Shown here piece by piece: positions 1-40,421 of a DNA stretch of 40,421 nucleotides. The notes under the pieces were generated by a model. The model saw only the letters and a list, made by a program, of their open reading frames with translations. It ran no database searches and was not told the DNA's origin. Source of the DNA: a virus; the IMG/VR virus record IMGVR_UViG_3300045125_000105, positions 1-40,421 of that record; one strand, written 5' to 3'. The translations under genes were made by a program, and so were the position numbers. Every line of letters begins with the position of its first letter. The stretch's first letter is position 1.

Positions 1-243
1 TCCAGCCCCGCCTGCTTGCCGCCCCTCCCCCTCTGTGGCCGGCCCGGCAGGGCCGGAACGGGCCGTGGCGTGCGGCGGCGGGAGCGGCGGGGGCGGAGCC
101 GGGGACGGCCGGGGCCGCCGGGGCGGGGGCGGGGGGAGGCGCAGGGGGAGGGCCGGGGCGGGCGGAGGGAGCAAGCTGCACCGGCGGGGCGAACTCCTCA
201 GCTTTCAGCCAGGCGGCCCCGCAGCAATTAGGCGCTTGTGCCA
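1..243. repeat. Left copy of direct terminal repeat
   Basis: This GC-rich segment matches 40161-40412 in the same orientation. Both copies begin tccagccccgcctg, share tgtggccggcccggcag, then a long G-rich stretch, and both end in gcgcttgtgcca. They differ by many one- or few-base indels and substitutions, mostly in G runs, which suggests read error on top of a true repeat. Such terminal redundancy is what a linear phage genome with short direct terminal repeats shows. An assembly overlap of a circular molecule would look similar. Confidence 0.8.
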
Positions 244-424
244 CGTCCTTTGGCCTCCCTTAACCGAGTTTCGAGGCCGCCCAGCGGGCTTGTTTCGGTC
301 CGCCTGCCCGCTTATCGGCCCCGCAAGGGGAAGGGGAAGCGGGGAGGATTCGGGGGAAAAGAGGCGGGGGAGTGGTCCACGGCTGGGAGGAAATGCAAAC
401 GGCGGGGAGCATAAGCAAGCCTAA
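1..424 (+). CDS. Probable 3' part of a gene that crosses the genome ends
   Basis: A plus-strand frame is open across the terminal repeat and stops at 422-424. After a low-complexity Gly/Arg stretch it reads GELLSFQPGGPAAIRRLCHV and then a basic tail. Another frame early in the repeat reads LCGRPGR. The right-end copy encodes the matching motifs CGRPGR and GGQLLRLQQGGP in the gene that starts at 40042. I infer one protein with paired cysteine motifs (CGRPGR...RLCH), perhaps a small zinc-binding or HNH-like protein. It would be complete only when the two ends are joined in a concatemer or circle. The G-rich middle is too error-prone to give a reliable protein sequence. Confidence 0.4.
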   Translation, partial: PAPPACRPSPSVAGPAGPERAVACGGGSGGGGAGDGRGRRGGGGGRRRGRAGAGGGSKLHRRGELLSFQPGGPAAIRRLCHVLWPPLTEFRGRPAGLFRSACPLIGPARGRGSGEDSGEKRRGSGPRLGGNANGGEHKQA

Positions 425-567
425 AGGTAGGCGATAAGGGCAGCTACTAGGTGGGCGGGGCGCATTGGTTGCGCTGGCAAAGCAAGGGTGGGGCGGTAGG
501 GTGGGGGCGTTCCCGGGGCAATCCCGCTCCGGGGCGACTAAACCAGAAAACACAGAAAGCACGACAA

Positions 568-930
568 ATGAAGATCTCGCTAAACGCCCATCAGTTCGTC
601 GAAGAGTTCGTCAAGGTCCGCCCGAATCAGTTCTCCCGCGAGGCTTTGAAGGCCTTATTCATCCAGCTGGAGGAGATGGAGCGCGATTGTGGCGAGTGAG
701 ATGGAGTTCGATCCCGTCGGCATTTGCTGCGATTGGACGGAATACGCCAGCGCCGAGGAGGCCGCCGAGGCTTACGGATGGGAGCGAGAAGACGCGGAGG
801 ACGAACGCGCCGACACCAGCGACCGCGAGGCGCTGACGTTCCTCTGCGACGAACAGCGACCGTGTTGGAACTGTCCGGCGGCGGGGTTGTGGTCCTTAAC
901 TTCTTGGACGCGAGGGCCCTCTTCAAATGC
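568..930 (+). CDS. Small acidic early protein (frameshifted)
   Basis: The start MKISLNAHQFVEEFVKVRP lies at 568. The first frame closes at 699 after ERDCGE, but the sense continues one frame over as MEFDPVGICCDWTEYASAEE from about 701. It then runs on as an acidic stretch (WEREDAEDERAD) and TVLELSGGGVVVLNF. I read this as one protein of about 115 residues with a single-base indel near 697, and perhaps another near 860. It resembles small conserved phage proteins of unknown function with a central FDPV.ICCDWTEY motif. The upstream region has only a weak purine stretch (cagaaag) as a ribosome binding site. It is the first clear gene of the left plus-strand group. Confidence 0.6.
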
Positions 931-1340
931 AAATTGCCACAATCTACCGCGACAACCAGCCGGACGCCTTTGGGGTTTGGCCAACTTCCCGCACCTTTGG
1001 GCGCTCGCCTTTGATTGTCTGCGAAAGCCTCAAGGATGCCGAGATGTTCGCTTTCTATGGCTTCGCCTCGCCTTGCTGTTCACCCTCCAAGCTCCAAAGC
1101 AGCTTGGGGAATGATTGGGCGAAGGTCGCCAGCGGCGAGAGTCATCCGAATGACCTATGCGACGCGAACTCTCCTGATGATTGAGGCTTTCTCGGACGTA
1201 TTCGGACGCGAGCCGTATTTCCCCTCGGATGTTGAGGAAGGCTACGCTACCGATGCGCAAATGGACGCGGATGCCGATACCCTTTGACGGAATTTGGGGA
1301 CACGGCTTTCGCCCTTTGGGGCGTCAAGGAGGGCGCGAAA
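927..1340 (+). CDS. Hypothetical early protein (frameshifted)
   Basis: This begins with MQIATIYRDNQPDAFGVWP and continues in other frames as TYATRTLLMIEAFSDVFGRE, then PYFPSDVEEGYATDAQMDAD. A last segment reads DTAFALWGVKEGAK, closing with a stop that overlaps the next start (aaatgaagg). The acidic composition and constant direction suggest one small protein of about 135 residues interrupted by at least two indels. No domain is recognised. It directly follows the acidic early protein and may overlap its 3' end. Confidence 0.4.
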
Positions 1341-1520
1341 TGAAGGCCTTACTGAATCACCTTTCTTTGCCCGCATTCGGGCTTGAATGCCGATTGGTCC
1401 TGCGCCGCTTGATTCTTTGCGGGGCAACTTTGGTTGCTGGATAACGAGGATGGCACCTTCGCCTTGGTTCACCGGGAGACGGTCGCGGAGGAATACGTCA
1501 TCACGGAACTAGCACGTTGA
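1340..1520 (+). CDS. Small hypothetical early protein
   Basis: The start MKALLNHLSLPAFGLE overlaps the stop of the preceding gene. The clearest coding stretch is the 3' part, DNEDGTFALVHRETVAEEY followed by VITELAR and a stop at 1520, one frame away from the start. One indel near 1435 would join them into about 60 residues. No function can be assigned. Confidence 0.35.
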
Positions 1521-1761
1521 CTGTGCCGGAGGGCGGACGAGCACTGAACCCGAAAAGGTAGATTTCGCCGACGTCTCTATTGTGCGTCCTTGGCGTCATC
1601 CTCGGACTTTGCTTGGCTTGCTGTTCTGACGCGGTGTTGCCCTTGCCTCCCAAGCGAGGGCATAGCAAGGCAGCAAACCCGCTGCCGAAAACCAGAAAGC
1701 CACAAATGAACAGAGAACACGGACGCATGATTTAACCACGGAGTCTCCACGAACTACAGCT
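1521..1761. other. Gap with no supported gene
   Basis: About 240 bases separate two small plus-strand genes. No frame on either strand gives a convincing protein. The stretch gccacaaatgaacagagaac is purine-rich, but no consensus promoter was seen. Confidence 0.4.
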
Positions 1762-1950
1762 ATGCCATCGCCCTTCAAAGGGGCACTTGGATTGCAGCGA
1801 ATGGGAACGGAAACGCCTTTCCCGACGCGCACAGGTCGCCGCTTGCTGTATTGCTATAACCCCAAACAGGATCGGCACGCCTACCTTGACCTCGGCAGCG
1901 ACGTCATCTTGACCGACGACGAAGCCTTGAACGCCCTAGGCATCATCTAA
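1762..1950 (+). CDS. Small early protein
   Basis: This intact frame of 62 codons begins MPSPFKGALGLQ; an internal start, MGTETPFPTRTG at 1801, is equally possible. The C-terminal part, RRLLYCYNPKQDRHAYLDLG then DVILTDDEALNALGII, has the short beta/turn look of small conserved phage proteins of unknown function. It is followed 15 bases later by a strong hairpin terminator, so it closes the first plus-strand transcription unit. Confidence 0.6.
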   Translation: MPSPFKGALGLQRMGTETPFPTRTGRRLLYCYNPKQDRHAYLDLGSDVILTDDEALNALGII

Positions 1951-1964
1951 GCCTTCCTTCCATC

Positions 1965-1992
1965 GGGCCCCATTCGTTGGGGCCCTTTTTCT
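1965..1992 (+). terminator. Rho-independent terminator
   Basis: A perfect 7-base-pair stem, gggcccc/ggggccc, encloses the loop attcgtt and is followed directly by tttttctt. It lies 15 bases after the stop of the gene ending at 1950. Confidence 0.88.
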
Positions 1993-2105
1993 TGCTCTTG
2001 CTGGCCAGCAAGGGCCTTTGCCTTGGCCATTTGCTGGCATTTCTAGGCCTTTTCTAGCTTGGGCCCTAGGTAGGGCCTAGGCTTGCGCCCAATCGTGCCT
2101 TAAAA
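1993..2105. repeat. Cluster of palindromes and GGCC-containing repeats
   Basis: Positions 1997-2012 form a perfect 16-base palindrome (cttgctggccagcaag). The next 90 bases repeat the words aaggcc, ctaggcc and gggccctagg several times, including ggccctaggtagggcctagg near 2060-2080. No coding frame fits. This could be a replication or regulatory site, or simply a structured untranslated region. Confidence 0.55.
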
Positions 2106-2315
2106 CGCAAGCACATGCGTCCGGGCAATCGAACCGCAATCTCCGACCCGAAATTTTGGCCATCATTTCACCCAGGCCATTTTGCCCAATCCGATTTACT
2201 CCGAACGAGCCTTGCCCCGGCCATCCAAGGAATTTCCATAAGGCCAGCTTCTAGTCGAGCAGATCCTGCGCTTTCCATTTCACCGATTTTACCCCAAGTA
2301 ATGATTTTGCCCCTG
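2106..2315. other. Noncoding stretch, function not seen
   Basis: This is relatively AT-richer DNA with the words ggccat and ttttgccc each occurring twice. No convincing gene was found. It precedes the small plus-strand gene at 2316 and may hold its promoter, but no clear -35/-10 pair was recognised. Confidence 0.3.
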
Positions 2316-2604
2316 ATGACCTTCGACGAACAACTTTGCGTGCTCCCGCGTCGTGCTGGGGCTCTTCTAGGCCGAGGCCGCCCAGGCTCCTCAGCGTGTC
2401 CCGCCGCACCTACTGCAGTACTGGGAGCGGCAAGGCGGGGAGGCCGCCGCACGTGCTGATGCAGGAGGCGGACTTCTGGCCCGGCTGGCCAGCCCGCAGG
2501 AGATGGTTGACCAACTGACGTTACGCAAAACGCAGTTGACTCCTCGGCCCAGCCGGCGCAAGTTCTGCGTCAGACCTGAACTTCAGGGGGACGGGCCGGC
2601 CTAG
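2316..2604 (+). CDS. Small protein before the second terminator (frameshifted)
   Basis: This starts with MTFDEQL and, after an indel near 2360, reads EAAQAPQRVPPHLLQYWERQ, then SPQEMVDQLTLRKTQLTPRP, and stops at 2604. The C-terminal frame has coding character (G/C at third positions, an amphipathic Leu/Gln helix), and a hairpin terminator overlaps its end. About 95 residues, possibly helical. No family is recognised. Confidence 0.45.
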
Positions 2605-2636
2605 GGGGAACCAACCGAACCGGCCCGTTTCTGCTT
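2591..2636 (+). terminator. Rho-independent terminator
   Basis: The 9-base-pair perfect stem acgggccgg (2591-2599) pairs with ccggcccgt (2620-2628) and is followed by the T-rich tttctgcttct. It overlaps the stop of the plus-strand gene and separates it from the converging minus-strand tail-fibre unit. Confidence 0.8.
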
Positions 2637-2788
2637 CTAGCAGGCCCAGGCCCGGCGGGCTCCAAAAATTGCCGCTGAAGATGTTGTCCTGGCCCTTGAT
2701 GCCCTCCAGACCGGGCGCAGTAGCCTCTTCTTCCGCGCCGGCTGGGACTTCTTGATGGAGAGCTGGGGATCCCCGAACCGCACCAGCT
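2637..2788. other. Region between convergent units
   Basis: The minus strand can be read as a continuation of the gene to the right, for example KLVRFGDPQLSIKKSQPARK near 2745-2800. The end of that protein is uncertain because of likely indels. Nothing else is supported here. Confidence 0.3.
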
Positions 2789-3188
2789 TCACCTTGCTGC
2801 CCTTCTTGGCCAGCACGGCGCTCTTTCTTGGGGCTGCTCTGGGGTCTTCTTCGGCTTGTTGTAGCCGGTGAACTTCTCGCCGCGGTAGGTGATCATTGCT
2901 TGAAGATGCTGAAGATGGGCTTTCCAGCGGATAAAGGTCAGCTCAAAGTCGGCTGCGTTGCACAGCCAGCGGAAGGACTTGTACCAGGCCACCTTCAGCC
3001 GCAGCGCCGGCAGGAGATGCACGGCAAAGCCTTCCGGCGGGGGCGGGAGCCGGTAGCCCTGCACGCTGAGGCCTGGGCACCCCAGCGTGACCGTCCAGCC
3101 GTTCTCCTCGATGTTATGAGCGTTTGCGAAGGCCATTTGATTTCTTCTCCGTCCGGCGCCAGCAGCGGGCCACCTCGCGCCAGTCCAT
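2789..3188 (-). CDS. Hypothetical protein downstream of the fibre genes
   Basis: A start at 3188 gives MDWREVARCWRRTEKK. After an indel the sense continues as ENGWTVTLGCPGLSVQGYRL, then GFAVHLLPALRLKVAWYKSF, WLCNAADFELTFIRWKAHLQ and YRGEKFTGYNKPKK. It is Trp- and Arg-rich, about 130 residues, and may extend to about 2650. No catalytic motif is evident. It is the last gene of the left minus-strand tail-fibre unit, so a role linked to host interaction or lysis is possible but unproven. Confidence 0.5.
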
Positions 3189-3297
3189 TGAGATCGAGTG
3201 CCGTGACGCTCCGGGATCCAGACCGCAGGATCACCCCTGACCGGGAGGTCGTGGGTCGAGGGCAGGCGGAAGTCGGCATCCACCCAGGTCGTCACGT
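3185..3297 (-). CDS. Very small linking ORF
   Basis: A GTG start at 3297 overlaps the stop of the fibre-assembly-like gene (gtgacgacc) and gives TTWVDADFRLPSTHDLPVRG, followed after a probable indel by SVTALDLNGLARG. It is about 37 residues if real. The N-terminal coding character is good; the function is unknown. It may instead be the N-terminus of the next gene. Confidence 0.3.
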
Positions 3298-3695
3298 CAG
3301 GTACGGGCCGGGCGCGAGGATCACCGCCGGGTCCAGGCCGAGCTGCTGGCACATCGCGATGACGGTCGGGTTGCGTGTCCCAAAACCACGCGAAGTTGTC
3401 CCAGAGGTAAGCCTGATCGGCGGGCAGGCCGTCGGTCAGCGCGATGAGGTCGTTGAGCTTTCCGGCGGCGAGCACGCGGAAGACGATGGTGTCCTTGCTC
3501 ACTCGGTAGGGCGCAGGAGGCGGCAGCGGCTTGACGCACCCAGCCGCAGTTCTCCCAGACTGGAGCCTGCTGCTGGCCGGATCGTAGGATCGGCGGCACC
3601 GTCTCCACCCATCCCTTGCGCTCAAGGTTGGAGATGGTGTCCGCGTCGGTCTCGGAGCGGAAGGCCTGACAGTCGAGGGTGAGGTAGGTGGGCAT
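3292..3695 (-). CDS. Tail-fibre assembly-like protein
   Basis: The start MPTYLTLDCQAFRSETDADT overlaps the end of the lectin gene (its stop is 3698-3700). The reading continues as ISNLERKGWVETVPP and VWENCGWV. After a frameshift near 3530 it reads VKPLPPPAPYRVSKDTIVFR, KLNDLIALTDGLPADQAYLW and FAWFWDT, then TVIAMCQQLGLDPAVILAPG and a stop at 3292. The plan is a short N-terminal domain, a proline linker, and a C-terminal helical domain like 'I..L...gkL..v..l...a....w....f....p....l...lgL'. It is typical of small proteins encoded just after phage tail fibres, which act as fibre chaperones or accessory proteins. About 132 residues. Confidence 0.6.
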
Positions 3696-3697
3696 TG

Positions 3698-4392
3698 TCA
3701 GAGCAGGCGATTTAGAAGGAGAGAGCTTGTGAGTTCTGGAGCCGCTTCAGTAATCCGTCGGTTGGTCGAGACCCCGTGATGCCAATGTACGTAACCTAAA
3801 TCTCCAGTCCAATAATCGACAATACCATTATTGTACCAACTTGCGCCAACAAATGTCGTTGTTGATACTGGTGCGAGTGGAGTTGAGTTTGATGCTTCAG
3901 TTCCAAAACCCCATTGATAGCCACAATCAGCGCGTATCCGACCTAGAACCACTTATGACTGAAGCGGCTCCTGATGTGACTACACCACCAGTTGCTCCCC
4001 ACAAGCCGCTGGTCGTTAAACGATACCAAGTGAGGGTCCTTGCTGGATTTCCTAACTGGCAATAATGCGAAGCAAACAATCCAGCCTTGAGTTGTACGAA
4101 TCGCCGGCAGAAATGTTTTATTAATAGCCGTTGTGGATAGTTTTACCACTACCATAAAAGCCGTAAAATCCAAGAGCGTTCCAAATGATAAATAGTCATT
4201 GGCCCCGTCGAATGTAACTACTGGATTTCCATTAATCTGATTTGTTTGTAGAGCGGTCTTAATGTGAGCTTGCCTGCGTGGGATCGTAGGCATTGCCGCT
4301 TCGATCTCGACCAAGTCGTGACGGCATCGTTGTTATTTAAGCCGGATATGTAGCGAGCATCTAGGACAAGAGCCGCCCCGGCTTCCTTCGGA
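3698..4392 (-). CDS. ConA/LamG-like lectin tail protein
   Basis: Reconstructed over three frames it reads EAGAALVLDARYISGLNNND, AVTTWSDRSGNAYDPTQ, INGNPVVTFDGANDYLSFGT, LDFTAFMVVVKLSTTAINKT and RTTQGWIVCFAL. The C-terminal part reads CGYQWGFGTEASNSTP, TTTFVGASWYNNGIVDYWTG and TEAAPELTSSLLLNRLL. The series 'W.D.SGN....Q / NG.PvV.FDG.NDYL / F..f.V.kl' is the hallmark of concanavalin A-like (LamG/laminin G-3) jelly-roll domains found on phage fibres and spikes. The likely role is carbohydrate recognition on the host surface. About 230 residues. No clear own start is visible, so it could be a C-terminal domain of the fibre gene separated by a sequencing indel. Confidence 0.65.
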
Positions 4393-6409
4393 TTAAGATG
4401 CCTCTGCCGCGCTCATCAGCTTCGCCGTGTAGGAGATTTCGACGCCCAGCAAACGTGCGTCATTCGCCAGCGTGTCGCTGCCCGCGTCTCGCGCCGCGGT
4501 AGACTTGGAAGATCACCGGATTGCCCGCCGCAGCCGTGCCGCCGAGCGTGATCGCCGAGGTGGCCGGCGAGATGTCCACGTCGTTGGTGGCGGTCAGCGT
4601 GTCGGTCGCAGTCTGGGCCGTGCCCATCGCCTGATCGAGCGCGTCGTCGTCTGCGATAGGCCCGCCCTTGCAGCCCCCAGACGACATCGCCGGAGCCTAG
4701 CCGAGGCTGTCCAGATGAACTTGGCCGTGACCGTACCAGCGTTCCAGTTCGACGGCATCACGACCATTGCCTGAGCGAACTCGATCCGTCCCCGCATCGA
4801 ACAGCAGCTCGTCCGTGTTGATCTTGTTCGTGGACTGCTCGCGGGAGTCGATGCCCGCACCAGTGTCGTGCGGGGAATCCACGCGCTGGCCGGAATCCAG
4901 ACGTTGGTCACGACGGCAGATTGAGATGCCCAAGCTGGATCTTTCGCAGACGCCCCGTTAGTCTTTAAGAATTGTCCCGCTGGTGCCTGCTCCCAGCCGG
5001 GCGTCCAAGTGGAAGCGCCCCGATACAGGAGGTCGCTCCTGCGCCGCAGAGCCCACGAGGTCCAGCACCTGCGTTACGCCGTCGCGTCCTCCGGTGCCCC
5101 GGTCGAGGCGGTGATCCGCGCCTCGATCGCTGAGGCGGTCATATTCGCCATCTTGGCGTTTGCGACTGCGCTTATTGGCGATGGTGGCGGCGAAGCTGCC
5201 CGTGCCGCTACCCGTTACGTCTCCGGGGAGCGTGATCGTCTGGTCCCCGGTGTTGGTGCCGGAGGACGTACCGCCAAACGTGCCCGACTGCGTAGCGAGC
5301 GTGCCGAGTCCTCGAGCGTGGTGCGCTGCGCAGCGGCGTCTGCGCCGCTCCAGAGGGCTTTTCCCGCCGTGGTGATGTCCCCGCCTAGCTTAGATCGTCC
5401 CAACCGGTACTCCTGCGGCGATTGTGGAAGCGGCAAAGGAGCCCGTGCCTGGAGCCGGTCACGATCTCCGGTGAGAGTGATCGTCTGGTCGCCCGTAGTT
5501 GGTGCCTGAGAGACGCCGGAGAATGTGCTGCGTCTCAGGGCGGCGAGGGCGCCGAGGCCCAGGTCGTCCCAGCGGCAGGCCGAGGCGTCCGCATCGTCCA
5601 GTGACTCGCCCTGCCGGCTGCGGTGCAAGTGATCTCCTCGATGCTGCCGGCGCCGGCGGTGGACCTGGCCCAAGCGCCTTGTCCAGTGGCGGAGACGTTC
5701 TGGATCTCCGGCGTAGGTAACCAAGCTTGGTTATCAATGCCGACCCACGAACTGCCGGTGCCCGCCCACCGTTATGTCGCCTTCGTCCCCATCCGTCACC
5801 CCACCCGTGGCGGTCAGGGTGGTCCCGCTGAGGCTCAGGCCCGTGCTCGAGGGTCAACTCCGTCAGGGTCGTGGAGGTCGAGGACGATCCCACCACCCGG
5901 GAGCTGGCGGAGGCGGCCTGCATCTTGGCGTAGGTCACCACCCCGTTGTCGATGGTCCAGACGGTGCCGGTGCCTGAGACGGTTATGTTGCCATGGTCGG
6001 CATCGGCCACCGTGGCCCCCTGCAGCACTCAGCGCGGTTCCAGAGAGGCTGAGACCCGTGCCCGAAGCGCCGTTCCTGGATGGTGGTGGAGGTGGAGGAC
6101 GCGGGCCCAGCAACCCGGCTGCCGTCGTGCTCGCGGCCTGCATCTTGGCGGACGTGACGCACCCCGTTGTCGATGGTCCAGACCGTGCCGGTGCCGGATA
6201 CCGTGGATATCCCCCTTGTCTGCATCCGCAGCAGCGCTTCGCTCCCTGAGCCGTAGGCCAGGACGCTCCGGGTCGCCGCGTTGCCGTTGCCGAACTTCCA
6301 CCTCGCCGGCGTCCAGCTCCACGCCCATCTCGCCCTCGGCGAGTGATCGGAGTACTGCTGGTCCATTGGAGGCGGTGGTGCCCCGCCGGAGTTGGATCTG
6401 TACTGCCAT
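4393..6409 (-). CDS. Tail fibre with repeated modules
   Basis: It starts MAVQIQLRRGTTAS, the usual N-terminus of short fibre proteins, followed by LAEGEMGVELDAGEVKFGNG. At least two copies of a module follow: VSGTGTVWTIDNGV, then AKMQAAS, a Thr/Ser segment (SSTSTTLTEL) and GTGLSLSGTAL. This resembles the 'itvsGtGt.WtIdn.aVt.AKmq..sa..rllG' repeats of phage fibres. The C-terminal region has MVVMPSNWNAGTVTAKFIWT, ADDDALDQAMGTAQTATDTL, AITLGGTAAAGNPVIFQVYR, and ends GVEISYTAKLMSAAEAS. That last domain is a widespread phage structural module. About 670 residues across many frameshifts. It would sit at the distal tail and contact the host receptor. Confidence 0.68.
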
Positions 6410-6412
6410 TAG

Positions 6413-6960
6413 GTGTACCTCCCAGAACGCGGAGATGCTTGCCAAAGTTGGAATCGTAGTACCCGCCGCCGATGTTCATTGGCCCCGCAGAGTCGAGCCG
6501 GGGACCTGCCGCCGTCAATCGCTGTAGCCGCCCCGTCATCAGTGAGAGTGGTCACGCGCCTCCCTCGTCCGTTGACAGGCTTGCTTATGCGCCTCCAGCC
6601 CCACTCCTGCACGACGTTGATCGGGCGCCCTCACTCTCCGCCGGCACACCGTTCACATGGCACCTTCACGAGAGTGCGTTCAGGGTGTTCCTCGCCAAAA
6701 ATGGAACTGTCCTTCCCAAACGCCATTGGCGGGCACACTCAGCAAGCGTTTGTCGCGCCAGAGAGTCAAGTGCGGGTTGGGCTGTACGGCGTTTCGGCTT
6801 GGAGGGCAACTGGCGGAGACAGCCACCCCTTGCAGGAGGATAAGCTGCTTCGCGACGGGCTCTGAGGGCGCCTTGGACGGGGTGTCGCTCGCCGGACTCG
6901 AGGGGCGCGCTCGGAGGTGCCACTTCAAGCACAGCGCTGTTCCCTCGGCTCACTAGGGCT
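6413..6960 (-). CDS. Possible minor tail protein before the fibre
   Basis: Minus-strand fragments such as LTLWRDKRLLSVPANGVWEG, VVQEWGWRRISKPVNGRGRR, VTTLTDDGAATAIDGG and AGPMNIGGGYYDSNFGKHLR lie in different frames but in the same direction, and lead directly into the fibre start. Some (NGVWEG, EWGWRR) recall short Trp-rich repeats in minor tail proteins. The reading is too broken to assign boundaries or a family. Confidence 0.3.
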
Positions 6961-7137
6961 CTACGCTTCTCACTCTTATGCCGGACGGGTGATCGTTTCG
7001 GCTGCCGATTGGTTGGCGGCAGGGCTCCCGTTGAGGGTGGCCGCTCACCGTTGCCTTGGACCTGCAGTAAAGGCAAAAACCTGGCCGTGGTGAGCGCGTC
7101 ACGCCCGGTCTTCCTTCGACCAGACGACTCAGACGAC
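6961..7137. other. Divergent intergenic region
   Basis: The minus-strand fibre unit and the plus-strand early operon diverge around here, so promoters for both are expected. No convincing -35/-10 pair was identified by eye, and no protein is supported. Confidence 0.3.
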
Positions 7138-7440
7138 ATGGAAACTCTGGAGACCGCCGCGCTTCACGCAGCGAACGAGGGGGACGGCAGCGAACTGGCG
7201 GGAACGTCTCGGCGAACTTTTTTTGGGAATCTTGCAGATTGTGCTTGCAATGCGTGCGAGGGCTGGCTCAACGTCCCATCCCGTATGCCAGCCGTTTGCT
7301 CCCGTATAGGCCACTGGTCACGGTCGACCTCGGCCAGCATCCCGTGGAACCGGTCGAGGCCCGAAGGCGCAAAGCGAGCAGCGTGACGCGCGCGAACGTG
7401 TGCCGGCTCATCATCAGCCCGGCGCATCGTCCAGCAAGTA
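7138..7440 (+). CDS. Unassigned early coding region
   Basis: A plus-strand frame starts METLETAALHAANEGDG and continues to FGNLADCACNACEGWL. Later segments shift frame. The direction agrees with the operon downstream, but neither the product nor the 3' boundary can be fixed. Minus-strand frames are also open here, so confidence is low. Confidence 0.25.
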
Positions 7441-7825
7441 TGCCCGACGACGACCGATACCAAGACCCTTTCGCGGAGCACGAAGCCGTAAGGCTCGCCC
7501 GCCTTCTTGTCCGAACAGGAAGCCAACGAACAGTACAAACCGATAACCAACAAGCAGGACTCACACTTCAGAGCGACACCGTCGACGACGTCACGGAATA
7601 TCAGACGACGACGACTAAGCTCACCCTTCAGAAAGTTTACATCCGCGACCCCTGGGTCCAGCGCGCGCCTCGGCAGGGCCATCGCCTTCCGCGATGCCGC
7701 CCGGTGGGGTGTGGAGGAACAGCATCTCCCCCTTTGACCCGCGACCGCTCCGCTGGTTGATGCGGTCCGGGCCGCACGGGATGCCGTGTCGCAGGCCAAG
7801 ACTCCGCGTGGGAGGTGCCCTGTGA
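7441..7825 (+). CDS. Hypothetical early protein upstream of the nuclease
   Basis: This starts MPDDDRYQDPFAEHEAVRLA and continues in shifted frames as SEQEANEQYKPITNKQDSHF, DDVTEYQTTTTKLTLQKVYI, AIAFRDAARWGVEEQHLPFD and APLVDAVRAARDAVSQAK. It ends around a tga that overlaps the GTG start of the nuclease gene (ctgtgagcc). It is acidic and helical in its C-terminal half, about 125 residues. No domain is recognised. The overlap suggests translational coupling with the nuclease. Confidence 0.45.
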
Positions 7826-8622
7826 GCCACTGGTACAACCGGGCGGGTGAGGCCGTGTTCGAGGTGCCCAAGGCCGTGCGGTGGCGGCACCCGCAAAGAC
7901 GACGCTGGCTGACGCCCGCAAGATGGGCCTCTACCCCAGCGTCACCACCGTTCTGGGCGTGCCTCGACAAGCCGCAACTGACGGACTGGAAGCTGGAGCA
8001 GGTCTCGCTGGCCTGCTTCAACTGCCCGCCGACCGGCGGAGAACCGCTTTGAGGCGTATCACGAACACATCCTCAAATCTGCTCTTCTCGAACAGGTGAG
8101 TGACGCTGCCGATCTCGGCACGGGCCATTCACGGGGCCTTCTTGGAATCGCATTTAAGGGGTCAGCCGGTCGAGGCGGGTATGGACGCCTACGTGGAGCC
8201 CGTCGCCCTGGCCTAATCGAGCGGGAGTGGCATCAGCTTTCACGGAGCGACGAGCTGCGGCTGGTCAATGCTGCCGCCGGGTACGCCGGCACGACTGATG
8301 CGGTGGTGAGCGGGCGACCAGCAGGGGATCCTGGACTTCAAGTCTCGGAAGACCAAGCCCGGCGTGCCCTGCGCTCCGTGGGAGTCCGAGCCGATGCAGA
8401 TCAGCAGCATACGGGATGGCCAAGTTCGGCCACATCCCGGAAATCGGCGCAAACGTCTACATCTCAACGACCGAGAAGGGCCGGGCGGAAATCGTCTGGT
8501 ACACCTATCGAGGAGCTGGTCCAGTGCTTGGACCGCGTTCCGCGGCCTGTCTGGCTGCGTGGCAGTATCTAAAGGGGCTATCGCCCGCCCGTTTGATCAG
8601 TAAAACCCAAGAACCCAGATAG
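7822..8622 (+). CDS. RecB/Cas4-like PD-(D/E)XK exonuclease
   Basis: A GTG start at 7822 follows a good Shine-Dalgarno (gggagg at 7810-7815) and gives MSHWYNRAGEAVFEVP. The reading continues TTLADARKMGLYPSVTTVLG, LDKPQLTDWKLEQ, DLGTAIHGALLG, GYAGTTDAVV, GILDFKSRKTKPGVP, FGHIPEIGANVYISTTEKGR and AEIVWYTYEELVQC. The order 'PSVTTvLg - Gt.iH..i - aGt.D.v - iLDfKs..' is the core of RecB/Cas4-type nucleases: the H of the GTAIH helix, the catalytic D of TTDAVV, and D-x-K in ILDFKS. About 250 residues with several indels. It probably trims DNA ends in phage recombination or replication, together with the SSB-like gene immediately downstream. Confidence 0.72.
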
Positions 8623-8625
8623 CAC

Positions 8626-9301
8626 ATGCCAATCGTAGTAACTGCCGTGGGCCCGTCCGGCGCTAAGTCAGGAGCCGGTTCCTGCCGGCACCCATCACGC
8701 CATCTGCTATGGCGTTGTCGATCTCGGGACGCAGGTCTCCGAGAAGTTCGGCCCGAAAAAGAAAGCTGGCCTCCTCTGGGAGGTGCCGGATGAGCGGATC
8801 AACGTGCAGGGCAGCAAAGTACCCTGCGCGGGGCATCAGCAAGCGGTTCACCGCCATGCCGCAACGAGAAGGGCAACCTGGGCAAGGCGTCCCTGGAGGG
8901 CTGGCGGGGGCGTCCCGTTCACCAAGGAGGAGCTCAACGGCTTCGATCTGGCGAACGCAGTCCTCGGCAAGAACCGCCTGCTTGAACGTCATCCACTGGC
9001 CACGGGCCGCGGGGCACGTTCGCGGAGATCGCCGGCGTGGTGGCCCTGCCTAAGGGGATGCCGGTCCGTAAGCCGGAAGAAACGAGCTGACCAACTTCTG
9101 CATCATCGATGCCATCGCTGCGGCCCGCAAGGCTGGCAACAAGGACGTGACCTGGCCGGAGTCGCTGCCGCAGTGGATCTCGGACGTCTGTCCGAAGTCC
9201 ACCGAGTATCGTCGGAGTTCGCCGGCCAGGTGACGTTCGTCCCCGCACCGGAGCCGGCCCCCTGAGCCGGTGTCCCCATCGGGGAAGACGTGCCGTTCTA
9301 A
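8626..9301 (+). CDS. SSB-like DNA-metabolism protein with acidic DVPF tip
   Basis: The start MPIVVTAVGPSGAKS lies 3 bases after the nuclease stop. It then reads THHAICYGVVDLGTQVSEKF, GPKKKAGLLWEVPDERINVQ, SLEGWRGRPFTKEELNGFDL, NVLGKNCLLNVIH and FAEIAGVVALPKGMPVRKPE. A C-terminal half, TNFCIIDAIAAARKAGNKDV, precedes a proline-rich linker and ends GEDVPF at 9301. A beta-rich N-terminal domain plus a disordered linker and an acidic tip ending DVPF mirrors single-stranded DNA-binding proteins, whose DDDIPF-type tips recruit partner enzymes. About 215 residues. The family is common next to phage RecB-like nucleases. The SSB role is inferred from the tip and the context. Confidence 0.55.
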
Positions 9302-9324
9302 CAGCCTCCGACGACCCTACGACT

Positions 9325-9623
9325 ATGACTACGGGAACCCTCCTAAGGAGGCGCGGCCGCGCCCGCGCTCTCTCCAAGACCCGCCGCAATGGCGGCAGGA
9401 CTTCGAGGGGCCACGGCGGCCACCGCTGCTCCCGCACCACAACGGCAGCTTCACGGCTGAGGAGGTGGTGACGATGATCGGCGCGCCGCCCCGGGCGAAT
9501 ATGGTCGGGGCGGTCTGCCGGGCCTTCTCGCAACCGAAGGATCTGACTCGCCACCTACGATGCAGGCCAAGAGCTCCAGCGGCTCACGCCCGCACCATCT
9601 CCGCCGCTGGCGGAGGGCTGAAT
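9325..9623 (+). CDS. Small winged-helix-like protein
   Basis: The start is ATG at 9325 or slightly upstream. The best segment is LLPHHNGSFTAEEVVTMIGA, PPRANMVGAVCRAFSQ, then after an indel LATYDAGQELQRLTPAPSPP and a stop at 9623. The pattern 'G.FTaeeV....g.PP..n.mGAv.r.l' is seen in small phage proteins predicted to have a winged-helix fold. About 100 residues. It lies between the SSB-like gene and a string of tiny genes in the same operon. Confidence 0.5.
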
Positions 9624-9624
9624 C

Positions 9625-9848
9625 GTGGTAAGCTACGACTTCAGTCCGATGCCGGACACCAACCCGCAGCCGCTGGAGCATTGGTCCCTATACATCAATG
9701 CCGGCGAGGAGCGTTACGACCGGGTGGTCCGCACCAACTTGGCCGGAGCCATCTGCGAGGCTACCGGATGGTCGAGATGCTCAAGGAGCAGGGGCAAGCA
9801 TCCAATCACCGTAATCATCGCCAAGTCCCAAGAACCCAAAAGAAATGA
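9625..9848 (+). CDS. Small hypothetical protein
   Basis: A GTG start at 9625 gives MVSYDFSPMPDTNPQPLEHW, SLYINAGEERYDRVVRTNLA and GAICEATG. After an indel it reads MVEMLKEQGQ and ends QVPRTQKK at a tga overlapping the next start (aaatgag). About 73 residues. The function is unknown. Confidence 0.5.
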
Positions 9849-9951
9849 GCACCGACCTTCGATCCTCATCGCCCTCGGCCTCGCCTTCCTGATCGGAATC
9901 GTGGTCGGCATCGTCATCCAATCCGAGAACGGGCCGGACTACGACGAGTGA
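9846..9951 (+). CDS. Tiny single-pass membrane protein
   Basis: An ATG overlapping the preceding stop gives MST and, one indel later, PSILIALGLAFLIGIVVGIV, IQSENGPDYDE, then a stop at 9951. It has a single hydrophobic helix of about 19 residues followed by a short acidic tail. About 35 residues. It could be a membrane-acting early protein; no family is recognised. Confidence 0.5.
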
Positions 9952-10185
9952 CTTATAGCCACGAAATGGAATCCACTGCTGACGCCGTAGCCATCCTGCG
10001 CCTGATGATCGCCCCGTATGGGTCGCGCATCGAGGCCGCAGCCCTCACCCACGCGGTTGAGGAACTCACCAAGCGCCAAAGCTCTGCCGGCGGAGAACGA
10101 GAGGATCCGCGCCTCCCGCGACAAATGGCGGAGGTGACGGAGCAGTTCGTCGATGGTCTGAGCAAGGATGACGACAAGATCCCTA
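9948..10185 (+). CDS. Small hypothetical helical protein
   Basis: A GTG start overlaps the previous stop (gagtgac) and gives TYSHEMESTADAVAILRLMI, APYGSRIEAAALTHAVEELT and KRQS. An acidic C-terminus, EQFVDGLSKDDDKIP, follows after likely indels. About 75 residues. No function can be assigned. Confidence 0.45.
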
Positions 10186-10580
10186 GCCGGCGCCGTCAAA
10201 GCCTACACCAAAGCTCATCAAGACGCCTCCGTCCAATGCCCCAGCGAACGGATAAGTGGCAGAGCAAACTGGGTGGCCGCAAGTGGCGGGCCCCGGCAAT
10301 CGACTTTGCCCAGATCTCCCGGAAGTCGCAGACGCAGAGGCCCGCTTCTGGGCCAAACGACACGCACCAATGGAACAATCAATGACCCCGAGGGAGTACG
10401 CCCTCACCAAGAAGAACGACAAGCTGGCCGCTGACCTGGATGCCGTCAAGGCCCGGTTGGCTGGAGTGGCAGGCTTGCGCCAAGCGGCTGGCCCACGCCT
10501 ACCGCAACAACAGCACCAAGGAGAACACCCGCGCCTTCGTCGAGTATGCCCGGCTGGCGGCGCACGAGAGGGCGGCAATG
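10168..10580 (+). CDS. Small hypothetical protein (frameshifted)
   Basis: This starts MTTRSLAGAVKAYTKAHQDA, continues as DKWQSKLGGRKWRAPAIDFA, and then LPEVADAEARFWAKRHAPME and MTPREYALTKKNDKLAADLD. One or two proteins may be present; MTPREYALTKKND at 10381 could be a separate start. The composition is charged and helical. No recognised domain. The end overlaps the next start near 10578. Confidence 0.4.
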
Positions 10581-11000
10581 AGCGACACGCCGAAACAGAT
10601 CAGGCAAAGATCGCCGCCGGATTTCTGCCGTGCCGGAAAGCTTCGTCTCGCCCGCCAACTGGAGCGCGAGAACGCGCCGCGCTGCGGGCGGAAGTAATCA
10701 ACTCGAAGACAGACTATAGAGGGGCATGAGAGCGCGCTTCGCAGTAGGGACAACGAAAACGCCCAGTTGATAAAGCAACGAGGCGAAAACTCCAAACTCT
10801 ACTTTGAAGCCGGCGCAGGTAAAGATTCCTGAATTGCTGCGCGAAAACGCCAGTTGCGGGATCTATTAGATTCGATGCTAAACGTCGCTGAGAACTGCGA
10901 CGAAACGGGCTACGCTGACGGCTATGGATTTGTAGATGTTGACAAGCTGCACGAAAATGTCTGCGCCGCTATTGCGGCGGCGAGGGAGGGGAAGCAATGA
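10578..11000 (+). CDS. Coiled-coil early protein
   Basis: This starts MSDTPETDQAKIAAGFLP and continues ARQLERENAALRAEVINSKT, SALRSRDNENAQLIKQRGEN, LLRENAQLRDLLDSMLNVAE, NCDETGYADGYGFVDVDKLH and ENVCAAIAAAREGKQ, stopping at 11000. Heptad-like Leu/Asn spacing (LERENAALRAEV, LRENAQLRDLL) indicates a coiled coil of about 70 residues followed by a small globular end. The MSDTP start is frequent in small phage early genes. About 140 residues. The function is unknown; oligomerisation is likely. Confidence 0.55.
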
Positions 11001-11163
11001 GCGACACGCACACACAACACGCCGAGAACGGATGCGGCAAAAAGATTGGCCGCAGGCTTTCAAGCTGTTCCTGGAAATTTTCGGTTTGCAGGAAAACCCG
11101 AGCGCGAAAAACGCGGCGCTGCGGGAAATGGGACAAACTTGGTTTTCCGCATCCCAAAAATGA
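10997..11163 (+). CDS. Small hypothetical protein
   Basis: The start ATG overlaps the previous stop (caatgagcgac). The reading is MSDTHTQHAEN, then after an indel KDWPQAFKLFLEIFGLQENP and SAKNAALREMGQTWFSASQK to a stop at 11163. It shares the MSDT start with its upstream neighbour. About 55 residues. No domain is recognised. Confidence 0.45.
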
Positions 11164-11233
11164 TGCAGGATGAGCAGCTTGCCGGAGCTTATTGAGAACT
11201 GTAAATCCGTTAGAAAGGGGAGGGGAAGCAACG

Positions 11234-11429
11234 AGCTACTCATCGACTACCTGCCCCTGCGGTGGGAATAAGCTCAACGAGGACGATGCTCTGCGCTTCC
11301 TGCGAGACGCACGTGGCCGGCTCGTTTGATCGCGTGCGGATGGATGACGCCACCGCACCTTGGGCCGAGCGCCGGGCCGCAGCAATCCGTGTGCTCGCCG
11401 TTGCCCGCAGACGGAGGGATGCCAAGTGA
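11234..11429 (+). CDS. Small cysteine-motif protein
   Basis: A strong purine-rich Shine-Dalgarno (aaaggggaggggaag) precedes acgagctac at 11234, probably a misread ATG. The frame reads SYSSTTCPCGGNKLNEDDAL, then after an indel FCETHVAGSFDRVRMDDATA and a basic end RVLAVARRRRDAK, stopping at 11429. The C-P-C-G-G...C spacing suggests a small zinc ribbon. About 65 residues. It overlaps the next gene by gtga. Confidence 0.5.
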
Positions 11430-11632
11430 GCTATCCCCGCAACAAGGACGCTGACATCATCGAGCGGATGCTGCTGTCCTTCGACCCGCTGAAGAACATC
11501 GTGTCCGCCTCCAAGGCCCAGCCCAAGCACATCCGTGCCCGGGCCAACCGGATGGGCCTGCGGAAGCAGTACATCACCGACAGCGAGAAGGAACTGCTGG
11601 CCCAGCTCCGCCGGGAGACCAAAGTCCCATGA
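11426..11632 (+). CDS. Small HTH-like protein
   Basis: A GTG start overlaps the preceding stop. The intact frame reads SYPRNKDADIIERMLLSFDP, LKNIVSASKAQPKHIRARAN, RMGLRKQYITDSEKELLAQL and RRETKVP, ending at 11632. The pattern 'i...S....k.ir.RAnrmGl' is a helix-turn-helix-like arrangement of the GcrA/terminase-small type. 68 residues. It may bind DNA as an early regulator. Its stop overlaps the ATG of the lysozyme-like gene. Confidence 0.5.
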   Translation: MSYPRNKDADIIERMLLSFDPLKNIVSASKAQPKHIRARANRMGLRKQYITDSEKELLAQLRRETKVP

Positions 11633-12072
11633 AGATCCGGCACCTGCTGCCGCTTTTGCTGCTGCCCCTAGCCGGGCCCACGGCTGGAGGCAGCAGCTCA
11701 ATGGGGCATCGACCAGCACAAGCTCCTCTCCGCCATCGGGGCGGTCGGAGGGCAACCCCTGGAAGCGGCCCGGGGGCCTCTATGGCTATACGCCGGCCAC
11801 TTGGGCCCAGTACAGCACTCTGCCCTACCGGCAGGCTCAGAACCCCGTAAAAGCCAAGGAAACGGCCTTCCTGGATCATTCTGGAGACGTGCCAGCGGCT
11901 GGAACGGGACGGGATCAGGCCCACCCCTACCTGATCGCCCTCCGCTGGCGGTGGGGGTACGAGGGGATGAAACGACGACTGAAGACGCAAAGCGACTATG
12001 CAAAACGAGTTACCAATCTCTACTCTCGACCCAACCTTCGCTGAGGCAGCATTCCAATGCCTGCTGCGGTAA
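11629..12072 (+). CDS. Secreted lysozyme/transglycosylase-like protein
   Basis: The ATG overlaps the previous stop (atga). MKIRHLLPLLLLPLAG is a signal peptide or signal-anchor. The mature part reads AAAQWGIDQHKLLSAIGAVE, GNPWKRPGGLYGYTPATWAQ, YSTLPYRQAQNPVKAKETAF, LILETCQRLERDGIRPTPYL, IALRWRWG and TQSDYAKRVTNLYSDPTFAE. The layout 'l..aI..vE..n.......g.yg.t.atW......' with Glu in AVEG, followed by a Tyr/Gly turn and helices ending in 'YA.Rv.nLy', resembles lysozyme-fold lytic transglycosylases. About 145 residues. It is the probable endolysin, exported by its own signal, although it lies far from the holin. Confidence 0.6.
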
Positions 12073-12570
12073 AGGGTAAGTCGTTGGGGCGCAAGCTGAA
12101 CCGTGAGGAATGGATCGAGACGGTGCAGGCGAGTCTACAACGCAGTATCGCCATCAGGCGGGCCCAGCTTAAGACGTCAAACGGCCAAGCAGATCGATGA
12201 CGAATGGCTGGCGGAGCTGGAGGCCAACCCGTCCTATGCGGGGATCGACATCCGCCGGGAGCTGGGGAAGGCCCAAGCCTGGGCGGGGGTCCGCAATGCC
12301 GGCGTGACCCGAATGCGGTTCGTCAACTGGCTGAACAAGGTGGACCGGCCCATCACCTACAACGGCAGCGGGGCCACTTCCTTCGCCAAGCTGATCCCCA
12401 AGGCGTTTGAGCCCGCCGGCTGGCGGGAGTGGGTCAAGGACAACGCCCGGGATCCGTCCTGGGCCGACCATCCGTGGTCCGAACTGGACTCGACGGCGCA
12501 GAAGCGCATCATCGCGGAACTTGCACGAAAGGAAGTACAGGACGAGGACCACCCCGGAGGTGGTGGCTGA
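12057..12570 (+). CDS. Replication-associated protein
   Basis: The start overlaps the end of the lysozyme-like gene: MPAAVKGKSLGRKLNREEWI. After an indel near 12175 it reads QTAKQIDDEWLAELEANPSY, AGIDIRRELGKAQAWAGVRN, RMRFVNWLNKVDRPITYNGS and PAGWREWVKDNARDPSWADH. The segment 'p.YagIDirrElgkAqaW......t..rFvnWLnr.drp' is typical of the C-terminal part of phage and plasmid replication-initiation or primosome proteins. About 170 residues, which is short for an initiator. A role in loading host replication factors is inferred. Confidence 0.5.
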
Positions 12571-12757
12571 GATGCGTAGGCTGTTCTGGGAGGGCGTGAC
12601 CCCACCGGAACTGGCCAAACGCTACGGGATCTCCCGCGTCTATGCTTGGCAGATCTGCCACTTCTACCGGCTGCGGGGTGAGCCTCCGCCCGACTTCCGG
12701 CCCAAGTCCCGCACCTACACCACCTACCAGCCTTCCGTCATTCCCAATGCCCGATGA
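12521..12757 (+). CDS. Small HTH DNA-binding protein
   Basis: A TTG start at 12521 is assumed: MHERKYRTRTTPEVVAEMRR, LFWEGVTPPELAKRYGISRV, YAWQICHFYRLRGEPPPDFR, then a basic Tyr-rich tail to 12757. The segment 'GvTppELAkrYGISrvyawqI' is a clear helix-turn-helix. About 78 residues. It overlaps both neighbours and probably acts as a regulator or replication accessory. Confidence 0.6.
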   Translation: MHERKYRTRTTPEVVAEMRRLFWEGVTPPELAKRYGISRVYAWQICHFYRLRGEPPPDFRPKSRTYTTYQPSVIPNAR

Positions 12758-13111
12758 AACCCGCAAGGTCGCCAAACCGTTCGACGCCTCAGGATCGTTT
12801 CCCAGACGACTTATCCTAACGGGCTACGTGACCCCCAGCCTCAACACGATGCTGGGCCGGCACCATTGGATAATGACGCGCATCAAGAAGGAGGCCCAAC
12901 TGGCCCTCGCTATCGCGTTACGATCACCCGCTACGGGGCCAAGCTCCTAGACGTGGACAACGGGGCCGGGGGCTGCAAGCCGCTCCTCGACGCGATGCGG
13001 TACGAGGGCCTGATCCCGGACGACGACCCCGGCTCTATCGACTTCGTTTTCCGCCAGCAGAAGGTGAAGAAGGCCCACCTGCGGACGGAGATTTTGCTGG
13101 AGCGGCTGTAG
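12747..13111 (+). CDS. rusA: RusA-like Holliday junction resolvase
   Basis: This starts MPDETRKVAKPFDASGSFPR, continues RLILTGYVTPSLNTMLGRHH and WIMTRIKKEAQLAL, and after one indel near 12910 reads RYRVTITRYGAKLLDVDNGA, GGCKPLLDAMRYEGLIPDDD and PGSIDFVFRQQKVKKAHL. The signature 'r.R.t..R.l.D.DN...g.K.llDalr..gli.DDd' with the conserved acidic residues (DVDN, LLDA, PDDD) identifies RusA. It cuts four-way and branched DNA, clearing replication intermediates before packaging. About 121 residues, the normal family length. It is the last gene of the plus-strand early operon and converges on the minus-strand late unit. Confidence 0.85.
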
Positions 13112-13338
13112 GCCGGCGGCGGTAGGCGGTGATCCGCACCACCTTCTTGGTCACCTCGTCCCAAACTGGGAACACGGCAGTCTCCACGGTCTTGGCCCGC
13201 AGGGGCCGGCCCCAGCAGCACCCGCACCCGGTCAGGGCTGCACTCCAGTTGCTCGGCGATTGCATCGCGGGAATCCCAACCTTGCGGCAGGATGTAAGTC
13301 TTGCGGGCCTGAGCCTCGACCAAGGCGTTCCAGTTCAC
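13112..13338 (-). CDS. Small HTH protein at the end of the late unit
   Basis: A GTG start at 13338 overlaps the stop of the phosphoesterase gene (ctgtgaac). It reads NWNALVEAQARKTYILPQGW, DSRDAIAEQLECSPDRVRVL, and after an indel RAKTVETAVFPVWDEVTKKV and VRITAYRR. The central part is a helix-turn-helix ('aIAeqLecSpdrVrvLL') followed by a small beta domain. About 75 residues; the exact 3' end near 13115 is uncertain, and one open frame would run into the convergent resolvase gene. Confidence 0.5.
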
Positions 13339-14258
13339 AGTTTGAGGAGGGCGGCGAAGTGACTCTCGCCGTCGATGATCGGTATGTTGAGGTGGAGAAA
13401 GCTGCCCGTCTGCGCCACCAGTTGCACCGAGTAGCCGTGGGACCAGTCGGTGGGGGCGGTATGCTGCCAGAGAGGTTGCAACTGGCACAGGCAGCCGGGG
13501 TTCCAGGACCCCACGATGCCGGTCGCAATCCGCCGGACGATGTTGCTCTGGGCCCGGTGGGTGTGACCGAAGACGCAGTTGCCGGCGATCTTATCCACAG
13601 TTGCGGAAACCGCATTCTTGGCCGTGGACACCCCGTGGAAGAAAAAGCACTTCCCACGCTTGATCACGCCCGGGAACGGGCAGGTCGTCGTAGAACTCAC
13701 CCTGCCGGTAGTAGGAAATTTCACGTTCCTTTAGCTGCAGTCGAAACTCGAGGGCCAGCAGCCGGCGGAGGCCCTCGGCGTCCTTCTTGTGGCGCAGCAC
13801 CTGCGTCACGCACCAAGTCTCCACCCGGCGCTCGTGGTTGCCCTCCAGGTACTCGATCTTGGCCCTAGGGCCGCCAACCGCAACTGGTCGAGGAACCGCC
13901 CCGCAGCGGCCAGATCCTCCTCATAGGTGTAGTCCGTCTCAGCGACGTACCCCATCACGTGATGCTGGGCCAGGAACCCGCCGCAATCGACGTGATCACC
14001 GAGGAGGATGATCTCGTGGGGGTCAAGCGCCTTGATGTCCGCCAGCATCGCGGCAATGGCCTGCTGGTCAGCCAAGCATCCGTGGGTGTCGGGGATGCAG
14101 ACGCGGATGATGTCGGAGGTGGACCGCTTGCGGGGCGTCACTGCTGGGACGGCCTTCGTCTTGCGGATCTTGGTCGCGTGCTCCAGCGCCGACTTGGCTA
14201 CGGACAGCTCCTTCTTGAGGCCGGCAATCTCCGCCTCGTAACACCTTGCGGGCCTCAT
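13335..14258 (-). CDS. Calcineurin-like metallophosphoesterase
   Basis: The start at 14258 overlaps the upstream stop. A helical lead, EAEIAGLKKELSVAKSALEH, precedes IIRVCIPDTHGCLADQQAIA, then EIILLGDHVDCGGFLAQHHV, and after an indel IEYLEGNHERR. It continues CVTQVLRHKKDAEGLRRLLA, GKCFFFHGVSTAKNAVSATV and GNCVFGHTHRAQSNIVRRIA, and ends SHFAALLKL. All metal-binding motifs are present: D-x-H (PDTHG), GDxxD (GDHVD), GNHE, a late His (FHG) and GHTH. Phage members of this superfamily are often found near lysis or DNA-metabolism genes; the substrate cannot be predicted. About 305 residues. Confidence 0.8.
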
Positions 14259-14514
14259 CCCGCTGGACTGTGGCCCACTCGTTCACGGGAAGAGCTTGGA
14301 CTTTGAGGTACGTGAGCAGCAGCGAGATCAGCATCCACGCCCCGGTGAAAATGCCGCTCCAGATGAGCAGCTTGCGGTCGGTCTCGTGGGCCTGCGTCTC
14401 GACGGAGCGCAGCCGGTCAGCGATGCCGGTGTGGCCCATTTCGGGATCGCCCACGAGGGCCTTCTCGATCCGGTTCAGCGTTTCCTTGATGGATGACAGT
14501 TCTTCCTGGCTCAT
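14255..14514 (-). CDS. Small membrane protein with coiled coil
   Basis: The ATG overlaps the holin stop (atga). It reads MSQEELSSIKETLNRIEKAL, VGDPEMGHTGIADRLRSVET, QAHETDRKLLIWSGIFTGAW and MLISLLLTYLKV. An N-terminal amphipathic helix or coiled coil is followed by a single transmembrane helix (about residues 49-68) and a short tail. The topology and the position after a holin suggest a lysis accessory or second holin-like protein. About 85 residues. Confidence 0.55.
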
Positions 14515-14951
14515 TTGGTTGGGCGGTTGTACCTGGCTCCGAAGAACCAGAAGATCATAGTCCAGCAGCCGAACTGCACCTCGTCCTGCATCGTGGCCTG
14601 CTGGTCAGGCGTGGCAGCAAAGTAGACCCAGGCGAGCAGGATGACCCCGATCCACGTCAGCAGGGGCCGGGTCAGGGCCCGCAGGGCGTCCACCCCGACG
14701 TAGATGTTCTTCATCCACCCGGAGACGCCCTCGGGGATGACGCGCAGGCCCTCTCCCAGCTTCTGGCTCTCGGTGAACGCCCTCCACGCCGCTTCCTTGT
14801 CCGCTGCCGCCAGCTTGGCGTTCAGCAGCATAATCTCCACCTCCGCATCCTTCTTCTTGCGGTAGGTCTCAAACCAGGAGCTGCCGATGTGGAGGAGGGA
14901 TCCAACCACTCCTCCACCGGCGGCATTGAAGAGGACGTCCCAAAGACTCAA
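14511..14951 (-). CDS. 3TM-type holin
   Basis: A TTG start at 14951 overlapping the previous stop is likely: SLWDVLFNAAGGGVVGSLLH, IGSSWFETYRKKKDAEVEIM, LLNAKLAAADKEAAW. This is followed by two hydrophobic helices, ALTRPLLTWIGVILLAWVYF and QFGCWTMIFWFFGARY. The layout (glycine-rich first helix, charged coiled linker rich in Lys/Glu/Ala, 'vdalra.tRPllt' before helix 2, and an 'FWFfg.R' end) fits 3TM-type phage holins, which form the membrane hole at lysis. About 146 residues, intact. The next gene starts within its stop. Confidence 0.72.
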   Translation of the reverse strand: MSLWDVLFNAAGGGVVGSLLHIGSSWFETYRKKKDAEVEIMLLNAKLAAADKEAAWRAFTESQKLGEGLRVIPEGVSGWMKNIYVGVDALRALTRPLLTWIGVILLAWVYFAATPDQQATMQDEVQFGCWTMIFWFFGARYNRPTK

Positions 14952-15165
14952 TCGTCGTCCTCCATATCCTCCCGCTCCAGGCGGGTGGGGGCGTAGCCCT
15001 TGTTGGAGTACTTCATCTTGGGGCCGATGGCATTGCACCGACCTCCTTGCGGACGGGGCGCTGGCCCCGGTCGGGCACGTACTCCGACATATCACTGTCC
15101 TCCGAGGGGTTGCAGTGGCACGGGGAGTTGTTGGAGCTGGGCATCTTGCCGTTCTTGATCTTCAT
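14948..15165 (-). CDS. Small hypothetical protein
   Basis: This starts MKIKNGKMPSSNNSPCHCNP, SEDSDMSEYVPDRGQRPVRK, EVG. After an indel near 15035 it reads IGPKMKYSNKGYAPTRLERE and DMEDDD, with a stop at 14948. It contains a C-x-C pair near the N-terminus. About 72 residues. No function is recognised. It lies between a tiny basic protein and the holin. Confidence 0.5.
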
Positions 15166-15173
15166 AGGAGAGA

Positions 15174-15308
15174 TTACTTCTTCTTCTTAACGCGGGTGGG
15201 AAGCTTCTTGTAATGGGTCTTCTTGGCCCATTCGAGGCAGTTGACACTGCCACCAAAGCCGCCGGAGGCGAAACACGCAGCGGACTGCTTCTTCGATTTG
15301 AAGGGCAT
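15174..15308 (-). CDS. Tiny basic protein
   Basis: An intact 44-codon frame: MPFKSKKQSAACFASGGFGG, SVNCLEWAKKTHYKKLPTRV, KKKK. It is strongly basic with two cysteines, and starts 3 bases after the stop of the internal virion protein. The small size and lysine-rich end suggest a minor DNA-contacting or virion protein, but no family is recognised. Confidence 0.5.
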   Translation of the reverse strand: MPFKSKKQSAACFASGGFGGSVNCLEWAKKTHYKKLPTRVKKKK

Positions 15309-15311
15309 ACG

Positions 15312-16955
15312 TCAGGGAGCGGCTCCAGACATTGCTCCAAAACGGGCGAGGGACATCGCCAGTGCCGGATCATCAGGGGCGTAACGGGGGGCCGCCATCA
15401 ACCGCTGATAAAGTGGCGACATCGCGGTCTTTCGGGCGATGGTTGGAGCACTCGATCCAAGAAATGCCCCTGCGGCAGTCAGGCCAGGGCTCATTCCCGT
15501 GCTAGTGCCAATCGCAGTGGCTCCCAGTGCCGCGCCAGCAGTTCTCCGCAACAGCATCGGAATGTTTTCAGACACTGGCTGCACGTCCCGAATGTCGCGC
15601 ATCACCTTTGGCATAGTCGCGAAGACTCGGGCAATCAAATCGGCGTTGCCAGACATCACTCGCTTCTGAACGTCCTTCTGATCGTAGAGGATCTGCGGCG
15701 AGATGTTACCCTCAATCAAGGCATCACGATAGGCATAGATCTGAGCCAGCTTGCCACGCGCAGATGTGTACTCCTCAAGCGATCCTTTGCCCTGCCTTAC
15801 TGAGCATCTTCTCAACGTATCTTCCTGATTTGCGGCTGCTGCGGTCAGTGACTTGGCCTCATTCCTTGCAGCAGTACTGGGCTGGCTCCGCGTTCAGCGG
15901 CGGATTTATAGGCATTCCAAGCCTCCCTGGCCGCCTCTCGTGCGTTTCGCACAGCATCGATCTGATTGGAAAAATCGTCTCCAAGCTTACCGATTTCCCG
16001 CAGCGGTGCGCTCAACTTGATGATGCGATCCTGGATGTGCAGCGAGTCTCAGCGGAGCGTCAATCAAGCGCATATCCTCGCGGGCCAATTGGTTCACAAC
16101 ACGCTGATTTACTTCATTGGCAGCACGCTGGATTTCGATGGAACCACCAGCGGTTTCACTCAGGCCGCGGTTCAATGCCGAATCGCGGTAAGTGAGTGTC
16201 GGGTCGATTTTTCCACCCCGCGCAATCCATTCGCGGCTGTTCGTATTGGTGACCGCATCATCGGCCATCCGTTTGGCCTGCTCCTGTTGTTTGGCATTGC
16301 GGGGCATTTGCCGAGTGGCCCCAGCAAAGCCAGTAGCAGCGACAGATCCAGCAACCTCTCCCGCAGACGGAGCGCGGCCCTCTTCCATCCCAGTCTTGAT
16401 CGCCGAGGCCCCGTAGAGGGTGGACAGCGTGCGCAGCCCTGCGGCTGCATAAAGTACTCCAGCGCTTGGGAACCGCCTGACGCAGAGCCTGAATGGCCGT
16501 TCTGGCTCCGGCCTGACCCAGCAGGAGTGATGCCGATGCCGGGCAAGGTGCCAATCGGCAGCCTCACTCCAAGGTCTGGCCAAGGCTGTAGGGCTGATTG
16601 CCGGCCTTCTGGATGGCGATGTCGGTCAGGGCGGCACTGGTGGCTCCACCAAGCGGAACGGCAGCGAGTTTCCGTGATTCCTGGGGCACGGAGGCCAGCC
16701 GCCTGACCACCAGCGATTGCCGTCACCGCGCAGGCCCATCTCGCCGGCAGCCATCCCGTACTGCTTGAGCGCCTGCATATCCACCTCGGATTGCGCGGCA
16801 GCGCCGGAGCTGCCTGCCTCGAACGCCTACTTGCCTGTTGGCCAGCGCCTCACGCTCCTGCCGGGACACTTGGATCCAAGCCTCAATGTCACCTGCTTGA
16901 CGCCGGCATTAGCCAGCTCCAACGCTTTGGATTGGATTTCGTCTTCGGAGAACAT
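15312..16955 (-). CDS. Internal virion/structural protein B
   Basis: The start MFSEDEIQSKALELANAGVK lies 5 bases after the upstream stop. It then reads DIEAWIQVSRQEREALANR, SGAAAQSEVDMQALKQYGMA, LAAVPLGGATSAALTDIAIQ, VGLRTLSTLYGASAIKTGME, TLTYRDSALNRGLSETAGGS, IQRAANEVNQRVVNQLARED, LREIGKLGDDFSNQIDAVRN and YTSARGKLAQIYAYRDALIE. It ends SLARFGAMSGAAP. Long helices alternate with hydrophobic Gly/Ala stretches (GAALGATAIGTSTGMSPG). The segment 'vnqlAredmrL.da.l' followed by 'l.eigklgddf..qid..r..are' is shared with large phage structural proteins thought to be ejected with the DNA. About 547 residues over several frameshifts. Confidence 0.5.
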
Positions 16956-16960
16956 TGGCG

Positions 16961-18656
16961 TCAGGGGGTTCCAGGGCTCTTGCGGGCCTTGGCGTCATTC
17001 ATCAGTTTCTCAAATAGGCCAGCAGCGGAGGTGCTGGCCCCTGGGCCGTATCCCGACGAACCGCAGCAGCCGTGACTGCCGGGTTAACCGGAGCCGCCGA
17101 AAGGTTGCTGGAGATCTTGCGGGGGCGCCGCGCCGGCAGCCGATAGAAACGTCCAGATCCGGCAGGGAGTCGTCGTAGTCGGAGATCAGCTTTTGACGAC
17201 GCTTCACGTACTCAGTGGGCGTGATGTCCTCCGCATCCACCAAGGTTCCGAGCGAGCTTCTCCAGATTGCGGTCAAGGTCGACACGCAGCCTCATAATCT
17301 TGACTGGTCTCCGCATTCGCCTTGTTGTTCAGCGCGAGCGAGGGATTCCAACTGGCAAACAGAACAGCGTCGCGGTCGGACGTTGCACCCTTCGTGTTGA
17401 TGAACAGCGGAATGATGGCTCTGACCAAAAATAGCCCGCGCAGTCTGGCCGGATGCCAACTGGTCTTCATCGACGTTAAAGCCGAGGGACTTAGCCAGCG
17501 ACATCGCATTGAGCTTAAACTCGGCAAGGGTTCCGCCTCGGACCTTGTCTTCGCCAATCAAGGAGTCCAAGCGATTGAGCGCAGGGGCAATGCTGCGCGA
17601 CTCTTCTGCGACCTTTCGGTCGTTCATAATCACTGAACTGATTCGCGTCAGGCGATCCTTCTCGGCTTGGGTCTTGGCCTCCTGCGCCTGCTTTTCAACA
17701 CCCGTGGCCTCAGCCAGCACGATCTCAGGAGCAACGAAACCGGGGCGCGTGGTAGGACGAAGATTCATCGCCCTGCGTTGCCCAACTGGCTTTTGCTGCT
17801 CGGCAAGATTGAACGCCTCTTGTTCCCGCTTGCCCTCATCAAGGGTCAGTTCGCGTTCCTCACCCATCTGCTTTCGACGTTCAGCCGCGATGCGCTGGGC
17901 AATCATCGCGATTGGCCATCTTGCCGCTGGACAGGAACTCCAAGCTGCTGCTTCGCGTTGCGCCGCCTGAGCGACGTCAGGAGTGAAGCCTTGCAGATCT
18001 GAAGGGGCCGCAAACCGGGCGGCGGATGCCGCAGCAGCCTGCATACCGGGAGACATAGCAGCCGCGGCTGGGCAGCAGCGCCTGCGGGGCAACTGCTCTG
18101 AGGGGTACCCGCTTGAGCCTGAGGTTGGGTAGGGCTTCGGCCTTCGCCGGCTTCATCGCAGGCTCCTCGGCATCGCCGTAGAACGGAACCTCCATCATTC
18201 GGGCAAGTGCCTGACGACGACGGATTTCATCAGCCATTTGGGCACTTTGCGCGAACAACTGCGCCGATTGCGCCCTGCGAAGCATATCCTGCGATTGCTG
18301 CTCCTTGTTCTTCACAACGTGTCCACGACACTGCTAAGCATCGCGGCATCGTAGACGTCTACGTTGCCTTTCTGGGCGTTCTTAACCGCCGTCTTGATCG
18401 CAGGAGATACCTGAGGAGCATTAGGATCCTCCGAAAGAATCGACGTTACGTATTGCTTGAACTCTGGATTCTCTAGGCCCTGACCAAACTTACCCAGAGC
18501 TTGCTGCGTGATGATGCGGTTCTGCTGATACTGACGGATGCCACCAGCAATGCTCGCCAATGCCTCGATGGCCCGCGCCCGGGCAGCGCCGGCCTGGGAC
18601 ATCCCTTGGGCAATGAGCTGACCGCTGATGTCTTGGATACCAGGTGCGTAGGGCAT
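16961..18656 (-). CDS. Internal virion/structural protein A
   Basis: This starts MPYAPGIQDISGQLIAQGMS, QAGAARARAIEALASIAGGI, RQYQQNRIITQQALGKFGQG. It continues NVDVYDAAMLSSVVDTL, MLRRAQSAQLFAQSAQMADE, IRRRQALARMMEVPFYGD, GEERELTLDEGKREQEAFNL, EIVLAEATGVEKQAQEAKTQ, RSIAPALNRLDSLIGEDKVR and DAEDITPTEYVKRRQKLISD. It ends LMNDAKARKSPGTP. It is almost entirely alpha-helical, rich in Ala/Gln/Glu and without membrane spans, like a coiled structural or ejection protein. Its ATG lies just before the stop of the upstream gene. About 565 residues with several indels. Confidence 0.5.
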
Positions 18657-18657
18657 C

Positions 18658-20697
18658 TTAGAAAGCCTCCTTCAAGGTGATCTGCTTCTCCATCGAACGG
18701 ATGCGGCTGTCCATCCAGAAACGGATGCCGGGCTTGGCCCACGGATGGCGCTTGAGCCATTCCGGCGAACCTCTCGCCGTTCTCCATATACCAGCGGAAG
18801 AACCAGCCAGGGAGACTGCGTGAACATCCAAGTGCGGAACTGCATCCACTTGGGATTGTTCTCGCCGTAGACCTCACGGGCGACCCAGCAGAAGATAGAG
18901 CTCAAAATGAATGGCAGCGCAGCGGAGCCAACTTGCCGACAGCAGACGTGGTAGTGCTTGGCCGCTGGTCGCCGGCTGCACCACGCTAATGGCGAGCGGA
19001 CTCTACGGCGGCTGCGTAGTTCTTGTCGGGCAATCATCGTCGAGCCAAGTCGGCGTTGACGTTGGTGCCGTAGACGTCCGCCGGATAGGAGCCGAGCGGG
19101 TTGAACGTACCGGAAATCAGGGTTTCCAATGGGCTGGAAGATGTTCCCGGTCTGGAGATTGGCCGCGTTGAGCACGTTGCCGACCGACTGGTTGTAAGCA
19201 GCGCGGGCGGCGTCCTCGCGGGCCTGCCGGATGTTCTCGCGGTTGAGAATCTCCGCGCCAACGGCGCCAGGGCCCATCACCTGCCCACGGGCAGCATAAG
19301 CCTCCCGGGCACCCTTGCTGGGCCGTACGGACGTCCTCCGGGCTCAGGATGCCAGCGACGCAGGCGGGCCAGCTTCTCCTCGTCAGCGCGCAACTGGGAA
19401 AGTCCGCTGGACGCTGCCGTCGTCAGCGTCTCGGGCATAAAGGATTGATAAAGATCCTTGTACATCCCGGTGATGGCCGGCTGGCTGGCCTTGAGGGCCG
19501 CCATCGTTTCCCCGTCAGTTCCGCCCCCAACGTTGCGGCGGGCGCCCGTGGCTCACGTGCTAGTCCCGGTTCCAGTGGTGGTCGTTGAGCCTCCGCCGGT
19601 GGCGGTCGTTTGACCGCCGCCAAGATCAACCTTGGTGGAGTCATCCTTCTTTTTCGTGGTCGCATCGTCTACCAACGTCAAGATCTCCGACCCGCGGCGC
19701 GTTCTGTTGGGTCGCCGTCTGAAATATGTCGACGTTTACGTCCTTGTTCTCGTCGGTGTTAACGTTGGTTTTGAACGCCGGAAGCTTTGTTGGATTATAC
19801 GCGAGATTAGGACCGTGCCAGATTTTCCCGGAACCAATCTGGAACGTGTCGAGTGGTGCGTTTGGATCAATCTCCTTCAGTTTTATCCGTTTTGGTAGTC
19901 CGTATTGACGCTGGGTTATTTTGACAGCAGGAAGCTTCGTTGGATTATACGCCAAACCCGCATTCACCAGATTGGTACGAAACCAGTCGGGAACATTTGA
20001 AAGCGTGGCTCGCATCCGTCGGTTCCGTTGTTTCGGCGCCTCTTCCAACAGTAAACCTGTGGCAGCTTAACGGGTCCAGTTCCGTCGCATGCTCCTGCGT
20101 TGATTCGCGGTAACCGTAGCAACCTGATCAGGATTATACCCTCAAAAGTGTTAAATTGCTTGGAAGACTTGGACCATCAGGACCAGATTTAAACGGAGGC
20201 AGAGTCACAACACCCGCGCCACCAGTAGTCGGGTCTAATCCGGAATGGAGCCCGTGGCCCAAGATATGGAGCAGCGTTCGGGTCAAAATTGAGCAATCCA
20301 AGCCTCGTTCAGCCCTCCGCCACTGACCGTGTATCGATCCAAGATTTGTGGCGTACCGCCACCAATCATCCCACTCAACAACCCGCCGCCGGGAACCAGC
20401 CCGCCGCCATAGCCGGCACACCAGCGCCAGGGAGTGAGTGAGAAGCTGGCATAGCCAGAGCCAGGCATCGAATAGTTGAACGACAGATCGCCAACGCTTG
20501 ACCCCTCCGGGATTGAATCCAAGCAAAGTCCTCCAAACTCATACCACCTGCCCCAAAGCCAAGGTTCAGAGGCACTTCTGGACGCCGACTCGGGCTTGGC
20601 TCAGGCGTGGTGAGTCGTCCCAGCCGGAAAGCTCTGCTCGCTAGGGAATACCGAAAGATGTCGCCGATCTCGGTCAGCTTCTGCATCAACAGGGCAT
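18658..20697 (-). CDS. Large structural protein with YNPxKLPA repeats
   Basis: A strong Shine-Dalgarno (aaggag at 20706-20711) precedes the start at 20697. N-terminal part: MQKLTEIGDIFRYSLASRAF, LTTPEPSPSRRPEVPLNLGF. A Gly-rich stretch follows (GGGLVPGGGLLSGMIGGGTP), then tandem units with LRVYNPDQVATVT, LAYNPTKLPAVK and LAYNPTKLPAFK separated by about 50 residues. A Thr/Gly linker (TTATGGGSTTTTGTGTS) leads to a helical domain (AAYNQSVGNVLNAANLQTGN). The C-terminus has a hydrophobic segment and a Trp-rich end, WVAREVYGENNPKWMQFRTW, MFTQSPWFFRWYMENGERFA, EWLKRHPWAKPGIRFWMDSR. The architecture fits a minor virion protein. About 680 residues; it may be one gene or two because of indels. Confidence 0.45.
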
Positions 20698-20714
20698 AGC
20701 TGTATCTCCTTGGG

Positions 20715-21397
20715 TTAGGAAGCCGCGCCGGACCGGCAGACTTCAACCAGATACGTGCCATCGGACACGAACGTGGCGGTGTACCAATGGTTGGCGCTGT
20801 TGAGGGCATAGGTGCCCGTCTTCTTGAAGTTGGTCCCGAACGTGATGGTGTTGGAGGCCGTGCCATCCGTGGAGAACCGGATGATCAGCAGGTAGCCGGC
20901 AGCGGGCACCGTGGCGGCATTGATCGTCGAAGCCGTGTTGGAGGAGCAGTTGATGATGCGGGTGTTGCCCTTGGTGGCGTCGAAGGACAGCGCAATCGTG
21001 CCGCTGAACGTCTCCGTGGTCGCCGCCATATTGATCGGCGTGCTGGACCCAAGGGGTGATGCCGCCGGCTGCAGACGGTGGCCCCGCCAGTCGACGACCG
21101 TCAGGCCACCCGTGATGCTGGCCCCGCCGGCCGAGACCGTAGCCCCACCCGCCGTCACCGTAAGGCCTCCAGCCGTGACCGTGGCCCCGCCGGCAGTCAC
21201 CGTCAGGCCACCCGTGGTCACGGTGAGGCCGCCGGTGACCGTCGGGCGTCTCCAGCGTGATGCTGCTGGCGATCATCGTGGACGTGATCTCGTCGTTGCC
21301 GATGGCACACCGTCGGCTGACCAAGCAGGTTCAGCTTGGTGGATGTGATCGGATCCGTCGTTCCCGTGAATGTGTAGCCTGGAGTGACGTTGGCCAT
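20715..21397 (-). CDS. Short tail fibre with GGLTVTAGG repeats
   Basis: This starts MANVTPGYTFTGTTDPITST, KLNLLGQPTV, EITSTMIASSITLETP. It continues with about seven copies of an 8-9 residue unit, GGLTVTTGGLTVTAGGATVT and so on (about 21060-21250). The C-terminal domain reads TETFSGTIALSFDATKGNTR, IINCSSNTASTINAATVPAA, GYLLIIRFSTDGTASNTITF and NHWYTATFVSDGTYLVEVCR. Repeats of this type form trimeric beta-helical shafts in phage fibres, and the C-terminal domain is a common fibre head module. About 225 residues with one or two indels. It lies between the tail hub and the large structural protein. Confidence 0.7.
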
Positions 21398-21410
21398 AGG
21401 GGCAGCGGGA

Positions 21411-23136
21411 TTAGAGGGTGAAGAACGAGGGGCCGGACGATTGCGGCAGCGACCCGTAGCTGGGCATCCCGCCGTACCGCTGCGGCATACCCATACCCAT
21501 CGGCCCCATCATACTGAGCGACGGTGCCTGTGGCCTGCGGGGCCTGCGGAGGCGTCGGACGCGGACCGTAGTAGGCCATCATATCGTTCACGCTGGGCGC
21601 CTGCCGGACAGCAGGAAGCGCGGGCATCGCGGCAGCAGGCGGGCGGGCACCAGCCTGCGGCATCTGCTGCATCCTGGGAACTGCGGGACCGGCTGGCCCC
21701 GCTGAACCAAGTTGATGGCATCTTGAACTGGTACATAGTTAGACTTGACGAAGTTGGCCCGCTGACCGGGGCGGGTCTCAAAGGCCAGCGACATCACGCT
21801 GATGTATCCCTTGGGTGTTGGTGACCTTGAGCCAGCTCAGCCGCCCCTGCCGGCGGACAAGCAGTGGAATGCGAAATTCCTGAAGCATCTCAGGCTGAAA
21901 TCCAGTGCCGCGGCTGGATGGAATCTGGCCCAGTCGAGTAATCCTTCCGATAGGCCTCGGTTGTAGTCGTTGTTGGCGTTGGTCAGGTCGTAGGCGCTGT
22001 CCGCCCACTTCCAGCGTCTCCGCTCGGCTGTAGGTCTGATCCGTCGATCAGACGGATATCCTCATTGGCTCCCTCCGTGTAGACTGGCGCAGGAGAACTT
22101 GGGCCGGTTGGTCGCCAGATCGAGGTACATCCGTCGCTGGAAGTGATTCCCCTCGTTGACGATGTAGGCGCGGGTGACCAACTCTGTGGAGATCTCCGAG
22201 ACGGTCGTCCCGCTGATGTCGTTCTGGCCCTCATCCGTCACAAAGATGCGCCCATCCTCAGTGATGGCGTGCAGCCGCTGGAGGCCGAGGTAGTCGAGTC
22301 ACCTGCCAGCCCTGGATGCACATATTCATATCCGGGCTGAAGTTCCACTCCCCGAACCATTGCTCGGTGATGAAGTTGTAGACCACCACCGCGTTGCAGA
22401 ACTCGCTGTTGTCCAGCGGCAGGGCGACGTAGAGCTTGTTGCTCCAGTAGCCTAGGGAGATTTTGTAGCCGACCTCCCAGTTCACCCGCTGCATAATCTT
22501 ACGGATGCGGGCTGAAAGGGGCAGGATCTTGTGCTGAACGGCGTTGTTGGTGCTGGTCAGCGTCAGGAGGTTGACGTTCCCGTAGCTGACGTAGGCCAGA
22601 TCGGGACCAATGGAGGTGACCGCATTGATGCCCACGGCACCCACTTGCCGGGTGATCTCGGTAGGCCGTGACGTCAAGGAGTGAGCCCTCGACGTTGTTC
22701 AGCGCGATGATCGACTTGTTCTTGAAGACAATCAGCGTGTTCTGGTTCCAAAAGGGAAAGTGGTGACGATGTAATCCGAGTTACCCGTGTTGAGGTTGAA
22801 CTCGTTCGCCTGCGGGTCGTAGTCGGTGAAGGCAAGGACGTCCGAGGCCGCGATTCCATCCTTCCCGTCCCGCACCCACAGCCGGTTCTGATAGAACGTG
22901 GCTTGGTTGCTGTTGGGGATGCTGGCAGAACGAGGCCGGCAGCGTCGTGCGCTGGGAACCGGCCACAAACGCGCCGTCCCACGATTCCCGTCCCAACGCA
23001 CAGTGGGTCGTCGTCCTCGCCCCGGAACAGGTGACGATCGTGGTTGTTGGCCTGAACGATCGTGTCGATGGCTCCGTATTGACGACGGTAACGAGCCAAG
23101 GCTGACGGTGCTGGCTGGCCTTTGCCACTCAGGCAT
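21411..23136 (-). CDS. Tail hub/nozzle protein (propeller-like)
   Basis: The ATG at 23136 overlaps the upstream stop. Key segments are RQYGAIDTIVQANNHDRHLF, FVAGSQRTTLPASF, TFYQNRLWVRDGKDGIAASD, VLAFTDYDPQANEFNLNTGN, SDYIVTTFPF, NTLIVFKNKSIIALNNVEGS, LAYVSYGNVNLLTLTSTNNA, ILPLSARIRKIMQRVNWEVG, YWSNKLYVALPLDNSEFCNA and VVVYNFITEQWFGEWNFSPD. The order 'NRLWv.d..d.iavSDvl.ft.yd / f.i..gnsDyIv / tLivFk..Si / lsa.I..im.riNw / YwsnklYvAlPLd / vvyNfit.qW' identifies the propeller-type phage tail hub or nozzle. The C-terminus is Pro/Met/Gly-rich and ends GPSFFTL. About 575 residues, heavily frameshifted. Confidence 0.7.
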
Positions 23137-24230
23137 AAAAGCCGACGCGTGTCCGACCTGCTAGACCACCATAATCCACGCAGCCGATGCGTTCCGAGGG
23201 ATCCGAGTAACAGCGCGGTGGCCCAAATCGATTTGGCTGGCTGCGTGAGGTCATTACCTGATTGCTTGTGCCATTGGTCGACACGGCAACGTATCGATTC
23301 AGGCCAGAATGCGATCGAGGACCAGGCGTTTCCGCTGGCAGCCGAGTATTTTGTCCACGAACCGCCATCCGTAGAGACTCACATGGAATTAGCCGCCACT
23401 CCCGAAGTTCCACAAAGTAAACGGCGTATGCCATACGTTGCCGCCGGATCCACCCAGCGTTTGGCGTCATAACGGCAGTCCACGTCCGGCCGTTGGTGGA
23501 ACTCATTGCGGCATACAAGACGGCACGCGCTTGTATTGGCTACCGCGACGAAGCGATCATTACCATAGACAACGCTGACGCAATTGCAGGAGTTCCGGGG
23601 TAACGCGCAGCGTTCCACGAAATGCCATCCGCCGAATACATCGCACGGTATCAGGGTGCCGGATCTCCGAGGCCATCGGCGACGTGTTATCTTCGTACGC
23701 CACCGATCTCCAGTTGTGATTACCAGCACTGGGGTGCTACGCAGTGTCCACGTGATGCCATTCGGAGATGTCACCATCTGAGTCGAGCCACCGTATCCCA
23801 TTGGCGACGGCAACGAACAAATTGCTCCCAGGTGGATTACCGAGCCCAGGAATACAAACCGTAATACGCGCTGCGTCCAAGCTGAGTCCATCGTAGACGT
23901 CATTACCCGGCACGCGATGTCAAACACGACATCAGTCGCTAGTCCGGATGTACGACATTAGACCTGCGAAACTGGTATCAAAGGCGTAGGAGTCGCTGCC
24001 GTTGTCGCCACTGCAAATAACCATGTGCACATCTTGCGGACGTTACGGAGGTCCTTAATTCCGCGGGAACGACGTTAGTTGCCGCCGTCCACGCTGCCCA
24101 TCCAAGTGACGTCATCACGATCACTGACGCCTGCACCGTTCTGACTGAACGGCAAGCCATCCGGTTCAAGCCAACTGCCACTGATACGCAGCGCCTTTAT
24201 TCTGCGGCGTCTGGACTACTTCAGTTGGAA
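23129..24230 (-). CDS. Propeller-repeat tail/spike protein
   Basis: Reconstructed segments include LRISGSWLEPDGLPFSQNGA, NLFVAVANG, QMVTSPNGITWTLRSTPV, VVYGNDRFVAVANTSACRLV, MSSTNGRTWTAVMTPN, LNRYVAVSTNGTSNQVMTS and CVDYGGLAGRTRVGFYA. The recurring unit '(y)gn..FVAVan....... vMTSpnG.tWT.r..' occurs at least three times and is known from beta-propeller-like exoproteins and phage fibres. A surface-exposed, possibly glycan-binding role is inferred. The N-terminal half is too broken to define. It lies directly upstream of the tail hub, whose start overlaps its stop. Confidence 0.5.
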
Positions 24231-24234
24231 TGAT

Positions 24235-25710
24235 CACGGCCAAGTGAAAGGATCCAGCACCGGCAGCACGATTACCTTCCGACGGGTATCGCGACCAGCA
24301 AAGTCGATGACCGCCCGCTGCATTGCTGGTTTGAAATTAGCTGGGCGGCGATTGTGTCGATCAACGCTTCTCGCGAACGCACCGTCTGCCACCCCGGTTG
24401 ATTTGTCGTCATCCTCGCTGCATGTGAAAGATAGCGGTTCATCAGTCGCACTGGCATTTGGATACGCAGAACGATCCTGGTGCATGGGCGCCACCAGCAC
24501 CGCCAGAATGAAACCCGCCGGTATCCCCGCCCGCGCCCGCCACCGCCGCCACCGCCCGTCGCCGTACCCGGTAGCAGCCGCACTGTGGGAGCCGACGTTT
24601 GCCGGGCTTGGAGGCGCCCGCACCACGATCACCGGCGCCGGTGCCACTTCCCGGTACGCCGGCACGCGGCCCCACCGGCTAGTAAGCTTCGTCCGCCACC
24701 GCCATCCGCCACCGGAACTGCCGTACACTCACGGAAGCCCCGGAGAGGATGGACGTGGTGCCGGTAATGCCGGCGTTGCCCACAGACTCGGATCCCCCAC
24801 CACCGCCCCTGCGGTGTACCCGCCCAGCAGCCGGTAAGGTTCCCCCGTTGCATAGAGCAGAGCTGCTGGCCGCGGTAGTCGTACCCACCGCTGCCGAGTA
24901 GTCTCTGTAGCTTGCCACGAACGAGCTCGCGGTAAGGGCGGACGAAACAATGACCGGACCACCCTCACCGCCATTTCCTGCCTCCACCGCCGGCAGGGTG
25001 GGGTCTCCGGCGTCTTCGCTCTGACGTGCCTTCCGAACCCGTCCGGCGCCTGCGCCTACCATAGCCCGTCCACGACGGTCGTGGGATATCTCCGGCCAAA
25101 AGCCATCCCGGAAATTGCCGCCGGTGGCGTACGTGTGGATCTGATAGTCCCCGCTGTGCGTGATGGTTCCTCCGGTGGCGTCGTTCAGCCACGCCGCCCG
25201 CCCGCGCCGAGGAGCATCTGCATCAGGCTCCATCCGGGTGACGCCCGCGCCAGCAGTGATGACTGAATACGCGCTGGCCGGCGCAGGCGGCCGCGCGCGA
25301 CTGCCGCGTGGGCCAGTGTGGCTGGCTGCGTGCGCTGGCCGCACCGCAAGATAGCAGGTCACCGCCGTTGCCGTGGAATCGTGATGCTGGAGGCACCTCC
25401 GTTATCGAAGATGGAGATGCAGTCTCCCGCGCCGTGACACGCCAGACTGGAATAACCACCCGGCAGGCGGTTGAGAGATGTAGCCTGCCGTCCGTCCGCA
25501 ACTGGCGGTACAGGACGCAAGTCTGCAGCGCCCTGAAGTGATCAGGCGACGCTGCCTTGGATCGAAAACCAGCAGCGTACGTCCGGGCCGTCGCCGTGCC
25601 GACATTCCGGAACTGGCGCTGGGCCGCGCGAGCCATCGGTAGCATTAACCGGCGCGATGCGTCATCCGCTCGGTGAATCGGTCGGATGGTTGCGGATAAG
25701 GGTCATGGCC
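24235..25710 (-). CDS. Glycine-rich tail fibre
   Basis: The start MAMTLIRNHPTDSPS overlaps the preceding stop (atggccatgacc). Later segments are QFRNVGTATARTYAAGFRSK, GGTITHSGDYQIHTYATGGN, YRDYSAAVGTTTAASSSALC, NGGTLPAAGRVHRRGGGGGS, GNAGITGTTSILSGASVSV and a Gly/Arg run. 'GG.It.SGdYqIHTy...G.F' followed by glycine-rich sequence is the canonical start of glycine-rich domains in phage receptor-binding tips, where polyglycine II helices pack together. The G-rich DNA is especially prone to errors. The end near 24235, DFAGRDTRRKVIVLPVLDPF, is uncertain and the gene may include part of the next region. Confidence 0.5.
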
Positions 25711-26108
25711 ATCTCTTTAGGCTTTCCTGTTGCAGCTTGGCCTCCAGCTCCGAGATCTGGCCTGGGCCTCGCCGCGAGTCCACCAGAATCGCGAGGGACT
25801 GCTGCTGAAGCTGGCTGACGATCTCAGCCTTGATCAGTTCGCGGGAGCGGGTCACAGCGGCGTCACGACCGGCGTTCTGCGCCAGCACCTTGTAGAACGC
25901 CTCGTCGGAGGTCCACGAAGCAGTCTGCTCAGCCAGTGGCGTTCACCAGCTGCGAGGCCACCTCAGCGCCCTGAGCGTCGAGGAGCTGGCAGTCGGCAAC
26001 GGCGGGACCGTTCTGGTAATTGATATACCTCGGGAAAAATTTAACGGCAGTCTTGGTGCCGGTCGAAGTCCAGATCGAGACGGGGGCGATGGCGATGACG
26101 GTATTCAT
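25703..26108 (-). CDS. Conserved virion-associated small protein
   Basis: This starts MNTVIAIAPVSIWTSTGTKT, AVKFFPRYINYQNGPAVADC, QLLDAQGAEVASQLVNATG. One indel near 25935 leads to EQTASWTSDEAFYKVLAQNA, AAVTRSRELIKAEIVSQLQQ and ELEAKLQQESLKRWP. A beta N-terminal part is followed by a helical coiled-coil end. About 135 residues. It lies between two fibre genes, consistent with a fibre-associated or minor structural protein. No named family is recalled with certainty. Confidence 0.55.
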
Positions 26109-26117
26109 AGGGAAAGA

Positions 26118-26912
26118 TTAGGCGTTGGCGATGGTAGTGACGGTACCGCTGGAGCCCCGGTACTTGAGCGCACCAGACTCAACGTAGAGATAGCCGCCGC
26201 CGGTCGGATTAGAAGCCGGAGCCGTTGCGTTCGCCAGCAACAGAACAGCGTCCGAGCGAATGGTGAACTTCGTGCCAATGGTGGCGAAGTCCAACTGCAT
26301 ATCATCGCCAGTTGGGTTGTACCAAGTCGTGAGATAACCAGAGCCATCCTGGCGGATGAGCCGCAAATCCAGCAGTCGAACCCGTTGAGTAGATTTGCCC
26401 GCCAGCGTAATGCCCCCGCCACCCCCACGCCCCCGCTCACGACAAGGGCGCCAGAGGAGGTGGAGGTGGAGGCGGTGGTGGCCGAGATGGAAACCGGACG
26501 AGGAGTGGTGATGCTACCGCCTGCCGCACGGGTAATCAACAAGGCATTGTCAATCACCGCACCAGCATCGGTTAGTGCAACAATCGAGTAGGGCGCACCT
26601 CCATCGCTTCCGCTCTCCGCACCAGCAGCAAGACCAGCATACCAACGGTCCACGCCTGCGGACTGATAGATGCTGAGTTTGCAGCTTCCAGCGGCACCAT
26701 TGAGCTTGGAAATAATTGAACCGGTGCCTGCACCAACTGACGCCGTAGTCCCATTCACCGTCGGCGTCCCGCCCACCGTGGCGTTGCCGCCAAAGGACGG
26801 GCTGTAGCATCGACAGCTTGCGCGTGCCATTGGTCGTGCCGTCGATGGGGGCGAAGTCGTCCGATGCCGAACTGCTCGCCGTACTCAGGAGATTGATGCG
26901 TGTGTCGGCCAT
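26118..26912 (-). CDS. Tail fibre-like protein
   Basis: This starts [36 protein letters not shown]. It continues [140 protein letters not shown] and [20 protein letters not shown]. The '[19 protein letters not shown]' element is a hallmark of phage and viral fibre proteins. The N-terminal '[16 protein letters not shown]' is also typical. About 265 residues, with indels near 26390 and 26810. Confidence 0.68.
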
Positions 26913-26919
26913 AACGAAT

Positions 26920-27115
26920 TAGGGTCCAGGATACGGCGCAACCCACTTGAGGCTGTCACCGGTTGAAGTCAGGATCTTGTCGGTCGTGCCGCCAATCAGC
27001 AGCGCGCCCGTATTGAGGAACAGGGGATAATCCGTCCCGTAGTTGTCCGCCTCGCCCAATGCGCTGGCCGAGGACGTTCAGGGCACTGCCAGACTCGGAG
27101 GCCAGTACGTTCACA
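26920..27115 (-). CDS. Small hypothetical protein
   Basis: A GTG start overlapping the previous stop (gtgaac) gives NVLASESGSALNVLGQRIG, then after an indel EADNYGTDYPLFLNTGALLI, GGTTDKILTSTGDSLKWVAP and YPGP, stopping about 10 bases before the fibre start. About 66 residues. The 'T.dkiLtstGdsLkWv' phrase recalls fibre linker modules. It is possibly a fibre accessory protein. Confidence 0.5.
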
Positions 27116-27432
27116 GTTGGCACTCGCTGGCGTGGATCACCGCATCGGTGCCCGCCCTGCCGGATGAACTTGGCCGCCGAGGCCATCGCCGTGCTCCACG
27201 TGTAGGCCCGGCCTGATAGAGCCGGTGGCCGTTGCGGCGGTCGGCGTGCTGCCGTCAATCGTGCACATCACGTCGGCGTCCTGGATGTCGAACATCACCA
27301 TATTGGTGGTGTCCCCAAAGGCGGAGAAGCTGCACCGCAGATGCTGCTGACCGTCAGCCGTTGATCAGACAGCGGAACTGCCCGATAAACCGCCGGTTCG
27401 GGAAGATGTTGTTGAGATTGAACGAGGCCATA
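27111..27432 (-). CDS. Conserved small structural protein
   Basis: This starts MASFNLNNIFPNRRFIGQFR, CLING. After an indel it reads CSFSAFGDTTNMVMFDIQDA, DVMCTIDGSTPTAATATGSI, AYTWSTAMASAAKFIRQGGT, DAVIHASECQL. The sequence 'adV.cTiDGstPtat....l....Y.WS...a.aakFIRqg..dAvih..' is a recurrent beta-sandwich-like phage virion module. About 107 residues. It lies between the neck protein and the fibre genes. Confidence 0.6.
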
Positions 27433-27451
27433 GGGGTGAAACGGTTACCAG

Positions 27452-28800
27452 CTACTGATTCTGGGAGGTGGTGTGGGTGGAGACCTGCATCTGGAAGTTG
27501 TCGGGCATCTGCCGCTCGATGCGATCCCATTCGTTGCAGACTTCCTTCAGTTCCGCCGTCTGGTAGGCTTGCGTCGCCTTGTCCATCTGGCCGTCCTGAT
27601 CCAGCCAGTCGCCAAACGTCTGCCAGACCAGAATCCACGCTGGCGACTCCGGCAGCTCCTGCAGTTCCCACTTGGTCGGGGTGTCGTCTCGGGATCCTGA
27701 CCGGCGGTGGTAGCGGACTAAACATTTCCAGTAATCGGACGTACCCGTCAGCGCCCCCGTCGTCCGCGTGTAGTAGATGTACTGGCCGGCAACGTAGGTG
27801 GCCGTGGCGCTGAACGTGTCCCCGGAGTAGTTGTAAGGGGCACGGCGGTAGAACAGGTAGACCGGGTTGGCAGGATTGGTGTTATACGAGACGTACCCAT
27901 TCGTCCCCATAAATCCACCAGCCGTGGAAATCATCTGGAACCTCGTGTCCGTGACGACGTAGCCCTGCGGGCGCGGGCTGGCTGATCATCGCCGGGTTGT
28001 CCACCCAGGCTTGGAACAGCGACATCGATCACGTTCTCGCCAGTCTGATCGTAGGGGACGATGAACTGGTTGGGGCGAGACGTTGGTCTGCTGCACCATC
28101 AGGTTGCCCCACAGGTACACGCCCTTCGTGATGTCGCCCGCGTAGGAGATCGTGCTCCCATCGGTGGACACGTTCACGCTGTACGTCTGGGAGGTGCAGG
28201 CCGCCCCGGTCGTGTAGGTGATGGTGCAGAGGAAGAAACCCATTCGGGCATTGCTGGATGTTGGCCGAGGTCACGCTGGCCTGCGTGCCAACTGTGCCTG
28301 CCTGCACGTTGAAGAACGTGCTGAAGGTCGTGGTGCCGTCATTAACCGCCAGCCGGATGTAATCGCGCGCCATTCGGGCCGGGCATAGACGCTACGCCTG
28401 GTACTGCGTGCTGGGGAAGCCCGTGACGGTCTGGGCGACGCTTATGCTCGCCCGTTGCGAGCCGTTTCTAGGGCCTTGTTGACGCCGTGGTGCGGTTGTC
28501 GGCTGGGTTGCCAATCGAATTGGCTGTAATCGACAGCGTTGGTGGCCGTCCAGTACGGTCGTCTGGCTGACGATCGTTGGGGTACGTCAGGCTGTTGCCG
28601 GCAAACCGCGCCTCACCCCAGATGGACAGATCCGGCCAGTTGCCGCGCGCCCCAGATCTGCCGGACGTTGGCGTTGAAGAGCGACGTTGATCGAATCCGC
28701 CAGCTCGGTGGACAGGCGGCTGGTCGGAACCCCGATCGAGGCCGCAGATCTGTGCCAACGCCTTGCTGTACGGGGTCGTCCTCACGGGGATTTGTACCAT
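27452..28800 (-). CDS. Neck/head-tail adapter protein
   Basis: This starts MVQIPVRTTPYSKALAQICG, LDRGS, then LFNANVRQIWGARNWPDLSI and WGEARFAGNSLTYPN. A central beta-rich insertion reads LAVNDGTTTFSTFFNVQAGT, SQTYSVNVSTDGSTISYAGD, ITKGVYLWGNLMVQQTNVSP and NQFIVPYDQTGENVIDV. The C-terminal half is NGYVSYNTNPANPVYLFYRR, GDTFSATATYVAGQYIYYTR, ILVWQTFGDWLDQDGQMDKA and EWDRIERQMPDNFQMQVSTH. 'N..vr.iW....WPdL.iw.e.RF' plus 'Gv.l......V.lyYR..p......sat..Y..Gd.vYy' and a helical end with 'a.adwl..dgq.dkA....e' define a phage neck protein family. About 450 residues. Confidence 0.6.
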
Positions 28801-28802
28801 CC

Positions 28803-29145
28803 GCCGGTAAGACCGTGGCGGGCCGGCGCTGACCTTGGGCCGGTAGCCGCTTGGCTACATATCCGGGATTATCCTTCAGATACTCCGGCATCCACTCGAT
28901 GCACCTGGTTTCCGTGCTGATGCTGCAGGCGGAAGAAGAGTCGCGCATCGATCTTCGCCGCCATCTGTCCGAGCCCATCGATCTTCGTGGACCCTTGGGC
29001 GGCCATGACCTTGGCCTGCTCCACCTGGCGGAGGCCAGCCGCTGCCTTCTCGGCAGGCAGGCCCTCCTCCATCCTCGCGCCAGAACTCGCGGACGAGCGT
29101 GCGGCGGAAGGGTGGTGATGATCTCGAGGCTCGTCGAGCTACCAT
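28803..29145 (-). CDS. Small helical protein between capsid and neck genes
   Basis: Segments read SLEIITTLPPHARPR, MEEGLPAEKAAAGLRQVEQA, KVMAAQGSTKIDGLGQMAAK, IDARLFFRLQHQHGNQ and CIEWMPEYLKDNPGYVAKR. The helical centre followed by 'iDarLFFRlq.q.G......wm.eylKDnpgy' resembles a small conserved protein found beside phage head genes. About 113 residues. The 3' boundary with the neck gene start at 28800 is uncertain. Confidence 0.5.
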
Positions 29146-29164
29146 AAAAGAGGATGGGGGCAGA

Positions 29165-29669
29165 GCCTTCGCGGGATGCCCCGGGTGGCGATTAACCCGA
29201 GCTTCGGTCGGATCGTCGTCAGATCAATGATGTTCAGGTAGATGTCCAGCTCGCCCGCCGTGAGGGCGGACGGAGCTACCACCCGTGGCATTCGTGAAGA
29301 CGGCCACCAGGTTGGCGGTCAGCGGTCGCGGTGCGGACCGTGGCGGTCGTCGGGACGCCAGCCAGCACACCAGCCGTCAGGACGGACTGGGACGGTGACG
29401 AGGCTGTTCGTCGTGGTGGTCGTGCCAACAACGACCGTGAACGCCGTCGTGCCGGCGAAGGCAGTCGTGACGTTGACCAAGCGCATTGTTGATCGCCCAC
29501 TTGGCCGGCAGGGCACCGAGCGTGACGCGTAACGGTGTCCGTAGACCCGGAACCGAACGCGACGTCGGACGTACTTGACGGTGAACTTGTCCGAGAAGCC
29601 GCGAGCCTGCTCCTGCAGCGAGAGCTCAGAAGTGCGGGCGCGGGCGATGGTAACAGCAGTATCAGCCAT
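29165..29669 (-). CDS. Capsid-associated (decoration-like) protein
   Basis: A clear Shine-Dalgarno (aggaga) precedes the start MADTAVTIARARTSELSLQE, QARGFSDKFTVKYV. It continues with VAFGSGSTDTVTVTLGALPA, KWAINNALVNVTTAFAGTTA, FTVVVGTTTTTNSLVT, SVLTAGVLAGVPTTATVRTA, NLVAVFTNATG and LTAGELDIYLNIIDLTTIRP. A beta-rich Thr/Val sandwich with 'gs.tdt.tvtLgalPakw.i..a.vnvttaFagttaftvvvGt' directly after the major capsid gene fits a head decoration or minor capsid protein. About 150 residues with several indels. Confidence 0.55.
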
Positions 29670-29692
29670 GGTAGTGATCTCCTATGGTTGAG

Positions 29693-30709
29693 GGTTAGCT
29701 GGTGCGCGGCGAACTTGCCGAGGCCGAGGGGATTCTTGCACCAGGAGGGTGAGGGCCGCGAGGATGAACCCGCGACGACCGCCGCCGAGGTCCGGCAGCT
29801 CGTTGGACTTTCGATACCGAGCATATAGCCGATGCCCACCAGCTCGGGGTCAATGACGTAGCCACGGGCCTTCTGCTGGTCGGTGGTGGTCGACGGATCA
29901 GCCGCCGTCCACGATGCCGTTGAACAGGTCGGGACGACGGTCACGGTGTGGAAGTCGCCGACGTAGACGGTGACGTCCAGGTCGATCTGGTGCGCCGAGG
30001 CATCCTGCGTGACCTGATAGGTCTTCGTGGTGCCGGAAGCGCCTTCCGTGACGCTGGAACTTGCTGATCGCCCGCTTGAGCGTAGGGACCGGCAAACAGG
30101 GTGTAGGACCGGCGACCGCCGACCTGCTGGAAGATCGACTGGAACACGTCGTTGAACGCGACTCGCCGAGGGTGCTGGTGGCTGGTCGAGTCGATGTTGC
30201 CCGACGGGCGTGCGGAACGCCGCAGGGACGTCCGAGCCCGGGCGTCGTCGCTGATCCACTTGCCGAGCGCCCGCAGCTTGTAGGGAGCCGGCGGAGCCTC
30301 CTGCTGGCGGTCGTTGTCGGAACCGATGCCGGCTTCGATGGACCGCTTCAGTTCGCGCATCGCGCTTCATCTTGGCGTTGGCGACCTCGCTGGACACGCC
30401 AGCGACGTCGGAAGCCTCCTGCAGGCGGGAAACCATCCACTGCTCGCGGAACTGCTGGACGTAGTTGCCGATCCGGGCGCGATTGACGGCCTGGTTGGAG
30501 AAGGCGAGGACGTCCTGACCCTCAAGCACGCCACCGAAGGCGACCGGGGAAAAGGCTGTCGACCTGCCATTCCTGATAGGCATTGGTCATCCGCTTGGTC
30601 TTGGAGAACGTCGAGACCTTCGGGAGTATCCTCGGGAGCGAGGATGGTCAGGAAGTCCGTGAGGTCTTCACGATCGCCCGCGACGTTGTAAGTGGTTGCT
30701 AAGAGCCAT
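29693..30709 (-). CDS. Major capsid protein, DUF5309/SU10 type
   Basis: This starts MALSNHL, and after an indel reads TTYNVAGDREDLTDFLTILA, PEDTPEGLDV, MTNAYQEWQVDSLFP, LEGQDVLAFSNQAVNRARIG, NYVQQFREQWMVSRLQEASD, VAGVSSEVANAKMKRD, RELKRSIEAGIGSDNDRQQE and FNDVFQSIFQQVGGRRSYTL. The end has KTYQVTQDASAHQIDLDVTV, YVGDFHTVTVVPT, RGYVIDPELVGIGYMLGIES and NPLGLGKFAAHQ. The order 'ttYnv.GnREdLtdf...iaP..TP', 'HEW..D.L', 'R.gNy.Q.f...', 'ELkrdiE.al', 'fnd..q.i...GG', 'y..dfG...vvp' and 'd.....' is that of the SU10 major head protein family (DUF5309), an HK97-fold capsid subunit. About 335 residues. Confidence 0.75.
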
Positions 30710-30719
30710 GACGTGATGT

Positions 30720-31862
30720 TTAACGAGCTTGATTTGGCCGCTTCTCGGGCTAGGAGGAATTGGACTGCTTCGTTGTGTCGTGACTCCGCCCTTCTTGGAC
30801 AGATGCTGCCGGAGGGCCTCAACCTGCGCTTGGCTGACTTCGTTGCCGCAGGGCACTCCGGGTATCGGAACTACCAGTAGTGGCAACGGTTTGAGCTGCT
30901 GGCGGCTTGGACTGGACGGAACGACCGCGGCCTTGCCGGACTTGGACTTGCCCTTCTCCTTGGCCTGCAACGCCTTCAGGCCCTCGATCTGCACTCCGAT
31001 GATCCAATCCGCGTTGGGCAGATTCTTCAGCCACGGCATTTGCAGGTAAGCCTGCTGGGCCGCGACGTACTCGGTAGTGACGACTTGTCCTTCAGAAATG
31101 GAAACTTCTCGTAGGCAAGCTGTTGAGCCTGATGCGCTGTTGCTGCAAGAACTGCGGTACGGGCAGGGATGTCATCCTCCAACGTCTTTTCAGCGTTGAT
31201 GATGATGGTGTTCAGAGCTTCTCCGGTCCAGGATCTGATCTCCCAGTCTGAATGGGCTCGAAGTTACTGAACGCGCGAGCTGCTGCTGGGCAAACCGCTT
31301 GGCTTCCTTCGGCCTGTTGGGCGAGTTCTGGAGACCGTTGAAATCCTCAATCTGGGCGAGCGGGACCGTGCCTTGCGGCAGCGGGGCAATCGGCAGCAGG
31401 AGCAGGTGGGCTGCTGCCTGCTGTTGCTGCTGACTGCCTTGGCCACTTCCAGGCTGGACTTCGTTCAACTGCGCCTCAAAGGCGCCTTGCGCTTCGCGAC
31501 CTCCTTGCCGATGCGCTTGTCGATGTTCTTCTGAAGCTCCGGCGTGATCTGTGAAGGAACGGAGTCGTCCTCGGCTTCCGGTGCCTTCAGCTTGCGCCTC
31601 AGGAGCTCTGGGCCTCGGGTTCGACCGACTCGGCGGGTGCCGCTTCGGCTGGATGCGGGTGCTTCAGCCATGAACGGGCTGTGCAGCGTCTGATCCGCTG
31701 GCGTCGCCTGGGCTTGATGCGTTCTCCGCCTCGCATGTTAAGCAGGCGTTGAGCGGCCTGGGCGACGCTCAGATTGCTACTTTTCGGTGCATCGCGTTTC
31801 GCTTCGGGCGCGGGTTGCGCTTCCACGGGCTGCGAAGGAGCAGTAACTGTGTTCGTTAGACA
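30720..31862 (-). CDS. Scaffold-like protein
   Basis: This probably starts MSNE at 31862. After indels it reads NTVTAPSQPVEAQPAPEAKR, NLSVAQAAQRLLNMRGGERI, VPSQITPELQKNIDKRIGKE, FNGLQNSPNRPKEAKRFAQQ, DIPARTAVLAATAHQAQQLA, YEKFPFLKDKSS, MPWLKNLPNADWIIGVQIEG, LKALQAKEKGKSKSGKAAVV and RSALRQRSQP. The Pro/Ala/Glu/Lys-rich low-complexity ends, helical middle and position between portal and major capsid genes match phage scaffolding proteins, which guide procapsid assembly and leave before packaging. About 380 residues. No protease motif was recognised. Confidence 0.55.
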
Positions 31863-31951
31863 TGGGATTATAGCCTCTAAGGGCTTATGACAGGGCTCGA
31901 CGCCCAGTGCTAGTAGGCGTGGTAATCGAACCGTCCCTACTGTCAAGCGGT
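31863..31951. other. Intergenic region upstream of the scaffold-like gene
   Basis: On the minus strand this holds ttgaca near 31945 and tataat near 31873, but they are about 65 bases apart and do not form one promoter. A tRNA-like word, ggttcgattacc, is present without a consistent cloverleaf. This could hold a late promoter; none is firmly supported. Confidence 0.25.
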
Positions 31952-32258
31952 ATTAGTCCAACTTATTGCTACCTGCTCGGGCATCCGCCTGCGCCATCTG
32001 GGTGGCTGCATAGTCATCGAATGAGGTTGATGATGGCCTCGTAGGCCCGCAGTTCCCCGATCGAAGCGGCGGTCAGGCGTTCTCGTCACCCACGGTCACG
32101 TCGTTCATCAGATCCAGCATCGTGTTGCGCTGGATCTCACGCAGTCAGTCGATGAAGTCCTGAAACGCATCGTTGGGCGCCAGCCGAGCAATGGCGGACT
32201 GGAGCGTTTCGGTGCGTTCGCGGGGAGTGAGGAGCTGTGCGCTTCTACGAGGAGGCAT
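31952..32258 (-). CDS. Small conserved protein after portal
   Basis: The ATG overlaps the portal stop by 14 bases. It reads MPPRRSAQLLTPRERTETLQ, SAIARLAPNDAFQDFID, and after an indel LREIQRNTMLDLMNDVTVGD, ENA, then LTAASIGELRAYEAIINL and DDYAATQMAQADARAGSNKL. It is helical, about 100 residues with three indels. Small helical proteins of this type commonly sit between portal and scaffold in phage head operons. The function is unknown. Confidence 0.6.
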
Positions 32259-34419
32259 TACAGGGCGAGGTGGTGGCCGGCATCGGGCCAGGCATCTGGG
32301 CACCTAGGCGACCAATGGTGGCGTTCTGCTGCTGCTGCTGCTTGGAACTGGTACTGCTTGGCCCGGGCGTCGATGCGCTCGCGGAACGCATTGTCCTGCG
32401 AGTACCGCTGCTGGACGTCGGGCTGCTGGAGGTACTGCTGGATGACCTGGAGGCCCAACTGCGGCGGCGTGCCGATGCGGATGTTCTTCGGGATGCCGGC
32501 AAAGATCTGCGCCAGATCCTGCTGCTCGTCGTTGACCACCTGCTGCTGGCCGGCCTTCGCCGGACGGATGATGCGCTCGGCAATGTTGGGATCGATGGAG
32601 GAGACGAACGCTTGGAAGAGCGCGCCCAATCGCAGACGCCATCGCGGTCAAGGGACTGGGCGCCTTGGATGATCGCCGTCCACTTCTCCGCCATCGTCTT
32701 GAAGTCGGTGCTCTGCACGTCCCACGACAGGTAGAAGTCGAACTCCTCGTTCACGTCACCCTTCTCAAAGACCATACTCTCCGCGTCCTTGATGCCCATT
32801 ACGCGGAACGTAACCTGATCGCGCCCGTACTGCTTGTAGAGCTTCCAGACCTGCCGGAAGCTCTTGGCGAGGCACGTCAGGAATTTATTGATCTCCCACT
32901 GATTGTAGATCGGGTCAACGGACGGATCGCCCTTCTGCGCGGCAAAGCCGTTGTACTCCTTGAACGACGACTCCAGGAGCGCCTCGGAGTTCTCCGTGTT
33001 CATATCGGGGATCGGACGATCCGCGTAATGATACTCGTTGGGCCGGCGCTCGGAGATCAGGGCACCTGGACCCCAGCGGCCCGGCGGGCGACCCTGCGGG
33101 TAGCAGATGGGCGGGAGGATGGCCAGCGACGCAGCGTCAATGCGGCTGTCCTTGTGCGCCTTGATCTGATCCTGCCACGGCTTGCCCGGCTCCGGGACGC
33201 CCCGGCTGTCGTGCAGCTTGCGACTCAGGTACTCGCGGCGATAGAGGACGAACGGATACTCGCCGTGCGCGTAGCCCAAGAGGCCCGTGCTTGGCGAAGC
33301 CTCGGCTGCTTGGTCGTCCGGCGGCATCTGCGGGTGGAACACCGTGCAGTAGATGCCGGGGATGCCTTCGTCGTCGGACAGCCGCTGATAGGCATAGACG
33401 ACGCCGATCTTGTCGGTGAACCGCTGCTGCGTGTAGACGAACGAGCGGCTGATGCGGCTGCATGTACTCGGACGGGCTGATGGTGATCAGCCGGCCCCGC
33501 TGCGTCTCAATCGCCTTCTCCACCCAGTCCGCATCCCAGCCGTCATCGCGCACCAACTGCCGGAGCTGCTCGGCGGTGAAGTACTCCACCGCGGTAGATG
33601 CCGGGCACGCGCTCCAGATCGAGGGAGAACGACGGGATGAACAGGTTCTCGTCCAGGTTGAACGCCCGCAGGACGGGGTAACGACCGCTCGGGGCCGTCC
33701 ATCGGCACCGTGGTCTCTCCGCGTCTTCCGCAGCTCCTTCAGCATCTTGGTCGGCCTTGGCCGCGGGTGCAGCCGTACTGCTCCTCAAAGATGGACTTTA
33801 AGTCCTCCTCCGCGCGCCTTGTCCTCGATGAGGCGCCAGGATGTCGATCTGCGGGAACTGGAGTTGCAGTTCCTCCAGCCGCACGTTCACCAGCATCTTC
33901 TCCCGGCGCTTCTCCCAGAACTGGCCCATGACGGCCAGTCCCTTCTCGTTCATATAGTTGGAGGCAATCTCCACCTCCCGGTGCACCTCGGGAATCTGCG
34001 TCTGGATCAGCCAGCGCATAAAGTTGGTCACCAGTTGCGACCGCACCATATCGTCGGTGCCCACGGGGACGGCGGAAAGGTTGGCCCGCTGGAAGGCCAT
34101 ACACTCCATCGCCACCTTCTTGTTGATGATGTTGTCCGACGAGGAAGACGCGGAGGTCGGACGCACCATCCCACGGGGTGGGGCTGGTCTTGCTGCCTTC
34201 GCGGCTGTGCTTCTTGCCGTCGGCGGACTGCCCGTTCCAGATGGCATACCGCGTCTGGTAGTTCTGCCGGCACTGGTCGATGTAGGGCTGGTTGTCGCGG
34301 ACGCAGTCCTCAAAAGCCTTGCGGAGGAGGTTGAAATCGGGAGCATTGTCGCCCACCGGGGCCAGTTGCAGGCCGGGGTCATTGGGCACGGAAGTCTGCA
34401 CGGAATCGATGGAACTCAT
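32245..34419 (-). CDS. Portal protein
   Basis: This starts MSSIDSVQTSVPNDPGLQLA and DFNLLRKAFEDCVRDNQPYI, DQCRQNYQTRYAIWNGQSAD, then PTPWDGASDLRVFLVDNIIN and KKVAMECMAFQRANLSAVPV. Further on are MRWLIQTQIPEVHREVEIAS, VEYFTAEQLRQLVRDDGWDA, MFHPQMPPDDQAAEASPSTG, YPFVLYRREYLSRKLHDSRG, PPGRWGPGALISERRPNEYH, WEINKFLTCLAKSFRQVWKL and GALFQAFVSSIDPNIAERII. The C-terminus is Gln-rich. The 'PWdgASDlrv.l.dniin...' segment near residue 80, the central 'YPFvlyrre' domain, and the helical C-terminal half with a Gln-rich tail match large phage portal proteins forming the dodecameric DNA channel. About 725 residues. It lies directly downstream of TerL. Confidence 0.75.
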
Positions 34420-34456
34420 TGCTTACGGCGCTATTGCGGATGCCCTCTAAGGCAAG

Positions 34457-36988
34457 TTAATAGCTCCACGTTCTGTTGTCTGCGGACTCAACGGTCTGCG
34501 GGTCCATAAACTCGCAGTTGGCGACCAGCAGATACCGCAGGCAATCGACGGGATCCTTGGTTGCCTCTTCCTTGCCGCCCTTGGCTGTGTACTCACTCAT
34601 TGAGTAGATCAGGTTCTGACAGCGGTCCGCGATGTAGAGCTTGGGCCCGTTCATCGCGGTGATGGGCTTGGACTCGTCGTAGGAGAGCAGCCCGTTGATC
34701 AACTGCAGGCCGTTCTCGATCTCCACGCCGGGGCGGGGATGAACGTCATTCCCACATCGTCCAGCTCGGAGATGATGGTGGTGGCCCCTTCCGCCGACTG
34801 CCTTTCCGCTGCACCGAGGCGCGGGTCAATGAGCCTTTCCTGAATCGCTTCACCGTCCTCACATTGCTGGATAAGCTCGACGTAGTCACGGATGCCGCGC
34901 TTGGAGCCCTTCTGGGCCGGCCCGGGCTTGCCTTCGGGGCCGGAGCCGGGGAGGGCCCAGTCGTCGTAGTCGGGCCACTCGCGGTAGACCCACCAGGTGC
35001 CGGCGGCGTCGATGGCGACCCAGAGCATAAACCAGTTCTTCGATCCAGCAGGGTCCAGAGCCATATACCGAGTGACCGGATAGCTTGGGTCACGGACGAA
35101 AGGTAGTGTTTCATAGGGGATGACATTGACCTCCTTGTTGAACCCGGGGAACACGGACGTGATGGACTTGGTGGGAATGCCGTAGGCGCGGGCCAGCACC
35201 TCATCGCGGGGACGGCCCAACAGCTTCTTGGTGAAGTCGGACGTATCGAGGAACGCATTGTCCTCGGTCCAGAAGTAGTAGATGACCGTGTTGGGCCGGG
35301 AGACTGGACTCCTGGATGATGGGCAGCTCCTTGCCGACCAGTGGGGCGAACCTTTTCTTGATCGTGCGCGTCTTGCCCAGGATGTCCTGCACCAGCGGCG
35401 TCCACCCGGTGAGGGTGGTGAAGGTCAGGACAATGCGACCGTGATAGTCGGTCGTCCGGTACTGGAGCGTCTCCCACATCTTCTGCGGGCACTCCTCGTC
35501 GCACCAGATCAGGTGGGCCTTGTAGCCCTCGGCCACCTGGGCGTCGTTGGCGTAAGCCCGGTAATTACTGAACTTGATGGAGCCGCCGCGAGTGGCGCCG
35601 GCCAGCGGGGGCAGAATGCAGATGTTGTCGGTGAACCCGTTCTTCTGGCTGTACTGGACGGAGTGGTTGAGGCCCTTCTTGGTCGGCAGCCGGCGGATGC
35701 CGACGGGCAGGGCATCGTAGATCATCCGCTGCTGGTCCTCAATGGAGCGATCCTCGTTGACGTGGTAGGTGCGAACCTCAGCAGAGGGTATGGTGCCAGC
35801 GGCCCAAACGCACAACCGGCTGGCAAAAATCGACTTGGATGAATTATGGTGAATCACGCCCGCTACCTCATAGTTGCCATAGGCGGGAACAGTCATATCC
35901 CACTTGACAGCGGTTCCCGCCAAGCGCATATGGGTGACGTATGCCAAAGTATGACAAAATTGACTATCCCGTAGAGGAAATCCGTCGGTGGATTGCCGAA
36001 GGGCAGACGCAACAACAGATCGCCGAGACATTACGGCAAAGTTTGGATCATCGGATAACACCCAAGCTGATTTACAAGGTCTGTAAAAAGCACGGGATAA
36101 AATGCCAGCGCACCGGACCACGAGCAGGCGAAGGCCATCCCGAATGGAAAGGTGGCCGTATTGTGGATCGATGCGGGTACGTTTTCCTTTTCCGACCAGA
36201 ACATCCCGAATGCGTGCGAGTAAACGAGATGCGCCGCCTAAAGGCGAACGGCGGTTACTATCGGAAGGAGAAATATATCCAGGAGCATCGCCTTGTGATG
36301 GAGGAGCATCTTGGACGCTACCTGCAGCCGCACGAGGTGGTGCATCACCTAAACGGACAACGCTCGGATAATCGGCTGTCCAACCTTGTCCTGTTTCAAT
36401 CCAACGCTGAACATTTGGAGGTAGATCTGGCAGGGCGCTGTCCCAAATGGTCCGAGGATGGAAAATGGCGTCTCCAGGTTTCAAGGTTGAAACGGACCGC
36501 CAAAGCCCGGATGCGGACAGCACGCGATGCTCAAGAGAGGCTACAAATCGTTGACCAGTTGAAAGCCTCACTTCCACCATCATACCGCGATCTTTTTGGA
36601 AAGGCTGTTGAGCCTTTGCTATGACACGCTTGGTGCCGTCCCACGCATAGACGTGGTGATCGCCTCGGATGCTGTCGATCCTGCGCTCTATCTGAAGCAC
36701 GGGATCGTACACCATCGTATCCCCACGCAAACAGCGATTTCCGCCCAGGATGACGTGATTCTGGTACTTGCCCCAGTTGGCCATCACCTCCTGCCACATC
36801 GGCAGCACCCAGCCGGCACCTACGGGGTTGTCGAGGGCCTGTTTGTTGCGTTCCTCACGGAAGGCAAGATATTCGCCCAGCTTGTCCTGCGGCCAGGCCA
36901 GCAGTTCCTCCCGCTCGGGGATGGGCACCCACGGGATGCCAAAGCTGGGCTGGAAATCGTCCGAAAAGTAGACGTCACCGAGTGGCAT
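34457..36988 (-). CDS. terL: Terminase large subunit (intein-containing precursor)
   Basis: The start MPLGDVYFSDDFQPSFG at 36988 overlaps the upstream stop. The N-extein (1-85) ends VILGGNR. An intein occupies residues 86-382. The C-extein resumes SSKSIFASRLCVWAAGT, so the restored P-loop is GGNR-SSKS, with Ser where most Walker A motifs have Gly. Walker B is HLIWCDEE; the motif III region is LTFTTLTGW. A frameshift near 35308 leads to NTVIYYFWTEDNAFLDTSDF and LGRPRDEVLARAYGIPTKSI. The nuclease domain starts YMALDPAGSKNWFMLWVAID. A second indel near 34735 leads to EIENGLQLINGLLSYDESKP and the final KDPVDCLRYLLV. The spliced protein is about 545 residues, normal for TerL. It cuts concatemers and pumps DNA through the portal. 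The first 560 codons, including the intein, are frame-intact. Confidence 0.85.
35882..35921. repeat. Inverted repeat between intein block F and the endonuclease start
   Basis: ggcgggaac (35882-35890) and gttcccgcc (35913-35921) form a perfect 9-base inverted repeat with a 22-base spacer that contains ttgaca. It lies just upstream of the endonuclease start while encoding intein codons (GTA and VPA) on the minus strand. It could form a hairpin in either transcript or be a binding site. Confidence 0.6.
35904..35932 (+). promoter_or_regulatory. Candidate promoter for the antisense endonuclease
   Basis: A perfect -35 hexamer ttgaca (35904-35909) is followed after 17 bases by catatg (35927-35932), a weak -10. 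Transcription would start about 35939, at or next to the ATG at 35941, giving a nearly leaderless message. The sequence also encodes intein block F on the other strand, so the match may be chance. Confidence 0.3.
35941..36624 (+). CDS. HNH homing endonuclease, antisense within the TerL intein
   Basis: An intact 227-codon gene on the strand opposite the intein. The N-terminal part (about 10-50), VEEIRRWIAEGQTQQQIAET and KLIYKVCKKHGIKC, is a helix-turn-helix for DNA recognition. Next comes GHPEWKGGRIVDRCGYVFLF, then the catalytic HNH_3-type core: EHRLVMEEHLGRYLQPHEVV (115-134), HHLNG (135-139), DNRLSNLVLFQSNAEH (143-158). His135/His136, Asn138, Asn144 and His158 form the beta-beta-alpha metal site. 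The C-terminal helices are basic. The gene covers intein residues 37-265. Its catalytic region lies over the intein linker, and its C-terminal ~53 codons overlap the intein block B half. It probably nicks or cuts intein-less terL to drive homing. Start chosen at MPKYDKIDYP, 41 bases inside the end of the block F coding region. Confidence 0.85.
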   Translation: MPKYDKIDYPVEEIRRWIAEGQTQQQIAETLRQSLDHRITPKLIYKVCKKHGIKCQRTGPRAGEGHPEWKGGRIVDRCGYVFLFRPEHPECVRVNEMRRLKANGGYYRKEKYIQEHRLVMEEHLGRYLQPHEVVHHLNGQRSDNRLSNLVLFQSNAEHLEVDLAGRCPKWSEDGKWRLQVSRLKRTAKARMRTARDAQERLQIVDQLKASLPPSYRDLFGKAVEPLL

Positions 36989-37236
36989 TGCGGCGGGAGG
37001 GCTCTTTGGTGAACGAGGCGCGGGCGTGGCGCAGGGATTCCCACGGAATCAGGGCCTGACCGTCGATGTTAAGGCCGGCGGGCTCCGGCAATGACGGCCA
37101 AACGGGCATACTCACGGGAGCCGGGGATGTCCGGCTCGACGATCCACTCGTCAACGTAGCGTTTTCTGAGCATTGCCATCTGGTAGGCCCGTCCGGTGGG
37201 CATAAAAGGCAAAAGCTGCGCGGCAAAATACGTCAT
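36975..37236 (-). CDS. Small protein directly upstream of TerL
   Basis: This starts MTYFAAQLLPFMPTGRAYQM, AMLRKRYVDEWIVEPDIPGS, REYARLAVIAGA. After one indel near 37080 it reads GLNIDGQALIPWESLRHARA and SFTKEPSRRNATR, ending at a stop that overlaps the TerL start by 14 bases. About 87 residues, helical. The position before TerL makes it a candidate small terminase subunit or packaging accessory, but it is short and no DNA-binding motif is clear; the gene at 39.0-39.9 kb is another candidate. Confidence 0.5.
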
Positions 37237-37314
37237 AAGATGGGCTAATATCGCTAATTTCAGTACACTTGGCCCTTTCCGCACTGTTTTTGAGCGCCCA
37301 CCGTGCCGTCCCGA
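37237..37314. promoter_or_regulatory. Divergent promoter region
   Basis: The late operon (leftward) and the glycosyltransferase unit (rightward) start on either side of this 78-base AT-richer gap. On the plus strand taatat at 37246-37251 is a fair -10 without a good -35. Promoters for both directions are expected from the gene arrangement. Confidence 0.35.
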
Positions 37315-38182
37315 ATGAAACGTGTACTCATTGCCACTCCGCTGAAGGGCGATATCCCCCGCAGCTACTTCAAGACCAGCCTGCAGCTCGCTGCGGCCTC
37401 CGTTCCCGGCGTCAAATTTGACTGGTGCCTGCTGGAAGGGCCGGCGGTGCAGCAGGCGCGGAACGAACTGGTGGCCTACGCCCTTGAGCACCGCTTTGAT
37501 GAGATCATCTGGTGGGACAAGGATGTGCTGGCGGAGCAGCACGGGGAGGATGTGACTGCGGAGGCCATCCTGCGGCTGCTCAAGCACGACGTGGACATCG
37601 TCTGCGCCATCTACTCGACCCGGTCACTGAAGACCCACTGGCATATGCACCTGATCCCTGGGCAGGCGGCGGACGAGGAACGGGCTGCAGAAGGTGTCCC
37701 GCTCGGCTCTGGGCTTCTCAAGATGAAGATCGAGTGGTGTTCAAGCGGCTGGCGGAGATGAACCCGTGGCGGAAGGGGATCTTGGTGGACCCCAATCATC
37801 CGCCGCATCGGCTGCACGAGCACTTCCCGATGGGGCTCCAGGGCCCGGGCACGCCGGAGCGCCGGCTGGAGTCGATCCGGCAGACGCTGGAGGAGCCGGC
37901 CAAGAACAACGACATTATGGTCGAACGCATCAAGCGGCTGATCGACCTCAAGGCACGACGAGCCCAACGTGTTTGTCTCGGAGGACTACTGGTTCTGTGA
38001 CTTGGTGCAGAAGGCGGGCATCGACATCCACGTCGATACGAACCTGATTATGGCCCACAGCGGCAGGTGGCGCTGCCCATCGAGACGCCGCAGCTACTGG
38101 AGATGCTGTCTGAGCCGTGGCGCAAGGATGAGATCAAGGCGATCAAGGCCCAGATGCTGGCGCAAAAAGTCGAGCCCAATGA
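37315..38182 (+). CDS. Glycosyltransferase (GT-A type)
   Basis: This starts MKRVLIATPLKGDIPRSYFK, TSLQLAAASVPGVKFDWCLL, EGPAVQQARNELVAYALEHR, FDEIIWWDKDVLAEQHGEDV. It continues AILRLLKHDVDIVCAIYSTR, HWHMHLIPGQAADEERAAEG and VPLGSGF. After indels near 37725 and 37955 it reads KRLAEMNPWRKGILVDPNHP, EPNVFVSEDYWFCDLVQKAG, IDIHVDTNLIMAHSG, IETPQLLEMLSEPWRKDEIK. Features are an N-terminal Rossmann-like strand, 'ArNelva.Al....deIiWwDkDv' with D-x-D for metal/nucleotide-sugar binding, and a late 'seDywFc.lv.kaGi.i.vdt.l...H.g'. This is the plan of phage GT-A enzymes that glycosylate DNA, virion proteins or cell-surface polymers. About 288 residues. Its stop overlaps the methyltransferase start. Confidence 0.72.
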
Positions 38183-38850
38183 GGGAGTTCTACCAACGAC
38201 TGGTTCCAGCAGACGGCGGAGGCCAACTTTGAACTGAACCTGTTACCTAGAAAAAACGCAGTTCAGAGAGTGCCATGAGATTGGCTGCTACGAGGGTCGG
38301 GCGACGTGCTGGCTGGTCGACCATATGGCGTTCGAGCAGCATTCACCTGCGCCGATACGTGGACAGGCAGCGCCGGAGCACCTAGGCCGCACCAGAATGG
38401 TACGACGTGTGGCGAGCGGTTTATCGCAACGCCGAAGTGCGGCGATGGGCGGTCCAGTTCATCGGAGAATCTGGACGAATGAGTCGGTCTTACGAACTGG
38501 CGGATTGCGTAGTCCGGACAGAACCAGTGGCTGCGACTTCATCTACATCGATGGCAGCCACATCGCCAAGGATGTGCTGACGGATCGCGGTGCTGGCGTG
38601 GCAGCTGCTGAGGCCCGGCGGGCATCTGGCCTTCGACGACTACACGTGGGTCGGAGAAGCCCCGGCAGGAAGCCGAACCCGCTGGACAACCCCCGGCTGG
38701 CGATTGATGCGTTCTACAACATCCACCGGCGGGAGGCCGTGATCCTCCCCGTCCACCCAGCACCAGTTCTGGCTGATGAAGGTATGAGCCCCATCATCGG
38801 CACTCCGACCCGCTACGAGATCAAGGAAGGCGGAGCGGACCATCCGGGAT
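38179..38850 (+). CDS. Class I SAM-dependent methyltransferase
   Basis: An ATG overlapping the previous stop gives MREFY and, one indel later, NDWFQQTAEANFELNLLPRK. Motif I is HEIGCYEGRATCWLVDHM (E-x-G-x-x-x-G). Next are DVWRAVYRNAEVRRWAVQFI, GESG, DFIYIDGSHIAKDVLTD, AVLAWQLLRPGGHLAFDDYT, NPLDNPRLAIDAFYNIHRRE and AVILPVHPAPV. 'F.E.n....l......clEIGcyEGras.w', 'DfIYIDGSH....vl.D.vlaw.lLrpGG.laFDDY' and 'p..aidaF' identify a Methyltransf_24-type enzyme. It probably methylates a sugar or lipid linked to the adjacent glycosyltransferase. About 225 residues, with indels. Confidence 0.72.
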
Positions 38851-39016
38851 GATCTCGACAGCAAGTATGGCCGGCGGAGCCGCTTCCTCCGCCGGCGAAC
38901 TGCGTACCCGGGTGCAGCTTGTCCCTACCGGAACGGGATGACGCAGCAGCGGGTGTGGACTTCCTGCAGATCAAGCGGGATCTCGTCGCCTACTACCTGA
39001 ACCGCAGCAAGGCTTA
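38851..39016 (+). CDS. Possible small protein at the end of the modification unit
   Basis: Plus-strand segments RDDL DSKYGRRSRFLRR and, near the stop, VDFLQIKRDLVAYYLNRSKA end at 39016. They may be the C-terminus of the methyltransferase or a separate gene of about 50 residues. The stop is immediately adjacent to the convergent minus-strand gene. Confidence 0.3.
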
Positions 39017-39933
39017 AGCCTCGTCGGTCTTCAGGCCTCGACCACCATCTGTTGGCGGCTGGGCTTTGCGTCTGGACCCACCGTCTCGGCCTCCATGACG
39101 GGGGGCCTCCTGGGTCACCGGAGCAGAGGTGAGGGCCCGGCCAGAGAGCTTGGCCAGAATCTCCTCCTTGCTCATCGACCCATAGTTGTTGACCTGGATG
39201 TTCACGTTGGCGTTGCCCGTGGCATTCAACCAGCCAGCCGTTGCCGCTTGTCGATGGCGACGGACAGGTTGAAGCCCAGGCTGGGCAGCAGCGTTTCCTC
39301 GACCGTGTCCAGCATCCAGTCCAGAATCCGGTCAGCCAGTGTGTCCAGTTTGCCCATCAGGCGTTGATTGAATTCCTCGACGCTCATTCCGACCACACGC
39401 TGAAGCATTTCCCGGTCCTCACGCGAGACCCTTGAGCAGTGGGTTTCTGGACAGCCCCCATCCCTTGCCCTCCATCGTAGCTGGGCCACCACATTGATGA
39501 GCTTCTGGGGCTGGTAGCTGCGGTTGGGGCTGTGATGGTTCCGTTTAGGCTCATCGCACATACGCCTGGTGAGCTTCCATCCGGGCCTTCTCCATAAAGT
39601 CGTAGGCACTCGGGTTCTCATCCGGCCCGCCGGCAGCCACCTCCACCGGGCTCCTCCGCCTCAGCCACTGGCTCCTCGGCAATGGGTGCAATCACGGGCT
39701 TCCGGCTCGGGCTCGGGAGGCGGCTGCATTGCCCCGCCCCACAAGGGGCATACTCCGCATCCCGTCCATCCCCGGACAGCCACACCCCGCTTCACCTTCC
39801 GCCTCTCCCCGTACTGGACGTTGAAGTCCCCGATCTCCGCCTTGGCCCACCGGCCCCCCACCTGCACCTCCGTACCACTTGTTCCGGCACCGGATCCCCG
39901 CCCACCCCCTCCGCCTCCTCCGGCCACCTGCAC
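39014..39933 (-). CDS. Candidate small terminase or DNA-binding protein
   Basis: A GTG start near 39933 leads into a Gly-rich segment that is probably distorted by errors. It then reads GRWAKAEIGDFNVQYGERRK, VKRGVAVRGWTG, MRSMPLVG, PPPEPEPEAR, VIAPIAEEPVAEAEEP, NPSAYDFMEKARMEAHQAYV, SYQPQKLINVVAQLRWRARD, DREMLQRVVGMSVEEFNQRL, MGKLDTLADRILDWMLDTVE, ETLLPSLGFNLSVAIDKRQ, NATGNANVNIQVNNYGSMSK and EEILAKLSGRA. A basic N-terminus, an acidic/proline linker, a helical middle and 'nlsvaIDKrq...G...nvnIqvNNYgsMskeEilakL' resemble phage terminase small subunits and related DNA-binding proteins. About 300 residues; low certainty on function. Confidence 0.45.
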
Positions 39934-40041
39934 CCACGGAATCCTTTACCTCTAACCTCCTGTCAGCATCAGCTCCGCTAATACTATCCTGCTTGACGAA
40001 CCTGCTATTCGCCCTCCACCTCCCCCTTAGGGGAGGCACCG
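39934..40041. promoter_or_regulatory. Divergent intergenic region near the right end
   Basis: This separates the leftward gene at 39.9 kb from the rightward gene at 40042. It holds aaaggat upstream of the leftward start and a strong Shine-Dalgarno, ggggagg (40030-40036), for the rightward gene. No certain -35/-10 pair was seen. Confidence 0.35.
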
Positions 40042-40421
40042 ATGAGCGCCAGCGAATCGGCAGTGAGCGGGGATGAGCCTCAGCGGTACTGGCGGGCCCA
40101 CCAGCAGCAGCTACTTCGCACTGCAAAATTTGACCTACTAGGGCAGAAGTATGCCCATTCTCCAGCCCCGCCTGGGCGCCCGCCCCCTCCCCCCTGTGGC
40201 CGGCCCGGCAGGGGCCGCAGGGCTGGCAGGGGGCCGGGGCGGCGGGGGCGGCGGGGGCGGAGCCGGACGCCAGGGGCCGCCGGGGCAGGGGCGGGGGCGA
40301 AGGAGGCGCCGGGGAGGGGCCGGGGGCCGAGGCCGGGGGCAGGTTGCAGCGGCGGGCGGACAACTCCTCCGCCTGCAGCAAGGCGGCCCGCAGCTGCCGG
40401 GCGCTTGTGCCAAGAGCGCTG
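40042..40421 (+). CDS. Gene entering the right terminal repeat (partial, C-terminus at the left end)
   Basis: A good Shine-Dalgarno (ggggagg, 6 bases upstream) precedes MSASESAVSGDEPQRYWRAH, QQQLLRTAKFDLLGQKYAHS, PAPPGRPPPPPCGRPGR. The frame stays open to the end of the window. The first 40 codons have clear coding character. Within the terminal repeat the sequence becomes G-rich low complexity, but another frame keeps GGQLLRLQQGGP, matching GELLSFQPGG of the left copy. The cysteine motif CGRPGR and the left-end RLCH suggest a zinc-binding protein. The gene would continue through position 1 to about 424 when the ends are joined. Confidence 0.5.
   Translation, partial: MSASESAVSGDEPQRYWRAHQQQLLRTAKFDLLGQKYAHSPAPPGRPPPPPCGRPGRGRRAGRGPGRRGRRGRSRTPGAAGAGAGAKEAPGRGRGPRPGAGCSGGRTTPPPAARRPAAAGRLCQER
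40161..40421. repeat. Right copy of direct terminal repeat
   Basis: This matches 1-243 in direct orientation, from tccagccccgcctg to gcgcttgtgcca at 40401-40412. The final 9 bases do not match the left copy. The copies differ mainly in G-run lengths. Direct terminal repeats are made by many phages that cut concatemers at a fixed site and duplicate the end. Confidence 0.8.

What the first reader, a model, noticed from the sequence alone, without database searches (positions are those of the whole stretch)
35843..36733. Intein with an antisense homing endonuclease inside the terminase P-loop
The terL intein (Cys86 to Asn382, flanked by GGNR and SSKS) carries no in-frame endonuclease. Instead an intact 227-codon HTH-HNH gene lies on the opposite strand at 35941-36624, covering intein residues 37-265. 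Splicing blocks A and F/G lie outside the endonuclease gene, block B lies over its C-terminal tail, and the HNH core lies over the linker. Known bifunctional inteins carry LAGLIDADG or HNH domains in frame, and known split arrangements use free-standing endonucleases between gene halves. I do not know of a described intein whose endonuclease is nested antisense. It would separate expression: the terminase is made late from one strand, the endonuclease from the other.
Basis: partly seen in the sequence, partly recalled or inferred. Interest (0 to 1): 0.96.

Follow-up and report, generated by a model that had tools for sequence, protein, structure and literature searches.

The report
Phage intein hiding an antisense endonuclease gene
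A self-splicing insert (intein) in a virus's DNA-packaging gene carries, on the opposite DNA strand, a second intact gene for a DNA-cutting enzyme that probably spreads the insert; the same back-to-back design recurs in over a hundred phage sequences, yet we found no description of it in the literature we could search.

Summary
The window's terL holds a class-1-type intein (Cys1...His-Asn|Ser, 297 aa, 35843-36733, minus strand) whose middle is antisense to an intact HTH-HNH gene (227 aa, 35941-36624, plus strand). HNH-based searches returned about 160 viral loci. Apart from L153, every IMG/VR locus is nested antisense in one identical codon phase. Of 123 distinct complete inteins, 122 have the antisense HNH; one is an HNH-less mini-intein. 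Nine cultured phages (Pectobacterium/Dickeya Ymer group; Pseudoalteromonas PHS3) carry it, none annotated as an intein.

Both strands are constrained. The terL frame has no stop in 104 of 104 loci, where synonymous shuffling of representative genes predicts 3-9. Along the intein the variable codon position flips from the terL wobble to the HNH wobble and back. AlphaFold gives a confident Hint fold split by a disordered linker, and a well-folded HNH protein.

Precise empty alleles are common (68 empty, 11 filled), and intein and host phylogenies clash, as expected of homing. Promoter-like sites sit just upstream of the HNH gene on its own strand. Best reading: a mobile intein whose homing endonuclease is a separate antisense gene. 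Splicing, cleavage and antisense transcription remain untested.

The parts
36734..36988 (-). terL N-extein, ending in GGNR (first half of the Walker A P-loop)
   Evidence: joined flanks align without a gap to intein-less terL L196, 86.6% over 791 nt
35843..36733 (-). intein, 297 aa, Cys1 ... His296-Asn297, +1 Ser
   Evidence: Hint fold by AlphaFold and Foldseek
36452..36733 (-). N-terminal Hint half (intein residues 1-94; blocks A and B; block B overlaps the HNH C-terminal tail)
   Evidence: pLDDT mostly above 90; terL wobble most variable in residues 1-36, both frames constrained in 37-94
35954..36451 (-). intein linker (residues 95-260), predicted disordered, made of the antisense of the HNH gene
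   Evidence: pLDDT about 30; HNH wobble is the variable position here
35843..35953 (-). C-terminal Hint half (residues 261-297; blocks F and G)
35941..36624 (+). nested antisense HTH-HNH endonuclease gene, 227 aa plus stop
   Evidence: HNH_3 E 9e-10, PHROG HNH endonucleases E 2e-22, conserved family A1, pLDDT 90.6
35904..35932 (+). sigma70-like promoter candidate for the HNH gene: TTGACA-17-CATATG, -10 ending 8 nt before the ATG (leaderless-type spacing)
   Evidence: 9 of 12 matches in the window, weak alone; 13 of 50 related upstream regions reach 10 of 12 versus 0 in controls
34460..35842 (-). terL C-extein starting at SSKS (second half of the P-loop); broken by two frameshifts in this assembly
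   Evidence: tblastn pieces 35842-35306, 35334-34726, 34756-34460 at 84-92% identity to L196

Best explanation
It is a mobile intein with its two functions on opposite strands. Read with terL, the element is a Hint splicing domain interrupted by a long disordered linker; it should excise after translation and rebuild the Walker A loop (GGNR-SSKS). Read on the other strand, the DNA behind the linker is an independent HTH-HNH homing endonuclease gene that cuts intein-less terL at the P-loop, so that repair copies the whole element in. The HNH frame is selected as a protein; the linker is only kept free of stops. The HNH gene is probably transcribed from its own promoter inside the intein. Shown here by sequence: arrangement, conservation, opposite-strand constraint, precise empty sites, horizontal movement. 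Inferred: splicing, cleavage, antisense expression, timing.
For: Arrangement and identical codon phase in all 81 first sequences, then in 22 of 22 IMG/VR loci and 56 of 57. Zero terL-frame stops in 104 of 104 loci against 3-9 expected. HNH-frame aa identity 71% versus 43% for the antisense linker in 106 pairs; differences at HNH codon positions 1/2/3 are 0.24/0.19/0.47. Variable codon position flips at the borders: N-splice 0.20/0.14/0.60, linker 0.24/0.52/0.14, C-splice 0.17/0.15/0.39 by terL position. Splice residues conserved. Hint fold matches RecA and DnaB mini-inteins. Precise empty alleles 68 versus 11 filled; Ymer terL versus intein-less KLB22 also precise. Mobility: HNH 70% with exteins 24% alike (L021/L072), and exteins 92-99% with HNH 40-58% alike (L096/L137, L096/L310). 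Near-consensus promoters upstream of HNH in 13 of 50 versus 0 of 50 in each control. Homing-cycle intermediates: L090 with an HNH nonsense codon and eroded promoter and SD, L166 mini-intein without HNH.
Against: No experiment shows splicing, cleavage or an antisense transcript. The HNH model has no significant PDB fold match (I-HmuI ranks second at E 1.3). The window's own promoter candidate is weak (9 of 12), and its TTGACA overlaps codons of a conserved intein motif. The window's terL is frameshifted downstream as assembled.
Confidence: 0.87

Rival explanations
1. The HNH protein is a DNA-packaging factor: HNH proteins often sit beside terminase and assist packaging, and this one merely lives inside the intein.
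For: The element is almost always in terL; PMC11855218 cites HNH proteins aiding terminases.
Against: Most close terL relatives lack the element altogether; it also sits in a helicase-like gene (L151) and a AAA ATPase (L153); one HNH copy is nonsense-broken with the intein intact (L090).
Confidence: 0.05
2. The intein is the functional element and the antisense HNH is a relic: an HNH gene once inserted, now drifting in the linker.
For: L090 has a broken HNH and L166 has lost it; inteins with dead endonucleases are known.
Against: The HNH frame is kept in nearly all distinct copies (122 of 123 complete inteins still hold it) and is the better conserved frame, with wobble-position variation.
Confidence: 0.05
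3. The insert is removed at the RNA level (self-splicing intron with an antisense HEG), and the terL-frame continuity is incidental.
For: Antisense HEGs are established in nuclear group I introns (PMC9548176).
Against: No Rfam intron match in 35300-37300; Cys1, His-Asn and +1 Ser/Thr/Cys conserved; Hint fold; zero stops in 104 of 104.
Confidence: 0.01
4. Assembly or annotation artefact, or chance antisense ORF.
For: The window contig does contain frameshifts.
Against: More than a hundred distinct loci, nine cultured phage genomes, conserved phase, and shuffling tests.
Confidence: 0.01

Closest known systems
Bifunctional (maxi-)inteins with an in-frame LAGLIDADG or HNH homing endonuclease domain, including mycobacteriophage TerL inteins (PMC5050341)
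   Same: Hint splicing domain in the ATPase part of terminase; endonuclease inside the intein; sporadic distribution; precise insertion sites
   Different: Here the endonuclease is not part of the intein polypeptide; it is a separate gene on the opposite strand, and the intein linker is its antisense translation
ShiLan domain and Pacc40 insertion (PMC11855218): out-of-frame HNH gene hidden in a phage methylase insertion
   Same: HNH gene overlapping an insert that stays open in the host frame; ShiLan-type methylase records match the window HNH
   Different: ShiLan HNH is read in another frame of the same strand, and the insert has no detectable splicing domain; ours is antisense and inside a genuine intein
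Antisense homing endonuclease genes in nuclear rDNA group I introns, such as I-DsqI in Didymium squamulosum (PMC9548176)
   Same: HEG on the strand opposite the host gene; antisense expression shown there in vivo
   Different: Eukaryotic, RNA-level splicing, His-Cys box nuclease, no double coding with a protein
Fractured genes with split inteins and a free-standing endonuclease between the halves (Dassa et al. 2009; cited from memory, paper not held)
   Same: Endonuclease as a separate gene associated with an intein; L153 here is such a layout
   Different: The window and nearly all relatives have one continuous intein and overlap the two coding sequences instead of separating them

Membership tests
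Intein (class 1) | Nucleophile Cys/Ser at residue 1, block B TxxH-type His, C-terminal His-Asn, +1 Cys/Ser/Thr | tested here: met
   Cys1, block B His69 (window numbering of the alignment), Trp278-Asp279 and His296-Asn297 invariant in the 23-sequence alignment A2; +1 Ser/Thr/Cys in the unique inteins. In the window block B reads SLEH rather than TxxH.
Intein (class 1) | Hint fold | tested here: met
   Residues 1-94 and 261-297 at high pLDDT; Foldseek to RecA and DnaB mini-inteins, E about 1e-7
Intein (class 1) | In-frame insertion removable to restore a conserved extein | tested here: met
   Precise empty alleles GGNR|SSKS, 68 of 80 loci; no gap at the junction
Intein (class 1) | Protein splicing activity | not testable with these tools
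   Needs expression of the precursor
HNH homing endonuclease | HNH motif with conserved catalytic-type residues | tested here: met
   HNH_3 E 9e-10; His136, Asn148, His158 among invariant residues in 34 sequences
HNH homing endonuclease | Separate DNA-binding module | tested here: inconclusive
   N-terminal helical, winged-HTH-like region; HTH_33 only at E 0.017, below its cut-off; predicted helices
HNH homing endonuclease | Site-specific cleavage of the empty allele | not testable with these tools
   Presence/absence and phylogenetic incongruence fit it but cleavage was not assayed
Bifunctional intein with in-frame endonuclease | Endonuclease domain in the intein reading frame | tested here: not met
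   No endonuclease in the terL frame; linker disordered; HNH always antisense where present
Split intein with free-standing endonuclease | Intein halves encoded as separate ORFs | tested here: not met
   Window and nearly all relatives are one continuous ORF; only L153 is split
Self-splicing intron with HEG | Ribozyme core | tested here: not met
   No intron family in Rfam scan up to E 1

The most novel reading that the evidence does not exclude
Antisense-HNH inteins are a widespread, undescribed class of phage mobile element with a single origin (one codon phase everywhere), spread by homing between unrelated terminases and into other P-loop ATPases. The endonuclease has its own promoter inside the intein, either leaderless or with a Shine-Dalgarno leader, so cutting is uncoupled from late terminase synthesis. 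Separation of the two genes, as in L153, yields natural split inteins.
Probability: 0.6. Interest if true: 0.92.

Novelty: new variant of a known kind. Interest (0 to 1): 0.87.

Why it matters
It shows that a mobile intein need not carry its endonuclease in its own polypeptide: the nuclease gene can lie antisense inside the element, giving more than a hundred examples of long antisense gene overlap with comparative evidence that both frames are maintained. It decouples nuclease production from host-protein production. It offers a possible route to split inteins (L153). Annotation pipelines miss it: the Ymer-group terL is labelled 'hypothetical protein', and in PHS3 the terL call is truncated where the HNH is called on the other strand. 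The cultured phages make splicing, cleavage, antisense transcription and homing directly testable.

Tried and rejected
Searching bacterial and archaeal genome contigs with the window and PHS3 HNH proteins found no relatives; those are close-relative searches only. tblastn of the window intein protein against cultured phages found nothing, although the HNH protein did. RNA intron explanation: no Rfam match. HNH against solved structures by fold: nothing significant, I-HmuI at E 1.3; the only profile hit, 'CAP REPEAT' 8vd6, covers 36 N-terminal residues and is not informative. Streptomyces phages BRock and GiJojo, whose helicase or primase overlapped an HNH match, turned out to have ordinary same-strand neighbouring HNH genes. 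The Shine-Dalgarno test is confounded by a second enriched window 35-58 nt upstream, probably caused by conserved intein codons, so it is used only as support. Terminator scans were uninformative. Literature: ten searches gave no description of an antisense HEG inside an intein; the library holds only open-licence papers, and Dassa et al. 2009 was not available.

Full report
WHAT IS THERE. The terL ORF on the minus strand (35201-36988) contains an intein from Cys86 to Asn382, between GGNR and SSKS, the two halves of a Walker A loop. On the plus strand, 35941-36624 is an intact 227-codon ORF. It matches HNH_3 (E 9e-10) and several HNH endonuclease PHROGs (best 2e-22); the terL frame gives a weak intein-splicing match, 1.7e-4, and no endonuclease. 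The HNH ORF covers intein residues 37-265: block A and blocks F/G are outside, block B lies over the HNH C-terminal tail, the HNH motif over the linker.

NOT A ONE-OFF. An HNH search of viral contigs returned 80 loci at 47-78% identity. In all 80 the HNH gene is nested antisense in a long ORF that is a terminase with an intein at the P-loop, and in all 81 (with the window) the two frames have the same relative phase. Further searches with the PHS3 and Ymer HNH genes and with an HNH profile added 22 and 57 loci. All 22 IMG/VR loci in the first set, and 56 of 57 in the second, are nested antisense in that same phase; the exception, L153, is described below. A six-frame profile search counted 231 intein hits with antisense HNH and one without (contigs fetched by more than one search are counted more than once). 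Reduced to distinct complete Cys1 inteins there are 123, of which 122 keep the HNH (117 by motif, the others by the profile).

CULTURED PHAGES. Eight Pectobacterium/Dickeya phages of the Ymer group have terL with an intein at AGFG|CVHPH...HIHHN|TGKS; the Ymer HNH is at L082 3414-4112. The terL is called 'hypothetical protein' in the seven annotated records. The paper on these phages annotated the terminase manually, and the full-text search counted no mention of 'intein' in it. Pseudoalteromonas phage PHS3 has the same design (L083 HNH 2809-3519, terL 1541-3667); its record shows a truncated terL and an HNH gene on the other strand.

BOTH STRANDS ARE CONSTRAINED. Over the HNH gene the terL frame has zero stops in 104 of 104 loci, whereas each of the other four non-HNH frames has stops in every locus. 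Shuffling synonymous codons within representative HNH genes, which keeps the HNH protein and its codon usage, predicts 3-9 terL-frame stops; at most 1.3% of shuffles, and usually none of 1000, are open. In 106 comparisons at 62-95% nucleotide identity the HNH frame is 71% identical and the antisense linker 43%; HNH codon positions 1/2/3 differ at 0.24/0.19/0.47. In the window's clade the most variable position switches along the intein: residues 1-36, terL position 3 (0.60); residues 95-258, terL position 2, which is the HNH wobble (0.52), with position 3 at 0.14; residues 266-297, terL position 3 again (0.39). Residues 37-94, where block B overlaps the HNH tail, are intermediate. So the linker appears to be selected only to stay open, while the HNH gene is selected as a protein.

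STRUCTURE. AlphaFold gives the intein high confidence at residues 1-94 and 261-297 and pLDDT about 30 for 95-260; Foldseek matches RecA and DnaB mini-inteins, E about 3e-7. The HNH protein is predicted with mean pLDDT 90.6; its best relevant PDB match, the homing endonuclease I-HmuI, is not significant (E 1.3).

MOBILITY. Among 80 close relatives of a related terL C-extein, 68 are intein-less with GGNR joined directly to S[STA]KS, 11 have the intein, one is cut off. The window's joined flanks align to an empty relative (L196) at 86.6% over 791 nt with no gap at the junction, and Ymer's extein aligns gaplessly across the site to intein-less Klebsiella phage KLB22. HNH and host disagree: L021 and L072 share 70% in HNH but 24% in extein; L096 and L310 share 99% in extein but 58% in HNH; L096 and L137, 92% and 40%. 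Hosts include Terminase_3 and Terminase_6 types, one helicase-like gene (L151) and one AAA ATPase (L153). L090 (HNH with a nonsense codon, intein open) and L166 (132-aa mini-intein without HNH) look like later stages of the homing cycle.

EXPRESSION. Within 75 nt upstream of the HNH start, on the HNH strand, 13 of 50 distinct loci have a TTGACA/TATAAT-like pair with at least 10 of 12 matches; the opposite strand, a farther upstream region and a region inside the gene have 0 of 50 each, and dinucleotide shuffles predict 0.5. In 7 of the 13 the -10 ends 6-9 nt before the ATG and there is no Shine-Dalgarno core, the spacing expected of a leaderless transcript; in the other 6 it ends 26-31 nt before and 5 have a Shine-Dalgarno core. 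Related loci are not independent, so these are few lineages. In the PHS3 group TTGACA-17-GATAAT is largely conserved, and an AGGAGG-type site is present in most members; in L090 the HNH, the promoter and the Shine-Dalgarno site are all eroded. The window's own site, TTGACA-17-CATATG at 35904-35932, scores 9 of 12 and is a candidate only; its TTGACA overlaps codons of a conserved intein motif.

A SPLIT RELATIVE. In L153 a AAA ATPase gene is fractured: the N-half ORF ends with its own stop, the C-half begins at its own ATG with an AGAGG upstream, and the antisense HNH gene lies between them. Arrangement alone suggests that an antisense-HNH intein can become a split intein; trans-splicing was not tested.

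COMPARISON AND VERDICT. It works like a mobile intein and meets the intein features that could be tested, but it fails the definition of a bifunctional intein with an in-frame endonuclease and that of a split intein. ShiLan-type inserts (PMC11855218) and antisense group I intron HEGs (PMC9548176) are the closest published relatives found. I call it a new variant of a known kind, with the reservation that papers outside the open-licence library could describe it. Splicing, cleavage, antisense transcription and the timing benefit are inferences.

Noticed in passing
window 34726-34756 and 35306-35334: Two frameshifts in the terL C-extein relative to a 92%-identical homologue; together with many short fragmented ORFs elsewhere this suggests indel errors in the window contig.
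   Followed up: partly
L153 2796-4805: AAA ATPase gene split by two intein halves in separate ORFs with an antisense HNH gene between them; a candidate natural split intein outside terL.
   Followed up: partly
L151 2778-4754: Antisense-HNH intein in a helicase-like host gene (PHROG DNA helicase, E 7e-14), so the element is not confined to terminase.
   Followed up: partly
L166 1113-1508: Mini-intein of 132 aa at the same GGNR|S site, with no HNH gene, in a terL very close to L004.
   Followed up: partly
L083 (KX912252.1) 1541-3667: PHS3 terL is annotated only from 1541-2716; the N-extein and intein are missing from the record's terL because the antisense HNH was called instead.
   Followed up: yes
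L058 1375-2241: Intein-like locus with the HNH gene and C-terminal Hint half but no detectable N-terminal Hint half; may be degenerate or misassembled.
   Followed up: no
L080 4001-4900: HNH ORF runs on past the start of the intein into the N-extein coding region on the other strand, an extended overlap.
   Followed up: no
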